From an uncultured Latescibacterota bacterium (GTDB lineage Bacteria > Latescibacterota > UBA2968), in the NCBI GenBank assembly GCA_951812755.1, contig OX638329.1:4286522-4350521 (forward strand): DNA of 64,000 nt. The letters run 5' to 3'. A program made the position numbers and the translations under genes. The notes under the pieces are model-generated. The model had not been told where the DNA came from and searched no databases. It saw only the letters and a program-made list of their open reading frames with translations. This document shows positions 1 to 64,000 of this stretch, piece by piece (position 1 is the stretch's first letter; every line of letters begins with the position of its first letter).

Positions 1-101
1 GTTGCAAGCCCGAGTTGATCAAGCCGGGCGAACAGGTTGATCTTACACGCCCTGGGGTCGAAAAATTTAAGGCCCTACCGCGTGACCAGACGGAGGGTTG
101 A
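1..101 (+). CDS. Multiubiquitin-type ubiquitin-like protein, C-terminal end (partial)
   Basis: The third frame is open from the window edge to a TGA at 99-101 and encodes 32 residues. They include KPGEQVDLTRPGVEKF and end in Thr-Glu-Gly. Ubiquitin-like modifiers end in Gly, and in bacterial multiubiquitin proteins the last beta-grasp repeat commonly ends in this style, as I recall the family. The E2, JAB-E1 and DUF6527 genes immediately downstream support the call. The stop codon is one base from the E2 start, so the genes are probably co-translated. The protein would be the modifier activated by the E1 domain and conjugated through its C-terminal Gly. Repeat number and start lie outside the window. 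Confidence 0.72.
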   Translation, partial: CKPELIKPGEQVDLTRPGVEKFKALPRDQTEG

Positions 102-102
102 A

Positions 103-504
103 ATGTTGCGGCATCATTTTGAACTTCTGGCAGAAGATCACCAATTTTTAGATGACTACGGTTGCCCATGGGAGACCATCTCTGATGGCTCCCAATGGGT
201 GCTGCTGCATAATTTCAGCACCCAGGACTCCGGGTACAACCATCAACACGTCACCGTGGCAATCCGTCTGGAAACCGGCTATCCAAAGACGGCACTGGAC
301 ATGGCGTATTTCTACCCGACGCTTGCACGCAAGGATGGAAAGCAGATTGGAGCTACCCAAGCAACGCAGCAGATCGATGGGAAGGCCTTTCAAAGGTGGT
401 CTCGTCACCGCACGAGCACGAACCCCTGGATCATCGGTCAAGACAACCTCGGAACGCACATTCTCTTGGTTGAAGACTGGCTGCGTCGAGAATTTGAAAA
501 GTGA
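103..504 (+). CDS. Prokaryotic E2-like protein, family E
   Basis: A 133-residue protein starting at the ATG at 103, one base after the upstream stop. An earlier in-frame start at 37 would overlap the upstream gene and add residues that do not fit the family. It matches the Prok-E2_E pattern as I know it: an N-terminal LAED-xxx-LDDYG segment, PWE, VTVAIRLETGYP, a DMAYFYP strand, QRWSRHR near residues 96-102 and a C-terminal VEDWLRREFEK helix. The only cysteine is Cys21 in YGCPWE, which is not where a canonical E2 nucleophile would sit, so the conjugation chemistry is open. Gene order modifier-E2-E1/JAB supports a role in transferring the ubiquitin-like protein. Confidence 0.82.
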   Translation: MLRHHFELLAEDHQFLDDYGCPWETISDGSQWVLLHNFSTQDSGYNHQHVTVAIRLETGYPKTALDMAYFYPTLARKDGKQIGATQATQQIDGKAFQRWSRHRTSTNPWIIGQDNLGTHILLVEDWLRREFEK

Positions 505-511
505 GGCTGAT

Positions 512-1978
512 ATGGACGTGACACTTACTTTGACCCAAGACCAGCACAAAGAGCTTAAAACGCATCTCTTTCCAGGTGATGGATATGAGGCATCGGCGAT
601 CATTCTTTGTGGGAGATGTGCCGGAGATCGGCGACATCGTCTGGTTGCGCGAGAAGTGCATCCAATCCCGTATAAACAATGCTCTGAGCGCACACCTTTA
701 GGGGTGACTTGGCCGACTGATGTTATTGCCCCTCTACTTGATCGTGCTGAAGAACACGGGTGGACAGTGATAAAGAGTCATAGCCATCCTAACGGCAGAG
801 CACGGTTCTCTGAAATCGATGATGAGGGTGATCGCAAACTAATACCCGCGGTTCGCGACTGGTTCGATGACGATTTCTTCCACGGTAGCGTCGTTATGCT
901 TCCCAATGGAGAGATGTTTGGCCGCTGCCTTGATGGTAAGGGTGATTTTGTACCCCTGGCACATATCAACGTAGTTGGGGACGATCTCCTATTTTGGTAT
1001 GCCGATCCACACAGCGACAACATCCCGGATTTTGTGGCGTCGCACACTCAAGCATTTGGTGAAGGAACCTTTGAACGCATTCGCCGTCTGTCGATTGCAG
1101 TTGTTGGCTGTTCCGGGACCGGTAGTCCGGTGATTGAGCAACTTACTCGACTCGGTGTTGGGGAACTGGTGCTCGTTGATGGAGATATAATTGAAGATCG
1201 AAATATCAATCGCATCCTGAACGCGACAATGAATGACGTGCAAGCCGATCGGTACAAAGTCAGTGTTCTCACCGAGGCGATCAATCGCATCGACATCGGA
1301 ACCCGCGTTATTCCACTGGCTACGAATCTTTGGACACCGGAGGCAGTACGGGCCGTTGCACAGTGCGATCTCGTTTTTGGGTGTGTAGATACAATCGACG
1401 GGCGTTTTCTGCTCAATACGCTCGCTACCTACTACATACTTCCTTATATCGACCTTGGTGTCCGAATTCGGGCAGTCCCAGAGGGTGAGCACAAAGGGGA
1501 TATCCAGGCTATTTGCGGCAGTGTTCACTATCTGAAACCGAGTGGATCGAGCTTAATCAGCCGAGACATATTTACCCTTGAAGAAGTCGCGGCCGCAGGG
1601 TTAGCGCGAAACGACCCAGAAGCCCACGCACGACAGGTTAAAGATGGTTATATTGGCGGTGTAGCTGTGGCTCGGCCCGCTGTCATTAGTCTGAATATGT
1701 CTTTGGCTTCGCTTGGGGTGCATGAATTGCTCGCCAGATTACATCCATTCCGAGATAATCCTAACGGTGATTACGACCACATTCAGGTTGATCTTGCTGG
1801 TATGATGATGGATTTCGATTCGAAACCCGATCCTTGTTCAGTCTTCCGCAGTGATGTTGGTAAGGGAGATGTCCGCCCACTTCTCGGAATGTTGGAACTG
1901 TCGGAGAAAACACATGAGGATATCGATACTAAAACGGTTCAGGAACTGGCTACGCAACTTGTTACGTCCCCAGTTTAG
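512..1978 (+). CDS. JAB deubiquitinase-like / ThiF E1-like fusion
   Basis: A 488-residue protein. ATG at 512 follows the E2 stop by 7 bases, and the frame upstream overlaps the E2 gene, so the longer reading is unlikely. Residues 1-150 form a JAB/MPN+ isopeptidase domain with the zinc signature H90-S-H92-P and S100-x-x-D103. Residues about 190-430 are a ThiF/E1 adenylation domain with the nucleotide loop GCSGTG (199-204) and LVDGD followed by ED-RN-IN-R (about 221-234). One chain could therefore trim the modifier precursor or conjugates and also adenylate its C-terminus. This is the fusion layout seen in bacterial ubiquitin-like operons. The 3' end overlaps the DUF6527 gene by 65 bases. Cysteines near Cys335 could be the E1 thioester site, but I cannot assign it. 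Confidence 0.9.
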   Translation: MDVTLTLTQDQHKELKTHLFPGDGYEASAIILCGRCAGDRRHRLVAREVHPIPYKQCSERTPLGVTWPTDVIAPLLDRAEEHGWTVIKSHSHPNGRARFSEIDDEGDRKLIPAVRDWFDDDFFHGSVVMLPNGEMFGRCLDGKGDFVPLAHINVVGDDLLFWYADPHSDNIPDFVASHTQAFGEGTFERIRRLSIAVVGCSGTGSPVIEQLTRLGVGELVLVDGDIIEDRNINRILNATMNDVQADRYKVSVLTEAINRIDIGTRVIPLATNLWTPEAVRAVAQCDLVFGCVDTIDGRFLLNTLATYYILPYIDLGVRIRAVPEGEHKGDIQAICGSVHYLKPSGSSLISRDIFTLEEVAAAGLARNDPEAHARQVKDGYIGGVAVARPAVISLNMSLASLGVHELLARLHPFRDNPNGDYDHIQVDLAGMMMDFDSKPDPCSVFRSDVGKGDVRPLLGMLELSEKTHEDIDTKTVQELATQLVTSPV

Positions 1979-2306
1979 AACCGTCTTTGTCGAAGAAGAC
2001 TTACCTGAACAGCCAAAGTCAAAAACTCTCTACCTCGTTATGGAGGCCGGTGATCCGTGGCACGCGGCAATACTTTGTCCATGCGGTTGTGGGGAAACAC
2101 TGTATATGAATCTCATCCCGGATGAACGACCAGTCTGGCACCTCAAAGTGCAGGAAGATTACACTGAGACGCTTTGTCCTTCCATTCTGCGAAAAAGGGG
2201 TTGCCGTTCACATTTCTGGTTTAGGAATGGCCGGGTTTATTGGTGTAATGAGCAAAAGTTCCCAATTTGGCGCGATGTTCGGCTCCTTATATTCGGCTCC
2301 TTATAG
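1914..2306 (+). CDS. DUF6527 family metal-binding protein
   Basis: A 130-residue protein. The ATG at 1914 is preferred because it gives a family-length product starting MRISILKRFRNWLRN; a longer form from 1851 would overlap the E1 gene further. The core CPCGCGE, the LIPDERPVW strand, CRSHFW and RVYWC give several Cys and His ligands of a likely zinc site, which matches DUF6527 as I know it from bacterial ubiquitin-like operons. The position as last gene, overlapping the E1 by 65 bases, suggests translational coupling. Its role is not established here; a ligase-like or target-recognition part is conceivable. The last residues FGSL come from a 14-bp tandem duplication. Confidence 0.75.
   Translation: MRISILKRFRNWLRNLLRPQFRTVFVEEDLPEQPKSKTLYLVMEAGDPWHAAILCPCGCGETLYMNLIPDERPVWHLKVQEDYTETLCPSILRKRGCRSHFWFRNGRVYWCNEQKFPIWRDVRLLIFGSL
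2279..2306 (+). repeat. Perfect 14-bp tandem duplication at the DUF6527 stop
   Basis: TTCGGCTCCTTATA occurs twice back to back (2279-2292 and 2293-2306). The two copies are read in different frames. Without the duplication the protein would end in LLIAK rather than LLIFGSL. It looks like a recent slippage event that left the stop codon inside the second copy. Confidence 0.85.
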
Positions 2307-2317
2307 CAAAGTAAATC

Positions 2318-2386
2318 AGAAATACGAACAGTCCCTCGCCCCGCCATTGTGCCGTAAAACGACACTAATTTCGTATTCTTTTTTCT
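2318..2386. terminator. Possible terminator between converging operons
   Basis: AATACGAA (2321-2328) pairs with TTCGTATT (2370-2377), flanking bases CAGA/TCTG extend the match, and a T-run follows at 2379-2384. The loop is about 40 nt, so the structure is weak. The position between the converging DUF6527 and DUF499 genes fits. Nothing else is visible in 2307-2487. Confidence 0.3.
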
Positions 2387-2487
2387 GAAAGTCCCTCTGC
2401 CAGTTCATCACAGTTCGCCAGCTCGTATCTCCAATCACCTCATGGCTCCACTTGGGTCCATGTCCTCAATATTCCTTAGAATACTCC

Positions 2488-5391
2488 TCAGTCCTCAGTA
2501 TCATCAATCAGCCCAAGTTCTCGTAGCGGCTCCATGACACCATTTTCCAGTTTGATCTTGTCGAAGTTACTCTCCGACCTCGCTCTGGCGTTAATGGAGA
2601 CTTCTCCAGCCAGATCCGCGAGGTTGGCAATGGCGTTCCAAGCTGCATACAAGTCATCTCGGTTAGCAATGAATGAGAAAGCAACTTCTTGTTCAGTCTC
2701 CACGGGCGGTGGCAATACATCGCCTGTATCGCTGGATTCTCGGGCTACGTCAGTTCCTGTGTCACGCGTATCGTCCGTTTCTTGATAACCTCCGCTGGAT
2801 GGCTCGCTCGGCTCAGATGGCTTCTCTGGAAGTGCCTGGGGCACGATAAGGAAACCGGAATCCAGGTCAATCTCGTCATCCTCAACATACCTCTCAAAAG
2901 CGATCCGACTCCAATCCAACTGGTAACGCCCATCTTCTCCAAGGGTTGGTCGCCCTGTTGTATATCCAAACAAGCCCGTCTGCACGCCGCGTGCGATTGC
3001 TTTGCTCACGATATGATGCGAGGTAAGTCTTGGAAATCCAAGGAAGGAAAAGAACCCCGCTACTACTCTGTCAGTGGCTATGCCTTGATCTCCAGAATCG
3101 TCTTCACCCAGCTTAAACAATTCGACGATTTTACCAGGTGCGACAGATCCGAAGACCTTCCGCTGCACGGTGGACAACAGTTCCATCAGGCGTTGATGGA
3201 TTTGAGCGCGTTTTTTTTCATCCAGTGTCGTCTGGAGTGGCCGGCCTCCTATGCTGACTGACTCTAAGGACAGCGTACCATTATCGGATCTTGGCAACCA
3301 CACATCGCCATAGAGCTTCAACAAAGCTGACTCGGCCGCCGATTTTTCAGTGGCGTTGCGTTCCTTAAGCTGATCCTTTTGTGCATCCGTCAGATTGAGT
3401 TCACGCCACTTGGTCTGGACTCGTTCGATTGCCAGCAGATATCGGACGGCCCGCCGCAATACCTCAACTTGGTCCGCCGATGGCACAGCGAGTCCAAGAC
3501 CGTTGCGGAAGTCGCGCGACCGATTACTATGGTTCTCATAGATATCGCGGGCGGCCGCTTGCTGCTCATCATTGGGTTGCATGGCAAACTCAAGCGGCAT
3601 GTAGGCGATCAAGAATTGCGTCTCTTTGTCCGGAATATCTCTGGATTGCGACGGCCATATGATTGCTGACTGCTGACCCGCGAGTCGTTCCTCGATCAAC
3701 TCCTTGATCTGGGTCTGGACGCGACCTTCATCTCGGGCGACGGCTTCCACCTCTTGTTCGACGAGCAAGGTGACGTTGGGATCCTTTTTGAAGCAGTACC
3801 GTGCGCCGTCAAAATGAAGGTAGAGACATGTTTCCTTAAGCTCCTTGAGGCAGGCCTGAACGGTTGTGCTATCGAGATCGGGGCCGACACAGGTCCTTAA
3901 CAAGTCCGCCTCGTCAATGCCGGGTGGAAGGAGATCGCCATCTCCACTCTCGGAACGCCGGAGTCCCCCAAAAGAGGATAAAAGTATGGTCATCGCCAGA
4001 CGGGTTGCAGGACGCTTTCCTGCCTCGGAGGTCGTCTCCCGCGCTCGTCTATCATCGATCCTGCGCGCCCGCGCATTTGCACCAACAAAGTCATGCTCCA
4101 GACAAGGTTGGAAGTCCTCTCGCTGTCCGACTTCCTTAAAAAAAGAAAGGCGTACTTCTGAATCCTGTATGGGAACATCTCCCGGACCCAGCAGCATTCG
4201 AGAGTGCCCAGTGCCATGGATAGAGCGAAGGCAAGATGCCAGAAATCTCAAGGCACCGCGGGTACGCTGAAAATCGGGAATTGCTGCCCAGCGTTCTCGC
4301 ATGATATCGATGAGGTCGGGATGAAAGGGATAGGATGATTTGATGCGATCTCGGAGTATCAAGCCTTCTTCTTCTGCCTGCTGTCGCTCGGAATCGCTTT
4401 CCGCGTAGGCACGTCGCATCTGAGTAAATATATCGCGATGGATTTCTGCTGTCTGTGAAGCGGCGTGCGGATTTGGAATCTCTGCCAGCAACCTGCGCTG
4501 AATCACATTGAGAATTTCGTTTCCTTCAACTGGCTCCCGACGTTGATCCTTGCGCGCGGCCAGATGTTCTACAGTTTGTAGCAGACTTGTGTATTCCAGC
4601 GATTCTCGATTACTCGACTGCAAAGAGAACACAAGGGCGGCGTTCTCGACGTTGCCAACAGCGACGGTCAAGCGTTTAAGAAAGGATAGTGTCTCGGCGC
4701 GGAGGGTAGTCTCCTCTACACGTACACCGCCTGCACTTATGAGGTATTCCAACAGTTCATCCAGGAGAATCAGGCTTGGACCTCGCTTGAGCAACTCAAT
4801 GATCGCATCAGCACCAGGAGCCACGCGTACTTGATCCTGTTCTCGAACGATTTCGTAGCCTTCCGACCCTGCCAGCGCCCATGCAATCCAACCCCAGATA
4901 GTCTTTGCGTTAAAACTCTCTCCAGGCAAGTGCTTACCGACCTGTACATCGAAAAACTGGCCATCAACCGCAGCCACATTTACTTCTTCAGGTCGAGGTA
5001 GTCCGGCTGCCTCTGGCAACGCATCCAGGGTAGCTCTTGAGCGTGCGCCATGAAGCAAAGCTGCAAGTGTGTGTGATTTACCACCTCCAAAAGGAGTCAC
5101 CAACTTGAGCACTCGATTGCCCTGAGTTCCTGCCAATCGTCCCAATACATCGTGCAGCAAAGACTTCAGGCCACTCGTCAGGAAGGATGCACGAAAGAAA
5201 CTATCCGGATCTCGGTAAACAGCAGGGACTCGGGGCAATTTCGAATTTGGCAAACCGAGGTCCCGTCCGATCAAGTAGTCGGACAATGCACCGAAGTCAA
5301 GTGCAAAAATGTCCTCGGAAAATTCGTCGGAAAGGACATCCGGATGCAGGCTTACACACTCAAGCCATGGAGAAAAGGTCGTTGTACTCAT
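2488..5391 (-). CDS. DUF499-family P-loop ATPase of a methylase-helicase defence module
   Basis: A 967-residue protein. Walker A is TPFGGGKSHT at residues 99-108 and Walker B is LILLDE at 207-212. The N-terminal PW-ECVSLHPDVLS and the D-F-xxx-L-SDYL segment match DUF499 as I know it. The C-terminal part is rich in Ser, Thr, Glu and Asp around residues 870-905, probably a flexible linker before a final small domain. The start ATG overlaps the DUF1156 stop in an ATGA tetranucleotide, and it is the last gene of a helicase-methylase-ATPase operon. DUF499 proteins co-occur with DUF1156 methylases in prokaryotic defence islands. The exact action (DNA translocation or complex remodelling) is unknown. 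Confidence 0.85.
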   Translation of the reverse strand: MSTTTFSPWLECVSLHPDVLSDEFSEDIFALDFGALSDYLIGRDLGLPNSKLPRVPAVYRDPDSFFRASFLTSGLKSLLHDVLGRLAGTQGNRVLKLVTPFGGGKSHTLAALLHGARSRATLDALPEAAGLPRPEEVNVAAVDGQFFDVQVGKHLPGESFNAKTIWGWIAWALAGSEGYEIVREQDQVRVAPGADAIIELLKRGPSLILLDELLEYLISAGGVRVEETTLRAETLSFLKRLTVAVGNVENAALVFSLQSSNRESLEYTSLLQTVEHLAARKDQRREPVEGNEILNVIQRRLLAEIPNPHAASQTAEIHRDIFTQMRRAYAESDSERQQAEEEGLILRDRIKSSYPFHPDLIDIMRERWAAIPDFQRTRGALRFLASCLRSIHGTGHSRMLLGPGDVPIQDSEVRLSFFKEVGQREDFQPCLEHDFVGANARARRIDDRRARETTSEAGKRPATRLAMTILLSSFGGLRRSESGDGDLLPPGIDEADLLRTCVGPDLDSTTVQACLKELKETCLYLHFDGARYCFKKDPNVTLLVEQEVEAVARDEGRVQTQIKELIEERLAGQQSAIIWPSQSRDIPDKETQFLIAYMPLEFAMQPNDEQQAAARDIYENHSNRSRDFRNGLGLAVPSADQVEVLRRAVRYLLAIERVQTKWRELNLTDAQKDQLKERNATEKSAAESALLKLYGDVWLPRSDNGTLSLESVSIGGRPLQTTLDEKKRAQIHQRLMELLSTVQRKVFGSVAPGKIVELFKLGEDDSGDQGIATDRVVAGFFSFLGFPRLTSHHIVSKAIARGVQTGLFGYTTGRPTLGEDGRYQLDWSRIAFERYVEDDEIDLDSGFLIVPQALPEKPSEPSEPSSGGYQETDDTRDTGTDVARESSDTGDVLPPPVETEQEVAFSFIANRDDLYAAWNAIANLADLAGEVSINARARSESNFDKIKLENGVMEPLRELGLIDDTED

Positions 5392-8171
5392 AGGTCGTTG
5401 CCCTCAGAGAATAATGGTAGAGTATATTGTCCTGTTACTTTCCGTTCGATTTCCTCACTGTAGGTATTCCCTTCTACAAGGCTTTGCCAATTCGCTGTCA
5501 GTTTCGAGAGCGCACTCAGTTCCGCAGTTGGTATTACGTCCTTCGCCTCCGTGTTTTTGAGAATAGGCGCGCAGAGAGCTTGGGTGACGAGACGAAGTTG
5601 CTCCACATTTGGGTGAGCGACCTTGAGAAAGGTGGCGACCTCTGTTGGCCGATTATCGATGAGCCAGAGCAGACGATGCAAAACATCAATGAGAGGTGCT
5701 GGTCGATCATCTACACCTATGCCTAACTTCTCGTCATCACCGCGCTCTTCATAATTGCGCACGCGAAATTTACTGCCGGATTTCTCGACTAATGAAGGAG
5801 ATGGTCCAGATATGCCTAAAGGGCCGTCAATCTCGATGCCCTGGGGATAACAAAAGACATAGGCATCTCCCGCCTCAATGCTTGATTCACGGTACGTAAA
5901 TCTCCATAGGATATAGAAGCGCGTGATAGAGTCCACTGATCCAACAGCCGTGCCCCGCAATCCGAATATCTCATCGAGCATGACGTCGAGCACAACGCCT
6001 TCGACTTCACGGAGGTACCGCTCCGCAGGCATGGGTTCTCCGTTGGCGTATTCGACACTCCCAAATTTCGTGTATGCGCGCAACCCAGCACCAACTGCTG
6101 CCATCAGGAGATCTGCTCCACCGATGCCTTTACCCCCAGCCCACAGTGTCACCACCCGCTCTCGTGCGATGCGATGGAGTTCCGGTGCCACATCCGTTTC
6201 GTATTCTCCGGTAGCTGATTCTTCGCGGCGGCGTGCTACGAAGAATATGCTGTCCGAGAGAGCGGCAGCTTTAAGGGTGTTCATTCGACCTCGCGACTCT
6301 GTTTGCACTGGCCAAGCCTCTGTTACCGTAAGTCCAGCGTCGACAAGGGCGCGGATTAGCGTTGCCCAGCCCTCCGTTGTTTTGTGAGCGTACACACAGA
6401 CGAGAGGAGCGCCCGGCTTCAAAACGCGTCGAGCTTCGACGAAGGAACGACGCATCAGGTCCTGGTAGTACTCGTTTGCTTTCTGGACATTACCGCCGTG
6501 TTCGCTCGGCTGCGCAACAGCTTCGCGGCGTTTCGGGGGTGTGGACAATGTGAAGTGTTCAGGATAGAGGTCTCCAACGATGCGTTTTAACCAGACGTAG
6601 AAGAAAGCAGAGAGATCCGCGTAGTAGATACTGCTGTAGTACGGTGGATCTGTAATAACAGCATCAAAAGATTCATCGTCGTAGAATAGTTTTTCGGCAT
6701 TTCCTCGTGTTACAATTGATGGATTTTTCACCTTTGCAAGCTCTCGGATGCTGGACTCCTCCCTTTCCAATGCGAGAGGAAAGCTCCCTGTAGTATTTGC
6801 AAATGGGTTAATGTCTGAGAAATCGTAGATCATCTTGAGAGCCTGCCGGTCACCTATAGCTCCCCTTGTAATCTGGTCTCGAGGTTCCCATCGTGAAAAC
6901 TTGTTAAACGCGATGACCAGACGCCCGAACGCCATCGAAAAGTATGTTGTCAAAGCGCGAGTGCGGTCTTCGGCCATTCCTTTATCGAGCATTTCAGCAT
7001 GGGCGACCCGAATGTGCTTGACCAAAGTGAAGAGCGCGAGAAGTTGCCGGGGAGTGAACAGCTCGCTATAACGTTCAACTCCGTAATGTGGTAACTGGTC
7101 TCGGAGCTTTCCCTGAAGGATCTCGTCTAGAGTACCCAACTGTAGCTCTTCTTCCAATGCGACTAAGCGAGAATGGAGGTGATCGTCTGAGGGAAGCATT
7201 CCAGCCTGTGGAGCCAGATACAACTTGGACCGTTTGCCTTGCACCACAATAGCAGCAAGAGAGTCCTGCATTTTCCCTGCGAGTGCCATCTCCTTAACGT
7301 GGTCAGTCGGTGCCGGTGTATCGCATGCAACGCAGACCGCTTGTCCCGCACTGGTCTGCCCCTCTTGAGCACTGATTTCCCTAGCAGAGTTACCAGATAC
7401 GATTTCCCATCTCAGATCTCTGCCATTTTCGATTCTCGGCATGGCGGCGACTGCCCCTCCCTTTTTACGCAACCATGACTGACGGACGAGAGGAACCGGC
7501 GCGTCACAGCCTGGGCGACGACAGGGAACTGTACGAGCCCAGATGTAGGCTACAGGTTCAGCAACACTGGCGACCTGTGGATTACTGCCGCCGAATAGAT
7601 TTGTCTGGGTAAGCACCTCTTTAGTTCCAGAGATATGAACCGGTGGGTAAATATCCCTGAGTTCCTGTTGCATCCGATTGAGGATGATCTGGCCCCAGTG
7701 TTGAAAATCATTTGCAAGACTGGGGCCATACGTTTGGGGAAAGACCAACGTGCATAGCTCAATCAAGTGAGCCACTGGGTTGTAGTCAATGGCATGGCTC
7801 TCACAGCCCAATCGTGCAGCTTCGAGAGGAATAGCGCCACCGCCGGCGAACATATCGAGGACTTTTGGGGCTATGTCTCCGTAATGCTTATTGATTCGTT
7901 CTATTGCCTCTTCGACGATCTTTGGATGCGGTTTGTACACTGCCAGCTTGGTGATGAAAGATGCCGCTTCCTCACGTTCTTCGTCAGTGCGCGGAGCAGA
8001 AACAAGCGCGGCGTAGATTGCAGCACGACATGCAGTTGGCGGGCGGCGGGCCGGCCAGTAGTGGACCAAGGAAACGTAATGTTGAGGATGTAGTTTTTCC
8101 CTCGGCGCAACGACATTTAAGAAGTCCAGAGGTAGATAATCCTCGATTAAGCGTCGATCTGCTGTTTTCAC
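5388..8171 (-). CDS. DUF1156 DNA methyltransferase
   Basis: A 927-residue protein. The SAM-binding motif LDMFAGGGAIPLEA lies at residues 105-118 and the catalytic motif DPPY at 508-511, followed by YSSIYYADLSAFFYVW. This is an N6-adenine/N4-cytosine type arrangement. Between them, Cys217, Cys222, Cys280 and Cys283 look like an inserted zinc-binding knuckle. The N-terminal RLIEDYLPLDFLN and the HYVSLVHYWPARRP segment are typical of DUF1156 as I know it. The start is GTG with GGAGG upstream and overlaps the helicase stop in GTGA; the stop overlaps the DUF499 start. The methyl mark likely labels self DNA in the three-gene module. Confidence 0.9.
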   Translation of the reverse strand: MKTADRRLIEDYLPLDFLNVVAPREKLHPQHYVSLVHYWPARRPPTACRAAIYAALVSAPRTDEEREEAASFITKLAVYKPHPKIVEEAIERINKHYGDIAPKVLDMFAGGGAIPLEAARLGCESHAIDYNPVAHLIELCTLVFPQTYGPSLANDFQHWGQIILNRMQQELRDIYPPVHISGTKEVLTQTNLFGGSNPQVASVAEPVAYIWARTVPCRRPGCDAPVPLVRQSWLRKKGGAVAAMPRIENGRDLRWEIVSGNSAREISAQEGQTSAGQAVCVACDTPAPTDHVKEMALAGKMQDSLAAIVVQGKRSKLYLAPQAGMLPSDDHLHSRLVALEEELQLGTLDEILQGKLRDQLPHYGVERYSELFTPRQLLALFTLVKHIRVAHAEMLDKGMAEDRTRALTTYFSMAFGRLVIAFNKFSRWEPRDQITRGAIGDRQALKMIYDFSDINPFANTTGSFPLALEREESSIRELAKVKNPSIVTRGNAEKLFYDDESFDAVITDPPYYSSIYYADLSAFFYVWLKRIVGDLYPEHFTLSTPPKRREAVAQPSEHGGNVQKANEYYQDLMRRSFVEARRVLKPGAPLVCVYAHKTTEGWATLIRALVDAGLTVTEAWPVQTESRGRMNTLKAAALSDSIFFVARRREESATGEYETDVAPELHRIARERVVTLWAGGKGIGGADLLMAAVGAGLRAYTKFGSVEYANGEPMPAERYLREVEGVVLDVMLDEIFGLRGTAVGSVDSITRFYILWRFTYRESSIEAGDAYVFCYPQGIEIDGPLGISGPSPSLVEKSGSKFRVRNYEERGDDEKLGIGVDDRPAPLIDVLHRLLWLIDNRPTEVATFLKVAHPNVEQLRLVTQALCAPILKNTEAKDVIPTAELSALSKLTANWQSLVEGNTYSEEIERKVTGQYTLPLFSEGNDL

Positions 8172-11100
8172 TTTGGTTCCTCCTGTTGATCACGCGCAGC
8201 TTGCTCCACAGCGTTTGCAGGCAAATCATAGTACCGGGCAGCGACTATCTCTTTCTTGGCGTAGTCCAGATGCTTGGCGGGATTCTGCACCATCACGGGC
8301 GTAGGATCGGGGTTATGCAGAGGGTCCCATACGACGTATAGCCAGTACGTGTCCCCGAGTTGTTGTGCCTTGTACCATTCATTCGTGGTTAGCCGAACTG
8401 CCCCGCCCCGTTTGCGACCCTTGACCTCAATACGCCGTACGCCAGTGACAGGATCTCGATAACCTGTCTGCGGGTCCGGTTGTGCCAAGCTCCGAATATC
8501 GAATCCGATCTTGAGATGACCGACGCGTTCGCATTCACGTCCCTGGGTTTTCTCGAAAGCAACGACAACATCCTCGGCGGCAAGCTCAACGCGTCGCTTC
8601 AATTCTGCATCCACCTCCTCGGTAATTCCAGAGATATGGCCCGCGGCTGTATCGGGTGGAAGTATGAAGCAACTTGCAACATGCCGCACAGAGCCGCTGC
8701 GAGCAACGCGAAGCCGTTTTACACCATCAAGCCGTTCCCGTTGTGTGCGCTGGATATCGACCAGATACTGTTCTGCCCGCTGGCGTGCCAGTGCGACCTC
8801 CGGCTCTTTTAGTTCGCGAGCACGCAACCCCATCACTCGGTCCTGAGCCGCACGGATGCGCGCGTCAAAAGACCTCTCGAGGTAATCGCGTGCGATATCG
8901 GCATAACGACCACGCTCGGTTTGAGCATCTTGCCGCCGCTCCATCTGCACTGTCATCTTGACGTAGTCGCTGACGGGGCTGTGATCGATTTTGGGTAATG
9001 TCTCAGGTGGATGTGGATGTGCAGGCAGGTCAATGAGGACATCCGCCGGAACAACGTTGTAGCGGTCAGTAGCAGAGGTACTTTCGCTAATCTCTTCCCG
9101 CACACCTACCAGTTCGGCATGAATCGTTATTGTTTCACCTCTGGTTGTCTCGCCTCGTACTGATATTTCATAGAAGTGAAGCCAGTAAGGTGCCTCTGCT
9201 ACTGGATCCATGAATACCGCTGACTGTCCTGAGAGTTCATCAAGGAGTTCCTGCAACTTCTCGTCAACAGTGGCATAGACAGAGTGTCCGGGACCCAGAA
9301 GCACGGCATCCAAATGTTGGTCCTGTTCCAGGTGCTCCTTGTAGAAGGTTAATTTTCGATAGCTGCTGTCCGGTTTTCCGAGGCGCTGGACCGCTGTTAG
9401 ACGTTCAGAACGAAGATCAGCGAGTACATGCTCAATCCTCCAGAGATCGTCTGCTCTCGCTTCGATCCGAAGTCCCACAGCTTTGGCCGCGTTCAAGAAG
9501 TGCGCCTCAACATAACGCGGCATGAGTCGCCGCTCTTCCGCTTCCATATTCGCCTGCGCAAAGGAAGAGAAATCTACATGCGCGCGCGCCAGAGCGATGC
9601 CAGATGCTTCCTCATAACGGCCAAGAAGTTCAGGATCAATCTGCTCAATAGCGTCAAGATAATCGTCGAGTCGTCTCGGCTCGTACGCCACTTCGCGGAG
9701 CATGTCTGGAAGGTTGATATGGTTCAGGGAGAGCACTTCGCCGATGACGTCAAACACGCGATCCCCGAGCGCGTCCCTCATACTATCCAGTTTGTGCAAG
9801 AGCCGTTCCAGGATGCGCCCTTCAATGACCGGTTGACCATCCTCTGAAGAAGTCGCAACAAAGTTGAACGCATACACGTCACGCGATTGTCCAATGCGGT
9901 GAATACGACCAAGACGTTGCTCGAGACGAGTCGGGTTCCAGGGGAGATCGTAATTGATCATCAAGTGACAAAACTGAAGGTTAATGCCTTCACCAGCCGC
10001 CTCGGTTGCTACGCAGATCTGGCAACTTGTCCGGAAATCCTCTTGAGCTTGTTTGCGCTCGTGCGGATTCATCCCTCCATGAATCTCACAGGTTGAGTAG
10101 CCCCATTTTTCGAGGTGTTCACGCAGATGGTTCAATGTGTCCCGGTGTTCGGTAAAGATGAGGAGTTTGCCTCGTCCGTCCTTTAGTTCGTCAAACTCTG
10201 CTCTTTGCAAGCATTCACGCAGTGCGACCAACTTGGAATCCAGACCGCTTTCTCGGATACGTCCCACGCGTGCAACCAGATTCTCAAGCTCATCAATTTC
10301 GGTCCGCAGTTGATCCAATTCGGCTGTTGCGGTTGCTTCGTCAATGAGTTCATCACGAGTTGCTTCGTCCAAATCGTCCTCGTCTTGCTCAGCGTCGATT
10401 AGGTGACCCTGCATGTGTGCCAGTCGCCTTGATCGCTCAGAAAAGGAAAGGCATTCCAGTTCTCTGAGAAGATCATTCAGCTTTCTTTGCCGTCGACATA
10501 GAGACTCATGGATCGCATGGGTTGAACTTGCCAAGCGCCGCTGGAAGACTGTTCGAGCAAGAGCAACGCTGTTCTTGCGACGCCCAGTCGTCTGTGGCAA
10601 ATATTCGTTGATGTACGCCGTAACTTCCTTGTAGATGTGGTACTCTTCCGTTCCGAGGTTGAAGCTGACTGTCTGCACATGACGATCCGGAAACAATCGG
10701 CGACCGTGCATGTCCTTTAGATCCTCCTTCAGTCGCCGGAGTGACCAAGGGCAATTCTCACCGAGTTGTAAAATCTCTCGACGAATTTGACCGGATGCTT
10801 CGCGGAGACGATGCGGCTCAGGAAATAAGTCGCGGTCGAGAAGGCGTATGAAATGTGCAAACCGGTCGTCGTCACCGTGATGTGGTGTCGCCGTCAGGAG
10901 TAGCAGGTTGTCGCAGTGCTCCGAGAGCCGCTCTGCGAGTTGATACCGCTTCGTGCGCTCGACCTCGTCACCGCGGTTTGTCGAACTTTTCGTGTAGGCA
11001 CTGCATTTATGGGCTTCGTCAATGATAATGAGGTCCCAACGCTGCTGCCAGACACGTTCCCGGACACCGTCTCGCTTGGCATAATCGATGGATGATATGA

Positions 11101-11713
11101 CCAGAGACTCGCGTTCCCAAAGATTCAAAAGCTGTTGCTGATCGTTGGCGGAGTTGATGATCTGGAATTGCTCGTTGAAAAATCTTAATAGTTCGTCTTG
11201 CCATTGAATGGTCAACGAGGCAGGGACAAGGATGAGGCACCGGTCAATGGCTTCTCGGAGCTTGAGTTCCTTGATGAGAAGACCCGCCATGATTGTTTTG
11301 CCAGCACCTGGATCGTCGGCGAGCAGGAAGCGTAATCGCGGTTGTGGCAACATCTTCATATAGACTGCCTCGATTTGATGAGGCAGAGTGCGGATGCCGG
11401 AAAGGCTGACCGCAAATTGGCGGTCGTAGGCGTAGGCAAGACGAATACGGGCAGACTCTATCAGGAGACATAAACTTTCTGCATTTTCAGGTTGGGCTTC
11501 CACATTTTCTTTTAGATCAAAAATTGTAGCAGCTTCCTCAAAGGAGATGACGACCTCTTCGAGCCCGCCATCAGGCAACCGAACTCGACACTCGTAGCCA
11601 GCCTGTCCGTCCGTCCCCAAGGGTCTTACATCTTCCAGGATAACTGGCACATCAAAGTGTCCCTGTAGGGATATTCGGTGTCCAACCTGTTCCGAAAGGT
11701 GACTCTCACTCAT
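8168..11713 (-). CDS. SNF2-type (DrmD-like) helicase with C-terminal DUF3883
   Basis: A 1181-residue superfamily 2 helicase. Walker A DDPGAGKT is at residues 133-140, DEAH at 232-235, LLLTATPHHGDDDRF near 271-285, and motif VI RLEQRLGRIHRIGQ near 596-609. An acidic coiled region (about 440-480) separates the lobes. The C-terminal region (about 1040-1150), with the RRIEVKGRKRGGAVRLT and EWYKAQQLGDTYWLYVV segments, is a DUF3883-like domain with a nuclease-like EVK core. It is the first gene of the operon. The architecture resembles DrmD of DISARM-type systems by recollection. Likely role: ATP-driven recognition or remodelling of unmodified foreign DNA. Confidence 0.87.
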   Translation of the reverse strand: MSESHLSEQVGHRISLQGHFDVPVILEDVRPLGTDGQAGYECRVRLPDGGLEEVVISFEEAATIFDLKENVEAQPENAESLCLLIESARIRLAYAYDRQFAVSLSGIRTLPHQIEAVYMKMLPQPRLRFLLADDPGAGKTIMAGLLIKELKLREAIDRCLILVPASLTIQWQDELLRFFNEQFQIINSANDQQQLLNLWERESLVISSIDYAKRDGVRERVWQQRWDLIIIDEAHKCSAYTKSSTNRGDEVERTKRYQLAERLSEHCDNLLLLTATPHHGDDDRFAHFIRLLDRDLFPEPHRLREASGQIRREILQLGENCPWSLRRLKEDLKDMHGRRLFPDRHVQTVSFNLGTEEYHIYKEVTAYINEYLPQTTGRRKNSVALARTVFQRRLASSTHAIHESLCRRQRKLNDLLRELECLSFSERSRRLAHMQGHLIDAEQDEDDLDEATRDELIDEATATAELDQLRTEIDELENLVARVGRIRESGLDSKLVALRECLQRAEFDELKDGRGKLLIFTEHRDTLNHLREHLEKWGYSTCEIHGGMNPHERKQAQEDFRTSCQICVATEAAGEGINLQFCHLMINYDLPWNPTRLEQRLGRIHRIGQSRDVYAFNFVATSSEDGQPVIEGRILERLLHKLDSMRDALGDRVFDVIGEVLSLNHINLPDMLREVAYEPRRLDDYLDAIEQIDPELLGRYEEASGIALARAHVDFSSFAQANMEAEERRLMPRYVEAHFLNAAKAVGLRIEARADDLWRIEHVLADLRSERLTAVQRLGKPDSSYRKLTFYKEHLEQDQHLDAVLLGPGHSVYATVDEKLQELLDELSGQSAVFMDPVAEAPYWLHFYEISVRGETTRGETITIHAELVGVREEISESTSATDRYNVVPADVLIDLPAHPHPPETLPKIDHSPVSDYVKMTVQMERRQDAQTERGRYADIARDYLERSFDARIRAAQDRVMGLRARELKEPEVALARQRAEQYLVDIQRTQRERLDGVKRLRVARSGSVRHVASCFILPPDTAAGHISGITEEVDAELKRRVELAAEDVVVAFEKTQGRECERVGHLKIGFDIRSLAQPDPQTGYRDPVTGVRRIEVKGRKRGGAVRLTTNEWYKAQQLGDTYWLYVVWDPLHNPDPTPVMVQNPAKHLDYAKKEIVAARYYDLPANAVEQAARDQQEEPK

Positions 11714-11978
11714 TTTTATAGGTCTCTTTCATTTTTCGTTATGTTGGAAGTTCAGGTACTCTACGACGTACCGGGTGGTCATGTTCCGGACGGTATCTAA
11801 TAAAAAAAGAATAACGGAATAACACAAACCAAATGTAGGATATTGGGCAAAGACACTCTGAGGTAGTGCTATGGTATAGAAGATCACAATGATATTTGCT
11901 TGCATCCTATCTGTAAAACCGCTAAATAGGCAGTTAAATACCAGATTGTGCTACCCTTGTTTGTATTTGGAGTGGACT

Positions 11979-12593
11979 ATGGAATATAAATATACTGAAA
12001 CAGAGGTCAGTATCAGTTACGCAGAGGCACTCGCTGGTGATTATACGAGAGAGAAACGTCCATCTCCTCATCCGATTATTCAATACGTCGCCGCTCGAGG
12101 CGCCAGGGTCAGTTCCATCGGGTTTGCAGATCCCGACCTTGTATTTGGAGATGATCACCTCAAGAATATCATAACGCTCATAAAATCCGGTAGAAAACAG
12201 AAATACGTCAAACTCTCAATCTGGATTGACGAGGAAGTATATAGTGTAATCCGAATTGAGCTCCCAAGAATTTGTGCTCTTCAATGGGTTGTTTTGGACA
12301 TTGAAGATCCGAATGAAGATAACGAAACGCGGGTTACGTTTTTTTATCCTCAAGAGTTCATCTTTGAATCGTTTATGGAAAGAGCTCGATCAAAGACAGA
12401 CCTTCATCCCAATTATGTGGATAAAAAAGAAATACAAGAAGTAAAGGAAGCAATTTACGGTAAACGAAAGATGTCAGAGTCTATCAAGAGCAATATTCTA
12501 AAAGCACTGGACTTAACAGATCAGACCGCAATAACTGAGGACGATATTAGAGGTCCAAACCTATATGGGAACCAAAGCAATGATCATTCATAA
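11979..12593 (+). CDS. Unrecognised protein upstream of an XRE regulator
   Basis: A 204-residue protein that I do not recognise. The ATG at 11979 has GGAGTGG just upstream; an in-frame ATG at 11889 would add 30 residues but has no visible ribosome site. The predicted chain is soluble, alternating strand and helix, with HPIIQYVAARGA and an acidic YPQEF-IFE segment; no signal peptide or membrane segment is visible. It overlaps the following XRE gene by 29 bases. That arrangement is common for toxin-antitoxin or effector-regulator pairs, but nothing in the sequence shows toxicity. The 265 bases before it hold only AT-rich DNA with no gene. Confidence 0.6.
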   Translation: MEYKYTETEVSISYAEALAGDYTREKRPSPHPIIQYVAARGARVSSIGFADPDLVFGDDHLKNIITLIKSGRKQKYVKLSIWIDEEVYSVIRIELPRICALQWVVLDIEDPNEDNETRVTFFYPQEFIFESFMERARSKTDLHPNYVDKKEIQEVKEAIYGKRKMSESIKSNILKALDLTDQTAITEDDIRGPNLYGNQSNDHS

Positions 12594-12864
12594 AGAATTA
12601 ATCGCAAAAATGCGGTCACAACCTGGATATAAAGAAAAGTATGATGAAGCAGCACCTGAGTTTGAGTGGCTGCACAAGATGCTTGAAGCGCGAAAACGCG
12701 CTGATATGACTCAAGAGCAGGTCGCTGAGAAGATGGGCACGAAGGCAACTGCGATCACCCGTTTAGAGTCTGCCAATAGCCGACATTCCCCAAAGGTAGA
12801 GACATTGCGAAAATATGCGGAGGCCGTAGGATATCGGCTCAATATTGAGTTGATCCCTGATTGA
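12565..12864 (+). CDS. HigA-like XRE-family HTH regulator / antitoxin
   Basis: A 99-residue protein with a classic XRE helix-turn-helix: DMTQEQVAEKMGT for the first helices, then ATAITRLESA as the recognition part (residues about 48-74). The ending KYAEAVGYRLNIELIP is typical of HigA/HipB-like antitoxins. The ATG at 12565 has GAGGT about ten bases upstream; a second ATG at 12580 is possible. It overlaps the unknown upstream gene, so they are probably co-translated and the pair may be autoregulated. HigA antitoxins normally follow a RelE-fold toxin, which the partner does not obviously resemble. Confidence 0.8.
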   Translation: MGTKAMIIHKELIAKMRSQPGYKEKYDEAAPEFEWLHKMLEARKRADMTQEQVAEKMGTKATAITRLESANSRHSPKVETLRKYAEAVGYRLNIELIPD

Positions 12865-12891
12865 CGTGAGGGTATCGGGTTAATAAAAAAG

Positions 12892-12925
12892 AACGGGTAG
12901 AGAATTATAATATTCTTTACCCGTT
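12892..12925. terminator. Bidirectional rho-independent terminator
   Basis: AACGGGTAGAGAAT (12892-12905) pairs with ATTCTTTACCCGTT (12912-12925) through a 6-base loop with one G-U wobble. On the plus side TTTCCTTTTT follows; on the minus side CTTTTTT follows. It sits between the XRE gene (plus) and the converging Mod/DUF1016 remnant (minus) and can serve both. Confidence 0.85.
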
Positions 12926-12930
12926 TCCTT

Positions 12931-13041
12931 TTTGCCAGACGTTGTCTGGCAAATCAGTTGTTGAGGGGATTAATCAAATTCTCCAGACGGTGTCTGGAGA
13001 ATTTCGCTGGATTCTGATTCTGCAGACAGTGTTTGCAGAAT
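12931..13041. repeat. Cluster of three related palindromes
   Basis: Three inverted repeats share an AGAC-NNN-GT(C/T)T core: TTTGCCAGACgttGTCTGG(CAAA) at 12931-12953, a 13-bp-arm palindrome centred on CCAGACggtGTCTGG at 12976-13004, and a third centred on GCAGACagtGTTTGC at 13017-13041. The second and third lie in the 3' end of the Mod/DUF1016 remnant and encode its repeated QTLS/QTPS segments. The first is just past its stop. Confidence 0.8.
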
Positions 13042-13386
13042 TTGCTCAGGTGGATACGACTGGTAGAACAGATGCATCTGCCAGATATTCTGACGGGAAA
13101 ACCCGCGCCTGAATCGTTCTGTGAGGTCAATGGCCAGTCTGACTCGCTCTTGGTTGTCCGTGAGATCAAGTTGCTTCTGCACCTGAGGCAGCAGGTCATT
13201 ATCGAGAAATGCCGCGATCTCAGCGGTTTTCAGGTTCATGATGCGGTACAGGCCAAAGTCCAGATCGCCGCGGTCAAGTTGAAACATCTCGCGCAGCAGT
13301 GTCTTCAGTCGGTCGAGCTTTCCTTCGGATCCCCGGGCTGGCTGCACGTCGTTTGATGTCGAATACGATGATGTTGAATTATTCAT
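12970..13386 (-). pseudogene. Chimera: Mod-type methyltransferase N-terminus joined to a truncated DUF1016 domain
   Basis: A 138-residue reading frame. Residues 24-73 (LDRLKTLLREMFQLDRGDLD, then FGLYRIMNLKTAEI and DNDLLPQV) match the N-terminus of type III-like DNA methyltransferases. Residues 79-125 (IDLTERF, RRGFSRQNIWQMHLFYQSYP and QILQTLSAES) match the N-terminal part of DUF1016/YhcG-like proteins. Neither domain is complete: there is no SAM motif, no DPPY and no PD-(D/E)xK part. The ATG has a poor ribosome site. I read it as a deletion fusion of two defence genes. A small expressed protein cannot be excluded. Confidence 0.7.
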
Positions 13387-13563
13387 GATGGGAATTTTTA
13401 TTTGGAGTGAAAAAGGCAGAAATCGTGTGATGCATCAGACATCGAATTTCGGGGGGAGTACATTGAAATCCAATGGTCTGAACAAAAATGAGGGAGTGAT
13501 CAATTATACTCAGCTAATGGCGAGCCGTCAAGCAAGCATTAAGAATGTCATCAAATTCACACT

Positions 13564-13631
13564 CTCCCCCACCTTCAGGCTTGTCCCAAATACGTCTTTA
13601 AATCTCGGTTGCTGTTCGTCAGAGTGACTGA
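13564..13631 (+). repeat. Direct repeat copy 1 beside the ATPase/TOPRIM pair
   Basis: This 68-base segment starts with CTCCCCCACCTTCAGGCT and ends CGTCAGAGTGACTGA. It aligns at roughly three quarters identity by eye with 15802-15868, in the same orientation, so the two lie either side of the ATPase/TOPRIM gene pair. The rest of 13387-13656 holds no gene that I can support. Confidence 0.6.
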
Positions 13632-13656
13632 GTTGAAAAAGAATGAGGTTAGGGAA

Positions 13657-14286
13657 TTATCCAATTTCGTCTCCACTTTGTGTTACCTGTCGTAACCTGG
13701 CTCGTAAATCGTCAAGGAACGCCTTTAGTGAAGAATCCCGCCTCCCAGCTTGGTAGAGGTTCATGCCCTCTACCAATTCCGGAGCGAATTCGACTCCGCC
13801 GAGTGTATCTGGATAGCCTGCCCGTCGAATTGCGGTCGTCAGAACCTGCTTATAGTGGCCCCGGGCACACTTCCTACTACCAATCCTGGGGCGATGCCCC
13901 ACGATAGTCTCGAATGAATCAGGATCCGCGACGTACCACCGCTCGATGTGTGGATCAGGACATGCTATGACCAGCCGGTCTATCAACATCGGAACAGTGG
14001 CATCCTGTATGTGCCTCCGTGCAACCGGGAAGGTCAAACAATTGCCATCAATCGCGACCACCACTATGTCTGCGGACTCACTGCTCAAGAGGCTCTTCGT
14101 GACGATACTCTGATAAAGCTCGAACTCCGCGATTGCACGACTGTGGCCCCCTCTGGCGGAACGTACGCGTATATTCATTTCGATATCCGGATTCTGTTCG
14201 CGAGCAATCCGCATCAACAGTGGTTCCAGAAAACTTTCGTGTGCACGGTCTTCGCCAAAGAGATCGACTATAACCTGATTACTCAT
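13657..14286 (-). CDS. TOPRIM-like effector paired with AAA ATPase
   Basis: A 209-residue protein; the ATG at 14286 overlaps the ATPase stop by 8 bases, and a TTG one codon earlier is possible. VIVDLFGEDRAHESFLEPLL at the N-terminus gives the Glu expected of a TOPRIM-like fold, DIVVVAIDGN (about residues 73-82) gives the acidic strand, and ERWYVADPDSF (about 114-124) resembles DUF4276-type proteins that accompany ABC-type ATPases. In such pairs (OLD- and PARIS-like logic) the ATPase senses phage and the TOPRIM-like partner acts on nucleic acid. Subfamily assignment is uncertain; catalytic activity is inferred. Confidence 0.55.
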   Translation of the reverse strand: MSNQVIVDLFGEDRAHESFLEPLLMRIAREQNPDIEMNIRVRSARGGHSRAIAEFELYQSIVTKSLLSSESADIVVVAIDGNCLTFPVARRHIQDATVPMLIDRLVIACPDPHIERWYVADPDSFETIVGHRPRIGSRKCARGHYKQVLTTAIRRAGYPDTLGGVEFAPELVEGMNLYQAGRRDSSLKAFLDDLRARLRQVTQSGDEIG

Positions 14287-15523
14287 CAATAAGCCCCCGC
14301 AATATCAGACTTTCAAACATGCCGTCTTCTGTCCGATTCGCAAGTGCCTCCGCGATTTCGGCATCCCGAAACAGCGGATCTGTAACGTCAAAAGGCTCGA
14401 CGACTGTCCCCTGTGCCGTAATACGAACATTGAAGAGGCCAATATCGCTCGACTCTTCTTCACGCTTCACCTTCAGGATTGCATCAACAAATAGCGGTGA
14501 GTGTGTCGTGACAACAACCTGACGCTGATATTGTTCTGCCAGGGAAAACAGAAGCTGTGCAATCAGATCGATCCGGCGCGGATGAACGCCGTTTTCGGGT
14601 TCCTCCAGTGCTACGAGAGATCCGCCCCAGGGATTAACAGCCATGGCGCAAAGTGCGAGGACTCTTAATGTTCCTTCAGATAAGACCCGAGAGGAATACT
14701 CTATACCCGCCTGTTGGATCCACAGCTCTAACGTACCGCGTCGTTCGGTCAATTCGACATTCAGCGTCTCAATACTTGGCACGATTGAACGTAATGTTCG
14801 AAATACGGCATCAAAGTATTTGGGGAACTCGGCTCGAAGCTTATACAGAAATGGTGCAATGTACTCCCCGTGAACACCAATGTCGAACACGTCGGCAGGA
14901 GATTGCTCCTCCCGCATTTTCATCCGTGGCTCGAAATCGTAAGTACGCCAGTTCAGCAACTCATTGCGAACTTGCTCCAGATAGGGGTATGTCTTGGGTC
15001 CCAGACTTCGGTCTGATAAAATAGAGTGATTCAAGCCAATCAGTTCCTGCCGTATATAATCCGTTTCAGCTTGGGCGCGGATATGGAGATGTGCTCCCAG
15101 GCACTCAATAGCTGCGGTTCCCTTTGGTCTCCCGGAAACACTAAGCTGAGTCAAATATTCGTCATTAATGCTGAGTTGGCCCGATCTAAGATCAACTCGT
15201 GGTTCAATACGATACCGATAGTTTCCTTTACCAGTAATCAGATCGGCCTCTAACGTAAACTGTGCGGATCCTTTTTCGAACAGTCCAGGCAACCCTCCTG
15301 GAGCGAAGGAGAACGCTTCAAAGGAGTGGCCACGTATCGGGGACGATTGTCCAAGTGCCTCGGATAATGTGGGTGCGTTACCTATCCTTGAAAGAGTCTG
15401 GATGGCATCGAGCAGATTGCTCTTACCCACGGCATTGGGTCCAAAAAGAACCGATAGACGGGGCAATTCTACCGTGACATCGTTGAGGGACTTGAAGTTT
15501 CGGACAGTTAGTTTCTTGAGCAT
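14279..15523 (-). CDS. AAA (ABC-type, OLD-like) ATPase
   Basis: A 414-residue ATPase. Walker A GPNAVGKSN is at residues 28-36; VLSEGTLRVLAL is the signature-like motif; LVALEEPENGVHP is Walker B with its glutamates; VVVTTHSPLFVD supplies the switch His. The start MLKKLTVRNFKSLNDVTVEL is typical of AAA_21/RecF-like ATPases of anti-phage modules. The SD GGAG lies 6 bases before ATG, inside the end of an upstream gene fragment. The downstream TOPRIM-like gene overlaps by 8 bases, so both act as one unit. Probable role: nucleotide-dependent sensor in a two-gene defence system. Confidence 0.82.
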   Translation of the reverse strand: MLKKLTVRNFKSLNDVTVELPRLSVLFGPNAVGKSNLLDAIQTLSRIGNAPTLSEALGQSSPIRGHSFEAFSFAPGGLPGLFEKGSAQFTLEADLITGKGNYRYRIEPRVDLRSGQLSINDEYLTQLSVSGRPKGTAAIECLGAHLHIRAQAETDYIRQELIGLNHSILSDRSLGPKTYPYLEQVRNELLNWRTYDFEPRMKMREEQSPADVFDIGVHGEYIAPFLYKLRAEFPKYFDAVFRTLRSIVPSIETLNVELTERRGTLELWIQQAGIEYSSRVLSEGTLRVLALCAMAVNPWGGSLVALEEPENGVHPRRIDLIAQLLFSLAEQYQRQVVVTTHSPLFVDAILKVKREEESSDIGLFNVRITAQGTVVEPFDVTDPLFRDAEIAEALANRTEDGMFESLILRGLIDE

Positions 15524-15532
15524 GGTGATCTC

Positions 15533-15751
15533 CTATTGTGGCATCGCCATTAGGGCATGGCAATAGAAGTCGCTTTTTCTTTGGATACTTCCTGGATAAG
15601 GGGCAGAAAATGCGTTGGCAAGCTGCAGGAAGCCAGTGCCACAATCCCGCTCGGCGCCGATCAGCGCCTGCAATGCTTGGGGGCGACCGTTGGTTTGCAA
15701 CAGCATGGCCATAATGTATCTAAACAAAGACAAAAAAGGATAACAAAACAA
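15533..15751 (-). pseudogene. Possible C-terminal fragment of a methylase-associated gene
   Basis: A 72-residue frame on the minus strand. The part LQALIGAERDCGTGFLQLAN followed by AFSAPYP resembles, by recollection, the RD-xxx-F-xx-LAQALSALYP tail seen in some DUF1156-type methylase proteins. The first third does not look coding. It has no good ribosome site and ends 9 bases before the ATPase start, its end containing that gene's SD. I read it as the remains of a gene displaced when the ATPase/TOPRIM pair arrived; the similarity needs an alignment. Confidence 0.35.
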
Positions 15752-15801
15752 GTTAAATACGGAAAAATCGGATCAAAGGCACGCCTTCCACACCTGATCC
15801 C

Positions 15802-15868
15802 CTCCCCCACTTTCAGACTCGTCCAACTCAGTTTTCAAATGGTGGATACCGTCCGTCATAGTGACTGA
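15802..15868 (+). repeat. Direct repeat copy 2 beside the ATPase/TOPRIM pair
   Basis: Begins CTCCCCCACTTTCAGACT and ends CGTCATAGTGACTGA; partner of 13564-13631 in direct orientation. Identity is highest at both ends and lower in the middle, so the copies are old or belong to a dispersed family. Confidence 0.6.
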
Positions 15869-15971
15869 TACGCCGGCGTGTCCTCTGACTCCATCCAAAG
15901 CCGCACGGTAAACCTGTTTTCTTCCTCGATAAAGTCAGACCATGTTCTTCAACCCTGTCGGGATTGACACA

Positions 15972-16844
15972 CTAAAGGTGGGAAACTTTCAATGTTTCCA
16001 TCAGATATCTACAGTTGATCCCCATTTTGTCGTCAACTGAACCTTCGCCTTCGTTGGGACGCGGGGGATCGAGATCGAGCGTGATCCATCCGTCGTAGCC
16101 TCGCGCATTCAGCATGGCCCAAATCGCAGGGTGATCAACGCCGCCGGACCCCAGATCTTTGTACAGAATCTCCTCCGCGTGCATCTCCTTCGTCGGTGTC
16201 GGGCCAGTATAACCGCGATACGACGCCTTCGAATCCTTCCAGTGGACGGCGGCCAGTCGGTCGTAATAATCGTCGATGAGCTGAACGGGATCGCCTCCTC
16301 CGAGATTGAGCTGTGCGGTGTCGGGAATCCAGGACACGATATCTGGGTCGGTCTGATCGAGAAGGGCGCGAACTTCCTCCGGCCGCTCGATCGGCCCCCA
16401 GATATGCGGGTGTGGCGCGATCGTCACACCCATCTCAAGCGTTCGCTTGCCGAGTTCTGACACAGTTTCCGAGATCGCTTTGATGTCATCCGCGGTAGTT
16501 CCGTTCTGCGGGCGGCTGCCCATGTTGATCTTGAAGTGCGTGCAGCCGAAGATCTTCAGAAAATCGCGGCAGAAAGCGACGTGGTCGGCGATTGTTTCCT
16601 GACGTTTTGACCGATCGATGAATTCCATTGACTGACCGGGCCCGCCGTTCGAAGCGGTAATGAGCCGTAAACCGCGCTCGTCGAGGAGGGCCTTCAGCGC
16701 TTGCGGGTCGTCGAGCCATGCGATCAGGCCACTGCGGTAAGGTTCGATGCCCGGCAGACCGTGCTTAGCGATCAGTGCCGCAGATTCAGCGGTGAACGCT
16801 CCAAAAATGGCACCGCCCATAGCAAAATGGATGTTTGATGACAC
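15972..16844 (-). CDS. Sugar phosphate isomerase/epimerase (AP endonuclease 2-like TIM barrel)
   Basis: A 290-residue cytoplasmic protein. GTG start at 16844 with GGGAG upstream. Barrel-strand motifs include FKINMGSRP (about 98-106), TIAPHPHIWGP with a metal-ligand type His, SWIPDTAQLNLGGG with the Asp, AAVHWKDSK with His and Lys, and a final strand GWITLDLD. These fit the xylose-isomerase-like superfamily (IolE/TIM-barrel group). The substrate cannot be told from sequence. It lies 30 bases downstream of a sulfatase on the same strand, so it probably processes a sugar or polyol freed by that cluster. Confidence 0.83.
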   Translation of the reverse strand: MSSNIHFAMGGAIFGAFTAESAALIAKHGLPGIEPYRSGLIAWLDDPQALKALLDERGLRLITASNGGPGQSMEFIDRSKRQETIADHVAFCRDFLKIFGCTHFKINMGSRPQNGTTADDIKAISETVSELGKRTLEMGVTIAPHPHIWGPIERPEEVRALLDQTDPDIVSWIPDTAQLNLGGGDPVQLIDDYYDRLAAVHWKDSKASYRGYTGPTPTKEMHAEEILYKDLGSGGVDHPAIWAMLNARGYDGWITLDLDPPRPNEGEGSVDDKMGINCRYLMETLKVSHL

Positions 16845-16874
16845 GATGATCTCCCGTTTGGTATGATATCCTGA

Positions 16875-18404
16875 TTATTGAGCTCTATTTTGTTTATTTG
16901 CGAGGGGATTATCAATTGCTTTACCAGACAAGGTTTCACCTTTTGTCGTGTCGTGCTCAGGCCATTGATGATAGCCTTTGCTCCCCGCCCGGTCCATCTG
17001 TCCGTTTCCCGTAACTCCTTCTTTAAGGGCATCTTTATCCGGATCGCTGTACTTTACAAACCACGACTTCATTCTTTTACGCATGGTCAATACGATGTCA
17101 ATCATAGCAGGATCGTCAATAAGATTATACGCTTCATCGGGATCGTTTTCCATATCATAGAGTTCGTTCTTATCATAATAATAACGATGTATATATTTGT
17201 ATTTCTTGTCCCGAATCATTCTGACCGGTCCATACTCATCAAAGACAACGATCATATCGTCGCCTGCACCATCTATTCCGCGTAAAGTATCTGCAAAGCT
17301 GCGGCCGGGTAATTCTTCTCTATCCTGGAATTCCACTTCAATACCTGCGTAATCTAAAACTGTAGGCATAAAGTCGTATTGACTTACCATGATATCGGTT
17401 ACTACACCTGCAGGTATTCTACCGGGATGCCGGAAAATGGCAGGTACCTTAACTGAATTGTCGTACATATTTATTGGATAGGTGCCGTTTCCTTTTCCCC
17501 AAAAACCGTGATGACCGCAACTGAAACCATTGTCGCTTGTAAAGATCACGAGAGTACTATCATCTATCTTTCTTTCTTTGAGCTTCTCTAAAATTCTGCC
17601 CACATTCATATCAACTGCAGTGATGGACGCAAAGTAACCTTTCAGATTTTCTTTCCATTCTTCAGTTTCCGGTTCCGGAAAAGGCTTCCAGGTGGCTTCA
17701 TCGCGGAGTGGTATGCGGGGAATTGAAGAAAAATCACAGTCATCATACGAATCCACCAGCTCCTGCGGATGGTTATTGATAAGCGGTGAATGGGGAGCGG
17801 TATAATGTACACTTAAGTAAAAAGGGCTTTTGCTTGCGTGTTCATCAATAAAATCGAGTGCCTTGTCGGTCATTATGTCTGTAATATAGCCGGATTTTTC
17901 AATATAAGGCACCCCGTCCTTTATCATGGGTGCTGCATAATATGCGCCTCCGCCATATTGGCAGGGGAACCACATGTCAAAACTTTTTTGCGGCTTTATG
18001 CTGTGCCCCAAATGCCATTTCCCGCTCAATCCGCAGACATAGCCGTTTTCTGCGAGATAGTCGGTATATCCTTTAATTCCTTCCAGATATTCAATGGGCT
18101 CATTACCATCGCCTGGATCGAGGTTAAGAGCAGGATCTTTTCGTTTATGCTTCTGGTCTCCTTTCATGGCACCACCGCGAATCCAGTCGAGCACACCGTG
18201 ATTTGAAGGTATACGGCCGGTGAGAATTGAAGCCCGTGCAGCAGAGCAGACAGGCGAAGTGCAGTAGAAGTTTTCAAACCTCATACCTTCCTCTGCCATT
18301 CGATCCAGCACAGGTGTACGCAGTTCCGGAGTTCCGGCACAACCAAGTGCCCAGGGACCTTGATCATCCGTCATGATTAATATGATATTGGATTTGGCGT
18401 TCAC
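16875..18404 (-). CDS. Sulfatase (formylglycine type)
   Basis: A 509-residue arylsulfatase-family protein. MTDDQ (11-15) holds the metal-binding aspartates; C53-S-A-A-R57 followed by ASILTGR is the C-x-(P/A)-x-R signature, where Cys is converted to formylglycine; GKWHLG and FTSDNGF supply further active-site residues. No signal peptide is visible at the start, so it is either cytoplasmic or the N-terminus is short. The GTG start overlaps the upstream sulfatase stop in GTGA, so these two sulfatases are translationally coupled. AT-rich codons contrast with the neighbouring isomerase. Likely substrate: a sulfated sugar; position specificity unknown. Confidence 0.92.
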   Translation of the reverse strand: MNAKSNIILIMTDDQGPWALGCAGTPELRTPVLDRMAEEGMRFENFYCTSPVCSAARASILTGRIPSNHGVLDWIRGGAMKGDQKHKRKDPALNLDPGDGNEPIEYLEGIKGYTDYLAENGYVCGLSGKWHLGHSIKPQKSFDMWFPCQYGGGAYYAAPMIKDGVPYIEKSGYITDIMTDKALDFIDEHASKSPFYLSVHYTAPHSPLINNHPQELVDSYDDCDFSSIPRIPLRDEATWKPFPEPETEEWKENLKGYFASITAVDMNVGRILEKLKERKIDDSTLVIFTSDNGFSCGHHGFWGKGNGTYPINMYDNSVKVPAIFRHPGRIPAGVVTDIMVSQYDFMPTVLDYAGIEVEFQDREELPGRSFADTLRGIDGAGDDMIVVFDEYGPVRMIRDKKYKYIHRYYYDKNELYDMENDPDEAYNLIDDPAMIDIVLTMRKRMKSWFVKYSDPDKDALKEGVTGNGQMDRAGSKGYHQWPEHDTTKGETLSGKAIDNPLANKQNRAQ

Positions 18405-19858
18405 GCTTCCCTTCTCTTGATTTTAACAGCCTCTGCAAAAGGTTCTTTTCCATCTTCCCATTTTCTACCCACAGGCCGCAACTGGCCATAACCCTTCACA
18501 TTGTATATGCGGCCATCGATATCTGGAATCACGTATTCCTCAAACCATGTATCCATCTCTCCTTTGAGATCTTTCACGCGATCAGCCTGTGCCGGGTCAT
18601 CAATTAAATTGTTGCGATCATCGGGATCATTCACAACATCGTAAAGCTCATTTGGTCCATCTGGATAACGATGGATGTATTTCCACTCGGCGGTCCGAAT
18701 CATCCTGCAATAACCATACTCGTCGTAAATGACAACACTGTCACGACCTTTTGCACGTTCATTTTTCAACACTGGAAGAAACGATTGTCCTGGCAAATTT
18801 GTATCGGGAAGCGGAAGATCAACATAGTCCAAAAACGTGGGCAAAACATCATAAGCCGAAGCCATCGCCGATTGCACCGTGCCTTCTGGAATCACACCCG
18901 GGTGCGTAGCCAGGAAAGGCACCTTAATCGAATTCTCATACATATTCACCGGATCGGTTCCATTGCCTTTACCCCAAAACCCATGTTGCCCGCACGAATA
19001 CCCATTATCAGAAGTAAATACCACAAGCGTATTTTCGCGCAAACCCTTTTCTTCGAGCTTGTCCAAAATCCGCCCCACATCCAGATCCATCGCGGTCACC
19101 GCCGCAAAATATCCCTTCAAACTCTCGCGCTGCCCCAGGTTATTGCTCAGCCCTCTCATTGACCGGGCTGGCAGATCTGCATCATCCTCGGGCACCTTTG
19201 CCCATGGATGGCGTGGTTCCTGTGGACACGTATCAAACGCACAGTCGTCATAAGAATCCACAATATCCTGAGGATGACCGATCCACGGCGCGTGTGGCGC
19301 AGTATAATGAACACTCAGATAAAATGGATTTTCATCTTCTGCGTGAGCATCGATATATTCAAGCGCATCATCCGTAATCACATTCGTCACATAACCGGGC
19401 ACAACCGCTGTCACACCATCGCGTATCATACTCTGATCATTATAAACCCCCGCCCCGCCCGGATGCGCAAACCAGTGAGAAAAACCACATTGCGGAAGAG
19501 ACGAATTGCCCAAATGCCATTTGCCCGACAGACCACACGCCCACCCATTGTCAGCCAAAACGTTTGTGTAACAAACTTCACCATCGAGAAAACTCTGTCC
19601 TGTAGTCCCAAAATTGACCTGACCCGCAATAAAATCGTGAACGCCGTGCTGAGACGGAATCCGCCCGGTCAAAAAAGAAGCCCGGCTGGCCGAACACACC
19701 GGAATCGTCACAAAGAAATTCTCAAACCGCACGCCTGTTGCCGCCATGCGGTCGAGATTTGGCGTTCGAATTTCTGCATTGCCATAACAACCCGCCGCCC
19801 AAACAGCCATGTCATCGGCGAGAATAAAAACGATATTGGTTTTTTCTAAAGCCGACAT
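18401..19858 (-). CDS. Sulfatase (formylglycine type)
   Basis: A 485-residue sulfatase. LADDM (13-17) gives the metal site; C55-S-A-S-R59 with ASFLTGR is the modification signature; SGKWHLG and FTSDNGYSCGQHGFWGKG are the conserved downstream motifs. ATG at 19858 has GGAGGCGG upstream. It shares many segments with the next sulfatase (SVHYTAPH, VDSYDDC, GYFA-x-TA-DxxVGRIL), so the two look like tandem paralogs with different codon use. The MITE at 19884-20096 lies just upstream, between it and the GH5-like gene, and could affect its transcription. Confidence 0.92.
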   Translation of the reverse strand: MSALEKTNIVFILADDMAVWAAGCYGNAEIRTPNLDRMAATGVRFENFFVTIPVCSASRASFLTGRIPSQHGVHDFIAGQVNFGTTGQSFLDGEVCYTNVLADNGWACGLSGKWHLGNSSLPQCGFSHWFAHPGGAGVYNDQSMIRDGVTAVVPGYVTNVITDDALEYIDAHAEDENPFYLSVHYTAPHAPWIGHPQDIVDSYDDCAFDTCPQEPRHPWAKVPEDDADLPARSMRGLSNNLGQRESLKGYFAAVTAMDLDVGRILDKLEEKGLRENTLVVFTSDNGYSCGQHGFWGKGNGTDPVNMYENSIKVPFLATHPGVIPEGTVQSAMASAYDVLPTFLDYVDLPLPDTNLPGQSFLPVLKNERAKGRDSVVIYDEYGYCRMIRTAEWKYIHRYPDGPNELYDVVNDPDDRNNLIDDPAQADRVKDLKGEMDTWFEEYVIPDIDGRIYNVKGYGQLRPVGRKWEDGKEPFAEAVKIKRREA

Positions 19859-19876
19859 AAAGACCGCCTCCTCTGC

Positions 19877-20103
19877 TTATTCACTGACGTTACGCATGTC
19901 AGGCGTTTTGTCATGCTGAGCCTTTCGACTTCGCTCAAGATAAACTCCGTGGAACGGAGCCGAAGCATCCCTTCCACCTGCGTTGGTAGTAGATGAACTG
20001 GCCTGAGAGGCGGCCAGTTGTACACCGCTCTTTCGACTCCGCTGCGCTCCGCTCAAAATGACAGGCCCATTATATTGTGCAGATGCGTAACATCAGTTAT
20101 TCA
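19877..20103. mobile_element. MITE-like element, copy 1, with 7-bp target duplication
   Basis: The element spans 19884-20096 (213 bp). Terminal inverted repeats are CTGACGTTACGCAT on the left and ATGCGTAACATCAG on the right (one mismatch). It is bounded by the identical 7-mer TTATTCA at 19877-19883 and 20097-20103. The interior holds GCTGAGC/GACTCCGCTGCGCTCC hairpin-like segments shared with copies at 43.1 and 61.0 kb, here in reverse orientation with an extra GGCCTGAGAGGCGGCC insert. There is no open frame for a transposase, so it is non-autonomous. The right-hand duplication contains the stop codon of the GH5-like gene. Confidence 0.85.
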
Positions 20104-21560
20104 GGTCTTCGCCCGCGCAGTTCAATCTGGTCGAGAATGATCTCTGAATGACGGTCAATGAAGATAAAAGAAAATCGGACGTTGCTGACCGATTGGACGA
20201 CATGTTCATACTCGAGTTCGTATTTCTTCAGTTTGCTATCCACAGTTATTTCTTCAGAAGTCCAGATGACGGGGTCATTTTCGGGGGCGTGACCAAGCTG
20301 AATCTGCAACCGCGCAGTACCGACTTCGCATCTCGCGTAAAACGAGATCCGATATATGCTGCTTTCCCGGAGTTGGATAGTGTACTTATTTGCCTGCACC
20401 TTTCCCCTTACGCGAAACTTCCAGTCCGGCTCATATTGCTGATAGAGCGACGGTATCACCCCGCGCCCCACATCGGGGTCAAAGGTAAAAGGCACGTGTA
20501 CTCTGATGGCCCGTGTTCCATCTACACCTTGTCCGTCAGCAGTCCCCATGATGGCATATTCGGATGAATTCCAGTCTGCCAAATCGAGCTGAAAGTCCGG
20601 ATTGACAATCTGGTTGGTAGGCGGGACTTTGGCCAGCGGTTCTTTTCCGGTCAGGTTTTTTACCACACCTTCAACACCTGCAAATCCCCATTCTGAATTA
20701 TACAGTCCGTAGGGCCAGGCATTATTGAATACACCACAGTAATACGACCATTCAATATTTCTTTTGGCAAGCTCAGGTACCATAAAGCCCGTGTATTCTT
20801 CAACATGCTTTATTTTATGATTAAGACGTGCGCCCCATTCACTGAGATAGACCTTTTTGTTATGTTTTTTTGACCACACATCGGCTTCTTCCAAATCTGC
20901 AAGGATGGTTTCTCGCCAGCCTGGATGATCTTTGTTGATATCCTGGTCTATTGCACCGTGGGTAAAAGGTTTGGGGTGATAGCAATGAAAGACGCCCCAA
21001 ATATTGAGGTCATCGGCAAAACCGGTTCCATCCTGGAGCTTATATGAAAGATACTCTGGTGTTACATATTTCGTGAGCAACTGCACGCCATTAAAATGCG
21101 GCCCGCCAATGGCTATCAATCTCGTTGGATTTGACCGGCGAATTTCCTGGATACACGCTGAATACCATTCCATGGTTTCAGCTTCTTCTCCGTCGGGATG
21201 TCCTGCCATTTTGGGTTCGTTAAATGCTTCAAAAATCACCTCAGCAGGATAGTCTCTATAATATTCCGCAACTTCGCCCCACCACTGTACAAGGCTTTCT
21301 TTTCCCCAACAATACATTGAAAAAGGAACAACGACGATTTTTAAGCCGAGTTCCAACGCATCGTCAACGGCCGGTTTATAGAACTCCGGATTCCAGCCTT
21401 GTTTAATAAAGAAACGGACGGAATCAAATCCGGCTTCTTTGAACGCAATATAAAAGCCTTTATCATAGGCTACTTTGTTTACTTCGGTTGCGGTAAAATC
21501 GGTATTGACACCATTGCCGAGCGTTAAAGACCTGTTTTGTTCTGTGAAGTCCTGTGTCAT
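20097..21560 (-). CDS. GH5-like glycoside hydrolase with C-terminal carbohydrate-binding domain
   Basis: A 487-residue protein from the ATG at 21560, which has GGAG seven bases upstream; a TTG five codons earlier lacks this. Residues 1-310 form a GH5-like barrel: FEAFNEP places the acid/base Glu115 and KVYLSEWGARL the nucleophile Glu241. From about 325 (NQIVNPDF, LADWNSSEYAIMG) a jelly-roll domain of CBM4/9 type follows, ending at RGRRPE. No signal peptide is visible, unusual for this class. The stop lies in the target duplication of the MITE. Its place beside fucosidase and sulfatases suggests a sulfated, fucose-containing polysaccharide target. Confidence 0.82.
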   Translation of the reverse strand: MTQDFTEQNRSLTLGNGVNTDFTATEVNKVAYDKGFYIAFKEAGFDSVRFFIKQGWNPEFYKPAVDDALELGLKIVVVPFSMYCWGKESLVQWWGEVAEYYRDYPAEVIFEAFNEPKMAGHPDGEEAETMEWYSACIQEIRRSNPTRLIAIGGPHFNGVQLLTKYVTPEYLSYKLQDGTGFADDLNIWGVFHCYHPKPFTHGAIDQDINKDHPGWRETILADLEEADVWSKKHNKKVYLSEWGARLNHKIKHVEEYTGFMVPELAKRNIEWSYYCGVFNNAWPYGLYNSEWGFAGVEGVVKNLTGKEPLAKVPPTNQIVNPDFQLDLADWNSSEYAIMGTADGQGVDGTRAIRVHVPFTFDPDVGRGVIPSLYQQYEPDWKFRVRGKVQANKYTIQLRESSIYRISFYARCEVGTARLQIQLGHAPENDPVIWTSEEITVDSKLKKYELEYEHVVQSVSNVRFSFIFIDRHSEIILDQIELRGRRPE

Positions 21561-21580
21561 CTGTATCTCCTGCAATGGAT

Positions 21581-23305
21581 TTAGAGAATATTGTGAACAG
21601 GAGTGAAGTGAATCGATTTTAGACTGGCTTTGCCCAAATCGCCTTCGAGACAGGAAACGCTGATTTTGTAAGTACCCGGCCCGGAAAAGTTAATCCAGCC
21701 GATGGGAAAACGCTGGTAGTTATGCGAAGAATTTTGCTGATTTTGAATGTGTTCACCATTTTCAATAGTCACCCCCCAGACGAGACGCCCTTCACCTGAA
21801 TAGGTGAGATCTACGATATAGTCTCCAGGTGCAAGAACGTTGACCGTCCAAGTCGCTTTGCCTTCAGGCGTCCATTTGTGAACACGGCTGACGTGTTTCC
21901 ATTCTCCAAATTTTTCCATCCAGCGTTGATTTTCCAATGTGGCATTTTCAACGACCGCAGCTTCTGAAAAAATTTCAGTCTCTATTTCGGGATCAATTGC
22001 CCAGGTCGAATCGGCTTTTGGCGTGCCTTTGAGCTTGACTTCAAGAACTGAAACCAGATTATCGGGCGCCTGTGGCGATAGCTCGAAGCAGGTCCAGCCG
22101 TGCTTTTTCTCAAAAGGTGTAGATTGATCGCCATCGAGGAGGGATGCAGATTCGATTTCCGTTTTGAGGCCTGGCAGATAAAGTGTGCCAGAGGCAGGCC
22201 AGTTGAAAATGCTGAGAAAGAGCGTGTTGTCTTTTACCGTCACATCTCCCCAGGGCAGGGCATGTTGCCAGGGCGATGCATCGGTACCATAGACGACCTG
22301 GGGATAGCGCCTGATCCATTTGCCAGCAGCACGTAAAGTGCGGGCAGCTCTTTCGGGTATTGAACCGTCACCGCGGGGACCTATATTGAGCATGTAAGTG
22401 CCACCTCTGGCAACACAGGAGATCAGGCGGCGAAGAATTTCTCCGGGTGTTTTCCAGTATTCATCGTACCAGGCAAAAGCCCAGGAGTCATTGGTGGTAT
22501 CGACGCTTTCCCACATACCTTCAACATTGGTGGATGGCACATCCATATCACCCAGCGTCTTGTAGTCGCCCAGCCCATGCCCGGCGCGACCTGAAACGAG
22601 GGCATTGGGTTGATTGTTGCGCACGACTTCGATGAGTTGCTCAATGTACTTTTTGGGCATTTGTCCGGGTGTGTCAAACCAGATGAGTTCGATGGGACCG
22701 TACTGGCTGGTGATTTCTTCGACCTGTGGCAGGCATTTTTTGACAAAATAATCGTCGAAGGTGGCCGGGTTGCCATCGGCATCTGTGCCTGGGCCGTTTG
22801 CCCCACCAGGAAAAGTCCAGTCCTGATTGTGAGAGTAGTAGAATCCAAATCCGAGACCGAGTTTTTTGCAGGCCCCGGCGAGTTCTTTCATAGGGTCGCG
22901 ATTAAATTGGGTAACCGCACCAATGTTAAAGTCGTTGCAGGCTGAGCGATACATGGCAAAACCATCGTGGTGCTTGCTGGTGATAATGATGTATTTCATG
23001 CCCGCGTCTTTGGCCAGTTGTGCTATTTCTGTTGCATCAAAATTGACGGGGTTAAAGGTTTTCGCCATTTCCATATATTCCTCGACCGGAATATTGGCCA
23101 TGCGCGGGTTCATGATCCATTCGCCAATGCCGTAGTACGTTTTGCCATCGACTTTGTTGGCAAGTTGTGCATATGGACCCCAGTGGATAAACATGGCGTA
23201 ATTGCCATCATTAAAGAGTTGACCCCGTTCTGCATTTTCAGCGCGCAGTGCAATAACATCTTCGCCCCAAAGCGTGTCCATTTCCTGACTGTTGTCTTCC
23301 TGCAT
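21581..23305 (-). CDS. Alpha-L-fucosidase (GH29)
   Basis: A 574-residue GH29 enzyme. FIHWGPYA near residue 39, TSKHHDGFAMY (109-119) and the nucleophile Asp211 in IELIWFDTPG are the family hallmarks; YMLNIGPRGDG closes the catalytic domain. Residues from about 430 make a beta-rich accessory domain for sugar binding. The ATG at 23305 has AGGAAA upstream. No export signal is visible. It hydrolyses terminal alpha-linked fucose, and with adjacent sulfatases it would fit degradation of fucoidan-like or mucin-like glycans. It lies 20 bases upstream of the GH5-like gene on the same strand, so they are probably one operon. Confidence 0.9.
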   Translation of the reverse strand: MQEDNSQEMDTLWGEDVIALRAENAERGQLFNDGNYAMFIHWGPYAQLANKVDGKTYYGIGEWIMNPRMANIPVEEYMEMAKTFNPVNFDATEIAQLAKDAGMKYIIITSKHHDGFAMYRSACNDFNIGAVTQFNRDPMKELAGACKKLGLGFGFYYSHNQDWTFPGGANGPGTDADGNPATFDDYFVKKCLPQVEEITSQYGPIELIWFDTPGQMPKKYIEQLIEVVRNNQPNALVSGRAGHGLGDYKTLGDMDVPSTNVEGMWESVDTTNDSWAFAWYDEYWKTPGEILRRLISCVARGGTYMLNIGPRGDGSIPERAARTLRAAGKWIRRYPQVVYGTDASPWQHALPWGDVTVKDNTLFLSIFNWPASGTLYLPGLKTEIESASLLDGDQSTPFEKKHGWTCFELSPQAPDNLVSVLEVKLKGTPKADSTWAIDPEIETEIFSEAAVVENATLENQRWMEKFGEWKHVSRVHKWTPEGKATWTVNVLAPGDYIVDLTYSGEGRLVWGVTIENGEHIQNQQNSSHNYQRFPIGWINFSGPGTYKISVSCLEGDLGKASLKSIHFTPVHNIL

Positions 23306-23372
23306 GTTTATTTTCCTTTCCTGGTTTTTCTAAAGAAAAATCTTCTTCCTTACTCTACAGCATATCTAACTT

Positions 23373-25781
23373 CTACTCACCTTGAATCAGTTTGAACTTA
23401 TGTGCAGCTTCCTCGACACCAACGAATCGGCTGTAAATCGCCACGTAGTTAAGTTTACCTTCCCAATTCCGACCGCCACTCGCCTCATCACCGAAAAGCA
23501 ACGGATAGAGTTCCCAATTACTGAAATCCCCTTGGATTCCGTTGCTAACGTGGACAAGTTCACCATCGATGTAACAATAGACGTTCCGGTCAAAATAACT
23601 GACGATGATGTGCGTCGGTTTCCCCGCCTCAATTTTACTGAAAGAGAACTCACCGCCCCTGCCATTCGCGCCTGTTCTCGGTGTGCGGATTCTCACGGCA
23701 AAACGGTTGCCATTTTGCCCCAAAGTAAAGTTGCGATGGGTAGAGTCGTTCGAGAATGAAATAATCCGCGCCGGACCACTCTGATCCAGGTTATCCGTTG
23801 TAACGAGACATTCAAGCGTCAATTGGTTGCTTGCCTGACATGCTTCCAGAAGCTTATCATTCACGCCTTTGGTGAGGAACGCACCACCGGTCAGATCCAT
23901 CTGTTCGTCTTCACTGATTTTTGCCTCTCCGCGCAGTTCAACCTCTCCACTACTATCAAGCGTGTTATGCCAGAGAAAAACGAGTCCGTCGCGCGAACCG
24001 GGAAATTCTGTGTGCGTCTCAATGTCAGCCGGTGCCTTTGGTAATACATAGATCGCGAGGGCGGTAGTTGATGTTATATCTTCGGCGTCTGTTACCGTGA
24101 GTGTTGTAACGTACTGCCCGATATTCTCATAGACATGGGTCGGATTCGATTCGGTGGATGTTGTACCGTCTCCGAAATCCCAGTGATGTGTCAGGTCCTC
24201 TTCTGCTGAGAAAGTCACCGTGAGTGGCTCACTCCCATGAAGCACATCGGCGGATGCCCTTGCCTCTGGACGGAGTTTCTCGCCCGGTGCATACGGCGTA
24301 AAGCGATACGCAAAACCACTATACGGTGTAGCGAACGTGTACTCACCCGGTTGGGCTGTACCGACAGGAACGATTTTCATGTTCCACGTATCAATACCAT
24401 CAACTTTATAGGGTCGTTCTCCGTGTAAGTCCAACGCTATCGTCTGCGGTTCGGTTGTGTAAGTAAGGTAGTATTCTCCATGTTTCGCGAGGATATACTG
24501 TCCCCTATCATCACCAATCGGCTCAAGCGTATCAAACGCAGGGGCATCAGCCATGAAATTCTTGAGGAACGCGATCCGCAGTGGACTTTCACCCCGCAGC
24601 ACACCACCTTTCGCCCACCAGAGAAGGTCTTCAGAATGTTTGTATGTCTCCCCGTGTCCGACATAGCATCCAGAGACCGTACCTGCCCAAAAGCGCTGTA
24701 CCATCTCTTCCGCGGTGATACTACCCCACCTTTGCGGAATATTGCCCTCATAGCGACACTCATCGTAGATAACTGGTTTTCCGTATTGCGTGCGATAGTG
24801 GATGCCCTGTGCCATGTTGGACGTTTGGATACTGGTGTGTGTTACCCACGGCTTACTGTGGTCATACCAACGTCTGCCATTGTGAATCCCACGTAACCGC
24901 TGATACGGATCTTCGGCCTGGATAATCTGGAAGAACCGATCCCAATCTGATTCTTCTTTCGCCCGCATAAGATTGTATTCATTCGCGAGGGACCACCAGA
25001 CGTTTCGGAATGCCGCCAATCGAGCGACAGCATAGCGTATGTATCGGTCATCGCTTTCGGCATCCATGTACTCGAAACCCCATCGGTCATAGGTATGAAA
25101 CAGGATGATATCCGCCTCAATACCGAGGTCCAAAAGGTCTTGCACTCGCTGCTCAAAATGCTGCCAGAATTCAGGATTGAACCTTGTGAAGTCCCAATCC
25201 TTTAGCGGTTTCCCTTCAAACGGATAGTAAATGGGTTCATTTTTGTTGTAAACATAGTCTTTTGGAAAAATGCACATCCGCATCTTGTTAAAAGGTGCCT
25301 CGGCGAGGGTTTGGAGCGTCTGTTCCTCCATCGCATCCCCTTGATGTACCCAAGCGTAGCAGGTCGTCCCAAATTGGTGATAGGGGGTGCCGTCAGCATA
25401 TCGCAAGTAAAAGTCTTTATAGACACGCACAGGTCCATGGTTTGCCTCAGACGGTTCAACACACGTAAACTGCCCCGTCTGCCCATCGAGTTCAGCGCGG
25501 TTACTTTTCGTCGTGTACGTCCATCCACCGATTGCGTCGGGCATAAATCGGATTTTGTAAACCCCGTTTCCATCGTAGAACCCATCCGGCTCAAAAGTTC
25601 GATCACCCTGTTTAAATTCTGCTGTTAATTCGACCTCAGTAAACGGATTTCCTGTGTCTGGCCCATTTAAAGTTACTTCATATATGTCCCAACGTTCAAT
25701 CATACTCATCTCCGATTTTTGTGCATTCGCGAACGAAACTGCGATTGCAAAAATCGCTATTGGCAAAATGTATTTTAGCAT
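23373..25781 (-). CDS. Secreted DUF5060/DUF4038-type glycoside hydrolase with PKD and LamG domains
   Basis: An 802-residue exported protein. The ATG at 25781 (GGGAG upstream) starts a clear signal peptide, MLKYILPIAIFAIAVSFANA. Residues about 25-110 are a DUF5060 beta-sandwich (WDIYEVTLNGP). About 120-430 is a TIM barrel of the DUF4038/GH140-like kind, with VWWSLANEYN as the acid/base strand and KPVIYDECRYEGN as the nucleophile strand. A DUF5605-like domain follows, then a PKD domain (HHWDFGDGTTS), then a LamG/concanavalin-like domain to the end. GH140 members cleave apiose side chains of pectin, but specificity here is not shown. The carbohydrate-binding tail suits extracellular polysaccharide. 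Confidence 0.8.
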   Translation of the reverse strand: MLKYILPIAIFAIAVSFANAQKSEMSMIERWDIYEVTLNGPDTGNPFTEVELTAEFKQGDRTFEPDGFYDGNGVYKIRFMPDAIGGWTYTTKSNRAELDGQTGQFTCVEPSEANHGPVRVYKDFYLRYADGTPYHQFGTTCYAWVHQGDAMEEQTLQTLAEAPFNKMRMCIFPKDYVYNKNEPIYYPFEGKPLKDWDFTRFNPEFWQHFEQRVQDLLDLGIEADIILFHTYDRWGFEYMDAESDDRYIRYAVARLAAFRNVWWSLANEYNLMRAKEESDWDRFFQIIQAEDPYQRLRGIHNGRRWYDHSKPWVTHTSIQTSNMAQGIHYRTQYGKPVIYDECRYEGNIPQRWGSITAEEMVQRFWAGTVSGCYVGHGETYKHSEDLLWWAKGGVLRGESPLRIAFLKNFMADAPAFDTLEPIGDDRGQYILAKHGEYYLTYTTEPQTIALDLHGERPYKVDGIDTWNMKIVPVGTAQPGEYTFATPYSGFAYRFTPYAPGEKLRPEARASADVLHGSEPLTVTFSAEEDLTHHWDFGDGTTSTESNPTHVYENIGQYVTTLTVTDAEDITSTTALAIYVLPKAPADIETHTEFPGSRDGLVFLWHNTLDSSGEVELRGEAKISEDEQMDLTGGAFLTKGVNDKLLEACQASNQLTLECLVTTDNLDQSGPARIISFSNDSTHRNFTLGQNGNRFAVRIRTPRTGANGRGGEFSFSKIEAGKPTHIIVSYFDRNVYCYIDGELVHVSNGIQGDFSNWELYPLLFGDEASGGRNWEGKLNYVAIYSRFVGVEEAAHKFKLIQGE

Positions 25782-25820
25782 CAAATTCTCCCAATTCAGG
25801 GATCCCAAGGGGATTGTTTG

Positions 25821-27029
25821 CTAAAACTGATCGATGGGACGACCAAATTTTTCGAGATAATCCTCGTGTACCATCTGCTCGTAAGCGGTCACGCCCTCGA
25901 GGGGCAACTTAACCGGAGCCATGCCGTTGAGCGACGATTCGTAAATCGCCATGGCCATCTCAACATCTTTGCGTCCTTCTACGCCATATTCTACCGGTTC
26001 ATCATGGAGCGCTGCATTGGCGATACTCATAATCTCGGAAGCATGACCAACACACCAATCGTCGATGGCGTAGTCGCGAAACGGATTCTCATAGACGATC
26101 TCGGGTTCCGTATGCACGACGATCCGCTGCAGCACATCCACGCCATCAATTTTGCGACGTACTGTCTCAACAGGGATATCCTGCATCTCCTCGCCGATGC
26201 GCAAACGCAGGGGGATCTCCGGGCCGAAATAGTCGGTATCGAGAATACCGCCAAGGGTGCCGATAATCTGGCAGTATTTCTGTGCCTCACCCAGCCGCGA
26301 CGTCTCATAAATACCCACTGCGCCGCTTTCAAAATCAATCATAGCATGCGCCCAGTCTTCATGGATACTCATGGGATCCGACCGGTACTTTCTCACCGCC
26401 GCGGTAATCTGCCGAGGCTCGCTTTGCGCGTACAAACGCAACTGTGACAACCGATGTGCCCCCATATCCATGCACATGCCAGAAGTGCGACCAAACCCCG
26501 AGATGGGTCGGCCCAAACCGCTGTGCGTAACAGTCGGCTCAAATGGATCCTGCCGCTTGGGCTCAACGAAATATACGCGAACGATATCGCCCAGAATCCC
26601 CTCTGTAATGAGCTTGATGATCATCCTCTGCTTCGGCATGCGAAAGTAATTTTCTGCCACTTCGAAATGCACGCTATTACGGCGGCAAGCATCGATGATA
26701 ATGTCGCAACAGGGCAAGGTCAGCGCCATCGGCTTTTCCACCATGACGTGTTTGCCGTGTTCTGCGATCAGCCTGGCAAGCACATGGTGTGTTGGGTCGC
26801 CGGCGATGACATCTACGGCCATGATGTCCGAGTGCTTTTCCAGCATCTGCTCGACACTGGTGTACCACGGAACACCGTAGATTTCTCCAGTCTGTTTTGC
26901 TAACAACTGATCCATGTCACAGAGCGCGACAAAATCGAGTTCGCCATGTTTGGCGAGTTCGCGCATTGTCGGCAAATGCCATTTTTGCGACGCCCTTCCA
27001 CAACCCAGAATGGCGACTTTGGCTTTCAT
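25821..27029 (-). CDS. Gfo/Idh/MocA family oxidoreductase
   Basis: A 402-residue NAD(P)-dependent enzyme. The N-terminal Rossmann motif is AILGCGRASQKWHLP (residues 6-20), and VMVEKPMALTLP contains the conserved EKP motif. CMDMGAHRLSQLRLYA carries the Asp/His of the catalytic region. It would oxidise or epimerise a sugar or inositol derivative in the cytoplasm. It lies 12 bases downstream of the epimerase-like gene on the same strand, and the pair reads as a typical catabolic step (dehydrogenase plus isomerase). Confidence 0.88.
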   Translation of the reverse strand: MKAKVAILGCGRASQKWHLPTMRELAKHGELDFVALCDMDQLLAKQTGEIYGVPWYTSVEQMLEKHSDIMAVDVIAGDPTHHVLARLIAEHGKHVMVEKPMALTLPCCDIIIDACRRNSVHFEVAENYFRMPKQRMIIKLITEGILGDIVRVYFVEPKRQDPFEPTVTHSGLGRPISGFGRTSGMCMDMGAHRLSQLRLYAQSEPRQITAAVRKYRSDPMSIHEDWAHAMIDFESGAVGIYETSRLGEAQKYCQIIGTLGGILDTDYFGPEIPLRLRIGEEMQDIPVETVRRKIDGVDVLQRIVVHTEPEIVYENPFRDYAIDDWCVGHASEIMSIANAALHDEPVEYGVEGRKDVEMAMAIYESSLNGMAPVKLPLEGVTAYEQMVHEDYLEKFGRPIDQF

Positions 27030-27041
27030 ATCGCTAACCCC

Positions 27042-27875
27042 TTACTGGTATGCTGCAGCGTGACGCCGGAGCATCGCAACACTTTCATCCACCTGATCTT
27101 CGGAAAGGCCATGCAGAATGACCGGCACGTCGAAGGAGAGCTTACAAAGTAACGATACATAATGGGCGTAATCGAGCTTGCCGGTACCTGCAGCGAGATG
27201 TCCGGCATCGCCACCGCGATCCAGATCTTTGCCATGGGCAATGGCAATGTAATCACCCAAAATCTCGAAAGCCTCGTCCAGTACCTCCTTCATACGAGAC
27301 AGGTCATCTTTGCCAAAAATATTGGCGGCATCCATCACGACTTTCAGGTTTGGTGAACCCATTTCATCAATCAGTTGCCGACTCTTATGCACTGTGCTGG
27401 CAACGTTATTTATCTCTGGTTCAAACGCAAGGGTCACGCCAGCCGCTTCGGCAACCGGCAGTACCTGTTCCAGGGTATTGTGTAACACCTCCCAGGCTTC
27501 TTCTGTATCATTATCCGGGTGCCAGCGCCACATGCTCTCCGAATCGCGCGATCCGGTACAGGTGGCAATCACCGAGGTACCCATTAGGTCACACGCCGGG
27601 ATAAGCAATTTGAGATGCTCGATAGCTTCCTGACGTTTTTCTTCATCGGGATGAACCATATTGACCGTGCCAGCCAAGGCAGCGATGACCATACCGCGCT
27701 TTTCGATCTCCGCACGAACTACAGGTGCCTTTGCGAGTTTATCAGATAGCGAACCCTCCATATTCAGGGATCCCAAATTGAATTGAAGATGCCTGATGTC
27801 GTGCCCGAGTATGGCGTCGAGCGATTCCTCCAGGGTCGGCCGAGCGATTTGGCCTGACATAATTCCTACTTGCAT
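27042..27875 (-). CDS. Sugar phosphate isomerase/epimerase
   Basis: A 277-residue TIM-barrel protein. LQFNLGSLN near the N-terminus, MVIAALAGTVNM, LAFEPEINNV with the ligand Glu, LKVVMDAANIF with Asp, and IAIAHGKDLD with His give the xylose-isomerase-like metal site. ATG at 27875 follows GAGG. It is the first gene of the two-gene unit with the oxidoreductase. Substrate unknown. Confidence 0.85.
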   Translation of the reverse strand: MQVGIMSGQIARPTLEESLDAILGHDIRHLQFNLGSLNMEGSLSDKLAKAPVVRAEIEKRGMVIAALAGTVNMVHPDEEKRQEAIEHLKLLIPACDLMGTSVIATCTGSRDSESMWRWHPDNDTEEAWEVLHNTLEQVLPVAEAAGVTLAFEPEINNVASTVHKSRQLIDEMGSPNLKVVMDAANIFGKDDLSRMKEVLDEAFEILGDYIAIAHGKDLDRGGDAGHLAAGTGKLDYAHYVSLLCKLSFDVPVILHGLSEDQVDESVAMLRRHAAAYQ

Positions 27876-28045
27876 GGTGTGTCCTCAGGTTATGAGCCAG
27901 CGGTTGCTGGCTGATTGGTCAGAAGATCCGTAAAAAGTTGTTGTTCACTCATCGCGTCACTCCCATCCGGTTAATAATCTAATGAAATCGTCAAGCCTAC
28001 TCAAAGGAGTCTCCGATGAACATCGATGATATCCGCCAGACATAA

Positions 28046-28076
28046 GGGGAGGACACCAACATTCAGTGTCCTCCCC
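28046..28076. terminator. Strong hairpin, probable terminator of the lost katG
   Basis: GGGGAGGACAC (28046-28056) and GTGTCCTCCCC (28066-28076) form a perfect 11-bp stem with a 9-base loop. A T-run is poor on both sides. On the minus strand it lies about 30 bases after the stop of the katG remnant, where a terminator of that gene would be expected. Confidence 0.55.
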
Positions 28077-28106
28077 TGCACGAACTTGCGGTCCCAACCT
28101 TTGAGA

Positions 28107-28178
28107 TTACGATAGGTCAAAGCGATTGAGATTTATCACCTTGTCCCACGCATTCACGAAGTCGCGCACGAACGTCCC
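28107..28178 (-). pseudogene. Remnant of a second katG 3' end
   Basis: The minus strand encodes FVRDFVNAWDKVINLNRFDL, then Ser-stop, in frame. The intact KatG ends [20 protein letters not shown], then Ala-stop. By hand the 69 aligned bases differ at about 11 positions (84% identity), so this is a separate katG lineage, not a fresh copy. Homology stops at about 28175, five bases before the stop of the VOC gene. The intergenic stretch 27876-28179 otherwise holds only the hairpin. Confidence 0.88.
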
Positions 28179-28179
28179 C

Positions 28180-29097
28180 CTATAAATCCGCGTTGATGTC
28201 CTTCACAGCCCAGCCTGGATCAGGGTCGCCAGCCATCGCCTTCCGAATGTCGGGACTGGGCGCTCCTGCCGTACCCCAGAGATCCGCAGTTTCCGGCACC
28301 CGTCTCCACACCGCGGGTTCGTGCGTTGCGTCGTCTTCGATGTACTCTATGTCGCTGGAAAATTCGTTCACGTATCCAGCCGGATCCTTGTAGTAGCAGA
28401 AGATGTTGTTGCCCGGGCCGTGACGCCCCGGTCCCCAGTCGGGTTCCTGCCCTTGGGCACGCAGGTTGGAGACCCCTTTCATCACGTCATCTACGTTAGC
28501 CATCACGTACGCGACATGGTGGACCGATGCGTAATCTGCGCGATTGAAGACAATGGCGTGATGTCTCCGGTCGCATCGCAGGAAGACCATCTGGTTCTCA
28601 ATCCAGTCCGAGACCCGAAACCCGAGAATTTCGGTGTAGAACTCCACGACCTGATCAATCCTCGGAGTGTTGAGGCCCACATGGCACAGCCGGCGGGGGG
28701 CGACTTTCCCGGCAGACCAGCCGTTCGGGTGTTCGGCCACGCCAGCCGATAGCTCGATGCAGCGGTTCTCCGGGTCAAGAAACCGAAACCCGTATCCGCC
28801 GCCGGGTTCGTCCAGGTCGTCCGGCTGCGCCACGAGGGTAGTTCCCTGCCGTTCGAGTTCGGTTGCCGCCGCGTCAACTGCTTCGCGCCCGTCAAGGCCG
28901 AAGGCTAAGTGGTGGAGCCCACGCCGTTCCGCTTGATGCAGACTGAGAATGTGGTGCTCGGACGACGCCCCGCGGAGATATCGTACATGCCGATCTTCTC
29001 CGGCCGATTGGAGTCCCCAGACCTCGAGGTAGAACTCGGCGTGGGTCGCGATCGCCGACGACAGCAACCCCACATGCCGGATGTCCTGGATCTTCAT
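28180..29097 (-). CDS. VOC-family extradiol dioxygenase-like protein
   Basis: A 305-residue protein from the ATG at 29097, which has AGGGGAG upstream; a longer form would overlap the next gene. Two VOC modules are visible: IRHVGLLSSAIATHAEFYLE onward (residues 1-125) and RRLCHVGLNTPRIDQVVEFY onward (about 132-255). In the second module LCHVGL, VHHVAYVM and YVNEFSSD give the His-His-Glu iron triad of type I extradiol dioxygenases. It probably cleaves a catechol-like ring in the cytoplasm, but the aromatic substrate is unknown. It appears GC-richer than the genes before it and marks the edge of a transferred block. Confidence 0.82.
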   Translation of the reverse strand: MKIQDIRHVGLLSSAIATHAEFYLEVWGLQSAGEDRHVRYLRGASSEHHILSLHQAERRGLHHLAFGLDGREAVDAAATELERQGTTLVAQPDDLDEPGGGYGFRFLDPENRCIELSAGVAEHPNGWSAGKVAPRRLCHVGLNTPRIDQVVEFYTEILGFRVSDWIENQMVFLRCDRRHHAIVFNRADYASVHHVAYVMANVDDVMKGVSNLRAQGQEPDWGPGRHGPGNNIFCYYKDPAGYVNEFSSDIEYIEDDATHEPAVWRRVPETADLWGTAGAPSPDIRKAMAGDPDPGWAVKDINADL

Positions 29098-29137
29098 CAG
29101 AGCGGCTCCCCTGCAGGTTTCTCGGTGGGTGGTTCTC

Positions 29138-29758
29138 TCATAAGACATTCCTCCGGGTCAACTCGATCTTCAAGTCCTGTCGGATGTAGATTTCGACGAA
29201 CTCACGCAGCCACACGTCCTTCGCAAGCGTGAACCGCTTGATCAGTTTCTGCTCGGGTCTGTCCGTGAGGTAAACGATGCGCCACAGGTTCAGAGGTCGC
29301 AATTCGTCACCATCGACAGAATGCTCAACGTGAAAGAGAGGCTGTCCTTCCCCTGCTCGAAGCAAGTTCCCGTCCTTGTCGAGGAGTTCCGCTGTCCCGA
29401 TGAAAGTGGCACTCTGCCGCGCAGGGTTAAGGAGGACCTGTTCGAGGACCAACCCGTGCTCTGACGGCTTAAGCCAGAGGCGCTGCCGCGAGCATCGCAC
29501 GAAGGATTCGGCTCCGTCGGCCGCCGCTTGCTGGCGCCAATAGTGGGAACTGCCCGCCGTTACAACAGAAGGAATATAGAGATCGGGCCGGAACGCCTTT
29601 TTCACCTCCATGTCCCACAACATGGTCCGGGTAAACTTGAGCGGTTTATTCGTGCGGTAATACTGGGCAAGCACCAGGTTGATGTCAACCGGAGACAGCT
29701 CGATTCGGGTGTTGCCTGGGTCGGTCCAGGCCCGCTCGAACTCTTCTTCATGTTTCAA
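29138..29758 (-). CDS. Unrecognised protein in the VOC/permease block
   Basis: A 206-residue soluble protein that I do not recognise. It has the segments IELSPVDINLVLAQYYRTNK, FRPDLYIPSVV, SRQRLWLKPSEHGLVLEQVL and a C-terminal REFVEIYIRQDLKIEL; no membrane segment or signal is seen. It lies between the VOC protein (40-base gap) and the permease (23-base gap) on the same strand with similar GC, so it is likely co-transcribed and may act on the same compound. Confidence 0.6.
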   Translation of the reverse strand: MKHEEEFERAWTDPGNTRIELSPVDINLVLAQYYRTNKPLKFTRTMLWDMEVKKAFRPDLYIPSVVTAGSSHYWRQQAAADGAESFVRCSRQRLWLKPSEHGLVLEQVLLNPARQSATFIGTAELLDKDGNLLRAGEGQPLFHVEHSVDGDELRPLNLWRIVYLTDRPEQKLIKRFTLAKDVWLREFVEIYIRQDLKIELTRRNVL

Positions 29759-29781
29759 ATGCTTCCTGCCTGGTCGAAGAT

Positions 29782-31542
29782 TTAACGGTTCTCATCGCCC
29801 GTCTCCGGAACTTTTACCTGGACGGTCACGATATCCGTGTCGTGGAATTGCTGGTGGCGAACAGAGGACGCGATGTGCCGCAACAGCCGTAGCGAGACTT
29901 CCCGCTCCATCAGCACGTCATCGGGCCGGTCCGTCAGCAATCCGATCCGGTCCTGAACGTTCTCCTCGCCCACCGCGGCAATGAACTCGAGGACAGCATC
30001 GCCGCTCTCCTTGTGTGCCTTCACGAGAAGGCGCCGCTGCTCGCGTTTCTCCCGGCCCTCGTCCTGCCCGATCAGCGTCAGCAACGTCTCCTCGCTAGCG
30101 GCGTCGAGACGGTCGACCATCTTCGCCCCCCAGCCGTTGCGGGATGCGAACGCATTGAGGAACGCCCTGATCTTCGGCAACACGGACAGATCGAGTTCCA
30201 CTTCGATCCGGCTGCGGCGGGGCGCCGTCACTTCCAGAAACAAAGTCATGAGAATCGCCATGATTCCCCCGGCCGTTATGCCGTTCCCCAGCAGACCGCC
30301 CCCCAACTCCGCGAGAATCTCGGGGAATAAGAGATCGTTCTGGCAGCCGACGCCAACCCAGAAGGCGACACCGGCGATCAGCGCTTTGCGATGATCAATC
30401 CCGTCCTGTACCACCTCCGTCATCCCACGGACAAAGGTCAGCGCCAGCACGACGGTCAGATAGGCGACGACGACCGGGCTGGGTATCGCCAGTATCATGG
30501 CAAGTGCCTTGGGCAAGAACGCCAGCACGATCAGCACGCCGGCGGCAACGATTCCCACGCGGCGGGCCGCGACCCCCGTAAGCTCTACCGTCGGGACGCT
30601 GACTCCGATGGTCTGAGTCGGCACGATCCCCGTGATGCCCGATAGCAGTTTGCCGATGCCGTCCGCCGTCACCGCGCCCTCCACCGCACGGTAGTCCACG
30701 GCCCGCGGCCGGCGCCACGACACGCGCTGGATGGCGACCGCACCGGTAATCGTCTGGATGGCGCCGATGAGGGCTACGAATGCGAAGGCAGGCAGAAGTC
30801 CCACGAAGGCAGGACCGAGGTCGAGTCCGATACCCGGCCAGTTGCCCTGTGGCAATCCGATCCACGGAGCTCGGGCAACCAGGTCGAGGTCATAGAGTCC
30901 CAGCGATCCGCCAAGAACCGAACCCGCAATCACCCCGATGAGCGGTGCCCATAAACGCAGCGTTGCCCCCGCCTTCAGGGAGATGCCTCCGATGACCAGG
31001 CCCGTCGCTACCGCAGTGAGCGGCGCACTGAGCGCCATGTCGTGCGGCGCGTCGGCCAGGCGACTGAATACGACCGGCAGCACGGTCGCGGGTATCAGCA
31101 TGTTCACGGTACCGACGATGGTCGGTGTCAGAAGCCGCCTGAACAGGGCGAGCCGCATCGAAATCACGATCGGGACGAGCGACGATGCGACGACCAGGGT
31201 AGCGAGCAGCGCTGGACCGCCCTCGATGAGGGCGCTGACGCAAACTCCGATATAGGCTCCGGCGGGGCCCATAAAGAGCAGGTATCCCGCTCCAACCCGG
31301 CTCAGCCTGAGCGCTTGCAGAGCCGTGCAGATACCACTGACGGCGACCGCACCGAACACGGCCCAGGACAGGTACGCATCGGTTCCGCCGCTGGCTCTGA
31401 TGACGATTGTGGGGATAAAGATGATGCTTGTTATGCCGAGGACTACCAGCTGCAGGCCGCTGCCCAGAGACACAAGTGCCGGAGGACTCTCGTCGGGTTC
31501 GTAGTGAACGTCAGGAGCGCCTTGCTCGTGACGGTTGCTCAT
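29782..31542 (-). CDS. NCS2/SulP-like xanthine/uracil permease with soluble C-terminal domain
   Basis: A 586-residue membrane protein. The ATG at 31542 has AAGGAGG upstream; the 14 extra codons before it are not needed. Hydrophobic segments from about residue 25 to 440 give a 12-14 helix transporter of the nucleobase/ascorbate type (GYLLFMGPAGAYIGV, GIVPTQTIGVSVPTVELTG). The last 150 residues are soluble and resemble an HATPase-like domain (NGWGAKMVDRLDAASEETLL, REVSLRLLRHIASS). That fusion is unusual but known in this permease group as I recall. It may import a purine-like or aromatic substrate for the adjacent dioxygenase. Confidence 0.75.
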   Translation of the reverse strand: MSNRHEQGAPDVHYEPDESPPALVSLGSGLQLVVLGITSIIFIPTIVIRASGGTDAYLSWAVFGAVAVSGICTALQALRLSRVGAGYLLFMGPAGAYIGVCVSALIEGGPALLATLVVASSLVPIVISMRLALFRRLLTPTIVGTVNMLIPATVLPVVFSRLADAPHDMALSAPLTAVATGLVIGGISLKAGATLRLWAPLIGVIAGSVLGGSLGLYDLDLVARAPWIGLPQGNWPGIGLDLGPAFVGLLPAFAFVALIGAIQTITGAVAIQRVSWRRPRAVDYRAVEGAVTADGIGKLLSGITGIVPTQTIGVSVPTVELTGVAARRVGIVAAGVLIVLAFLPKALAMILAIPSPVVVAYLTVVLALTFVRGMTEVVQDGIDHRKALIAGVAFWVGVGCQNDLLFPEILAELGGGLLGNGITAGGIMAILMTLFLEVTAPRRSRIEVELDLSVLPKIRAFLNAFASRNGWGAKMVDRLDAASEETLLTLIGQDEGREKREQRRLLVKAHKESGDAVLEFIAAVGEENVQDRIGLLTDRPDDVLMEREVSLRLLRHIASSVRHQQFHDTDIVTVQVKVPETGDENR

Positions 31543-31617
31543 GATACCTCCTTGGCCAGCCTGCGCACACCTTGTGATCCTCACGCCCGGAGATATTTGG
31601 GCGGTGCGGCAACGCGA

Positions 31618-31917
31618 TCAGCCAGGGCGTCCCGTCAACCAGTTCCAGGGGCGAATGTGAGACTCGGCGAAGGTGCCCGCCTGAGCATAGGGACTGCCGG
31701 CAACAAATGCCTGCGCCACCTCGAGCGAGGGAGCTTCGATCACGAGGACAAAGCCGGTAACGGTTTGGTCACTCTCGCTGAGCGTCTGCCCACCATGATG
31801 AACGGTCACATCAGGATGTTGGGTGAGATCGTGAAGGTAGGCCGCAAATGCATCCTGCAATTGGAGCCGTTCTTGTCCCATTTCTTCTTTGTGAGTCGCG
31901 AAGACTACGAAATACAT
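31618..31917 (-). CDS. YCII-family protein
   Basis: A 99-residue protein. MYFVVFATHKEEM, the mid-chain VHHGGQT with its His, the VIEAPSLEVAQAFVAGSPYA segment and IRPWNW are typical of YCII domains. ATG follows AGGAGAG by a few bases. The family is dimeric and ferredoxin-like, often beside oxygenases. It lies 16 bases downstream of katG and is probably co-transcribed with it and with the permease. Confidence 0.85.
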   Translation of the reverse strand: MYFVVFATHKEEMGQERLQLQDAFAAYLHDLTQHPDVTVHHGGQTLSESDQTVTGFVLVIEAPSLEVAQAFVAGSPYAQAGTFAESHIRPWNWLTGRPG

Positions 31918-31933
31918 ATAGCACTCTCCTTTA

Positions 31934-34421
<2,488 letters not shown>

Positions 34422-35453
34422 ATGTTTGAATTGATCTTTTTTGTCAGTTTTGCCGTTTTCTTTTCTTTTATGTGTTCACTTTTTGAAGCGGCATTGTATT
34501 CAGTTCCTGTTGGGCATATCGAATCGCTGGCGAAATCTGGCAGTGTTTCTGGCCGGTTATTGAAAAAGTTTAGAGAAAATGTGGATGTGCCCATTGCGGG
34601 TATTCTATCACTTAACACAATTGCACATACAGGTGGAGCCGCCCTTGCTGGAGCGGCAGCTGCAGAAGTTCTGGGTGAGCCGTGGTTGCCGCATTTTTCA
34701 GTGGTATTTACCCTGATTATTCTTTTGTGTTCTGAGATTATCCCAAAGACGATTGGCGTGGTTTATGCCCGGCACCTTGTATCCTTGATTGCCTATCCCA
34801 TCCAGTTCTTAATCTGGATACAAGCACCGCTTATCTGGCTGTGCCAATTTGTGACACGGCTAATATCTCCTGGAAAAGTTGAACATGTCGTATCTTCAGA
34901 AGAACTCATAGCATTGGTAAATATAGGGCGACAGGCGGGAACCATTGATGCAGAAGAAGGCAGTGCCATTCAAAATATTCTATTGTTAAAAGAGAAAACA
35001 GTGCAGGAAATAATGACACCGCGCACGGTCATTTATTCGCTTCAAGCCCAGCAAAAAGTAAGCGAGGTATTACAAATTGGTGTTCCATCATATAGTCGCA
35101 TTCCCATAGTAGATGAAGATGCCGAAGATGTTGTTGGGATCGTGTACCGTCGGGATATTTTGTCATCGGCTGCCGAAGGTCGCGAAGATACTCCCATTCA
35201 AAGTTTCTCGCGAGGCGCGCACTTTGTGGTGGAAACGCTGACGTTGGATCGGGTGTTGCGCATGTTTCTTGAGCGCAGGCAACATCTGTTTGTCGTGATT
35301 GATGAATACGGTGGATTGACTGGCGTGGTGACCCTGGAAGACGTGCTTGAAGAGATAATTGGACATGAAATTGTGGATGAGACAGATGAGGTTGTGGATC
35401 TGCGCGAACTTGCCCGTCGCCGCCGCCGTCAGGCTATGGAGAACATAGAATAA
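34422..35453 (+). CDS. CNNM/CBS-domain membrane protein (hemolysin-like family)
   Basis: A 343-residue membrane protein. The first 145 residues hold three or four transmembrane helices of a CNNM/DUF21 domain, with CSLFEAALYSVP and SEIIPKTIGV as family marks. Two CBS domains follow (about 195-310): VQEIMTPRTVIYSLQA and FVVIDEYGGLTGVVTLEDVL. The C-terminal CorC/HlyC domain is absent and replaced by a basic tail. Such proteins are linked to magnesium or cobalt ion transport. SD GGGGAG is present. It stands alone between katG and a secreted-protein operon. Confidence 0.88.
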   Translation: MFELIFFVSFAVFFSFMCSLFEAALYSVPVGHIESLAKSGSVSGRLLKKFRENVDVPIAGILSLNTIAHTGGAALAGAAAAEVLGEPWLPHFSVVFTLIILLCSEIIPKTIGVVYARHLVSLIAYPIQFLIWIQAPLIWLCQFVTRLISPGKVEHVVSSEELIALVNIGRQAGTIDAEEGSAIQNILLLKEKTVQEIMTPRTVIYSLQAQQKVSEVLQIGVPSYSRIPIVDEDAEDVVGIVYRRDILSSAAEGREDTPIQSFSRGAHFVVETLTLDRVLRMFLERRQHLFVVIDEYGGLTGVVTLEDVLEEIIGHEIVDETDEVVDLRELARRRRRQAMENIE

Positions 35454-35530
35454 GAAGTGAGCTTGCTGCATCAGTGATGCTGTCCCTATTGTCAGGTGTA
35501 TTTCCCTTTTCTAACATGGAGGAATAGCCG

Positions 35531-36685
35531 ATGAGAACAAAATTCATCTTTGTATTTTGCCTTTGCAGTTTTATGGGACTGGCTTTGGCACAACAAAGGA
35601 CATCGGAGACGGATCCGCGTTTCAAAAGATTCCTGACACAGTATCCGAAGGCGGATAAGAATAAGGACGGAATCCTTACAGCAGCGGAATGGCGCGCATA
35701 TCAGGCCGAAACAATTGGGCCAAACAGCACGCAACCCAACCGGACTGGCGCGCGGATACAAAAGACCCTGATTCACAAACCGGACAAAGCCGAGTTCGCC
35801 AAATTCATAGAAATGGGGAAAAACTCGGCGCAACGAGGCCCTCTATCCTTTGAGAAAGGAAATGGACTTCGAATCGTAATGACAGGACATAGCTGGGTCG
35901 CACCGGGCCGAAACAAGCTCCTCGAAATTGCCGGGGCGGCGGGATACGCGGGCCATCGCCAGCGCGTCCACGGAGGGGGCGGATCGACAGGAGCCGCCAA
36001 TGCAATATGGCTCAAGGAATTCGGCAAATGGAACGAAGACACACCCCCTGCGCCCATTTTGCTGCCCGCGATTGCAACTGGAGAATGGGACGTCATGACC
36101 TGGGGCTGCTATTACGATGACCTGCCCGAGTATTACACACAATGGATTGACTTCTGCCTTGAGAACAATCCCGAAATGAGATTCTATATCCAGGACGGAT
36201 GGCCACGACATCTTCCCTCTTACAAGGAAAAGCATCCCGACGAGGTGATGGCCAGCCTGGAGGCCGATCACAAAAACCTGCAAAAAACCATCGGCAAACT
36301 GCTATACACCAGTTTGGAAGAGAAGTATCCTGGAAAAGTTCACATGATCCCAGCAGGAGAAGCCGTCATGAAGATGATCCGGTTATACCATGAAGGGAAG
36401 CTGCCTGAATTCGACTGCATTGATGAAGACCGGGGGCGAGCTGGCAAGCGCGGAATCTATCGAGACGGCGGTCACCTATCCAGAACAAGCGGGATTGAGC
36501 AACTGGCGGGATATGTGTACTTCGGAATGCTTTACCGGAAAAGTCCGGAAACCATCGCCGATTACGCGCCGGAAGGAATCCCAGAACGGGTTGATAGGAT
36601 TATGCGTCGGGTGGCCTGGGAGGCAATCGTTGAAAGCCCTTATGCTGGCATCGCCGATGAAAACCAGGATGGGCTGGCGGATTAG
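35531..36685 (+). CDS. Secreted SGNH-hydrolase-like protein with EF-hand
   Basis: A 384-residue exported protein with a signal peptide (MRTKFIFVFCLCSFMGLALA). An EF-hand-like calcium loop, DKNKDGILTAAEW, lies at about 42-54. From about 110 an SGNH-like core appears: GLRIVMTGHSW gives block I with Ser, GGGGSTGAANAIW a glycine-rich turn, and RDGGHLSRTSG the C-terminal Asp/His-type block. The last residues DENQDGLAD look like a second calcium loop. It may be an esterase or deacetylase for polysaccharide side groups. The next gene, a PhyH oxygenase, is 23 bases away. Confidence 0.65.
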   Translation: MRTKFIFVFCLCSFMGLALAQQRTSETDPRFKRFLTQYPKADKNKDGILTAAEWRAYQAETIGPNSTQPNRTGARIQKTLIHKPDKAEFAKFIEMGKNSAQRGPLSFEKGNGLRIVMTGHSWVAPGRNKLLEIAGAAGYAGHRQRVHGGGGSTGAANAIWLKEFGKWNEDTPPAPILLPAIATGEWDVMTWGCYYDDLPEYYTQWIDFCLENNPEMRFYIQDGWPRHLPSYKEKHPDEVMASLEADHKNLQKTIGKLLYTSLEEKYPGKVHMIPAGEAVMKMIRLYHEGKLPEFDCIDEDRGRAGKRGIYRDGGHLSRTSGIEQLAGYVYFGMLYRKSPETIADYAPEGIPERVDRIMRRVAWEAIVESPYAGIADENQDGLAD

Positions 36686-36708
36686 GCCATTAACAAAGGA
36701 AATCTGTT

Positions 36709-37572
36709 ATGAGAAGAGACGAGATACGCGATAAGAATTGGAAACAGGAAGTGCTGGACAAGGGATATTTCATCTTTCAGGGATTGTTGAACCAGGACGA
36801 TATCCCCGCGATCAAAGAGCGCGTTCGGTTTATTGCCGAACACGCCGACATATACGAGCGATTAGGAGTTGGGCACGTGAAGGAAGACCAGCCGAATGCC
36901 GGGGATCCATTGCACCGTTTTTATCGACTGAATAGTCCGGCGTATCACAATGAGACGCTCTGGAAGAAGATGATTTCAAATCCGCGAACCGTCGGGCTGG
37001 TGCGCTCTGTTTTACAGGATGACTTTTGTGTAAACGCCGGTGGTTTCTTTTTAAAACCACCCAGGCACGGTTCTATTACTCCCTGGCATCAGGATTCTGC
37101 AGCCTGGAACATGCCCCCGGCCCCCTATGATCCCAACGAGCCTATGATGTTTGATTTTTGGATTGCAATTGATCGGGCAACAAAAGAAAATGGATGCTTG
37201 CAGTTGATTCCTTTTTCACAGAAGCTGGGCCGCATTGCACACCAGCGGCAGGGCAATAAGCTCACGGAAGTGGATCCGCGCGATCACGGCTATAACCCCG
37301 AACAGGATGCAGTGGCCTGTGAGATGGAACCCGGAGATATTCTCGTGTGGCATCAAAATGCATTGCACTATAGCGGACCAAACCGTTCGGACAAACAACG
37401 CATCGGTCTGGCAGGGACGTTTATCGCCAAACGCGATGTGCCCTGGATGCGGGTGCTCAGGCCTAAAAATCAATACCTGGATTATTTACCCGTGTGTGAA
37501 AATGGTCATCCCCTCGATTTACCGAAAGAATTCCTGATTGATGAAGATCGGGTACTGGCGATGGCGAGTTAG
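36709..37572 (+). CDS. Phytanoyl-CoA dioxygenase family (PhyH) oxygenase
   Basis: A 287-residue Fe(II)/2-oxoglutarate oxygenase. The iron triad is H127 and D129 in PWHQDSAAW plus the distal His in ILVWHQNALHYSGPN; R in SDKQRIGLAG would bind 2-oxoglutarate. No export signal. Bacterial members hydroxylate diverse small molecules, so phytanate is not implied. It lies between an SGNH-like protein and a sulfatase on the same strand, so it may process a component of the same sulfated compound. Confidence 0.87.
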   Translation: MRRDEIRDKNWKQEVLDKGYFIFQGLLNQDDIPAIKERVRFIAEHADIYERLGVGHVKEDQPNAGDPLHRFYRLNSPAYHNETLWKKMISNPRTVGLVRSVLQDDFCVNAGGFFLKPPRHGSITPWHQDSAAWNMPPAPYDPNEPMMFDFWIAIDRATKENGCLQLIPFSQKLGRIAHQRQGNKLTEVDPRDHGYNPEQDAVACEMEPGDILVWHQNALHYSGPNRSDKQRIGLAGTFIAKRDVPWMRVLRPKNQYLDYLPVCENGHPLDLPKEFLIDEDRVLAMAS

Positions 37573-37598
37573 AGAAAACTATTTACAAGGACACAAGT

Positions 37599-39068
37599 AT
37601 GCAAGAGAAACCGAATATTCTGCTCATTCTTACAGATCAACAGCGCTGGGATCTGCTGGGTTGTTATGGTGCCTCCCAGTGCAGAACACCACATATTGAC
37701 AACCTGGCAAGCCGAGGTGTGCGTTTCAACAATGCTTTCCCGCTTATCATCCCATGTGCGCCCGGTCGAGCCGCGCTATTTACTGGTCGGTACGGTCACA
37801 TTACCGGGGTTGAAACCAACGGCGGCCAGTTGGATCAGTCGCTTCCCAATTTCGCGACAGAGCTACCTCGGGCAGGATACAACCTGGGGTATGCGGGAAA
37901 GTGGCATGTGGATCACCAGAAGAACCCGAGTGATTGGGGATTTCGCTGTAAACGAGATTTCCCCAAATATGGCTATCCCGCATCCAATATCAATATGCCA
38001 GGTATCAAAAGCGGTGCGCAGAAGGATTCTCAGATTGCGAGAAATTACCTGGACTATTTGAACGAGAAGAATCTGGAACCTCCAGAGCTTCTGAAAGCGT
38101 TCTATGCTCAGGGAAATCCAGGGCAGCGGAACCGGGAATTGCACGGCCTCCATGCCGGAACTATTGAGCACAATTTCGAAGCCATGGTTGCCTCGGAAAC
38201 GGTTGAGCTTATGCAGGCGTATGCGCAGGAAGAAGATCCCTTTTTTATCTGGACCAATTTCTGGGGGCCGCACAGTCCGTGTATCGTGCCGGAACCGTAT
38301 TACTCGATGTACGACCCGAAATCAATTCCGGAGGACCCGAGTTTCTGCGATACGCTGGAAAATCGTCCCTATGTTCAGACTCTGGTGTCTCGTTATTGGG
38401 GGATCGATCCCAACAACTGGGACGAATGGGCGGAGATTACGGCGCGCTACTGGGGATATATGACTATGATCGATGATCTGGTGGGGCGTATGCTTTCCGA
38501 GTTGGAAACGCTCGGCCTGGCGGAAAACACACTTGTTGTATTTTCCACCGATCACGGAGACAATATGGGGGCACACAAGCTATTTGAAAAAGGGCCTTTT
38601 TTTGACGAGGAGAGTTTTCGCCTGCCTCTGATCGCAGCGCATCCCGAATGCCGGCAGCCAGGTCGAGAGAACGACGAATTTGTCTATTTGCAAGACCTGT
38701 TTCCGAGTTTTTTGGAAGTCGCAGGTCTGCAACCCGATATTGTACCCGATACGCAGAGCATTCTTTCGCTGTTGAAGGGAGAGGATGAACCGACGGGTCG
38801 CGACAGCGTGTATTGTCAGTTCAACGGTCAGATTCAGGAGCACAAGTCTCGTATGGTGCGCACCAGGACGCACAAGTTTGTGTTTAATCAATCGGATATT
38901 GGAGAGCTTTATGATCTCGAAAACGATCCGCACGAATTGCACAACCTCTACGGTATCGAGACACACAAGGCGTTGCAGGAATCGCTGATGCAATATATGC
39001 AAGATCACATGGAACGCGTGAAGGACCCGATGCTCGGTGAGTTCAGGCGGGTGCGATATATTTACTGA
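37599..39068 (+). CDS. Sulfatase (formylglycine type)
   Basis: A 489-residue sulfatase. LTDQQ (11-15) gives metal ligands; C53-A-P-G-R57 with AALFTGR is the modification signature; AGKWHVD and FSTDHGDNMGAHKLFEKG are the conserved active-site segments. The C-terminus EFRRVRYIY is typical of the bacterial choline-sulfatase-like branch. No signal peptide is visible. It lies 26 bases after the PhyH gene and 20 bases before another sulfatase, so they probably form one transcript. Confidence 0.92.
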   Translation: MQEKPNILLILTDQQRWDLLGCYGASQCRTPHIDNLASRGVRFNNAFPLIIPCAPGRAALFTGRYGHITGVETNGGQLDQSLPNFATELPRAGYNLGYAGKWHVDHQKNPSDWGFRCKRDFPKYGYPASNINMPGIKSGAQKDSQIARNYLDYLNEKNLEPPELLKAFYAQGNPGQRNRELHGLHAGTIEHNFEAMVASETVELMQAYAQEEDPFFIWTNFWGPHSPCIVPEPYYSMYDPKSIPEDPSFCDTLENRPYVQTLVSRYWGIDPNNWDEWAEITARYWGYMTMIDDLVGRMLSELETLGLAENTLVVFSTDHGDNMGAHKLFEKGPFFDEESFRLPLIAAHPECRQPGRENDEFVYLQDLFPSFLEVAGLQPDIVPDTQSILSLLKGEDEPTGRDSVYCQFNGQIQEHKSRMVRTRTHKFVFNQSDIGELYDLENDPHELHNLYGIETHKALQESLMQYMQDHMERVKDPMLGEFRRVRYIY

Positions 39069-39088
39069 TTGCTCGATGGAGGGTGGTT

Positions 39089-40498
39089 ATGAATGTAGTA
39101 ATTTTAATGACCGATCAGCAAGCGCATTCCTTTCTCGGGTGTGCGGATTATCCGGGGTTGCAGACACCAGCGTATGATCGTTTGGCTCAGGAGGGCATTC
39201 GATTTACGCAGGCAACGTGTGCTGTATCGCCGTGTTTGCCGAGTCGCCACTCGATGTTGCACGGGCGATATGCATTTCAGTCAGGGATTTATTCCAATCG
39301 GCATTTACTGGATCCCGCACAAATCCCCGAGTGGACAATGGGAAAGGCGTTTGGGCAGGCGGGTTTTGTAACGGGTGCCTTTGGCAAGATGCATACAATA
39401 CCGTATCAGGCGACTATTGAACGCAACAACTATTACGGATTTGATCATCGGGCAGGGCCGTTTCACGAGACGGGCGAGCGCATGGACAGCCACTTTGTGG
39501 CGGAACATCGGGATTGGGTAGAGACGGGGAAGGGCGAACGGGAAGCGCGTGGGATTAGTCAGGGCGGAGACAATTGTGCGGCGGCATTTAAGGGTTTTAC
39601 GACCAGCTTGAGGTTAGAGCAAACGCGCGACTGGTGGGTTGGCGGACAGGCTGCTGCCTTTGTGGAAGAGAACAAGGACAATCCGTTTTTCATGATTTGC
39701 AGTTTGTCAGGGCCTCATGCACCTCATGTAACGCCGGCTAATTTGGCAGATTTATATAATCCTGCTGACGTTGCGTTACCACCTGAACCGCCGGATAATT
39801 TACCCGATCGGGATGCTTATCCCAATTTTGTCGGATTAGAGCGAGAAGAACTGCGAGATGCGATTGCAAATTACATGGCTTTTGTCACGGCCTGCGATCG
39901 GTGCCATCAGCAAGTGATAGACGCCCTGGATCGCAATGGATTGTACGATGACACCCTGATCATTTTTCTTTCTGACCACGGTGAACTGCTGGGATCGCGA
40001 GGGGTAACCGCATTTTCGAAATACAATCTCTACGAACAGGCCATTCGCATTCCATTCATTGTGAAACCGCCAAAGGGATTTCAAAAGGGGTTAATGAACG
40101 ATTCACTTGTGAATCTGTTGGACGTACTACCTACAGCATTCGATTTTGCGGGGATGGATATTCCCGTGCATTTACCCGGTATGAGTTTGAAGTCGCTGGT
40201 TGAAGGTCGTGAATTTGATCGTGAGGTGGCGATTACGGAGTTACAGCATCAGCGAGATTTGAATCTGAGCATCCGCACGCAGGAGTGGAAATATATACAT
40301 GGACCTTATGGACCAGAGCTTTATCATATTGCTGAAGACCCGTATGAGTTTGTGAACTTGGCAAATGACCCGGCACATGCACCGCGAATTGCAGAACTAC
40401 AAGCAGGCGCAATCGCCGAGTATCGGCGGGCGTTTGAGCGCGGATCAAAACAGTGGATAGACTATCCGACACAACAGTGGAGTGCGATGACGCTTTAA
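39089..40498 (+). CDS. Sulfatase (formylglycine type)
   Basis: A 469-residue sulfatase. The ATG at 39089 with GGAGGG upstream is preferred over a GTG two codons earlier. MTDQQ (7-11) is the metal site; C49-L-P-S-R53 is the canonical signature; GAFGKMHT and FLSDHGELLGSRG are the active-site segments. Its sequence differs clearly from the preceding sulfatase, so it probably removes sulfate from a different position. Cytoplasmic by lack of a signal peptide. Confidence 0.92.
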   Translation: MNVVILMTDQQAHSFLGCADYPGLQTPAYDRLAQEGIRFTQATCAVSPCLPSRHSMLHGRYAFQSGIYSNRHLLDPAQIPEWTMGKAFGQAGFVTGAFGKMHTIPYQATIERNNYYGFDHRAGPFHETGERMDSHFVAEHRDWVETGKGEREARGISQGGDNCAAAFKGFTTSLRLEQTRDWWVGGQAAAFVEENKDNPFFMICSLSGPHAPHVTPANLADLYNPADVALPPEPPDNLPDRDAYPNFVGLEREELRDAIANYMAFVTACDRCHQQVIDALDRNGLYDDTLIIFLSDHGELLGSRGVTAFSKYNLYEQAIRIPFIVKPPKGFQKGLMNDSLVNLLDVLPTAFDFAGMDIPVHLPGMSLKSLVEGREFDREVAITELQHQRDLNLSIRTQEWKYIHGPYGPELYHIAEDPYEFVNLANDPAHAPRIAELQAGAIAEYRRAFERGSKQWIDYPTQQWSAMTL

Positions 40499-40582
40499 GT
40501 AGTGTTTCAACAAGAGGATGGGGTGGGGTCAAATACAAAACAGTGTGGGTTTCCTGAACATTCAAAACAGGGGATCTGAGCC

Positions 40583-41827
40583 TTGGCAGATATAATAAAA
40601 ATTGGCACAGCACAACGAGACATCACACCATCTACAGGATCGGCTATGGGTGCTTTTCCTGTAGGCCGCTCGCCCATGCAACCCCGCATTGCAGAAGGCA
40701 TCCACGACCCATTATACGTCCAGGCGCTGGCACTATCTGACGATACGACCACTATCGTCATTTGCTCGGCAGATCTCCTGAGCTTTCAGTGGATCGACGT
40801 CGATGCCATGCGCAATGCTTTTGCCGCACAATCCGATCTGCCACCCGAAAACTTGATCCTGTGTAGCACCCACAATCACAGTGGTCCAGAATGCATCTAT
40901 TACTTTGGCGGGAGCCACGAAGATGATGCGATTGTTCACATAAGAGAGCAGGTTGTCGATGCTGCTATCGACTCTATGACCAATCTCAAACCCGCCACAA
41001 TCTCAACGGGCGCTGTCAACACCGACCTCGCCTACAACAGACGCCAGATATTGCCCGACGGCAGCTTTAAATCGTTTAACCTCAATCCCAAAAAACTATC
41101 CAACGGCCCAGTTGACCCTGCAGTCACTGTCCTGCGATTCGACACACCCAATGGCCAACCCATCGCGACCGCAATCCACTTTGCAGCTCACCCCGTCATC
41201 ATGATGACCGCGAATCGTCTCTTCACCTCCGAATATCCCGGCGCAACCCGTCACCATTTTGAAGCAGGCACATCTGTACCTTTCTCAATATTTCTACAAG
41301 GGGCCTGTGGCAACATACTTCCGATTCAGGAACCCAGAGACAATTATGATACGGTCGAAGAAATGGGCAAAGCGCTCGCCAGAGAAGCCATCGTTGCCTG
41401 GACACAAGCAACACCAGAAACAAATCTTTCACTTAAAGTAGAGCGCTGGCAGGACACACTTCCCAACCGATACACAAATGAAAAAACCATCCGAATCGAA
41501 ATCCCCGCCATCCGCATAAGCGACGACCTATCACTCGTCTTCTGGCAGGGTGAACCCTTCATCGAGCTATCTCTATCCACCCAATCGTCATCCCCCTTTG
41601 CACGCACAGTTGTCATAGGTTATTCCCAGGGGTCATGTGGCTATGTGCCAAATCGCCGCGCGTATAACTTCGGTGGCTACGGCGTTACCCCCTACCCAAG
41701 CGACCCACTCGAATACAATCGCGCCTGCGTTGTTCCCGGCACAGGTGAACGCTGGATTGACGAAACGCAAACCTTACTCACAAAACTGCACGATAATTCA
41801 TCCCACAAGGAACGCTCCAATGCCTGA
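40583..41827 (+). CDS. Neutral ceramidase-like hydrolase
   Basis: A 414-residue protein with a TTG start at 40583 (GGGG upstream); the next Met is 21 codons in and would remove the conserved KIGTAQRDITP. LILCSTHNHSGPE holds the zinc His pair typical of the neutral/alkaline ceramidase N-terminal domain (PF04734), and IHFAAHPVIM, ASGC-like QGACGNILP and VIGYSQGSCGYVPNRRAYNFGG-type strands match the family. It is shorter than full ceramidases and lacks their C-terminal domain, as do many bacterial relatives that act on unknown amides. It overlaps the next gene by 8 bases. Confidence 0.78.
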   Translation: MADIIKIGTAQRDITPSTGSAMGAFPVGRSPMQPRIAEGIHDPLYVQALALSDDTTTIVICSADLLSFQWIDVDAMRNAFAAQSDLPPENLILCSTHNHSGPECIYYFGGSHEDDAIVHIREQVVDAAIDSMTNLKPATISTGAVNTDLAYNRRQILPDGSFKSFNLNPKKLSNGPVDPAVTVLRFDTPNGQPIATAIHFAAHPVIMMTANRLFTSEYPGATRHHFEAGTSVPFSIFLQGACGNILPIQEPRDNYDTVEEMGKALAREAIVAWTQATPETNLSLKVERWQDTLPNRYTNEKTIRIEIPAIRISDDLSLVFWQGEPFIELSLSTQSSSPFARTVVIGYSQGSCGYVPNRRAYNFGGYGVTPYPSDPLEYNRACVVPGTGERWIDETQTLLTKLHDNSSHKERSNA

Positions 41828-43094
41828 ACTCGCAATCAACGGTGGTTCAAAAACGGTTAATAGAGACCTGCGCCAACCCTGGCCGGTTCACGATGAACGC
41901 GAAGAAAAAGCCGTTGTCGGCGTCCTTCGCAGCCACAAATGGGGGCGCAGTGGCTTTGACTATTACAACCATGGCGACAGCAAACTCTACGCATTTGAAC
42001 AGGCCTTTGCAGAATTTCACGACAGCAAATACGCCCTTGCCGTCTCCACAGGCACCACAGCACTCGAAACCTGCTTGCGCGCACTCGACGTCGAAGCTGG
42101 CTGTGAAGTCATTGTCCCTGCGTCAACTTATATCGCGTCTGCTTCCTGCGTCATGATTTGCAATGGCATTCCCATCTTTGCCGACATCGACCCGCGCAAC
42201 TACACCATCGATCCCAAAAGCGTAGAAGCCCTCATCACGCCGCGCACCCGGGCAGTGGTTGCCGTAGATATGGGCGGCATGCCCTGCGATGCAGATGCTT
42301 TAGGCGACATCTGCCGCAAACACAACATCGGCCTGGTCAGTGACTGTTCTCATGCGCACGGCGGGCAATGGAGAGGCAAAGGCGTGGGATCTCACGCCGA
42401 CCTTGCCGGTTTCTCCTGCATGCCCGGTAAGGTACTCGCCATAGGCGAAGGCGGCGTGGTGATGACCAAAGACGAAAGCCTGTACGAAAAAGCCTTTCGG
42501 TATCATCACGCAGGCCGAGACAGAGGCGAAGAAAGCCTGAACTTCACCTGGCCTGCCACAACCTTAAGACTGGGCGAATTTGAAGCGGCCATCGGCCTGA
42601 TCGCACTCACCCGCCTCGAAGAACAAGCAGAAATCCGGTGGGAAAATCTCAAGTATCTCCACAAAGGAATGGAATCTATTCCCGGACTCACTGGTCTCGA
42701 CATTGACGAGCGCGTCACCCGCTGGAACCCCTATCGCTGGCACTTCAAATTTATCGCCGAAGAATTTGAAGGCATCCACCGCGACCAATTCCGCAAAGCG
42801 CTCCAGGCAGAAGGCGTGCCCTGTGGCATTGGCCCGACAAAGCCCCTCTATCAATTTAGCATGTTTGCCAGCGGCAAATGGGGCGAAACAGGCTGTCCAA
42901 TCCGCTGCCCGTTGTACCAGGCTGATCCCATCGACTACACCAAAGTCCATTGTCCCGAAGCCGAGCGCATTCACGAAACCGAAGCCCTTGATCTCACGCA
43001 CCGCATTCTTCTCGGACCGCGCGAAAACATGGACCTCATTCTCGAAGCGTTCCAAAAATTGCGGGATAATATTGATGAATTGAAGACGGACTGA
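41820..43094 (+). CDS. DegT/DnrJ/EryC1/StrS family PLP enzyme
   Basis: A 424-residue aminotransferase-type protein; the ATG at 41820 overlaps the ceramidase-like gene by 8 bases with AAGGA upstream. K204 in FSCMPGKVLAIGEGG is the PLP lysine, D175 in LVSDCSHAHGG binds the cofactor ring, and AVSTGTTALE is the phosphate-binding loop. Family members transaminate or dehydrate keto-sugars. In this setting it may act on an amino sugar or catabolic intermediate rather than build one, because no nucleotide-sugar genes are nearby. Confidence 0.9.
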   Translation: MPELAINGGSKTVNRDLRQPWPVHDEREEKAVVGVLRSHKWGRSGFDYYNHGDSKLYAFEQAFAEFHDSKYALAVSTGTTALETCLRALDVEAGCEVIVPASTYIASASCVMICNGIPIFADIDPRNYTIDPKSVEALITPRTRAVVAVDMGGMPCDADALGDICRKHNIGLVSDCSHAHGGQWRGKGVGSHADLAGFSCMPGKVLAIGEGGVVMTKDESLYEKAFRYHHAGRDRGEESLNFTWPATTLRLGEFEAAIGLIALTRLEEQAEIRWENLKYLHKGMESIPGLTGLDIDERVTRWNPYRWHFKFIAEEFEGIHRDQFRKALQAEGVPCGIGPTKPLYQFSMFASGKWGETGCPIRCPLYQADPIDYTKVHCPEAERIHETEALDLTHRILLGPRENMDLILEAFQKLRDNIDELKTD

Positions 43095-43109
43095 TGTCTA
43101 TTTTGAGAA

Positions 43110-43267
43110 TTAGGAGCTGACGTTACGCATCTGCACAATAGAATGGTCTATCATTTTGAGCGGAGTCGAAAAATCTACTACCAACGCAGGTGGAACAGAT
43201 GCTTCGGCTCCGTTCCACTCTGCTCAGCATGACACAAACCCCAGACCTGCGTAACATCAGTTAGGAG
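43110..43267. mobile_element. MITE-like element, copy 2, with 7-bp target duplication
   Basis: The element spans 43117-43260 (144 bp). The ends are CTGACGTTACGCATCTGC and CTGCGTAACATCAG, inverted repeats matching copy 1. The identical 7-mer TTAGGAG flanks it at 43110-43116 and 43261-43267. The interior has TTTTGAGCGGAGTCGAAAAA and GATGCTTCGGCTCCGTTCCA, shared with the other copies. No coding frame. The right-hand duplicate provides the SD AGGAG for the gene at 43277. Confidence 0.87.
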
Positions 43268-43276
43268 ATTAAAACA

Positions 43277-46090
43277 ATGAAAAAGAAACCATGTTCGTTT
43301 CTCTGGTTGATATTCGTTTTAGTCATTCTCCTACCGGGTCGTCTCGCGGCTTCGATCGAATACGACGCAGCGATCCCGCAGTTGGTATTCGCGGCGCAAG
43401 AACTAAACGATGCATTAAAAGAGGCGGAGCGGGAAAATCTGCAGGTTTCGTTAATCATTAAGCCGGATGAGGCGTTACCCGAAGCGTTTCAAATTCGGTC
43501 TATTGAACCAAACGGGATAGAGGTTATCGGTACGGATGCAACCGGCGCAATGTATGGCGGTCTCGAAGTAGCCGACCTTTTGCGCCTCGGTCTTCCTATT
43601 GAGAATCAGGAACGCGCCCCCTTTGTGAAAAAGCGCGGGATCAAATTTAATATTCCGCTGGATGCGCGCACCCCGTCCTACGATGATACGGGCGATTCGG
43701 CACAGAACAATATTGAAACGGTCTGGGACTTTGAATTCTGGCAAGCCTACCTCGATGACCTGGCGCGCTATCGCTACAATGTGCTGAGCCTGTGGACGAC
43801 CCATCCCTTTCCTTCTATTATCAAGCTGAAGGACTATCCCGAAGTAGCGTTGGACGACGTCTATCGCATCGGCGTGGATATTTATCCGCAAAATAAAAAT
43901 AAGTGGCAGGACGTAGATTTTGACAAACCGGGCACCCTGAAGCTGGTAAAAAAGATCTCCATCGAAGAGAAAATCGCACATTGGCAACAGGTATTCCAAT
44001 ACGCGGAGAATCGCGGGATTGAAATTTATCTGTTTCACTGGAACGTCTTCACTTTTGGCGCCACCGGAAAACACGGCATAACGCAGGACCAGACCAACCC
44101 CATCACTGTCGATTATATGCGAAAGAGTGTGCGCCAGGCATTGCTGACCTACCCGCAGATTGCGGGGATTGGCGTCACGGCTGGCGAAAACGCGGACAAT
44201 GTCATTAAAGGCGCGCTTTCGATTGAAAACTTTATCTTCAATACCTACGGTCAAGGCATTATGGATGCGCAGAAGCAGCAACCCGACCGCAAGATCCGCT
44301 TTATTTTTCGCAGACACGTAACAGACCATCACTACGTTACAGATGCCTTTAAAAATTATACGGGTGGCCCCCTGGAAACCAGTGTAAAATATGCGGTCGC
44401 GCATATCTATTCAATGAGAAGGCCGCAGGAGTGGGAAAGACGTATCGTAAATGATGGATGGCTGGATAATTTCAAAGTCTGGCTCAACCTGCGAAATGAC
44501 GACATTTTCATGCATCGCTGGGGCAGTCCGAATTTTGTGCGCGAGTTTATTAAAGAGATGCCACACGATCATTCACCCGGCTTTTATATGGGGTCGGATG
44601 GCTATGTCTGGGGCCGCGAATTTATCGCCAGGAATCCGGAGATGGCCGGGCGGTTGGAGATTGATAAGCACTGGTATCGATTCCGACTATGGGGACAGCT
44701 GTCTTATAATAACGAACTTGGTCGAGACTATTGGGAAACTGTCCTGAAACACCGCTTCCCCGATGTAGATGCCAGACTACTTTACGATACCTGGGAGTCA
44801 ACTTCCGAGATTATCCCCCAACTCAACAGATCCGTCTGGTCTGGCACCGATGGCAACTTTGCGCCGGAAGGGTGTATGCAGCGCCAGGGTTTTCTGACCG
44901 TGGATGATTACCATTTTGATCGGGACCCGATGCGTGGATCGGGCATTCACTCCGTAACAGAGTGGACAAAGGCTTTTCTTGCCGAAAAAAAACTGAAGGG
45001 CATCACACCGCTACAGGTGGCGGATAACCTGGATGAATATGCGGCGACTGCACTAAAAGCGCTTCCGGCATTGCGGGCACAGATGGGCGATAATGTAGAG
45101 TTGCAGGAAACCCTGAACGATATTGAAAGCATGGCCTACCTCGGCCGTTATTATGCCGACAAAATGCGCGGTGCAGCCAAACTGGCGGTATTTCGCGAGA
45201 ATCGCCAGCAGAAGCAGTATAATGATGAAGCCGTGGCCCATTTTAAGGATGCGGTGGATGAGTGGAAGACGTATGCCTCAATTCTTACCCCCCAATACAA
45301 AACGCAATTGATGGCCCGGACCCACTTTATGGATTGGAACCGTACTTTGAAGGAAGTGGAAAAGGAAGTCATCACCGTGCAGCGTGAAGGAGACTTCCCG
45401 AAAGTGCGTTTCACCAACCTGAAGGATGGCGCGCGTTTTCCAGTGGGAACCGATCTCCGGGTGGAGGTGAACGCGACTGATGGAGATGGTATTCGGGAGG
45501 TGAAGCTTTATCTCAACGGCCTGATTCTCACTGCAACCAAACCGCAGGTTTGGAGCGGTTCAAGCGATGAGCTTCTGAAAGCACTGAAGCCTGGGATATA
45601 TCATCTGGAGGCTGTAGCAGAGGACAAAACCGGTATGTTCAGTCAGCGTGAAATTCAGATTGCCGTGGGCGATGTTTCGGAAAACAGCGCGGCAGACTGG
45701 CGGGATGAGATTCATCAAGTGATACTGAATGAAGGTGAAAAATTTATGATCGGGGATGTCCGCGTATTCCCCCGCCTGGAATGCTACTTGAGGATGCATG
45801 ATAATGGAAAGCTGGTGCTTCGTCGAGGTGCTCCTAACAGAAGTGGAGACGCAATTTGGCGATCTCGATCAAAGGACCCAGACGGCGGCCTTCATTATGC
45901 TGCTTTCGAAAAGGGACAACTGGTGACCTATCGCGGCACGCCCGACCATCCGGAAGTAGCACTCTGGAAATCCAGAGAGGTGTCCGACCCGGGTACTTAT
46001 AAACTCGGAATCACTGTATCCAAAAAATTGGCCGTATTTCGCGAGGTCGAAGGGGAAAAAAGAAAAATTATCTGGAGGAGCAACAACTAA
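43277..46090 (+). CDS. Large secreted glycoside-hydrolase-like protein with Ig-like and lectin-like domains
   Basis: A 937-residue exported protein: signal peptide [20 protein letters not shown] to about residue 24. Residues 30-115 resemble the N-terminal GH20b/GH67N domain ([20 protein letters not shown]). About 120-640 is a barrel of GH67/GH20-like type ([28 protein letters not shown] with Glu candidates). An Ig-like domain (about 705-800, [20 protein letters not shown]) and a C-terminal bulb-lectin-like segment with repeated GDAIWRS and VALWKS follow. It probably cleaves an extracellular glycan; the bond is unknown. The SD is supplied by the MITE target duplication. Confidence 0.65.
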
Positions 46091-46109
46091 TGCCCAACAG
46101 GAGGAATAT

Positions 46110-47717
46110 ATGATTCTTTTTATAAAACTCATCCTATGGATTGCGATTGTGATTGGAACCTTCGCCGTTCGCAGTCAGGCAGCACAGGCCAAATCCAACA
46201 CACAATCGGGGTCTAACGCACAATCCAGACCCAACATTGTCATGTTTTATATAGACGACTGGGCCTGGAACGGATCACCGGTTGCCATGGATGACACCAT
46301 GGAGAATTCCCTCATGCCGGTCTTGCAAATGCCGAACATCCAAAAGCTGGCAAATACGGGAATGAAATTTGGCAATGCCTACGGAGCGCCGCAATGTGCA
46401 CCTGCTCGTGTGTGCGTACAGACGGGACAGTCTGCGCCACACAGTGGTTTCACGGTGTATCTGGGGTCAAGAGAGCCCTACTACGACACGAAAAGGGAAT
46501 ATCAGAGTTTTCCACTGGTTCCGAACGTATCTGACCGAGAACTCGACGAAGACGCAGTCACCATTCCCAAGGCTCTCAAGCCACTGGGTTATGTCAGCGC
46601 CCACATTGGCAAATGGCACATGAGAGGCGATCCTGCAAAGGCGGGCTACGTATTACACGATGGTGCTACCGATAATAATCCTGGCAATACGCTAAAGTAC
46701 GGACTGGAGAGGGGCGAGCGGACGCCCAGGCGACTACCCAAAGATATGGCCGATCCCAAGTTGATGTTCAGCATTACCGAAAAGGCAATTGGCTTCATGG
46801 AAGAACAGGTCGAAAAAAGCAATCCTTTTTATCTCCAGATCTCTCATTATGCCATGCATGCGGGTTATGAATGCCTGGATAAAACGCGCGAAAAGTACGT
46901 GAACCACCCACTGGTGCAGGAGTGGTACAAGAAAAACAACAAACATCCCGACACAGTCAACCGGGGGGATGATCCCGCAATCTGGTTAGGAATGGGTGAG
47001 GACCTGGATGGTCGAATCGGCGCGGTGCTCGACAAGCTCAGGGAACTGGGAATTGAGGATAACACCTATGTCATCGTCGTGGGTGACAACGGCTACCGAC
47101 ACGAAGAAGTCGAAATTATACCCGACTACAAACAACCGTTACACGCGACAAAGTGGTGGTTGTGGGATGGAGGTATCCGGGTGCCTATGATTGTCAAAGG
47201 TCCCGGGATCAAACCCGGTTCAGCTTTTACCGGCAATGTGATCAACTATGACTTCTTACCCACCTTCGTTGACTGGGCTGGGGGCGACTCGAAAAAATTG
47301 CAGAATATCGACGGTGTCAGCCTCGCGGATTACATGGCAGGAAAAGAACCGGACGATGCCTTTCTGAATCGCTATCTCTATTTTCATTATCCTCATTATC
47401 GGAACTCCGTGCCGCATTCGGTCATTATTTCTGGTTCGTCCAAGGTGATCCATTTTTATGAACGGCCAGATATCCCGATGTTGTTCGACCTTTCTGGCGA
47501 CATTGGCGAAGTTACCAATATTGCAAAGCAGAATCCGGAAACACACCAGAAACTCTACGATGAGATGATGCGCTATCTCGAACTGGTCGAGGCGCGATTC
47601 CCGAAGGTAAACCCGGATTATGATCCAGAGATTTACACGAGCGATAGAAAAACCAGAGAGCGTATTCAATGGGGCCCGTTTGAAGGACAGCGCGCTCTGG
47701 ATGACGATGAAATTTAG
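46110..47717 (+). CDS. Secreted sulfatase (formylglycine type)
   Basis: A 535-residue sulfatase with an N-terminal signal or anchor helix ([19 protein letters not shown]). MFYIDDW (45-51) gives the metal Asp pair; C96-A-P-A-R100 is the signature; HIGKWHMRG and [13 protein letters not shown] are active-site motifs. A short [10 protein letters not shown] linker separates anchor and catalytic domain. It is 19 bases after the large glycosidase-like gene, so a secreted glycanase and secreted sulfatase are likely made together. It is the only sulfatase in the window with a clear export signal. Confidence 0.9.
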
Positions 47718-47742
47718 GCGATATAGCTAAAGGAGATCGAAA

Positions 47743-48720
47743 ATGCTGACCCCACAACAGTATGAATTTTATCAACAAGAGGGCTACCTCTTAGTCCCGG
47801 ACCTGTTCTCGGCCAGCCAATTGTCAGCGACGCTTGAGGCCGTGGAAGAAAACGCTTATGGAAAGTCTTTTCCCGAGTTCATTGCCGAAATAAAGGCCAA
47901 TCCTGACCTTGAGAATGAGTTGAGACTGCCCGGAGCAGGTCTCGGGTTTGGCGGTCCCCGATCGAAGTTCGGTGACATTCCAACAGGGGTAGAGGTCGTT
48001 GACCAGGTCCTGGAACACGATCCTTTTCTGGATGCTCTGGAACAGCTTCTGGATACGCCTGATATACACTATCATCACGGTTACGTCTATGTCCGAAACG
48101 GCAGAATAGATAGACGGACCCCAACGAAGCCAGAAACCGAATTTCACCTGGATTGGGCCAAACCCTTTATTCCACCTCATCCAGATTGGCAGCGGTATGG
48201 CCATATTCAGGCCTGGGTCTTTCTGGACGATATTGATGAAGATTGCGCGCCTGTTCGGTTGGTCCCAAAAGTACACAACAAAATGGGCGATATCTTGCGT
48301 GTGATTGAGGACGACGGCCTGGGCTTTGGCGACATCAGCAAGGTGCCTCACTCCTACCGCTTTGCCGATATTCGCAAAATTCTTCACACGCAGGAGCCCG
48401 TCTCAATCACTGGGAAAGCTGGCAGCGTTCTCTTCTACAGCGGACACACCCCACACGCAGCACAACCATTTGCAGACAAGGACAGACAGCGTGCGGTCAT
48501 TTTCTTTTCCATAGGACGCAGAGACACTATGCCATGGACATCGACTGGAAAAAGGGAAGCTGGAGTGATTCGGCGCTTGAAACCCTTTTTGGGAAAAACG
48601 ACATCAAGGGTTCGAAGTCTCTTCGGCTGGCCAAAACCCGGTGACGAAATTTACACACCCGTCTCCGTTGAACTGATAAAAAACGCGTATCCGGAAATGG
48701 ACATCAGCGACTACCTTTGA
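47743..48720 (+). CDS. PhyH-family Fe(II)/2-oxoglutarate oxygenase
   Basis: A 325-residue oxygenase. H135 and D137 in FHLDWAKPF are two iron ligands; the third His is in YSGHTPHAAQPF, and R of DRQRAVIFFS binds 2-oxoglutarate. LTPQQYEFYQQEGYLLVPDL is the typical N-terminus. It is only distantly similar to the PhyH protein at 36.7 kb. SD AAGGAGAT precedes the ATG. It lies 25 bases after the secreted sulfatase on the same strand. Confidence 0.87.
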   Translation: MLTPQQYEFYQQEGYLLVPDLFSASQLSATLEAVEENAYGKSFPEFIAEIKANPDLENELRLPGAGLGFGGPRSKFGDIPTGVEVVDQVLEHDPFLDALEQLLDTPDIHYHHGYVYVRNGRIDRRTPTKPETEFHLDWAKPFIPPHPDWQRYGHIQAWVFLDDIDEDCAPVRLVPKVHNKMGDILRVIEDDGLGFGDISKVPHSYRFADIRKILHTQEPVSITGKAGSVLFYSGHTPHAAQPFADKDRQRAVIFFSIGRRDTMPWTSTGKREAGVIRRLKPFLGKTTSRVRSLFGWPKPGDEIYTPVSVELIKNAYPEMDISDYL

Positions 48721-48754
48721 AGAACTAAATCTCTAAAAACCTGGACACAATGCA

Positions 48755-50164
48755 TTGAAACGAGAAGACTACTTCCAATGGGCTGAACGAGCGGCACGAT
48801 GGGGTGCCGAATACCTGGCCACGCTCGAAGAGCGACCCGTTCGGGCGCAGACCGCACCGGGCGAGGTCGCTGCGATGCTGCCTCTATCACCACCGGAAGA
48901 GCCAGTAGGCATGGAGACGATCTTCGCCGACTTCGAGCGCATTGTGCCGGACGGTATGACGCATTGGCAACACCGGCGCTTTTTTGCGTATTTCAGCGCC
49001 AACGCTGCGCCAACTTCGATGATCGCCGAGAATTTGACGGCGGTCATGGCAGCCCAGTGCATGCTCTGGCAGACCTCACCCGCAGCTACGGAAATTGAGA
49101 CTCGGATGATCGACTGGATGCGCCAGGCACTCGGACTGCCGGAAGGATTCCAGGGGGTTATCCAGGATACGGCAACGTCGGCAAATGTCTGCGCCGTACT
49201 AACGATGCGCGAGCGCGCACTCGGCTGGCGAGGAATCGATTCTGGAATAGCGGGAAAGAAACAGCTCCGGATCTACGCATCGCCAGAGACCCACTCGTCG
49301 GTTGACAAGGCGATTCGCATCGCCGGTATCGGCCAACGGAATCTGGTCAAAGTCCCGACCGATGGTTCCTGGGCACTCGACCCGGAGGCGCTCCGCCGGG
49401 CGATCAACGCAGATCGTGCCGCGGGTTTTCTTCCGGCTGGTCTCGTCCTCTGCGTTGGAGGCACGTCAATTGGCGCGTCCGACCATGTACACCAGACCAT
49501 CGAAGTGGCGCGAGAGCACGATCTCTACGTCCACATAGACGCCGCGTGGGCCGGTTCCGCGATGATCTGTCCTGAGCTACGGGCGTTATGGGAGGGTGTC
49601 GAGGGGGCCGACAGCATTGCCTTCAATCCCCACAAGTGGCTCGGTGCGCAGTTCGACTGCTCGATCCAGTTTCTTGCAGACCCGGAACCACAGGTTCGCA
49701 CCCTCGGCATCCGTCCGGATTACCTCCAGACCCTCGGCCAAACCGAGATCACCAATTACAGCGAGTGGACGATCCCTCTGGGGCGCCGATTCCGAGCACT
49801 CAAGCTCTGGTTCCTGCTTCGTGCCCACGGTCTCAAAGACCTCCGACAGCGCATCCGGAACCATATTGCCTGGGCTGAGGAGGCCGCCGCCGCGATCGCA
49901 TCGCTGGACGGCTTTCGCCTGACAACGGACTGCCACCTTTCGCTCTTCACGTTCCAGTACGCCACCGACGGTGAGAACGCCAACGACGCCACCGAACGCC
50001 TGCTCCGCACAATCAATGATGACGGCCGAATCTACCTGACGCAGACGATCCATGAAGGACAGTTCGTCATTCGCTTCCAGGTCGGGCAGTTCGACTGTCG
50101 CAGAGAAGATGTCCTCCTCGCGGTCGATGTACTGCGCGAACTGGCCAATGCGAGCCATCCGTAA
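48755..50164 (+). CDS. Pyridoxal-dependent (aromatic-L-amino-acid type) decarboxylase
   Basis: A 469-residue group II decarboxylase with a TTG start at 48755; no nearer in-frame ATG fits the MKREDYFQWAERAA N-terminus. K294 in FNPHKWLGA is the PLP lysine, H180 in ASPETHSSVDKA stacks on the ring and D262 in HIDAAWAGSA binds the pyridine nitrogen. Family members decarboxylate aromatic amino acids or act as aldehyde synthases. The codon bias appears richer in G and C than the adjacent PhyH gene, suggesting separate origin. It converges with the LamG/propeller gene, with a 9-base gap. Confidence 0.9.
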   Translation: MKREDYFQWAERAARWGAEYLATLEERPVRAQTAPGEVAAMLPLSPPEEPVGMETIFADFERIVPDGMTHWQHRRFFAYFSANAAPTSMIAENLTAVMAAQCMLWQTSPAATEIETRMIDWMRQALGLPEGFQGVIQDTATSANVCAVLTMRERALGWRGIDSGIAGKKQLRIYASPETHSSVDKAIRIAGIGQRNLVKVPTDGSWALDPEALRRAINADRAAGFLPAGLVLCVGGTSIGASDHVHQTIEVAREHDLYVHIDAAWAGSAMICPELRALWEGVEGADSIAFNPHKWLGAQFDCSIQFLADPEPQVRTLGIRPDYLQTLGQTEITNYSEWTIPLGRRFRALKLWFLLRAHGLKDLRQRIRNHIAWAEEAAAAIASLDGFRLTTDCHLSLFTFQYATDGENANDATERLLRTINDDGRIYLTQTIHEGQFVIRFQVGQFDCRREDVLLAVDVLRELANASHP

Positions 50165-50173
50165 AGGTCCAGA

Positions 50174-51790
50174 TCAGTCCCTGGCAAGATCTTGAATTTC
50201 CCGTTGTGTGAGACCCCGGCGATAGATACGGATGTCTCGCAGGGCACCTTTGAAATAGTCGTGGGCACCAAAGCCGATTAAGAGAGGACAGTTGGGGTTG
50301 AGGCCGTAGCGTTTTGGATTAAAGCTGTCTGTTTTAGCGACAGGGGTTCCATTGACGTACAGGGTCAGAACGCCGCCTTGCTTGACGGCGGCTACGTGTC
50401 GCCATCCTTCGGGAAATGCGTGGTCCCAGGTAGCGACTTTTCCGGCTTCGACCGAATAGACATGTCCAGACGGCAGGGTGCCAGCATAGAGGCGCCCCTG
50501 ATAAACGGCCATGGACCAGACCCGCCGCAGGGGTGCGGACGTGTGGTCCAGAGACGCCAGAAATGTGAACCCATTCCCGTCCATCCGCCAGACATTGGCC
50601 ATCGGGAGCGAACCGATATAGACCTTGCCGTTGTAAAGTCCCATGGCCATGATTTCACGTTCGTAACCGACCCGGCCCAGACACGTCCAGGTCGTGTTGC
50701 CGTCATATCGATAGACTTCGCCCTCAGGCCAGGTGCCGACATAGAGCCGGCCCTCAAAAGTGACCGCCGAATAGGTCTGGGTAGAAGTTTCGGGGCAGCC
50801 ACAGTCGGTCCATTCGGCGCCACCTTCATAGCGAAGAACCGGGCCGCCGTTGACGAGGGTGTAGAGCCGGTCTCGATAGACGGTGAAACTCATCAGCCGC
50901 ACGTCTGGACCTATGGGCGTCCAGGTGGTGCCGCCATCATAGACAAATGCGCCCTCGCGATAGAGGCTGGTGGCGTAGAGCCGATCCTGATAGACCGTGA
51001 GAGCGGTGGCGTTGTCGGCTTTGCCCGTGTTATGTCCCGTGGTGGATATTTCTTCGGGTGTAGCGTCTTCGATGCCTGGATGCCCACAGAAGGTCCATTG
51101 CCCGTCGGCATCGACCCGATAGACCTGGCCGCCGGGTGTGGTGTTCAGGGGGTCGCCCATGGCGGAGCCGCTGGAATTATACCGGCCGAGGGCGCAGTAA
51201 AGCGCGCCTTGAAATTCGACGACGGCGTTGACAGAATTGCATCCGATGGGATTGCCCAGATCGGTCCAGCGTTTTTCCCCTTCGTAGCGCCACAGGTGGC
51301 CGACCTCTTCTTTGCCGTTCTCGAAGGTGCCAGCGTACAGGTGTCCACCTATTGTTGAAAGTGCAGATATTTTGACTGCCTGACCGGGACGGCCGCAATC
51401 GGTCCATGCCCCGAGATGTCCGTTGTCGATGCCGAAGTGGAGGTTGCGGTAATTCGATTGGGCGGTAGAGGTCATTCCGGTATTGGTGAGGACCGAGATC
51501 TGCCACCCCTGGCGGGTTTCCGGATCGAATTGGCTGATGATGTCGCCGACCACTTCGGTTTCTTCCGTGTGGATCCATCCGGCGCATGAAAAATCGCCTG
51601 TCCCTATAGACAGGTCGCAGGGAACTTCCAGAAAGGTTTCCGCCCCGTTGAATTGGGCACTTTTCTGTCCTCCAGATTCCCCGATTTCAACGCCGTGATT
51701 TTGAATGGACAGGCCGCTTTCGGAATGGTCTTTCAGGTTTTCCCGGAACGGCCAGTGGGCGATCAGGTCGGGGTCGCTGACTCGCAACAT
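50174..51790 (-). CDS. LamG domain interrupted by a seven-blade beta-propeller
   Basis: A 538-residue protein. The first strands of a LamG/concanavalin-like fold occupy residues 1-105 (LIAHWPFRENLKDHS, DFSCAGWIHTEE) and the last strands 475-538 (GWRHVAAVKQGGVLTLYVNG, ALRDIRIYRRGLT). Between them are about seven repeats of the type RLYAGT...VYRYDG...WTCLG, a propeller of kelch-like style. The propeller thus sits inside the LamG domain. There is no signal peptide. SD GGAGAA lies before ATG. The first eight codons and the leader are repeated upstream of another gene at 60.66 kb. Role: probably glycan or surface binding. Confidence 0.75.
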   Translation of the reverse strand: MLRVSDPDLIAHWPFRENLKDHSESGLSIQNHGVEIGESGGQKSAQFNGAETFLEVPCDLSIGTGDFSCAGWIHTEETEVVGDIISQFDPETRQGWQISVLTNTGMTSTAQSNYRNLHFGIDNGHLGAWTDCGRPGQAVKISALSTIGGHLYAGTFENGKEEVGHLWRYEGEKRWTDLGNPIGCNSVNAVVEFQGALYCALGRYNSSGSAMGDPLNTTPGGQVYRVDADGQWTFCGHPGIEDATPEEISTTGHNTGKADNATALTVYQDRLYATSLYREGAFVYDGGTTWTPIGPDVRLMSFTVYRDRLYTLVNGGPVLRYEGGAEWTDCGCPETSTQTYSAVTFEGRLYVGTWPEGEVYRYDGNTTWTCLGRVGYEREIMAMGLYNGKVYIGSLPMANVWRMDGNGFTFLASLDHTSAPLRRVWSMAVYQGRLYAGTLPSGHVYSVEAGKVATWDHAFPEGWRHVAAVKQGGVLTLYVNGTPVAKTDSFNPKRYGLNPNCPLLIGFGAHDYFKGALRDIRIYRRGLTQREIQDLARD

Positions 51791-51813
51791 GATTTCTCCT
51801 CGGTTTGGGCGGT

Positions 51814-51974
51814 TTAAAATAGCTCAGGACTCTTAGCCAATCATGAAACAAAACGGTAGTAGTCTATCTCTAATGAGATGTGAGAGAATATAGCTGGTTT
51901 CAATTTAGAATCAAGCAATGTTTCTTGTAAGATATTTATTTTCAATCCTATACACTCGATTGGAAGAAGTGAAC
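51814..51974. repeat. Duplicated intergenic leader, copy A
   Basis: From TTAAAATAG to AGAAGTGAAC, this 161-base AT-rich segment aligns with 61210-61369 in the same orientation; long shared runs include CCAATCATGAAACAA and GATTTAGAATCAAGCAATG-type stretches. It lies between the LamG/propeller gene (minus) and the methyltransferase (plus). It carries no coding frame and may hold a promoter. The whole gap 51791-52207 otherwise has only the short frame at 51988. Confidence 0.82.
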
Positions 51975-51987
51975 AGAAAAAAGGAAA

Positions 51988-52176
51988 GTGATTTGGCCCG
52001 TCATGTTCGACATAGCTACCCTACCGCTCGGGCAACTGAGGCGAATCCTACGACAATGTCTTCTGCGCGATAGGCAAGAAACTCTGAAAAGCGATTTCGA
52101 AGGTCAAGATGTCAAATGGTCACCCCATCCAGAGATGCGAGAGAGGTTCGACGATTTGTTCGCCAAACTGACCTGA
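51988..52176 (+). CDS. Possible small protein of 62 residues
   Basis: A GTG at 51988 with AAAGGAAA just upstream opens a 62-residue frame; an ATG at 52003 gives 57 residues. The product is basic and helical (LPLGQLRRILRQCLLRDRQE) with an acidic end. I recognise no family. It lies 31 bases before the methyltransferase, directly after the leader repeat. It could be a real small gene or a remnant; coding support is weak. Confidence 0.3.
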   Translation: MIWPVMFDIATLPLGQLRRILRQCLLRDRQETLKSDFEGQDVKWSPHPEMRERFDDLFAKLT

Positions 52177-52207
52177 ACCCATCACATATCTTTGCATAGG
52201 GGTACTC

Positions 52208-53008
52208 ATGCAAGAGACTGGAAGTAACTATGATACCCATTGGTGGGCACTAATCTATGACCAATGGAACGAGACTGGTGGGCGCTCTGCACTAAATGAA
52301 CGGGAGTTACATTTTTATCGAAATCAATTGCAGGACACGCGTGGTGCAATATTGGAGGCTGCCTGTGGAACGGGTTGTAAAATGCTGCCTCTGCTTCTGG
52401 ATGGGCTTGATATCTTTGGCTTTGATATTTCGCTTCCCATGTTGGAAGTGCTCAGACACAAGGCAATAAATTTGGGAATTTCAGATATAGATTCTCGAAT
52501 CTCACAACAGGATCTTGCCGATTTTGTCTATGACCGCCAATTTGCAGCGGTTCTCATACCTGCCAGTTCCTTCATGATGCTGCCGACCCAGCAAAGCCAA
52601 ATTGACTGCCTTCGACATGTCTATGAGCATTTGCAGCCGGGAGGACGCCTGCTCCTGAACTTCTACATTCCCTCCTACACAGAAGACATACTCCTTCACC
52701 AGGACAACCCGCCAGCAGAGGAGGAGTTCGGTGAGTGCATGCACCCTGAGACAGGGAAACCGATTCAGGTTAATTACTCAAAAATATGTGATCTGGCATC
52801 GCAGACGGAAACCTATACCTGGACATTTGAGTATGACGGGGAAACGGCCAAAGTGCCAATGCAGGCTCGATGGATTCACAAGGAGGAATTTCAGTTACTA
52901 CTGCGATTGAGTGGATTTGACCAGTGGAAGTTATACGGGAGCCACGACGGCAAACCCTTTGTGGGTTCACCACATATCACCAATACCTACTGGACGGTAA
53001 CCAAGTGA
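52208..53008 (+). CDS. Class I SAM-dependent methyltransferase
   Basis: A 266-residue protein. AILEAACGTGCKMLPLLLDG (about 47-66) is motif I and IFGFDIS the acidic end of strand 2; LVY-like HLQPGGRLLLNFYIP is the post-motif III strand. The first residues NYDTHWWALIYDQWNETG resemble small-molecule methyltransferases. GGGG is upstream of the ATG. The substrate is unknown. It opens a run of small plus-strand genes (DUF2441, DUF692-like, Nudix, 2H). Confidence 0.87.
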   Translation: MQETGSNYDTHWWALIYDQWNETGGRSALNERELHFYRNQLQDTRGAILEAACGTGCKMLPLLLDGLDIFGFDISLPMLEVLRHKAINLGISDIDSRISQQDLADFVYDRQFAAVLIPASSFMMLPTQQSQIDCLRHVYEHLQPGGRLLLNFYIPSYTEDILLHQDNPPAEEEFGECMHPETGKPIQVNYSKICDLASQTETYTWTFEYDGETAKVPMQARWIHKEEFQLLLRLSGFDQWKLYGSHDGKPFVGSPHITNTYWTVTK

Positions 53009-53058
53009 CGACAGCAAGACAGAAAAAACAAAAAAACAGGAGGGAGGCGTCCAACACT

Positions 53059-53565
53059 ATGGCTCTTGATATTGGTCATGGAACTCTACTGTTTTGGTCA
53101 GCGAAGTCCGGGCTTTCCTCTGGGACCCTTGTGAAGCCCGGAAACTTTCAAGACCATCTGATACGCCAAGCCCTAATCGAAGTGCAAACCAGTCCTCTCA
53201 CCGTGACGATTCCAGATGCGGCCTCAACGGGAAGTGTCCTGTTGGAAGTCGCCTGGGAGACGGTTCGCCTCAGAGAGTTTCCATATAGACCAAGTCGATT
53301 TGATTGCCTCTTCCTCTGGACAGACGAGCGTGTTGCCAGAAGGTTCAATTCAAAAAGAGCAGATGCTGAACTCTACGAAGTTGAGATTGTTGATTGCTCT
53401 CGTGTGTTTGCTGCGAATATGGATCTCATAAGCTATTTTGAAGAGTCTGAAACTCTCGGATCAATGTTTGAGAGGGCACGAGAATACTGGAGAACTGAGA
53501 GGAAAGACGAACATAGAGAGATTCTTTTGGAAGGCTCTATTCGGATTGCACAGACTATCTCATAG
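53059..53565 (+). CDS. DUF2441-like protein
   Basis: A 168-residue protein from the ATG at 53059 (GGAGGGAGG upstream); the frame further 5' overlaps the methyltransferase and is not expected. TLLFWSAKSGLSSGTLVKPG, ETVRLREFPYRPSRFDCLFL, ELYEVEIVDCSRVFAANMDL and AREYWRT match the DUF2441 layout as I recall it. Function unknown; the fold resembles small ADP-ribosyl-transferase-like or toxin-related domains only by speculation. It sits 50 bases after the methyltransferase. Confidence 0.6.
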   Translation: MALDIGHGTLLFWSAKSGLSSGTLVKPGNFQDHLIRQALIEVQTSPLTVTIPDAASTGSVLLEVAWETVRLREFPYRPSRFDCLFLWTDERVARRFNSKRADAELYEVEIVDCSRVFAANMDLISYFEESETLGSMFERAREYWRTERKDEHREILLEGSIRIAQTIS

Positions 53566-53618
53566 AAAAACCAGGCGGATTTCATTGCCACGACAAAGCA
53601 TCTACTGGAGAGATAGCT

Positions 53619-54512
53619 ATGGAACTTGCTGTGAATTATTCTATCCAAGCGGCAGAGTTATTGCGGCAGCAGCAGATTGCCTTCAAACGTTTCAAGTGTT
53701 CTGATCATTTGTTTGACCAAATTACAACGATTCAAGAAAGTCATCCCATTTACCTGCACTTTCCACTTAAGGTAGGCCTGGGTATCTCTGATGCAGTGAA
53801 CACCCAGACCAATCAGCCGGCCAGGTGGGATCAGGTGGAAGGTCTAATGGAACAAACAGACACACCTTTTATAAACCTGCACCTGGCACCGGAAGATACT
53901 GATTACCCAGAAGTATCGGCCAATACCACGGATCCGATGCATGTCGAAATGCTGAGAGATAATATGATTCGGGATGTGAGTGCCGTGGTCCGACGTTTTG
54001 GAGCAGAGCGGGTAATTGTTGAGAACGATTTCGATGGAAGAACACACAACGTATTACGTCCAGCGTTCTTATCAGAAGTCATTTGTCAGATAGTATCGGA
54101 GACGGGTTGTGGTTTGCTTTTAGATGTATCTCATGCTCGCCTGGCTGCCGACTATTTGGGTATCGACGCCCGTGAGTATATTACAGCCTTGCCGGTCCAA
54201 CACATCCAAGAACTTCATATCACTGGCATCCACCGGATTGAAGGAACCTACATAGAGATGGCACGCCAGATAGGAGTGGATGAAGCAATTATTCAGCGCG
54301 TCGAGGGCCGTTTGGTGGACCACCTGCCAATGGGACGCGATGACTGGTCGTTCTTGGCCTGGGTGATAGGTCAGATTAACAATGGTTCATGGGGGCAGCC
54401 GTGGATTGTGACATTCGAATATGGTGGAGTCGGTGGCATGTGGGAAAAGATGACCAGGGCAGAAATCCTGGTTGAACAGATCCCACGCCTGTATAGTATG
54501 CTCAACAAATAA
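53619..54512 (+). CDS. Divergent DUF692/MNIO-like TIM-barrel protein
   Basis: A 297-residue protein. Segments in order match DUF692 (multinuclear non-haem iron oxidases, MbnB-like): VNYSIQAAELL, YLHFPLKVGLGISD, FINLHLAPEDTD, ERVIVENDFDG, GLLLDVSHARLAADYLGID, REYITALPVQHIQELHITGI and LVDHLPMGRDDWSFLAWV. The usual LEN-S and DVNN motifs are altered (VENDF, DVSHA), so the metal site may differ. GGAG lies upstream of the ATG. MNIO enzymes modify peptides or small molecules; no obvious Cys-rich precursor peptide is visible next door. A plain TIM-barrel isomerase is an alternative. Confidence 0.6.
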   Translation: MELAVNYSIQAAELLRQQQIAFKRFKCSDHLFDQITTIQESHPIYLHFPLKVGLGISDAVNTQTNQPARWDQVEGLMEQTDTPFINLHLAPEDTDYPEVSANTTDPMHVEMLRDNMIRDVSAVVRRFGAERVIVENDFDGRTHNVLRPAFLSEVICQIVSETGCGLLLDVSHARLAADYLGIDAREYITALPVQHIQELHITGIHRIEGTYIEMARQIGVDEAIIQRVEGRLVDHLPMGRDDWSFLAWVIGQINNGSWGQPWIVTFEYGGVGGMWEKMTRAEILVEQIPRLYSMLNK

Positions 54513-54586
54513 AGGCCCCGTGAAGCTACAGTATTCTTTAGAAACGCATAATTCGTTGCTCAACAGAATCCACCCGAAAAGCCTCT

Positions 54587-55111
54587 ATGAAAACACAAGA
54601 ATCAATTGCAAAAGTCATCAACCGTGATATATGTGACAGTGGGGAAACCCATAGTCGCTATAAACAAAGAGTGAAAGAAGGAAAACCAACGCGAGATGAA
54701 AATCCAGAGACCCACTTTTGTGTCTATTTTCTGCCCTATAATGACCAGAGCAAAAAGGTGTTTGTCATCCACCATAAAAAGTCTGGCCTTTGGCTTTCTC
54801 CTGGTGGTCATATAGATAAAGACGAAACGCTTTTGGCAGCTTTGAACCGTGAGATAGGTGAAGAATTGGGAATATGGAACTTTTTTAAATCCGCACCACA
54901 ACCGTTTTTGCTTACCATTACACCAATAGAAAATCCTCTGCAACCCTGTCAGTCTCATTATGACATCTGGTATTTGCTATTTACAGATGGCAGCAATTTC
55001 AACATTGATCTACAGGAATTTTATGCTACCCAATGGTTGACTATTGAAGCCGCAAGGGAAATAGTCACTGATCCATCAACTCTTAAAGCCTTTCAACGGC
55101 TCCAAACGTAA
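54587..55111 (+). CDS. Nudix hydrolase
   Basis: A 174-residue protein. The Nudix box is complete: G at the GGHIDKDE segment (about 84), E of the DETLL part, then REIGEELG. WLSPGGHIDKDETLLAAL sits in the expected mid-chain position and THFCVYFLPY opens the fold. It hydrolyses a nucleoside diphosphate linked to another moiety; the substrate is unknown. Its start ATG at 54587 lies 74 bases after the DUF692-like gene, so it may be a separate transcript. Confidence 0.88.
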   Translation: MKTQESIAKVINRDICDSGETHSRYKQRVKEGKPTRDENPETHFCVYFLPYNDQSKKVFVIHHKKSGLWLSPGGHIDKDETLLAALNREIGEELGIWNFFKSAPQPFLLTITPIENPLQPCQSHYDIWYLLFTDGSNFNIDLQEFYATQWLTIEAAREIVTDPSTLKAFQRLQT

Positions 55112-55130
55112 TTCAAAATGGCCTTTCTAT

Positions 55131-55751
55131 ATGGAAAAGCTGACTGAACGCCTGCTCCTGAGAGAGTTCATCATGATTCCATACGCAAAAGACACATCAA
55201 AGTGGGAAGATTGGCAACGCGACTACCGATTAGGCCTCATCCTTATCATGCCCCCTCCAGAGGTATCACAAGAAATCGACCTCTTGCGAGCAAAGTATGA
55301 TCCCCGCTCAGCTACCACCTGTCCGACACACATCTCTCTGTCAGATCCCTTGAGCCTGGAAATGACGCCTGATCTTATCGATGAAATCAACAACGTCATT
55401 ACTGATGTCCTGCCATTCACGCTTTATTACGACAAGCCGCATGCCTCAACCAGGCACCCCGGTGTCTCGTATCCTATAAGGCCACGAGAGCCTATCGATA
55501 ATTTAAAGCAGATCCTCCACAGCACATCGGCATTTTCCGACGAAGCGTATCACAGGCGCAACATAGCGCCGCACATGACCATTGCTGAGTTCATATCCAT
55601 AGACGAGAGCCTTGAGCTTTGTGCAAGGCTCCAAAATTCAGCGACGTCTGGCTCTTTTTTGTGTGATAAACTGGCGTTCGTCGTACCCGATGAAAATTTT
55701 CGGTTCAAAAAGAGGGGAACGTTCTTTCTTGCCGATTCAGGTAAAAAATAG
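55131..55751 (+). CDS. 2'-5' RNA ligase-like (2H phosphoesterase) protein
   Basis: A 206-residue protein. The two H-x-(S/T) motifs are HIS in CPTHISLSDPLSLEM (about residue 64) and HMT in APHMTIAEFIS (about residue 145), as in 2H phosphoesterases. The first 15 residues MEKLTERLLLREFIM look like a GNAT acetyltransferase start, not the 2H family; the Met at residue 15 may be the true start, or the gene carries a fused fragment. Function: cyclic phosphodiester or 2',5'-linked RNA chemistry by family. Confidence 0.75.
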   Translation: MEKLTERLLLREFIMIPYAKDTSKWEDWQRDYRLGLILIMPPPEVSQEIDLLRAKYDPRSATTCPTHISLSDPLSLEMTPDLIDEINNVITDVLPFTLYYDKPHASTRHPGVSYPIRPREPIDNLKQILHSTSAFSDEAYHRRNIAPHMTIAEFISIDESLELCARLQNSATSGSFLCDKLAFVVPDENFRFKKRGTFFLADSGKK

Positions 55752-55805
55752 AGACGGGGCATGGGCTGGTGGATTGACACGACATACGCACTCTAAAAGG
55801 AGATA
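55747..55805 (+). repeat. Junction of two copied gene ends upstream of a sulfatase
   Basis: Bases 55747-55769 are identical to 62044-62066, the 5' end of the MFS gene. Bases 55766-55805 match 59670-59709, the 3' end of the sialidase and its following spacer, at 36 of 40 positions. The two matches overlap at CTGG. The segment therefore joins a copied gene start to a copied gene end, and supplies AAAAGGAGAT as SD for the sulfatase at 55811. Confidence 0.8.
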
Positions 55806-55810
55806 GACCT

Positions 55811-57058
55811 ATGTGTGCCCAGAAATTGGCTCCTGTTCATTCTGGGGAAGTGTTGATAAAAAATAATCCCAATATCATCTTCATGGTCGCCGACAACCTC
55901 GGTTGCGAAGCAGTCGATTATTATGGCGAAGGGATATTCGAAACGCCCAGATTGAACACAATGGCGAGCGAGGGTGTCGTCTTTGACAACTGCCTGATCG
56001 CAACCCCGCTATGTTCACCAGCGCGTTGCGCCTGGAACACGGGCAGGCATCCATATCGAGTTGGCATCAACTCACAGACCCGTCCAGATGATCCGGAATC
56101 CGGACTCTCGCTCCAGGAAGTCTCTATAGCCAGACTTTTGCGAAATGCCGGATACACAACCGGGCTGTTTGGAAAATGGAACCTGGGATATGCTGCAACA
56201 TTCAACCCGCTACACCACGGCTTTCATGAATTTTATGGGAGCAACGCTGGCCATGCCGACTACTACACCCACCTTTACAACCGCGACATGAAAAGCCACT
56301 TTTTTCGCGGTCTGGAACCCATAGCGCACGAGGGCTACTTCGACACCCTGTTTACGGATAAAGCCATCAATTTTATCAACCGCCAATCCCAAGAGCCAGA
56401 ACCCTTCTACCTGAATCTCGCCTTTTATGCCCCACACGGTCCCTACCAGGCTCCACCCGGATACTATCACAGCGACGACCCAATGGTAAACTACCAATAT
56501 ATGGTCGAATACCTGGACCTGTGCGTGGGGCGCGTGCTGGATGCGGTACACCATGCCGGTATTGCGGAAAATACGCTCATCGTATTCCTGAGCGATCAGG
56601 GAGGCAGCCGGACCAATGGTTATGGACGAACACTCTATGAGCGTTCGCTAAGAGTAATCTGCAACGCGGTCTGGCCTGGAAAAATCGCTCCAAATACAAG
56701 AATCCATACCCCCTGGATACACTACGATCTCTACGCCACATTCACCGCTCTCGCCGGTGCAACTGTGCCCGACGACCGCGTCATTGATGCCCAAAATGTG
56801 TGGCCTCTTTTCGAAGGCAAAGAGCAACCCCTGGACCGCCCCATGCACTGGACGTATAGAACAGAGGACGCGATCCGTGAGGGAAATCTAAAACTCCACG
56901 CCACAGACGGCAAACCAGACGGCCTGTTCGATCTGAGCACCGATCCCGAAGAACAACGCGATCTGCGTGCCGCCGTCCCTGAAAAAGTTGATAAGATGAT
57001 AGCAGAACACCAAGTCTGGAAACAAGCGTGTGAAGCCCAACAAACATCAAAAGCCTGA
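55811..57058 (+). CDS. Sulfatase (formylglycine type)
   Basis: A 415-residue sulfatase. MVADNLG (25-31) is the metal-binding start; C68-S-P-A-R72 is the canonical signature; LFGKWNLGY and VFLSDQGG are active-site segments, the latter with Gln where many have Asn or His. It is shorter than the other sulfatases here, mainly in the middle. The SD AGGAG comes from the repeat junction upstream. No signal peptide. Confidence 0.9.
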   Translation: MCAQKLAPVHSGEVLIKNNPNIIFMVADNLGCEAVDYYGEGIFETPRLNTMASEGVVFDNCLIATPLCSPARCAWNTGRHPYRVGINSQTRPDDPESGLSLQEVSIARLLRNAGYTTGLFGKWNLGYAATFNPLHHGFHEFYGSNAGHADYYTHLYNRDMKSHFFRGLEPIAHEGYFDTLFTDKAINFINRQSQEPEPFYLNLAFYAPHGPYQAPPGYYHSDDPMVNYQYMVEYLDLCVGRVLDAVHHAGIAENTLIVFLSDQGGSRTNGYGRTLYERSLRVICNAVWPGKIAPNTRIHTPWIHYDLYATFTALAGATVPDDRVIDAQNVWPLFEGKEQPLDRPMHWTYRTEDAIREGNLKLHATDGKPDGLFDLSTDPEEQRDLRAAVPEKVDKMIAEHQVWKQACEAQQTSKA

Positions 57059-57106
57059 AACGCATAACCTCAATAGAACCTGTCCGCCCACCCCCGGAGT
57101 TTTACA

Positions 57107-58555
57107 ATGAACATCATTCTCTTAATCATCGACACCCTGCGCTACGACTATATCGGTGCCAACGGCAATGAATGGATCGAAACGCCCAACCTCGACCGCT
57201 TAGCCTCACAATCCTGGTGTTTCGACCGTGCCTTCGCAGCGAGCTTTCCCACCATCCCCTATCGCACCGACGTCATGACCGGCAAATACGGCAGTCCCTT
57301 TCACGCCTGGAAACCACTACCCTTCAACACCAACGCACTGCCGTCTGTCCTCGGCGAAGCAGGCTATGCAACGCAACTCCTGCACGACACACCCCACCTC
57401 GTCAATGGAGGTCACGCCTTCGATTATCCCTTTCACACCTGGACCTTCATTCGCGGTGCAGAAGTTGACCGCGCCTGGATAAATGACGAAGCCAAATGGC
57501 CCAGCAACTGGGCAAAAGACCCGCTCTTTGACATCCTTGAAGACGAGCTCCCAACACCAACCATTCAATATGCCCGCACCAACAGAGGCCGCGAAAACTT
57601 AGACGACTGGAACTGCGCCAGACTCTTCAACACCGCCGCCGAGTTTCTCCGCGACAATAAAAACCGGGAAAATTTCTTCCTCTGGATCGACTGCTTCGAC
57701 CCCCACGAACCCTGGGACATGCCCCCCGAATTCATGCTCAAATACGACAAAACGCCTGACTATGACGGTCGGCTCGATCCCCGCATATTCAAGGGTGGAA
57801 CGCAAACCCGCAGCAATCCCGACCTGCCCGATCAGGCCAGAGCACGCATCAAAGCCAGTTATGCAGCCAAAGTCACCTGGATGGACCACTGTTTTGGCCG
57901 CTTCCTCGAAGCCTTTGAAGCCACGGGCCTGTCCAAAAACACCGCCATCCTCGTCGCAGGCGATCACGGCACCAACGTCGGTGAACGCGGCAAAATCGGC
58001 AAAGGCGCACCCGTTCGCGAACAAGAAATCCACATCCCACTCTTCATCAAAACACCCGAAGGCGACACAGGTCGCAGTTCTGCCATCTTTCAACCACAAG
58101 ATTTCTTCGCCACCATCGCCAACCTATCAGGCGCGCCTGTTCCCGACAATATCGAAAGTCACGACATCCTCAACGCTGCGCGTGAAAACAGCATGGGCCA
58201 CCGCGAAATCGCTCTATCAGGCATAGCTCGCGGCAAAGCTATGCGACATCTTCAACGCGGCTACTTTACCGTCTTCGACCAGGAAGGCTATCTCGAATGG
58301 CACCCCAACCCCGAAGACAGCATCCTCACCCCCTACGGCTCTCTGGACAATATCGCTTCTGAAAATCCCGATCGCGTTAAAAACCTTCACGCCTCAGGCA
58401 TCGCCGAACTCGAACGCCGCAATGCCGACCCCATCTTCATCGACTGGCTCAAAAATGGCGCCCCCGGCAATGTACCCGAATGCAATCTCTTCGACGGCTA
58501 CCCCGGCCCCGAAGGCTTTGAAATGTACTCCGCCAGAAGCTACCAGGGCACTTAA
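57107..58555 (+). CDS. Sulfatase-fold hydrolase with Thr at the modification site
   Basis: A 482-residue alkaline-phosphatase-superfamily protein. LIIDTLRYDYIG (6-17) is the metal-binding start and AGDHGTNVGERGK the second site. At the signature position it reads T49-I-P-Y-R53 followed by TDVMTGKYG, so the formylglycine Cys or Ser is Thr. It cannot be a normal formylglycine sulfatase; it may use Thr as a direct nucleophile (phosphatase or phosphodiesterase-like) or be inactive. The remaining metal ligands look intact, favouring activity. It lies 48 bases after a canonical sulfatase. Confidence 0.85.
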   Translation: MNIILLIIDTLRYDYIGANGNEWIETPNLDRLASQSWCFDRAFAASFPTIPYRTDVMTGKYGSPFHAWKPLPFNTNALPSVLGEAGYATQLLHDTPHLVNGGHAFDYPFHTWTFIRGAEVDRAWINDEAKWPSNWAKDPLFDILEDELPTPTIQYARTNRGRENLDDWNCARLFNTAAEFLRDNKNRENFFLWIDCFDPHEPWDMPPEFMLKYDKTPDYDGRLDPRIFKGGTQTRSNPDLPDQARARIKASYAAKVTWMDHCFGRFLEAFEATGLSKNTAILVAGDHGTNVGERGKIGKGAPVREQEIHIPLFIKTPEGDTGRSSAIFQPQDFFATIANLSGAPVPDNIESHDILNAARENSMGHREIALSGIARGKAMRHLQRGYFTVFDQEGYLEWHPNPEDSILTPYGSLDNIASENPDRVKNLHASGIAELERRNADPIFIDWLKNGAPGNVPECNLFDGYPGPEGFEMYSARSYQGT

Positions 58556-58575
58556 CTTCATCCAGGGAAGCACTT

Positions 58576-59691
58576 ATGGACGCGAACCCAAACAAAGCAG
58601 ATTATGAGATCACCCCCAAAAACCCACCGAACGATGGTATTCTCTTCGTCGATCACGCCCCGGCAAGAAGGGGTGGAAATCTCGGGCACGCACTGGTGGA
58701 GTATGAGGACGGGAAAATTCTCGCCTTTTATCCCAACTGCAACGAGGACAACAAAGGTCACTCGGCCGTGGGATGGATGGAATACAAGCGTTCTGAAGAC
58801 TACGGCGAAACCTGGAGCGAGCCAATCGTGCTTGACTATTCAAAAAACCTGTTCGACGAGGGGCAAAAAGGAGGACCCAACACCGAGAAATTTTCTGCCT
58901 TCGGCGAGAAAGCAGTTCTGACAGACAACGGTGACATCGTCATCTTCTTCCTCGTGTGTAACATCACGAACGACGCTATTTGGAGGCGTTTTCAGATCCC
59001 GACCTACATCATCAGTGAAGATGGAGGACACACATGGAGTGAGCCGTATGAACTGTGCGACAACCGGGGAAGGCTCTACGATGCCCGGTATTACAACGGA
59101 GAGATACTCGCGCTTCACTTCAAGAATGACAATGAGATCAACTTCCTGGGCAACCAGGACGAACACATGTATCAGTTGTATGTGAGCAAAGACAGCGGCA
59201 GGACATTCGAGCTGCGCAGTGAGCTTCCCTTTGACACCACCGGAAAATCGTATGGCACTATGGGGAAGCTCGCCTCGGGAAGCATCATTGTCTATATATA
59301 CAACAAGAACGCTGAGGACACGATGGACTATGTGATAAGCGACGACGGCGGTCACACCTGGTCCGAACCGAAGATCGCACACTTTAAAAAGAAGATCCGG
59401 AATCCTCAGATGGCCGTGCTAAACGGCTGTTATTTCCTGACCGGACGAAGTGGAAGTTACGGTGAGCAAGTGGAAAAAGGCCACTTTCTTCTGTATTCTT
59501 CAAAAGATGGTCTTAACTGGGATGATGGCACCATCTTGAGGATGCGCGAGGCAGGGACAGGCGCGTATTCGAACAGCATCGTGGTTGGTTCACACAATCC
59601 CAACAGACAGAACCGCCTGCTGATACAATCATCACACGCGTATGAACTGAGCCTGACCAACCTCCTACACTGGTGGATCGATACGACATAA
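58576..59691 (+). CDS. Sialidase/neuraminidase-like BNR protein
   Basis: A 371-residue six-blade propeller protein. Asp boxes (S-x-D-x-G-x-T-W/F) appear as SEDYGETWSEP, SEDGGHTWSEP, SKDSGRTFELR and SDDGGHTWSEP. The N-terminal ARRGGNLGHALVEYEDGKIL fits BNR_2 sialidases. No signal peptide is visible. It may release sialic acid or act on a related sugar; it ends HWWIDTT. It lies 20 bases after the Thr-type sulfatase-like gene and probably shares its transcript. Its 3' end is copied at 55766-55805. Confidence 0.85.
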   Translation: MDANPNKADYEITPKNPPNDGILFVDHAPARRGGNLGHALVEYEDGKILAFYPNCNEDNKGHSAVGWMEYKRSEDYGETWSEPIVLDYSKNLFDEGQKGGPNTEKFSAFGEKAVLTDNGDIVIFFLVCNITNDAIWRRFQIPTYIISEDGGHTWSEPYELCDNRGRLYDARYYNGEILALHFKNDNEINFLGNQDEHMYQLYVSKDSGRTFELRSELPFDTTGKSYGTMGKLASGSIIVYIYNKNAEDTMDYVISDDGGHTWSEPKIAHFKKKIRNPQMAVLNGCYFLTGRSGSYGEQVEKGHFLLYSSKDGLNWDDGTILRMREAGTGAYSNSIVVGSHNPNRQNRLLIQSSHAYELSLTNLLHWWIDTT

Positions 59692-59712
59692 GCACTCTAA
59701 ATGGAGATATTC

Positions 59713-60171
59713 ATGTTGAAAATTCGTCGTTATCAGGCTTCTGACCACAATGAAGTCTGGAATCTACACAACTTAGCACTGGATCAGGTGGAAGCGAATG
59801 CAGGCAGCGGCGCTCAAGACAATGATCTCCATACTATTGAAGAGACATATATAGCTGACAAAGGCGAGTTTCTGACAGGGTTCTGCGAAGAGAAACTGGT
59901 TGCAATAGGTGCCTTGCAACGAATTTCAGATGATAAGGCAGAGATTAAAAGGATGCGCGTTCACCCTGATTTTCAAAGACGAGGATTTGGTCAGACGATT
60001 CTAAATAGACTTGAGAAGAGAGCAGATGATTTGGGTTATAAAATACTTTGCCTGGATACAACAGTGCAGCAAATTGCGGCTCGCAAACTATATGAAAAGA
60101 ACGGATATTGTGAAATTGAACGGCAGAAGATATCCGGATTCGATGTGATTTTTTTTGAAAAGAGACTGTGA
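59713..60171 (+). CDS. GNAT-family N-acetyltransferase
   Basis: A 152-residue protein from the ATG at 59713 (GGAG upstream); an ATG at 59701 would lie on the SD itself. MRVHPDFQRRGFGQTILNRL (about 81-100) is the acetyl-CoA pyrophosphate loop, and LYEKNGYCEIER the C-terminal motif B. Substrate unknown. It converges with the minus-strand gene ending at 60182. Confidence 0.88.
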   Translation: MLKIRRYQASDHNEVWNLHNLALDQVEANAGSGAQDNDLHTIEETYIADKGEFLTGFCEEKLVAIGALQRISDDKAEIKRMRVHPDFQRRGFGQTILNRLEKRADDLGYKILCLDTTVQQIAARKLYEKNGYCEIERQKISGFDVIFFEKRL

Positions 60172-60181
60172 GCGGCTCCAA

Positions 60182-60661
60182 TTACCAGTGCTCCGCAATC
60201 CTGACCAGAAAACGAGACAGCATTTCGGAGGCGATTCCCAATTCCTTCCGTTGGAGCATGGATTCAAGGAGCGCGATATCAAGTACATCTTGCCCAGCCT
60301 GCCACATACACGGCCTGATGCAGACAGGGATGCCGCCTTCGCTTCCATGAGCTTCATACCAGAGGGCATCTCGAGTCCTGGCTGCTGTGTGAGCAGATAG
60401 CTCCCTCAGAATGCCTGCGCCTATGATCTCGGTCGGGCTTGCAAGGCCAAGTTTCTCGTAGATCTTGTGCGCCCTGATGAACTTTCGAGCCGCTAAGCCC
60501 GGATAATTTGAGGAAGAAGGTGCATCACCGACTCCCCATATCTCCCTGTCTTCTACCCTCACACACTCCGTGCAATGCGTGCCCTCGTTGAGACATCGCA
60601 GCCCGAACTCGGAATCGATGTACTTCTGAACCATAGGATCGGGATCGCTGACCCGCAGCAT
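60182..60661 (-). CDS. Unrecognised protein carrying the LamG gene's first codons
   Basis: A 159-residue protein. The ATG at 60661 has AAGGAGG upstream. It begins MLRVSDPD, the same eight residues as the LamG/propeller gene at 51790, and the DNA around that start is also alike; the remainder is unrelated. It has a short Cys cluster (C30, C37 and C40 region) and segments such as GLAARKFIRAHKIYEKLGLA. The C-terminus RFLVRIAEHW looks natural. I do not recognise the family. Confidence 0.6.
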   Translation of the reverse strand: MLRVSDPDPMVQKYIDSEFGLRCLNEGTHCTECVRVEDREIWGVGDAPSSSNYPGLAARKFIRAHKIYEKLGLASPTEIIGAGILRELSAHTAARTRDALWYEAHGSEGGIPVCIRPCMWQAGQDVLDIALLESMLQRKELGIASEMLSRFLVRIAEHW

Positions 60662-60760
60662 GATTCCTCCTTGGTTTGAGCGGTTAAAAGCGATTAAAAG
60701 CAGAGCGAGGTCTATAATCAAAGCTACGTCTCGCAAGCCGAATTAAAAAAAATAGAAATG

Positions 60761-60952
60761 TTAAGCACCCTTCCTATCTCCGGAAAAGTCCCGACGGCCG
60801 TGTGCAATCTTCTCAATGCTGTCGATGTCGTCATCGGAGAGTCCCTCATAGACCTTTGCAGCCAGTTCAAGAAGATCCTCGAAACTTTCTTCAAAAGACG
60901 TTTCTATTACAATACGGACATGCTGACCCTCAGAGACTGTTTTAAAACTCAT
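60761..60952 (-). CDS. C-terminal half of a DUF104-type antitoxin
   Basis: A 63-residue protein from ATG at 60952. SEGQHVRIVIE followed by DLLELAAKVYEGLSDDDIDS and KIAHGRRDF corresponds to the middle and end of DUF104/AF2212-like antitoxins as I know them. The family's opening (EAVYENGVFRPLEP) is missing here but present on the same strand at 61104-61187, beyond a MITE-like element. It may still be expressed from the new ATG; more likely it is the distal half of a split gene. Confidence 0.55.
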   Translation of the reverse strand: MSFKTVSEGQHVRIVIETSFEESFEDLLELAAKVYEGLSDDDIDSIEKIAHGRRDFSGDRKGA

Positions 60953-60962
60953 TTTGCCCCTT

Positions 60963-61094
60963 CTCAGCGATGCGCTATTGCACTGTCATTCTGAGCGGAG
61001 CGCAGCGGAGTCGAAGAATCTCTTACCAACTCAGGTGGAAAAGATGCTTCGGCTACGCTCAGCATGACAAAACGCCGGACATCCGTAGCATCAG
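60963..61094. mobile_element. MITE-like element, copy 3 (degraded)
   Basis: The interior is the same as copies 1 and 2: TCATTCTGAGCGGAGCGCAG, GAGTCGAAGAATC, AGGTGGAAAAGATGCTTCGG and CGCTCAGCATGACA. The right end ATCCGTAGCATCAG has two mismatches to the family end; the left end is eroded. There is no clear 7-bp duplication, but GTTTTAAAA occurs just outside both ends (minus strand). It lies between two halves of a DUF104-type gene. Confidence 0.75.
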
Positions 61095-61103
61095 GTATTA
61101 ATT

Positions 61104-61187
61104 TTAAAACAGCTTCTCAGACAGTTTAGGAGGGTTCAAAGGTCTGAAGACTCCATTTTCATATACGGCATCCATAGGCTGTTTCAT
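61104..61187 (-). pseudogene. N-terminal half of a DUF104-type antitoxin
   Basis: The minus strand from ATG at 61187 reads MKQPMDAVYENGVFRPLNPP, then KLSE and a premature stop after KLF, 27 residues in all. The AVYENGVFRPL motif is the hallmark of DUF104 antitoxins. GGGAGG lies upstream. The reading frame is cut just before the expected EG-xx-VRV segment, which is found at 60928 downstream. The frame is too short for the track and clearly broken. Confidence 0.8.
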
Positions 61188-61209
61188 CGAGTCCCACACC
61201 TCCCTCTCA

Positions 61210-61369
61210 TTAAAATAGTTGAGAACTTTTAAACCAATCATGAAACAAGACACTAACAGTCCATCTCTAATAAGATGTACGAAAATATAGCTGGTTTCGA
61301 TTTAGAATCAAGCAATGTTCTTGTAAAGTATTTATTTTTCAACCTCATAAACTGTCGCAAGAAGTGAAC
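61210..61369. repeat. Duplicated intergenic leader, copy B
   Basis: Pairs with 51814-51974 in the same orientation. It lies upstream of the split antitoxin (minus) and the GNAT gene at 61414 (plus). Together with the MITE and the antitoxin halves it fills the 460-base gap 60953-61413. Confidence 0.82.
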
Positions 61370-61413
61370 GACGGCATACCACTGAATCATATTTTATTAT
61401 CGAAAGGCCCCCC

Positions 61414-61962
61414 ATGATCGAATTACGTGGTACAAAAGTAGTATTACGGACAATGGAACGCGAGCATTGCCGCACTCTTTGGGAACATTATGAGATCGAG
61501 GAGCCAATTCCGACTGAACCAGTCAGGCCAGGTCATTCACTCGAAGGCTCGGAAAAATGGTTCGAGGAGATCCAGGAACAGCAAGGAAAGACTCAAATTT
61601 ACCTGGGCATCTTCAGCCTAGACGGAAATCTCCTTGGAGATATTCAGTTGTCGGAAATCGACTTGAGAAATCGCACCGCCAGCCTCGGTGCTGGCATTGC
61701 CCGCAGGAGGGACAGAGGTAAGGGGTACTGCACAGATGCTGCACTGGTAATCCTTCGATTCGGGTTTGAGCATTTGGACTTGTACAGGATTTCGGCTGAG
61801 ACAGCTTCCAATAATACGGGTGCCATCCGAGTTCTTGAGAAGCTCGGGTTTACTCAGGAAGGATGTGAGCGTGAAGCTATATATTGGTCCAATCGACGTT
61901 GGGACAGGCTCTTATTCGGGATTTTGCGAGCAGAATTTGAGTTCAGACATAATACAGTCTAA
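61414..61962 (+). CDS. RimJ/RimL-type GNAT acetyltransferase
   Basis: A 182-residue protein. MIELRGTKVVLRTMEREHCR is a standard start; GAGIARRRDRGKGYCTDAAL (about 92-111) holds the CoA loop; NNTGAIRVLEKLGFTQEG is the family's closing motif. Targets include protein N-termini, aminoglycosides or polyamines; none is indicated. It follows leader copy B, so its promoter may be shared with the methyltransferase at 52.2 kb. The MFS gene is 69 bases downstream, and a GNAT-efflux pair suggests drug resistance or export. Confidence 0.9.
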   Translation: MIELRGTKVVLRTMEREHCRTLWEHYEIEEPIPTEPVRPGHSLEGSEKWFEEIQEQQGKTQIYLGIFSLDGNLLGDIQLSEIDLRNRTASLGAGIARRRDRGKGYCTDAALVILRFGFEHLDLYRISAETASNNTGAIRVLEKLGFTQEGCEREAIYWSNRRWDRLLFGILRAEFEFRHNTV

Positions 61963-62031
61963 TGAGCGTGTACCGCCCGAACCGGGTAGAGGCAAAATTA
62001 AGAACTACCTATTGTCCAAAAGGAGAAATAA

Positions 62032-63270
62032 TTGATTCATCTGAATAGAGACGGGGCATGGGCTGGCGGCTTCTTTACTATATGGACGGGACAAACGCTG
62101 TCGTCTCTTGGAACTCAAGTTGCACAGTTTGCTCTGGTGTGGTGGCTTACGGAAAAGACAGGATCTGCGACCATTCTCGCGACCTCACTTCTCGTTGCCT
62201 ACCTACCAGAAGTCTTCTTGGCTCCCATCATTGGCACACTGAACGATAGATGGAACCGCCGAATCGTAATGATCATCTCGGATACGCTTGTTGCGATAGC
62301 CATGGCCGGTCTTGCTGGTCTTTTCTGGATGGACATTATCGAGATATGGCATATCTACGCAGTAAACTTCCTGGCGAGTATTGGTCGTGCATTTCAGGGC
62401 CTGGCGATGATAACTTCCACGCCTCTGATGGTGCCCGAAAAACATCTGGCCAGGATCCAGGGAACGAATCAAACCCTGCATGGAGTACTCAGTATGGGAG
62501 GGCCTCCCCTTGGAGCACTGGCACTGGCTGTGTTTGAGATACATATCATATTGGCCATCGATGTTTTGACTGCGATGCTTGCTATCGGCCCCCTCATCTT
62601 CATTATGATTCCACAGCCAAAAAGGATGGAGGGGAAGCATAACCCAGGGAGTGGAATCTGGGCTGATATGCTGGGAGGATTTCGTTATTTGTGGAGATGG
62701 ACTGGTCTTCGGAACTTAATCTTAATTGCTGCCGTATTAAACATATTTGGGAACACGAAGATGACCATCTCGCCCCTCTTGATAACAGATCACTTCAATG
62801 GAGGTGCTGCCGAACTTGGTTGGTTTAATTCTGCCTGGGGAGCCGGCATTGTCCTGGGAGGCCTTCTGGTCGGGGCCTGGGGAGGCTTCCGTCGCCGAAT
62901 CCTGACGACGATCTTCGGCTGGATAGTGTATGGCATTGGAACAATACTCGTAGGTATAGCCCCTCATACCCGTCTTACTTTAGCCATCACAGGCATAGCT
63001 TTAAGCGGCGTGGGTAGCTCGCTTATCAACGCGCCTCTCCGGGCGCTCCTTCAGGCCAATGTCGATCCCCATCTACAAGGCCGCGTATTTGGCGCTCTTC
63101 ATAGTTCCGTGCAGTTTACAACGATGCTCGGTCTCATCGTGATAGGTCCCGTAACCGATGTATTTGGCCCGCAGCCGTGGTTCCTAACAGGAGGATTACT
63201 GACCCTCGTTCTTGGAACATCTGCTCGGATGATTCCGTCTGTTGTTCATATCGAAGACAAAGAACCATGA
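62032..63270 (+). CDS. MFS transporter (macrolide-efflux-like)
   Basis: A 412-residue permease with TTG start at 62032 (AAAAGGAGAA upstream). About 12 transmembrane segments; FFTIWTGQTLSSLGTQVAQF opens helix 1, and GTLNDRWNRRIVMI is the loop 2-3 signature. It resembles MFS_3/MefA-like exporters. The short 5' segment AATAGAGACGGGGCATGGGC is copied at 55747. A second MFS tail fragment follows directly. The substrate is unknown. Confidence 0.88.
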   Translation: MIHLNRDGAWAGGFFTIWTGQTLSSLGTQVAQFALVWWLTEKTGSATILATSLLVAYLPEVFLAPIIGTLNDRWNRRIVMIISDTLVAIAMAGLAGLFWMDIIEIWHIYAVNFLASIGRAFQGLAMITSTPLMVPEKHLARIQGTNQTLHGVLSMGGPPLGALALAVFEIHIILAIDVLTAMLAIGPLIFIMIPQPKRMEGKHNPGSGIWADMLGGFRYLWRWTGLRNLILIAAVLNIFGNTKMTISPLLITDHFNGGAAELGWFNSAWGAGIVLGGLLVGAWGGFRRRILTTIFGWIVYGIGTILVGIAPHTRLTLAITGIALSGVGSSLINAPLRALLQANVDPHLQGRVFGALHSSVQFTTMLGLIVIGPVTDVFGPQPWFLTGGLLTLVLGTSARMIPSVVHIEDKEP

Positions 63271-63271
63271 C

Positions 63272-63427
63272 CTGGATCTATTTGCAGCGTTATCAGGTGG
63301 CTACCTTGGTGAAACTTTTGGCTGGGAGGCAACACTATTGATTTCAGCTACTGTAATGATGGTGGCCTTTACCTACTTGATATTGTCATCCGTTCGTGTC
63401 TCACCCGAAGCGATTGTGACAGAATAG
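63272..63427 (+). pseudogene. Remnant of a second MFS transporter C-terminus
   Basis: After the MFS stop the frame continuing from 63242 encodes AALSGGYLGETFGWEATLLI followed by a hydrophobic helix and SSVRVSPEAIV. That is the form of the last two MFS helices of a related exporter. It has no ribosome site or start of its own. I read it as the end of a deleted tandem transporter or a C-terminus lost by frameshift from the upstream gene. Confidence 0.6.
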
Positions 63428-63516
63428 ACAAGTCAGTCCTCATCGCAGCGACGAAAAACCCGGTCGATGCACTTCGAGACAAATAATGTGTAGTCGCCCC
63501 TATTAAGGAATAAAAC

Positions 63517-64000
63517 ATGTTAAAAAAAATAAAGCTACTCCGCACCGTTTCCATCGTGCTAACCTCGATTTCAGCAGCCGATACCGCCGAGTTCACCCTC
63601 GTCGATAAAAAAGCCGGGATCAAACCGGCGCCGCTGATCCTCTTTCCAGATGCACCACCTTTCACGCGCGAAGCCGCGATTGACCTTGCCGATTACATCG
63701 AGAAAACCTGTGGCACTCGACCGGAATGGATCGACGGTCCACCCCGCCAACTCCCAGATCGGGCCATCTGGGTGGGTTACCAACCGGCGCTTGATTCGCT
63801 GTTTCCAAAGATCGACTTCAACTTCCAACACCCCGAGGAAATCGTCATCGCAGCGAGCGAAAAGCACCTCGTAATCGCGGGGCGAGATCGTTGGGACCCC
63901 AACCACCTGATTGCACAGATCAACGGGAAACGGATCGAGGGAATCCAGCAAGAGTATGGGACTGTAAATGCGATCTATACGTTTCTGCACGATCGACTCG
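63517..64000 (+). CDS. DUF4838-type glycoside-hydrolase-like protein (5' part)
   Basis: ATG at 63517 with AAGGAA upstream; open to the window end (161 codons). A weak signal-like N-terminus (MLKKIKLLRTVSIVLTSISA) precedes a GH67N/GH20b-like domain: REAAIDLADYIEKTCGTRPE, AIWVGYQPALDSLFP, VIAASEKHLVIAGRDRWDPN and QQEYGTVNAIYTFLHDRLG. The latter phrase leads into the DUF4838 barrel in relatives I know. It should be a secreted glycan-acting protein. The antisense frame over this region is a shadow. Confidence 0.7.
   Translation, partial: MLKKIKLLRTVSIVLTSISAADTAEFTLVDKKAGIKPAPLILFPDAPPFTREAAIDLADYIEKTCGTRPEWIDGPPRQLPDRAIWVGYQPALDSLFPKIDFNFQHPEEIVIAASEKHLVIAGRDRWDPNHLIAQINGKRIEGIQQEYGTVNAIYTFLHDRL

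Follow-up and report, generated by a model that had tools for sequence, protein, structure and literature searches.

The bacterial ubiquitin-like (Ubl) systems Bil and type II CBASS Cap2 use cysteines of both their E1 and E2 proteins. The closest described relatives of the locus analysed here are the Bub operons, which are reportedly the subject of Ye et al. 2026 and Gong et al. 2025, and for which structures of the Citrobacter BubB and BubCD proteins have been deposited (PDB 9EA4, 9EA5, 9EA8, 9EAE and 9EAV). Iyer, Burroughs and Aravind described in 2006 a fifth operon type (6e) with the following parts: Ubl repeats, a JAB-E1 fusion, an E2/RWD-like domain, free or fused, that "lacked the conserved cysteine residue", together with a protein, potentially metal-binding, that has the pattern C-x(3)-C-x(35-38)-H-x(2)-C; they also noted a variant in which another N-terminal domain replaces JAB (PMC1779556). 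The operons are called Bub in a study that counted 544 of them, 219 of which are accompanied by CapW or CapH plus CapP, and that describes protection against phage as not demonstrated for Bub (PMC13373217).

The DNA analysed here (the window, 64,000 bp) is positions 4286522-4350521 of a single-contig 6.53 Mb Latescibacterota genome, and its first 2306 bp, together with the sequence just upstream, make up an ordinary, complete Bub (bacterial ubiquitination-like) operon, for which a Latescibacterota chromosome is a new host. A preliminary description from the sequence had proposed a ubiquitin-like conjugation operon of four linked genes, and all four are confirmed: modifier, E2-like protein, JAB-E1 fusion and DUF6527 protein follow one another in that order on the plus strand with unbroken reading frames (Table 1). 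They are closely packed, the E2-like gene beginning one base past the modifier stop codon and the DUF6527 start at 1914 overlapping the end of the E1 gene (stop at 1978). An Rfam search of the operon gave no match, and consensus promoters are no more frequent than expected by chance.

Table 1. Features of the Bub operon (window positions) and of the second ubiquitin-like locus of the same genome (L056 positions).
Feature	Position	Strand	Basis or conservation
BubA-like modifier gene, 3' end	1..101	+	Pfam Multi_ubiq; whole gene L002:7754-8101
BubB-like E2-like protein, Prok-E2_E, 133 aa, without catalytic Cys	103..504	+	Profile, PDB match and model
Cys21 codon, sole Cys of E2-like protein	163..165	+	5/30 relatives; between helix 1 and strand 1
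QRWSRH motif of E2-like protein, Q97-H102	391..408	+	W99, H102 30/30; S100 28/30
JAB peptidase-E1 (ThiF) fusion, BubCD-like, 488 aa	512..1978	+	Profile and PDB match
JAMM motif of JAB domain, H90-x-H92-P-x7-S100-x2-D103	779..820	+	H90, H92, S100 invariant
Nucleotide-binding loop GCSGTGS (G199-S205), E1 adenylation domain	1106..1126	+	Alignment
Cys335 codon of E1	1514..1516	+	Unconserved, 8/28
Tyr380 codon of E1, invariant crossover-loop residue	1649..1651	+	28/28
DUF6527 protein, 130 aa, probable Zn-binding partner	1914..2306	+	Profile, alignment
CPCGC cluster of DUF6527	2076..2090	+	Cys55 37/37
L056 locus: HTH	2669-3061		
L056 locus: ImmA/IrrE	3049-3633		
L056 locus: Multi_ubiq	4282-4530		
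L056 locus: DUF6791-ThiF	4502-5734		
L056 locus: DUF6527	5737-6171		

How does this operon compare with those already known? The comparison, of about 27 operons spread over many phyla, covered 22 plasmid loci and several genomes; the four proteins occur together in nearly all of these operons, the main exception being an archaeal locus (Natrinema, L028) with no recognisable modifier or DUF6527. Set against type 6e the operon shows no difference of substance and adds one further species; its DUF6527 protein fits the potential metal-binding fourth protein of that type. It shares with Citrobacter Bub the genes and their order, the fold of the E2-like protein, the absence of an E2 cysteine and a crossover-loop tyrosine in the E1, and DUF6527 is likewise present in a Bub locus on a plasmid of Citrobacter freundii (L020); in the Citrobacter locus, however, the E2 is fused to three beta-grasp domains, whereas here there is one, encoded by a separate gene and ending in a ready-made Gly. 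Bil and Cap2 share the general bacterial Ubl/E1/E2 logic, but neither the E1 nor the E2 of the operon here has a conserved cysteine; PADLOC E1-E2 models match it weakly and in the ThiF part only. Close relatives of the locus lie in Latescibacterota genomes. Viral contigs yielded one full Bub locus (L037) and one partial one, so the operons are not mainly phage-borne.

The E2-like protein matches Prok-E2_E (134.8 bits), and in a single-sequence search its only PDB relatives were the Citrobacter BubB chains (9EAE and 9EAV). Its AlphaFold model (pLDDT 85.7) superimposes on chain C of 9EAE with a TM of 0.90 and an rmsd of 1.2, and weakly on eukaryotic UBCs (TM about 0.4). A canonical UBC has its catalytic cysteine after strand 4, and we found no conserved cysteine anywhere across 30 aligned E2-like proteins. 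The single cysteine, Cys21, had been judged to lie in a place unlike that of an E2 nucleophile, and the model agrees: it puts Cys21 between helix 1 and strand 1, outside the UBC active-site position and far in sequence from the post-strand-4 loop. As it is also present in only five of the 30 proteins, Cys21 was rejected as the nucleophile. The missing cysteine is not peculiar to this locus; it is the rule for the family, in print since 2006 (PMC1779556), and a Cys-less E2 is diagnostic of Bub. The operon thus belongs to a known, structurally studied family, of which an E2-like protein without the usual cysteine is a trait, and is not a new system. Because no E2 cysteine is conserved, the E1 may transfer the modifier without a canonical E2~modifier thioester, and to this extent the preliminary description was well founded.

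The JAB-E1 protein matches Citrobacter BubCD in the PDB (9EA4 and others, E=1e-88), and its adenylation and JAMM residues are kept in the alignment. A canonical cysteine-bearing E1 carries that cysteine in the crossover loop, where a cysteine of any kind is found in only two of 27 E1s, the two unaligned with each other, and where the protein here has Tyr380 instead. Cys335, put forward earlier as a candidate, is no better than Cys21, being present in just eight of 28 E1s, and was rejected as the E1 nucleophile; Cys291 (27/28) was also set aside, since it lies in the adenylation domain (CVD motif) and was taken as structural. Tyr380, on the other hand, is invariant (28/28) and the sole invariant nucleophile in the crossover loop, and a loop tyrosine is also present in all five E1s of a JAB-less sister branch (below). 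HMM-HMM alignment with MoeB/ThiF-type E1s places the canonical loop cysteine one to three residues from Tyr380, the gap being ambiguous. A chain of PDB 9EAV has Phe at the Tyr380 position, plus a JAB change that is also in 9EA5, which shows that the residue interested the depositors. Invariance does not amount to catalysis, and with an alignment to the canonical cysteine that is uncertain by one to three residues Tyr380 may be structural.

Elsewhere in the genome (5853102-5853713, L081) a MoeB/ThiF-type E1 gene reads APS-TGA-DEAGVLG, with the in-frame UGA exactly at the position of its relatives' crossover-loop cysteine (APSC) and a hairpin directly downstream. The same UGA-bearing gene is present in each of the ten listed genomes of the genus (L076-L085). 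Since SelA and a tRNA-Sec match (73 bits, cut-off 47) are both present in the genome, the gene probably encodes a selenocysteine E1.

The modifier gene is mostly outside the window: it starts 247 bp upstream on the same strand and encodes 115 amino acids, the last third inside the window. The protein matches Pfam Multi_ubiq (40.9 bits) and ends ...LPRDQTEG. The preliminary description had it as a modifier with a C-terminal Gly, which proves right, the Gly being mature without further processing, and the multiubiquitin gene whose absence upstream would have spoken against that description is there in full. A Gly follows the last beta-grasp domain in 29 of 29 aligned modifiers; in some species a short tail comes after it, and in fused versions it is joined straight to the E2. 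Such fusions, of one to three beta-grasp domains, are frequent in other Bub loci and need cutting, presumably by JAB. Just ahead of the modifier gene there is a small YjzC-like gene (L002 7486-7671, 62 aa), which L009 shares and to which L005 and L010 have a shorter match.

The DUF6527 protein (76.6 bits) has Cys55, Trp75, Pro89, Ser90 and His100 invariant in 37 of 37 sequences, and Cys59 and Cys97 in 34. The resulting pattern, C-x3-C-x37-C-x2-H, fits a Zn site and has the same spacing as that of the type 6e metal-binding protein with H and C exchanged, so that a Zn-binding partner is the likeliest reading of the motif. No PDB relatives were found, and the AlphaFold model (pLDDT 46) is too poor to assign a fold. 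The Rhizobium phaseoli plasmid protein (L034 4440-4757) is without Cys57, Cys59 and Cys97 and keeps Cys55, Ser90 and His100; in a Deinococcus plasmid (L027 4224-5669) an APH/TCAD9 phosphotransferase-like gene stands between the Bub E1 and DUF6527 genes. The 47 genomes of the class yielded 12 DUF6527 genes, each next to a ThiF-type E1, and five of these E1s are without a recognisable JAB, three having DUF6791 in its place and two having no named N-terminal domain. Within the class DUF6527 thus accompanies the E1 more faithfully than do JAB or the E2-like protein, which speaks for a part in the conjugation step or in the choice of target.

One such JAB-less locus is in the same genome (2278168-2281670; L056 2669-6171, Table 1). 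Like the Bub operon it has a Ubl-like protein, an E1 with a crossover-loop tyrosine, DUF6527, and HTH and ImmA/IrrE regulators; unlike it, it has neither JAB nor Prok-E2_E, its E1 is fused to DUF6791, and its modifier ends KFTDKS, with no Gly. An AHJR-like nuclease is also encoded there.

Upstream of the operon, on the minus strand, are genes for a 201-aa HTH protein, a 152-aa protein and a 294-aa ImmA/IrrE-type peptidase (Peptidase_M78). The same trio stands beside Bub in a congeneric locus (L004), and the peptidase alone does so in Pontibacter; by protein type, the HTH protein and peptidase resemble the CapH and CapP regulators of Bub (PMC13373217). A neighbouring regulator of the DNA-damage type (CapW, CapH plus CapP, or CapK plus CapS) is frequent in Bub operons but not obligatory. 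Between the divergent regulator gene and the operon, and nowhere else in the genome, a 107-110 bp unit with internal inverted repeats TTTTGCCA...TGGCAAAA occurs three times in tandem (L002 7133-7454, genome 4285654-4285975), possibly as an operator array. Downstream, PADLOC models identify homologues of HmaC (DUF499), HmaB (DUF1156 methylase) and HmaA (SNF2 helicase) on the minus strand (window 2488-11713), likely an Hma-type defence system. The operon had been said to touch this second module and perhaps to act with it; these genes end at 2488, on the opposite strand and convergent, with 181 bp between them and the operon, and HmaABC was not found in the available flanks of related Bub loci. 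A joint unit was rejected on these grounds, and joint action is unsupported.

If cysteine is not used, where might the activated modifier go? The E2-like protein itself could be catalytic through Ser100 of its WSRH motif, as an oxyester with the modifier, since this residue (28/30) stands beside invariant W99 and H102, which with Y60, D66 and W109 (all 30/30) are the best conserved of the protein. However, Deinococcus (L027) has His and Natrinema (L028) has Ala at this position, in operons that are otherwise recognisable, and Iyer et al. judged the domain inactive (PMC1779556); we regard this route as unlikely. Somewhat less likely again, along the lines of the preliminary description, is a transfer role for DUF6527 in place of the E2/E3, with the modifier taken over from the E1 by Cys55 (or by Ser90 together with His100). 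The invariance of these three residues and the constant place of DUF6527 beside the E1, JAB-less loci included, argue for it, as does the Rhizobium protein, whose retention of Cys55 despite the loss of Cys57, Cys59 and Cys97 would be odd if Cys55 were just a Zn ligand. But the motif looks like a Zn site, which is the simpler reading and was already the metal reading of Iyer et al. (PMC1779556), no fold could be assigned, and the Natrinema locus has no recognisable DUF6527.

A broader proposal joins parts of these observations: that all DUF6527-linked E1s, both the JAB-E1s with BubB and the DUF6791-E1s with neither, form one Cys-free transfer class, in which an ester forms on the crossover-loop tyrosine and DUF6527 rather than the E2-like protein is the universal partner for transfer or target choice. 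We put it forward tentatively, as doubtful. It is very improbable, finally, that there is no protein conjugation and that the E1 does no more than activate the modifier, which might then serve as a sulphur carrier or a signalling polymer. The absence of an E1 or E2 cysteine for a thioester relay and the multi-domain modifiers possible in the family are compatible with this, but the operon always includes an E2 fold and a JAB peptidase, and the title of the cited Bub paper reports protein conjugation.

We think it rather probable that the operon is a complete Bub operon of type 6e that works as follows: The E1 domain, with its adenylation residues intact, would adenylate the ready-made C-terminal Gly of the modifier. 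The E2-like protein would bind the E1 and, in the manner of UEV/RWD domains, position the modifier or the target; it carries no Cys-linked modifier, since its family has no conserved cysteine. The activated Gly would then pass to the target straight from the adenylate or by way of a hydroxyl ester, for which the invariant crossover-loop Tyr380 is the best candidate site. JAB, whose JAMM motif is retained, would remove the modifier, or trim precursors in species whose modifier-E2 fusion buries the Gly, and DUF6527, with its probable Zn site and as the constant partner of this E1 group, probably aids target choice or transfer. The adjoining ImmA/IrrE-type regulators probably induce its expression when DNA damage or a similar stress occurs.

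Within the genus the Bub locus is patchy (three of 11 genomes), as expected for an accessory or conflict gene set. For the family, neither the E1 nor the E2 has a usable cysteine, the crossover loop of the E1 holds an invariant tyrosine, and the operon's one strictly invariant cysteine belongs to DUF6527. The same genome also has the sister branch that lacks JAB and BubB, a natural test of the role of DUF6527.
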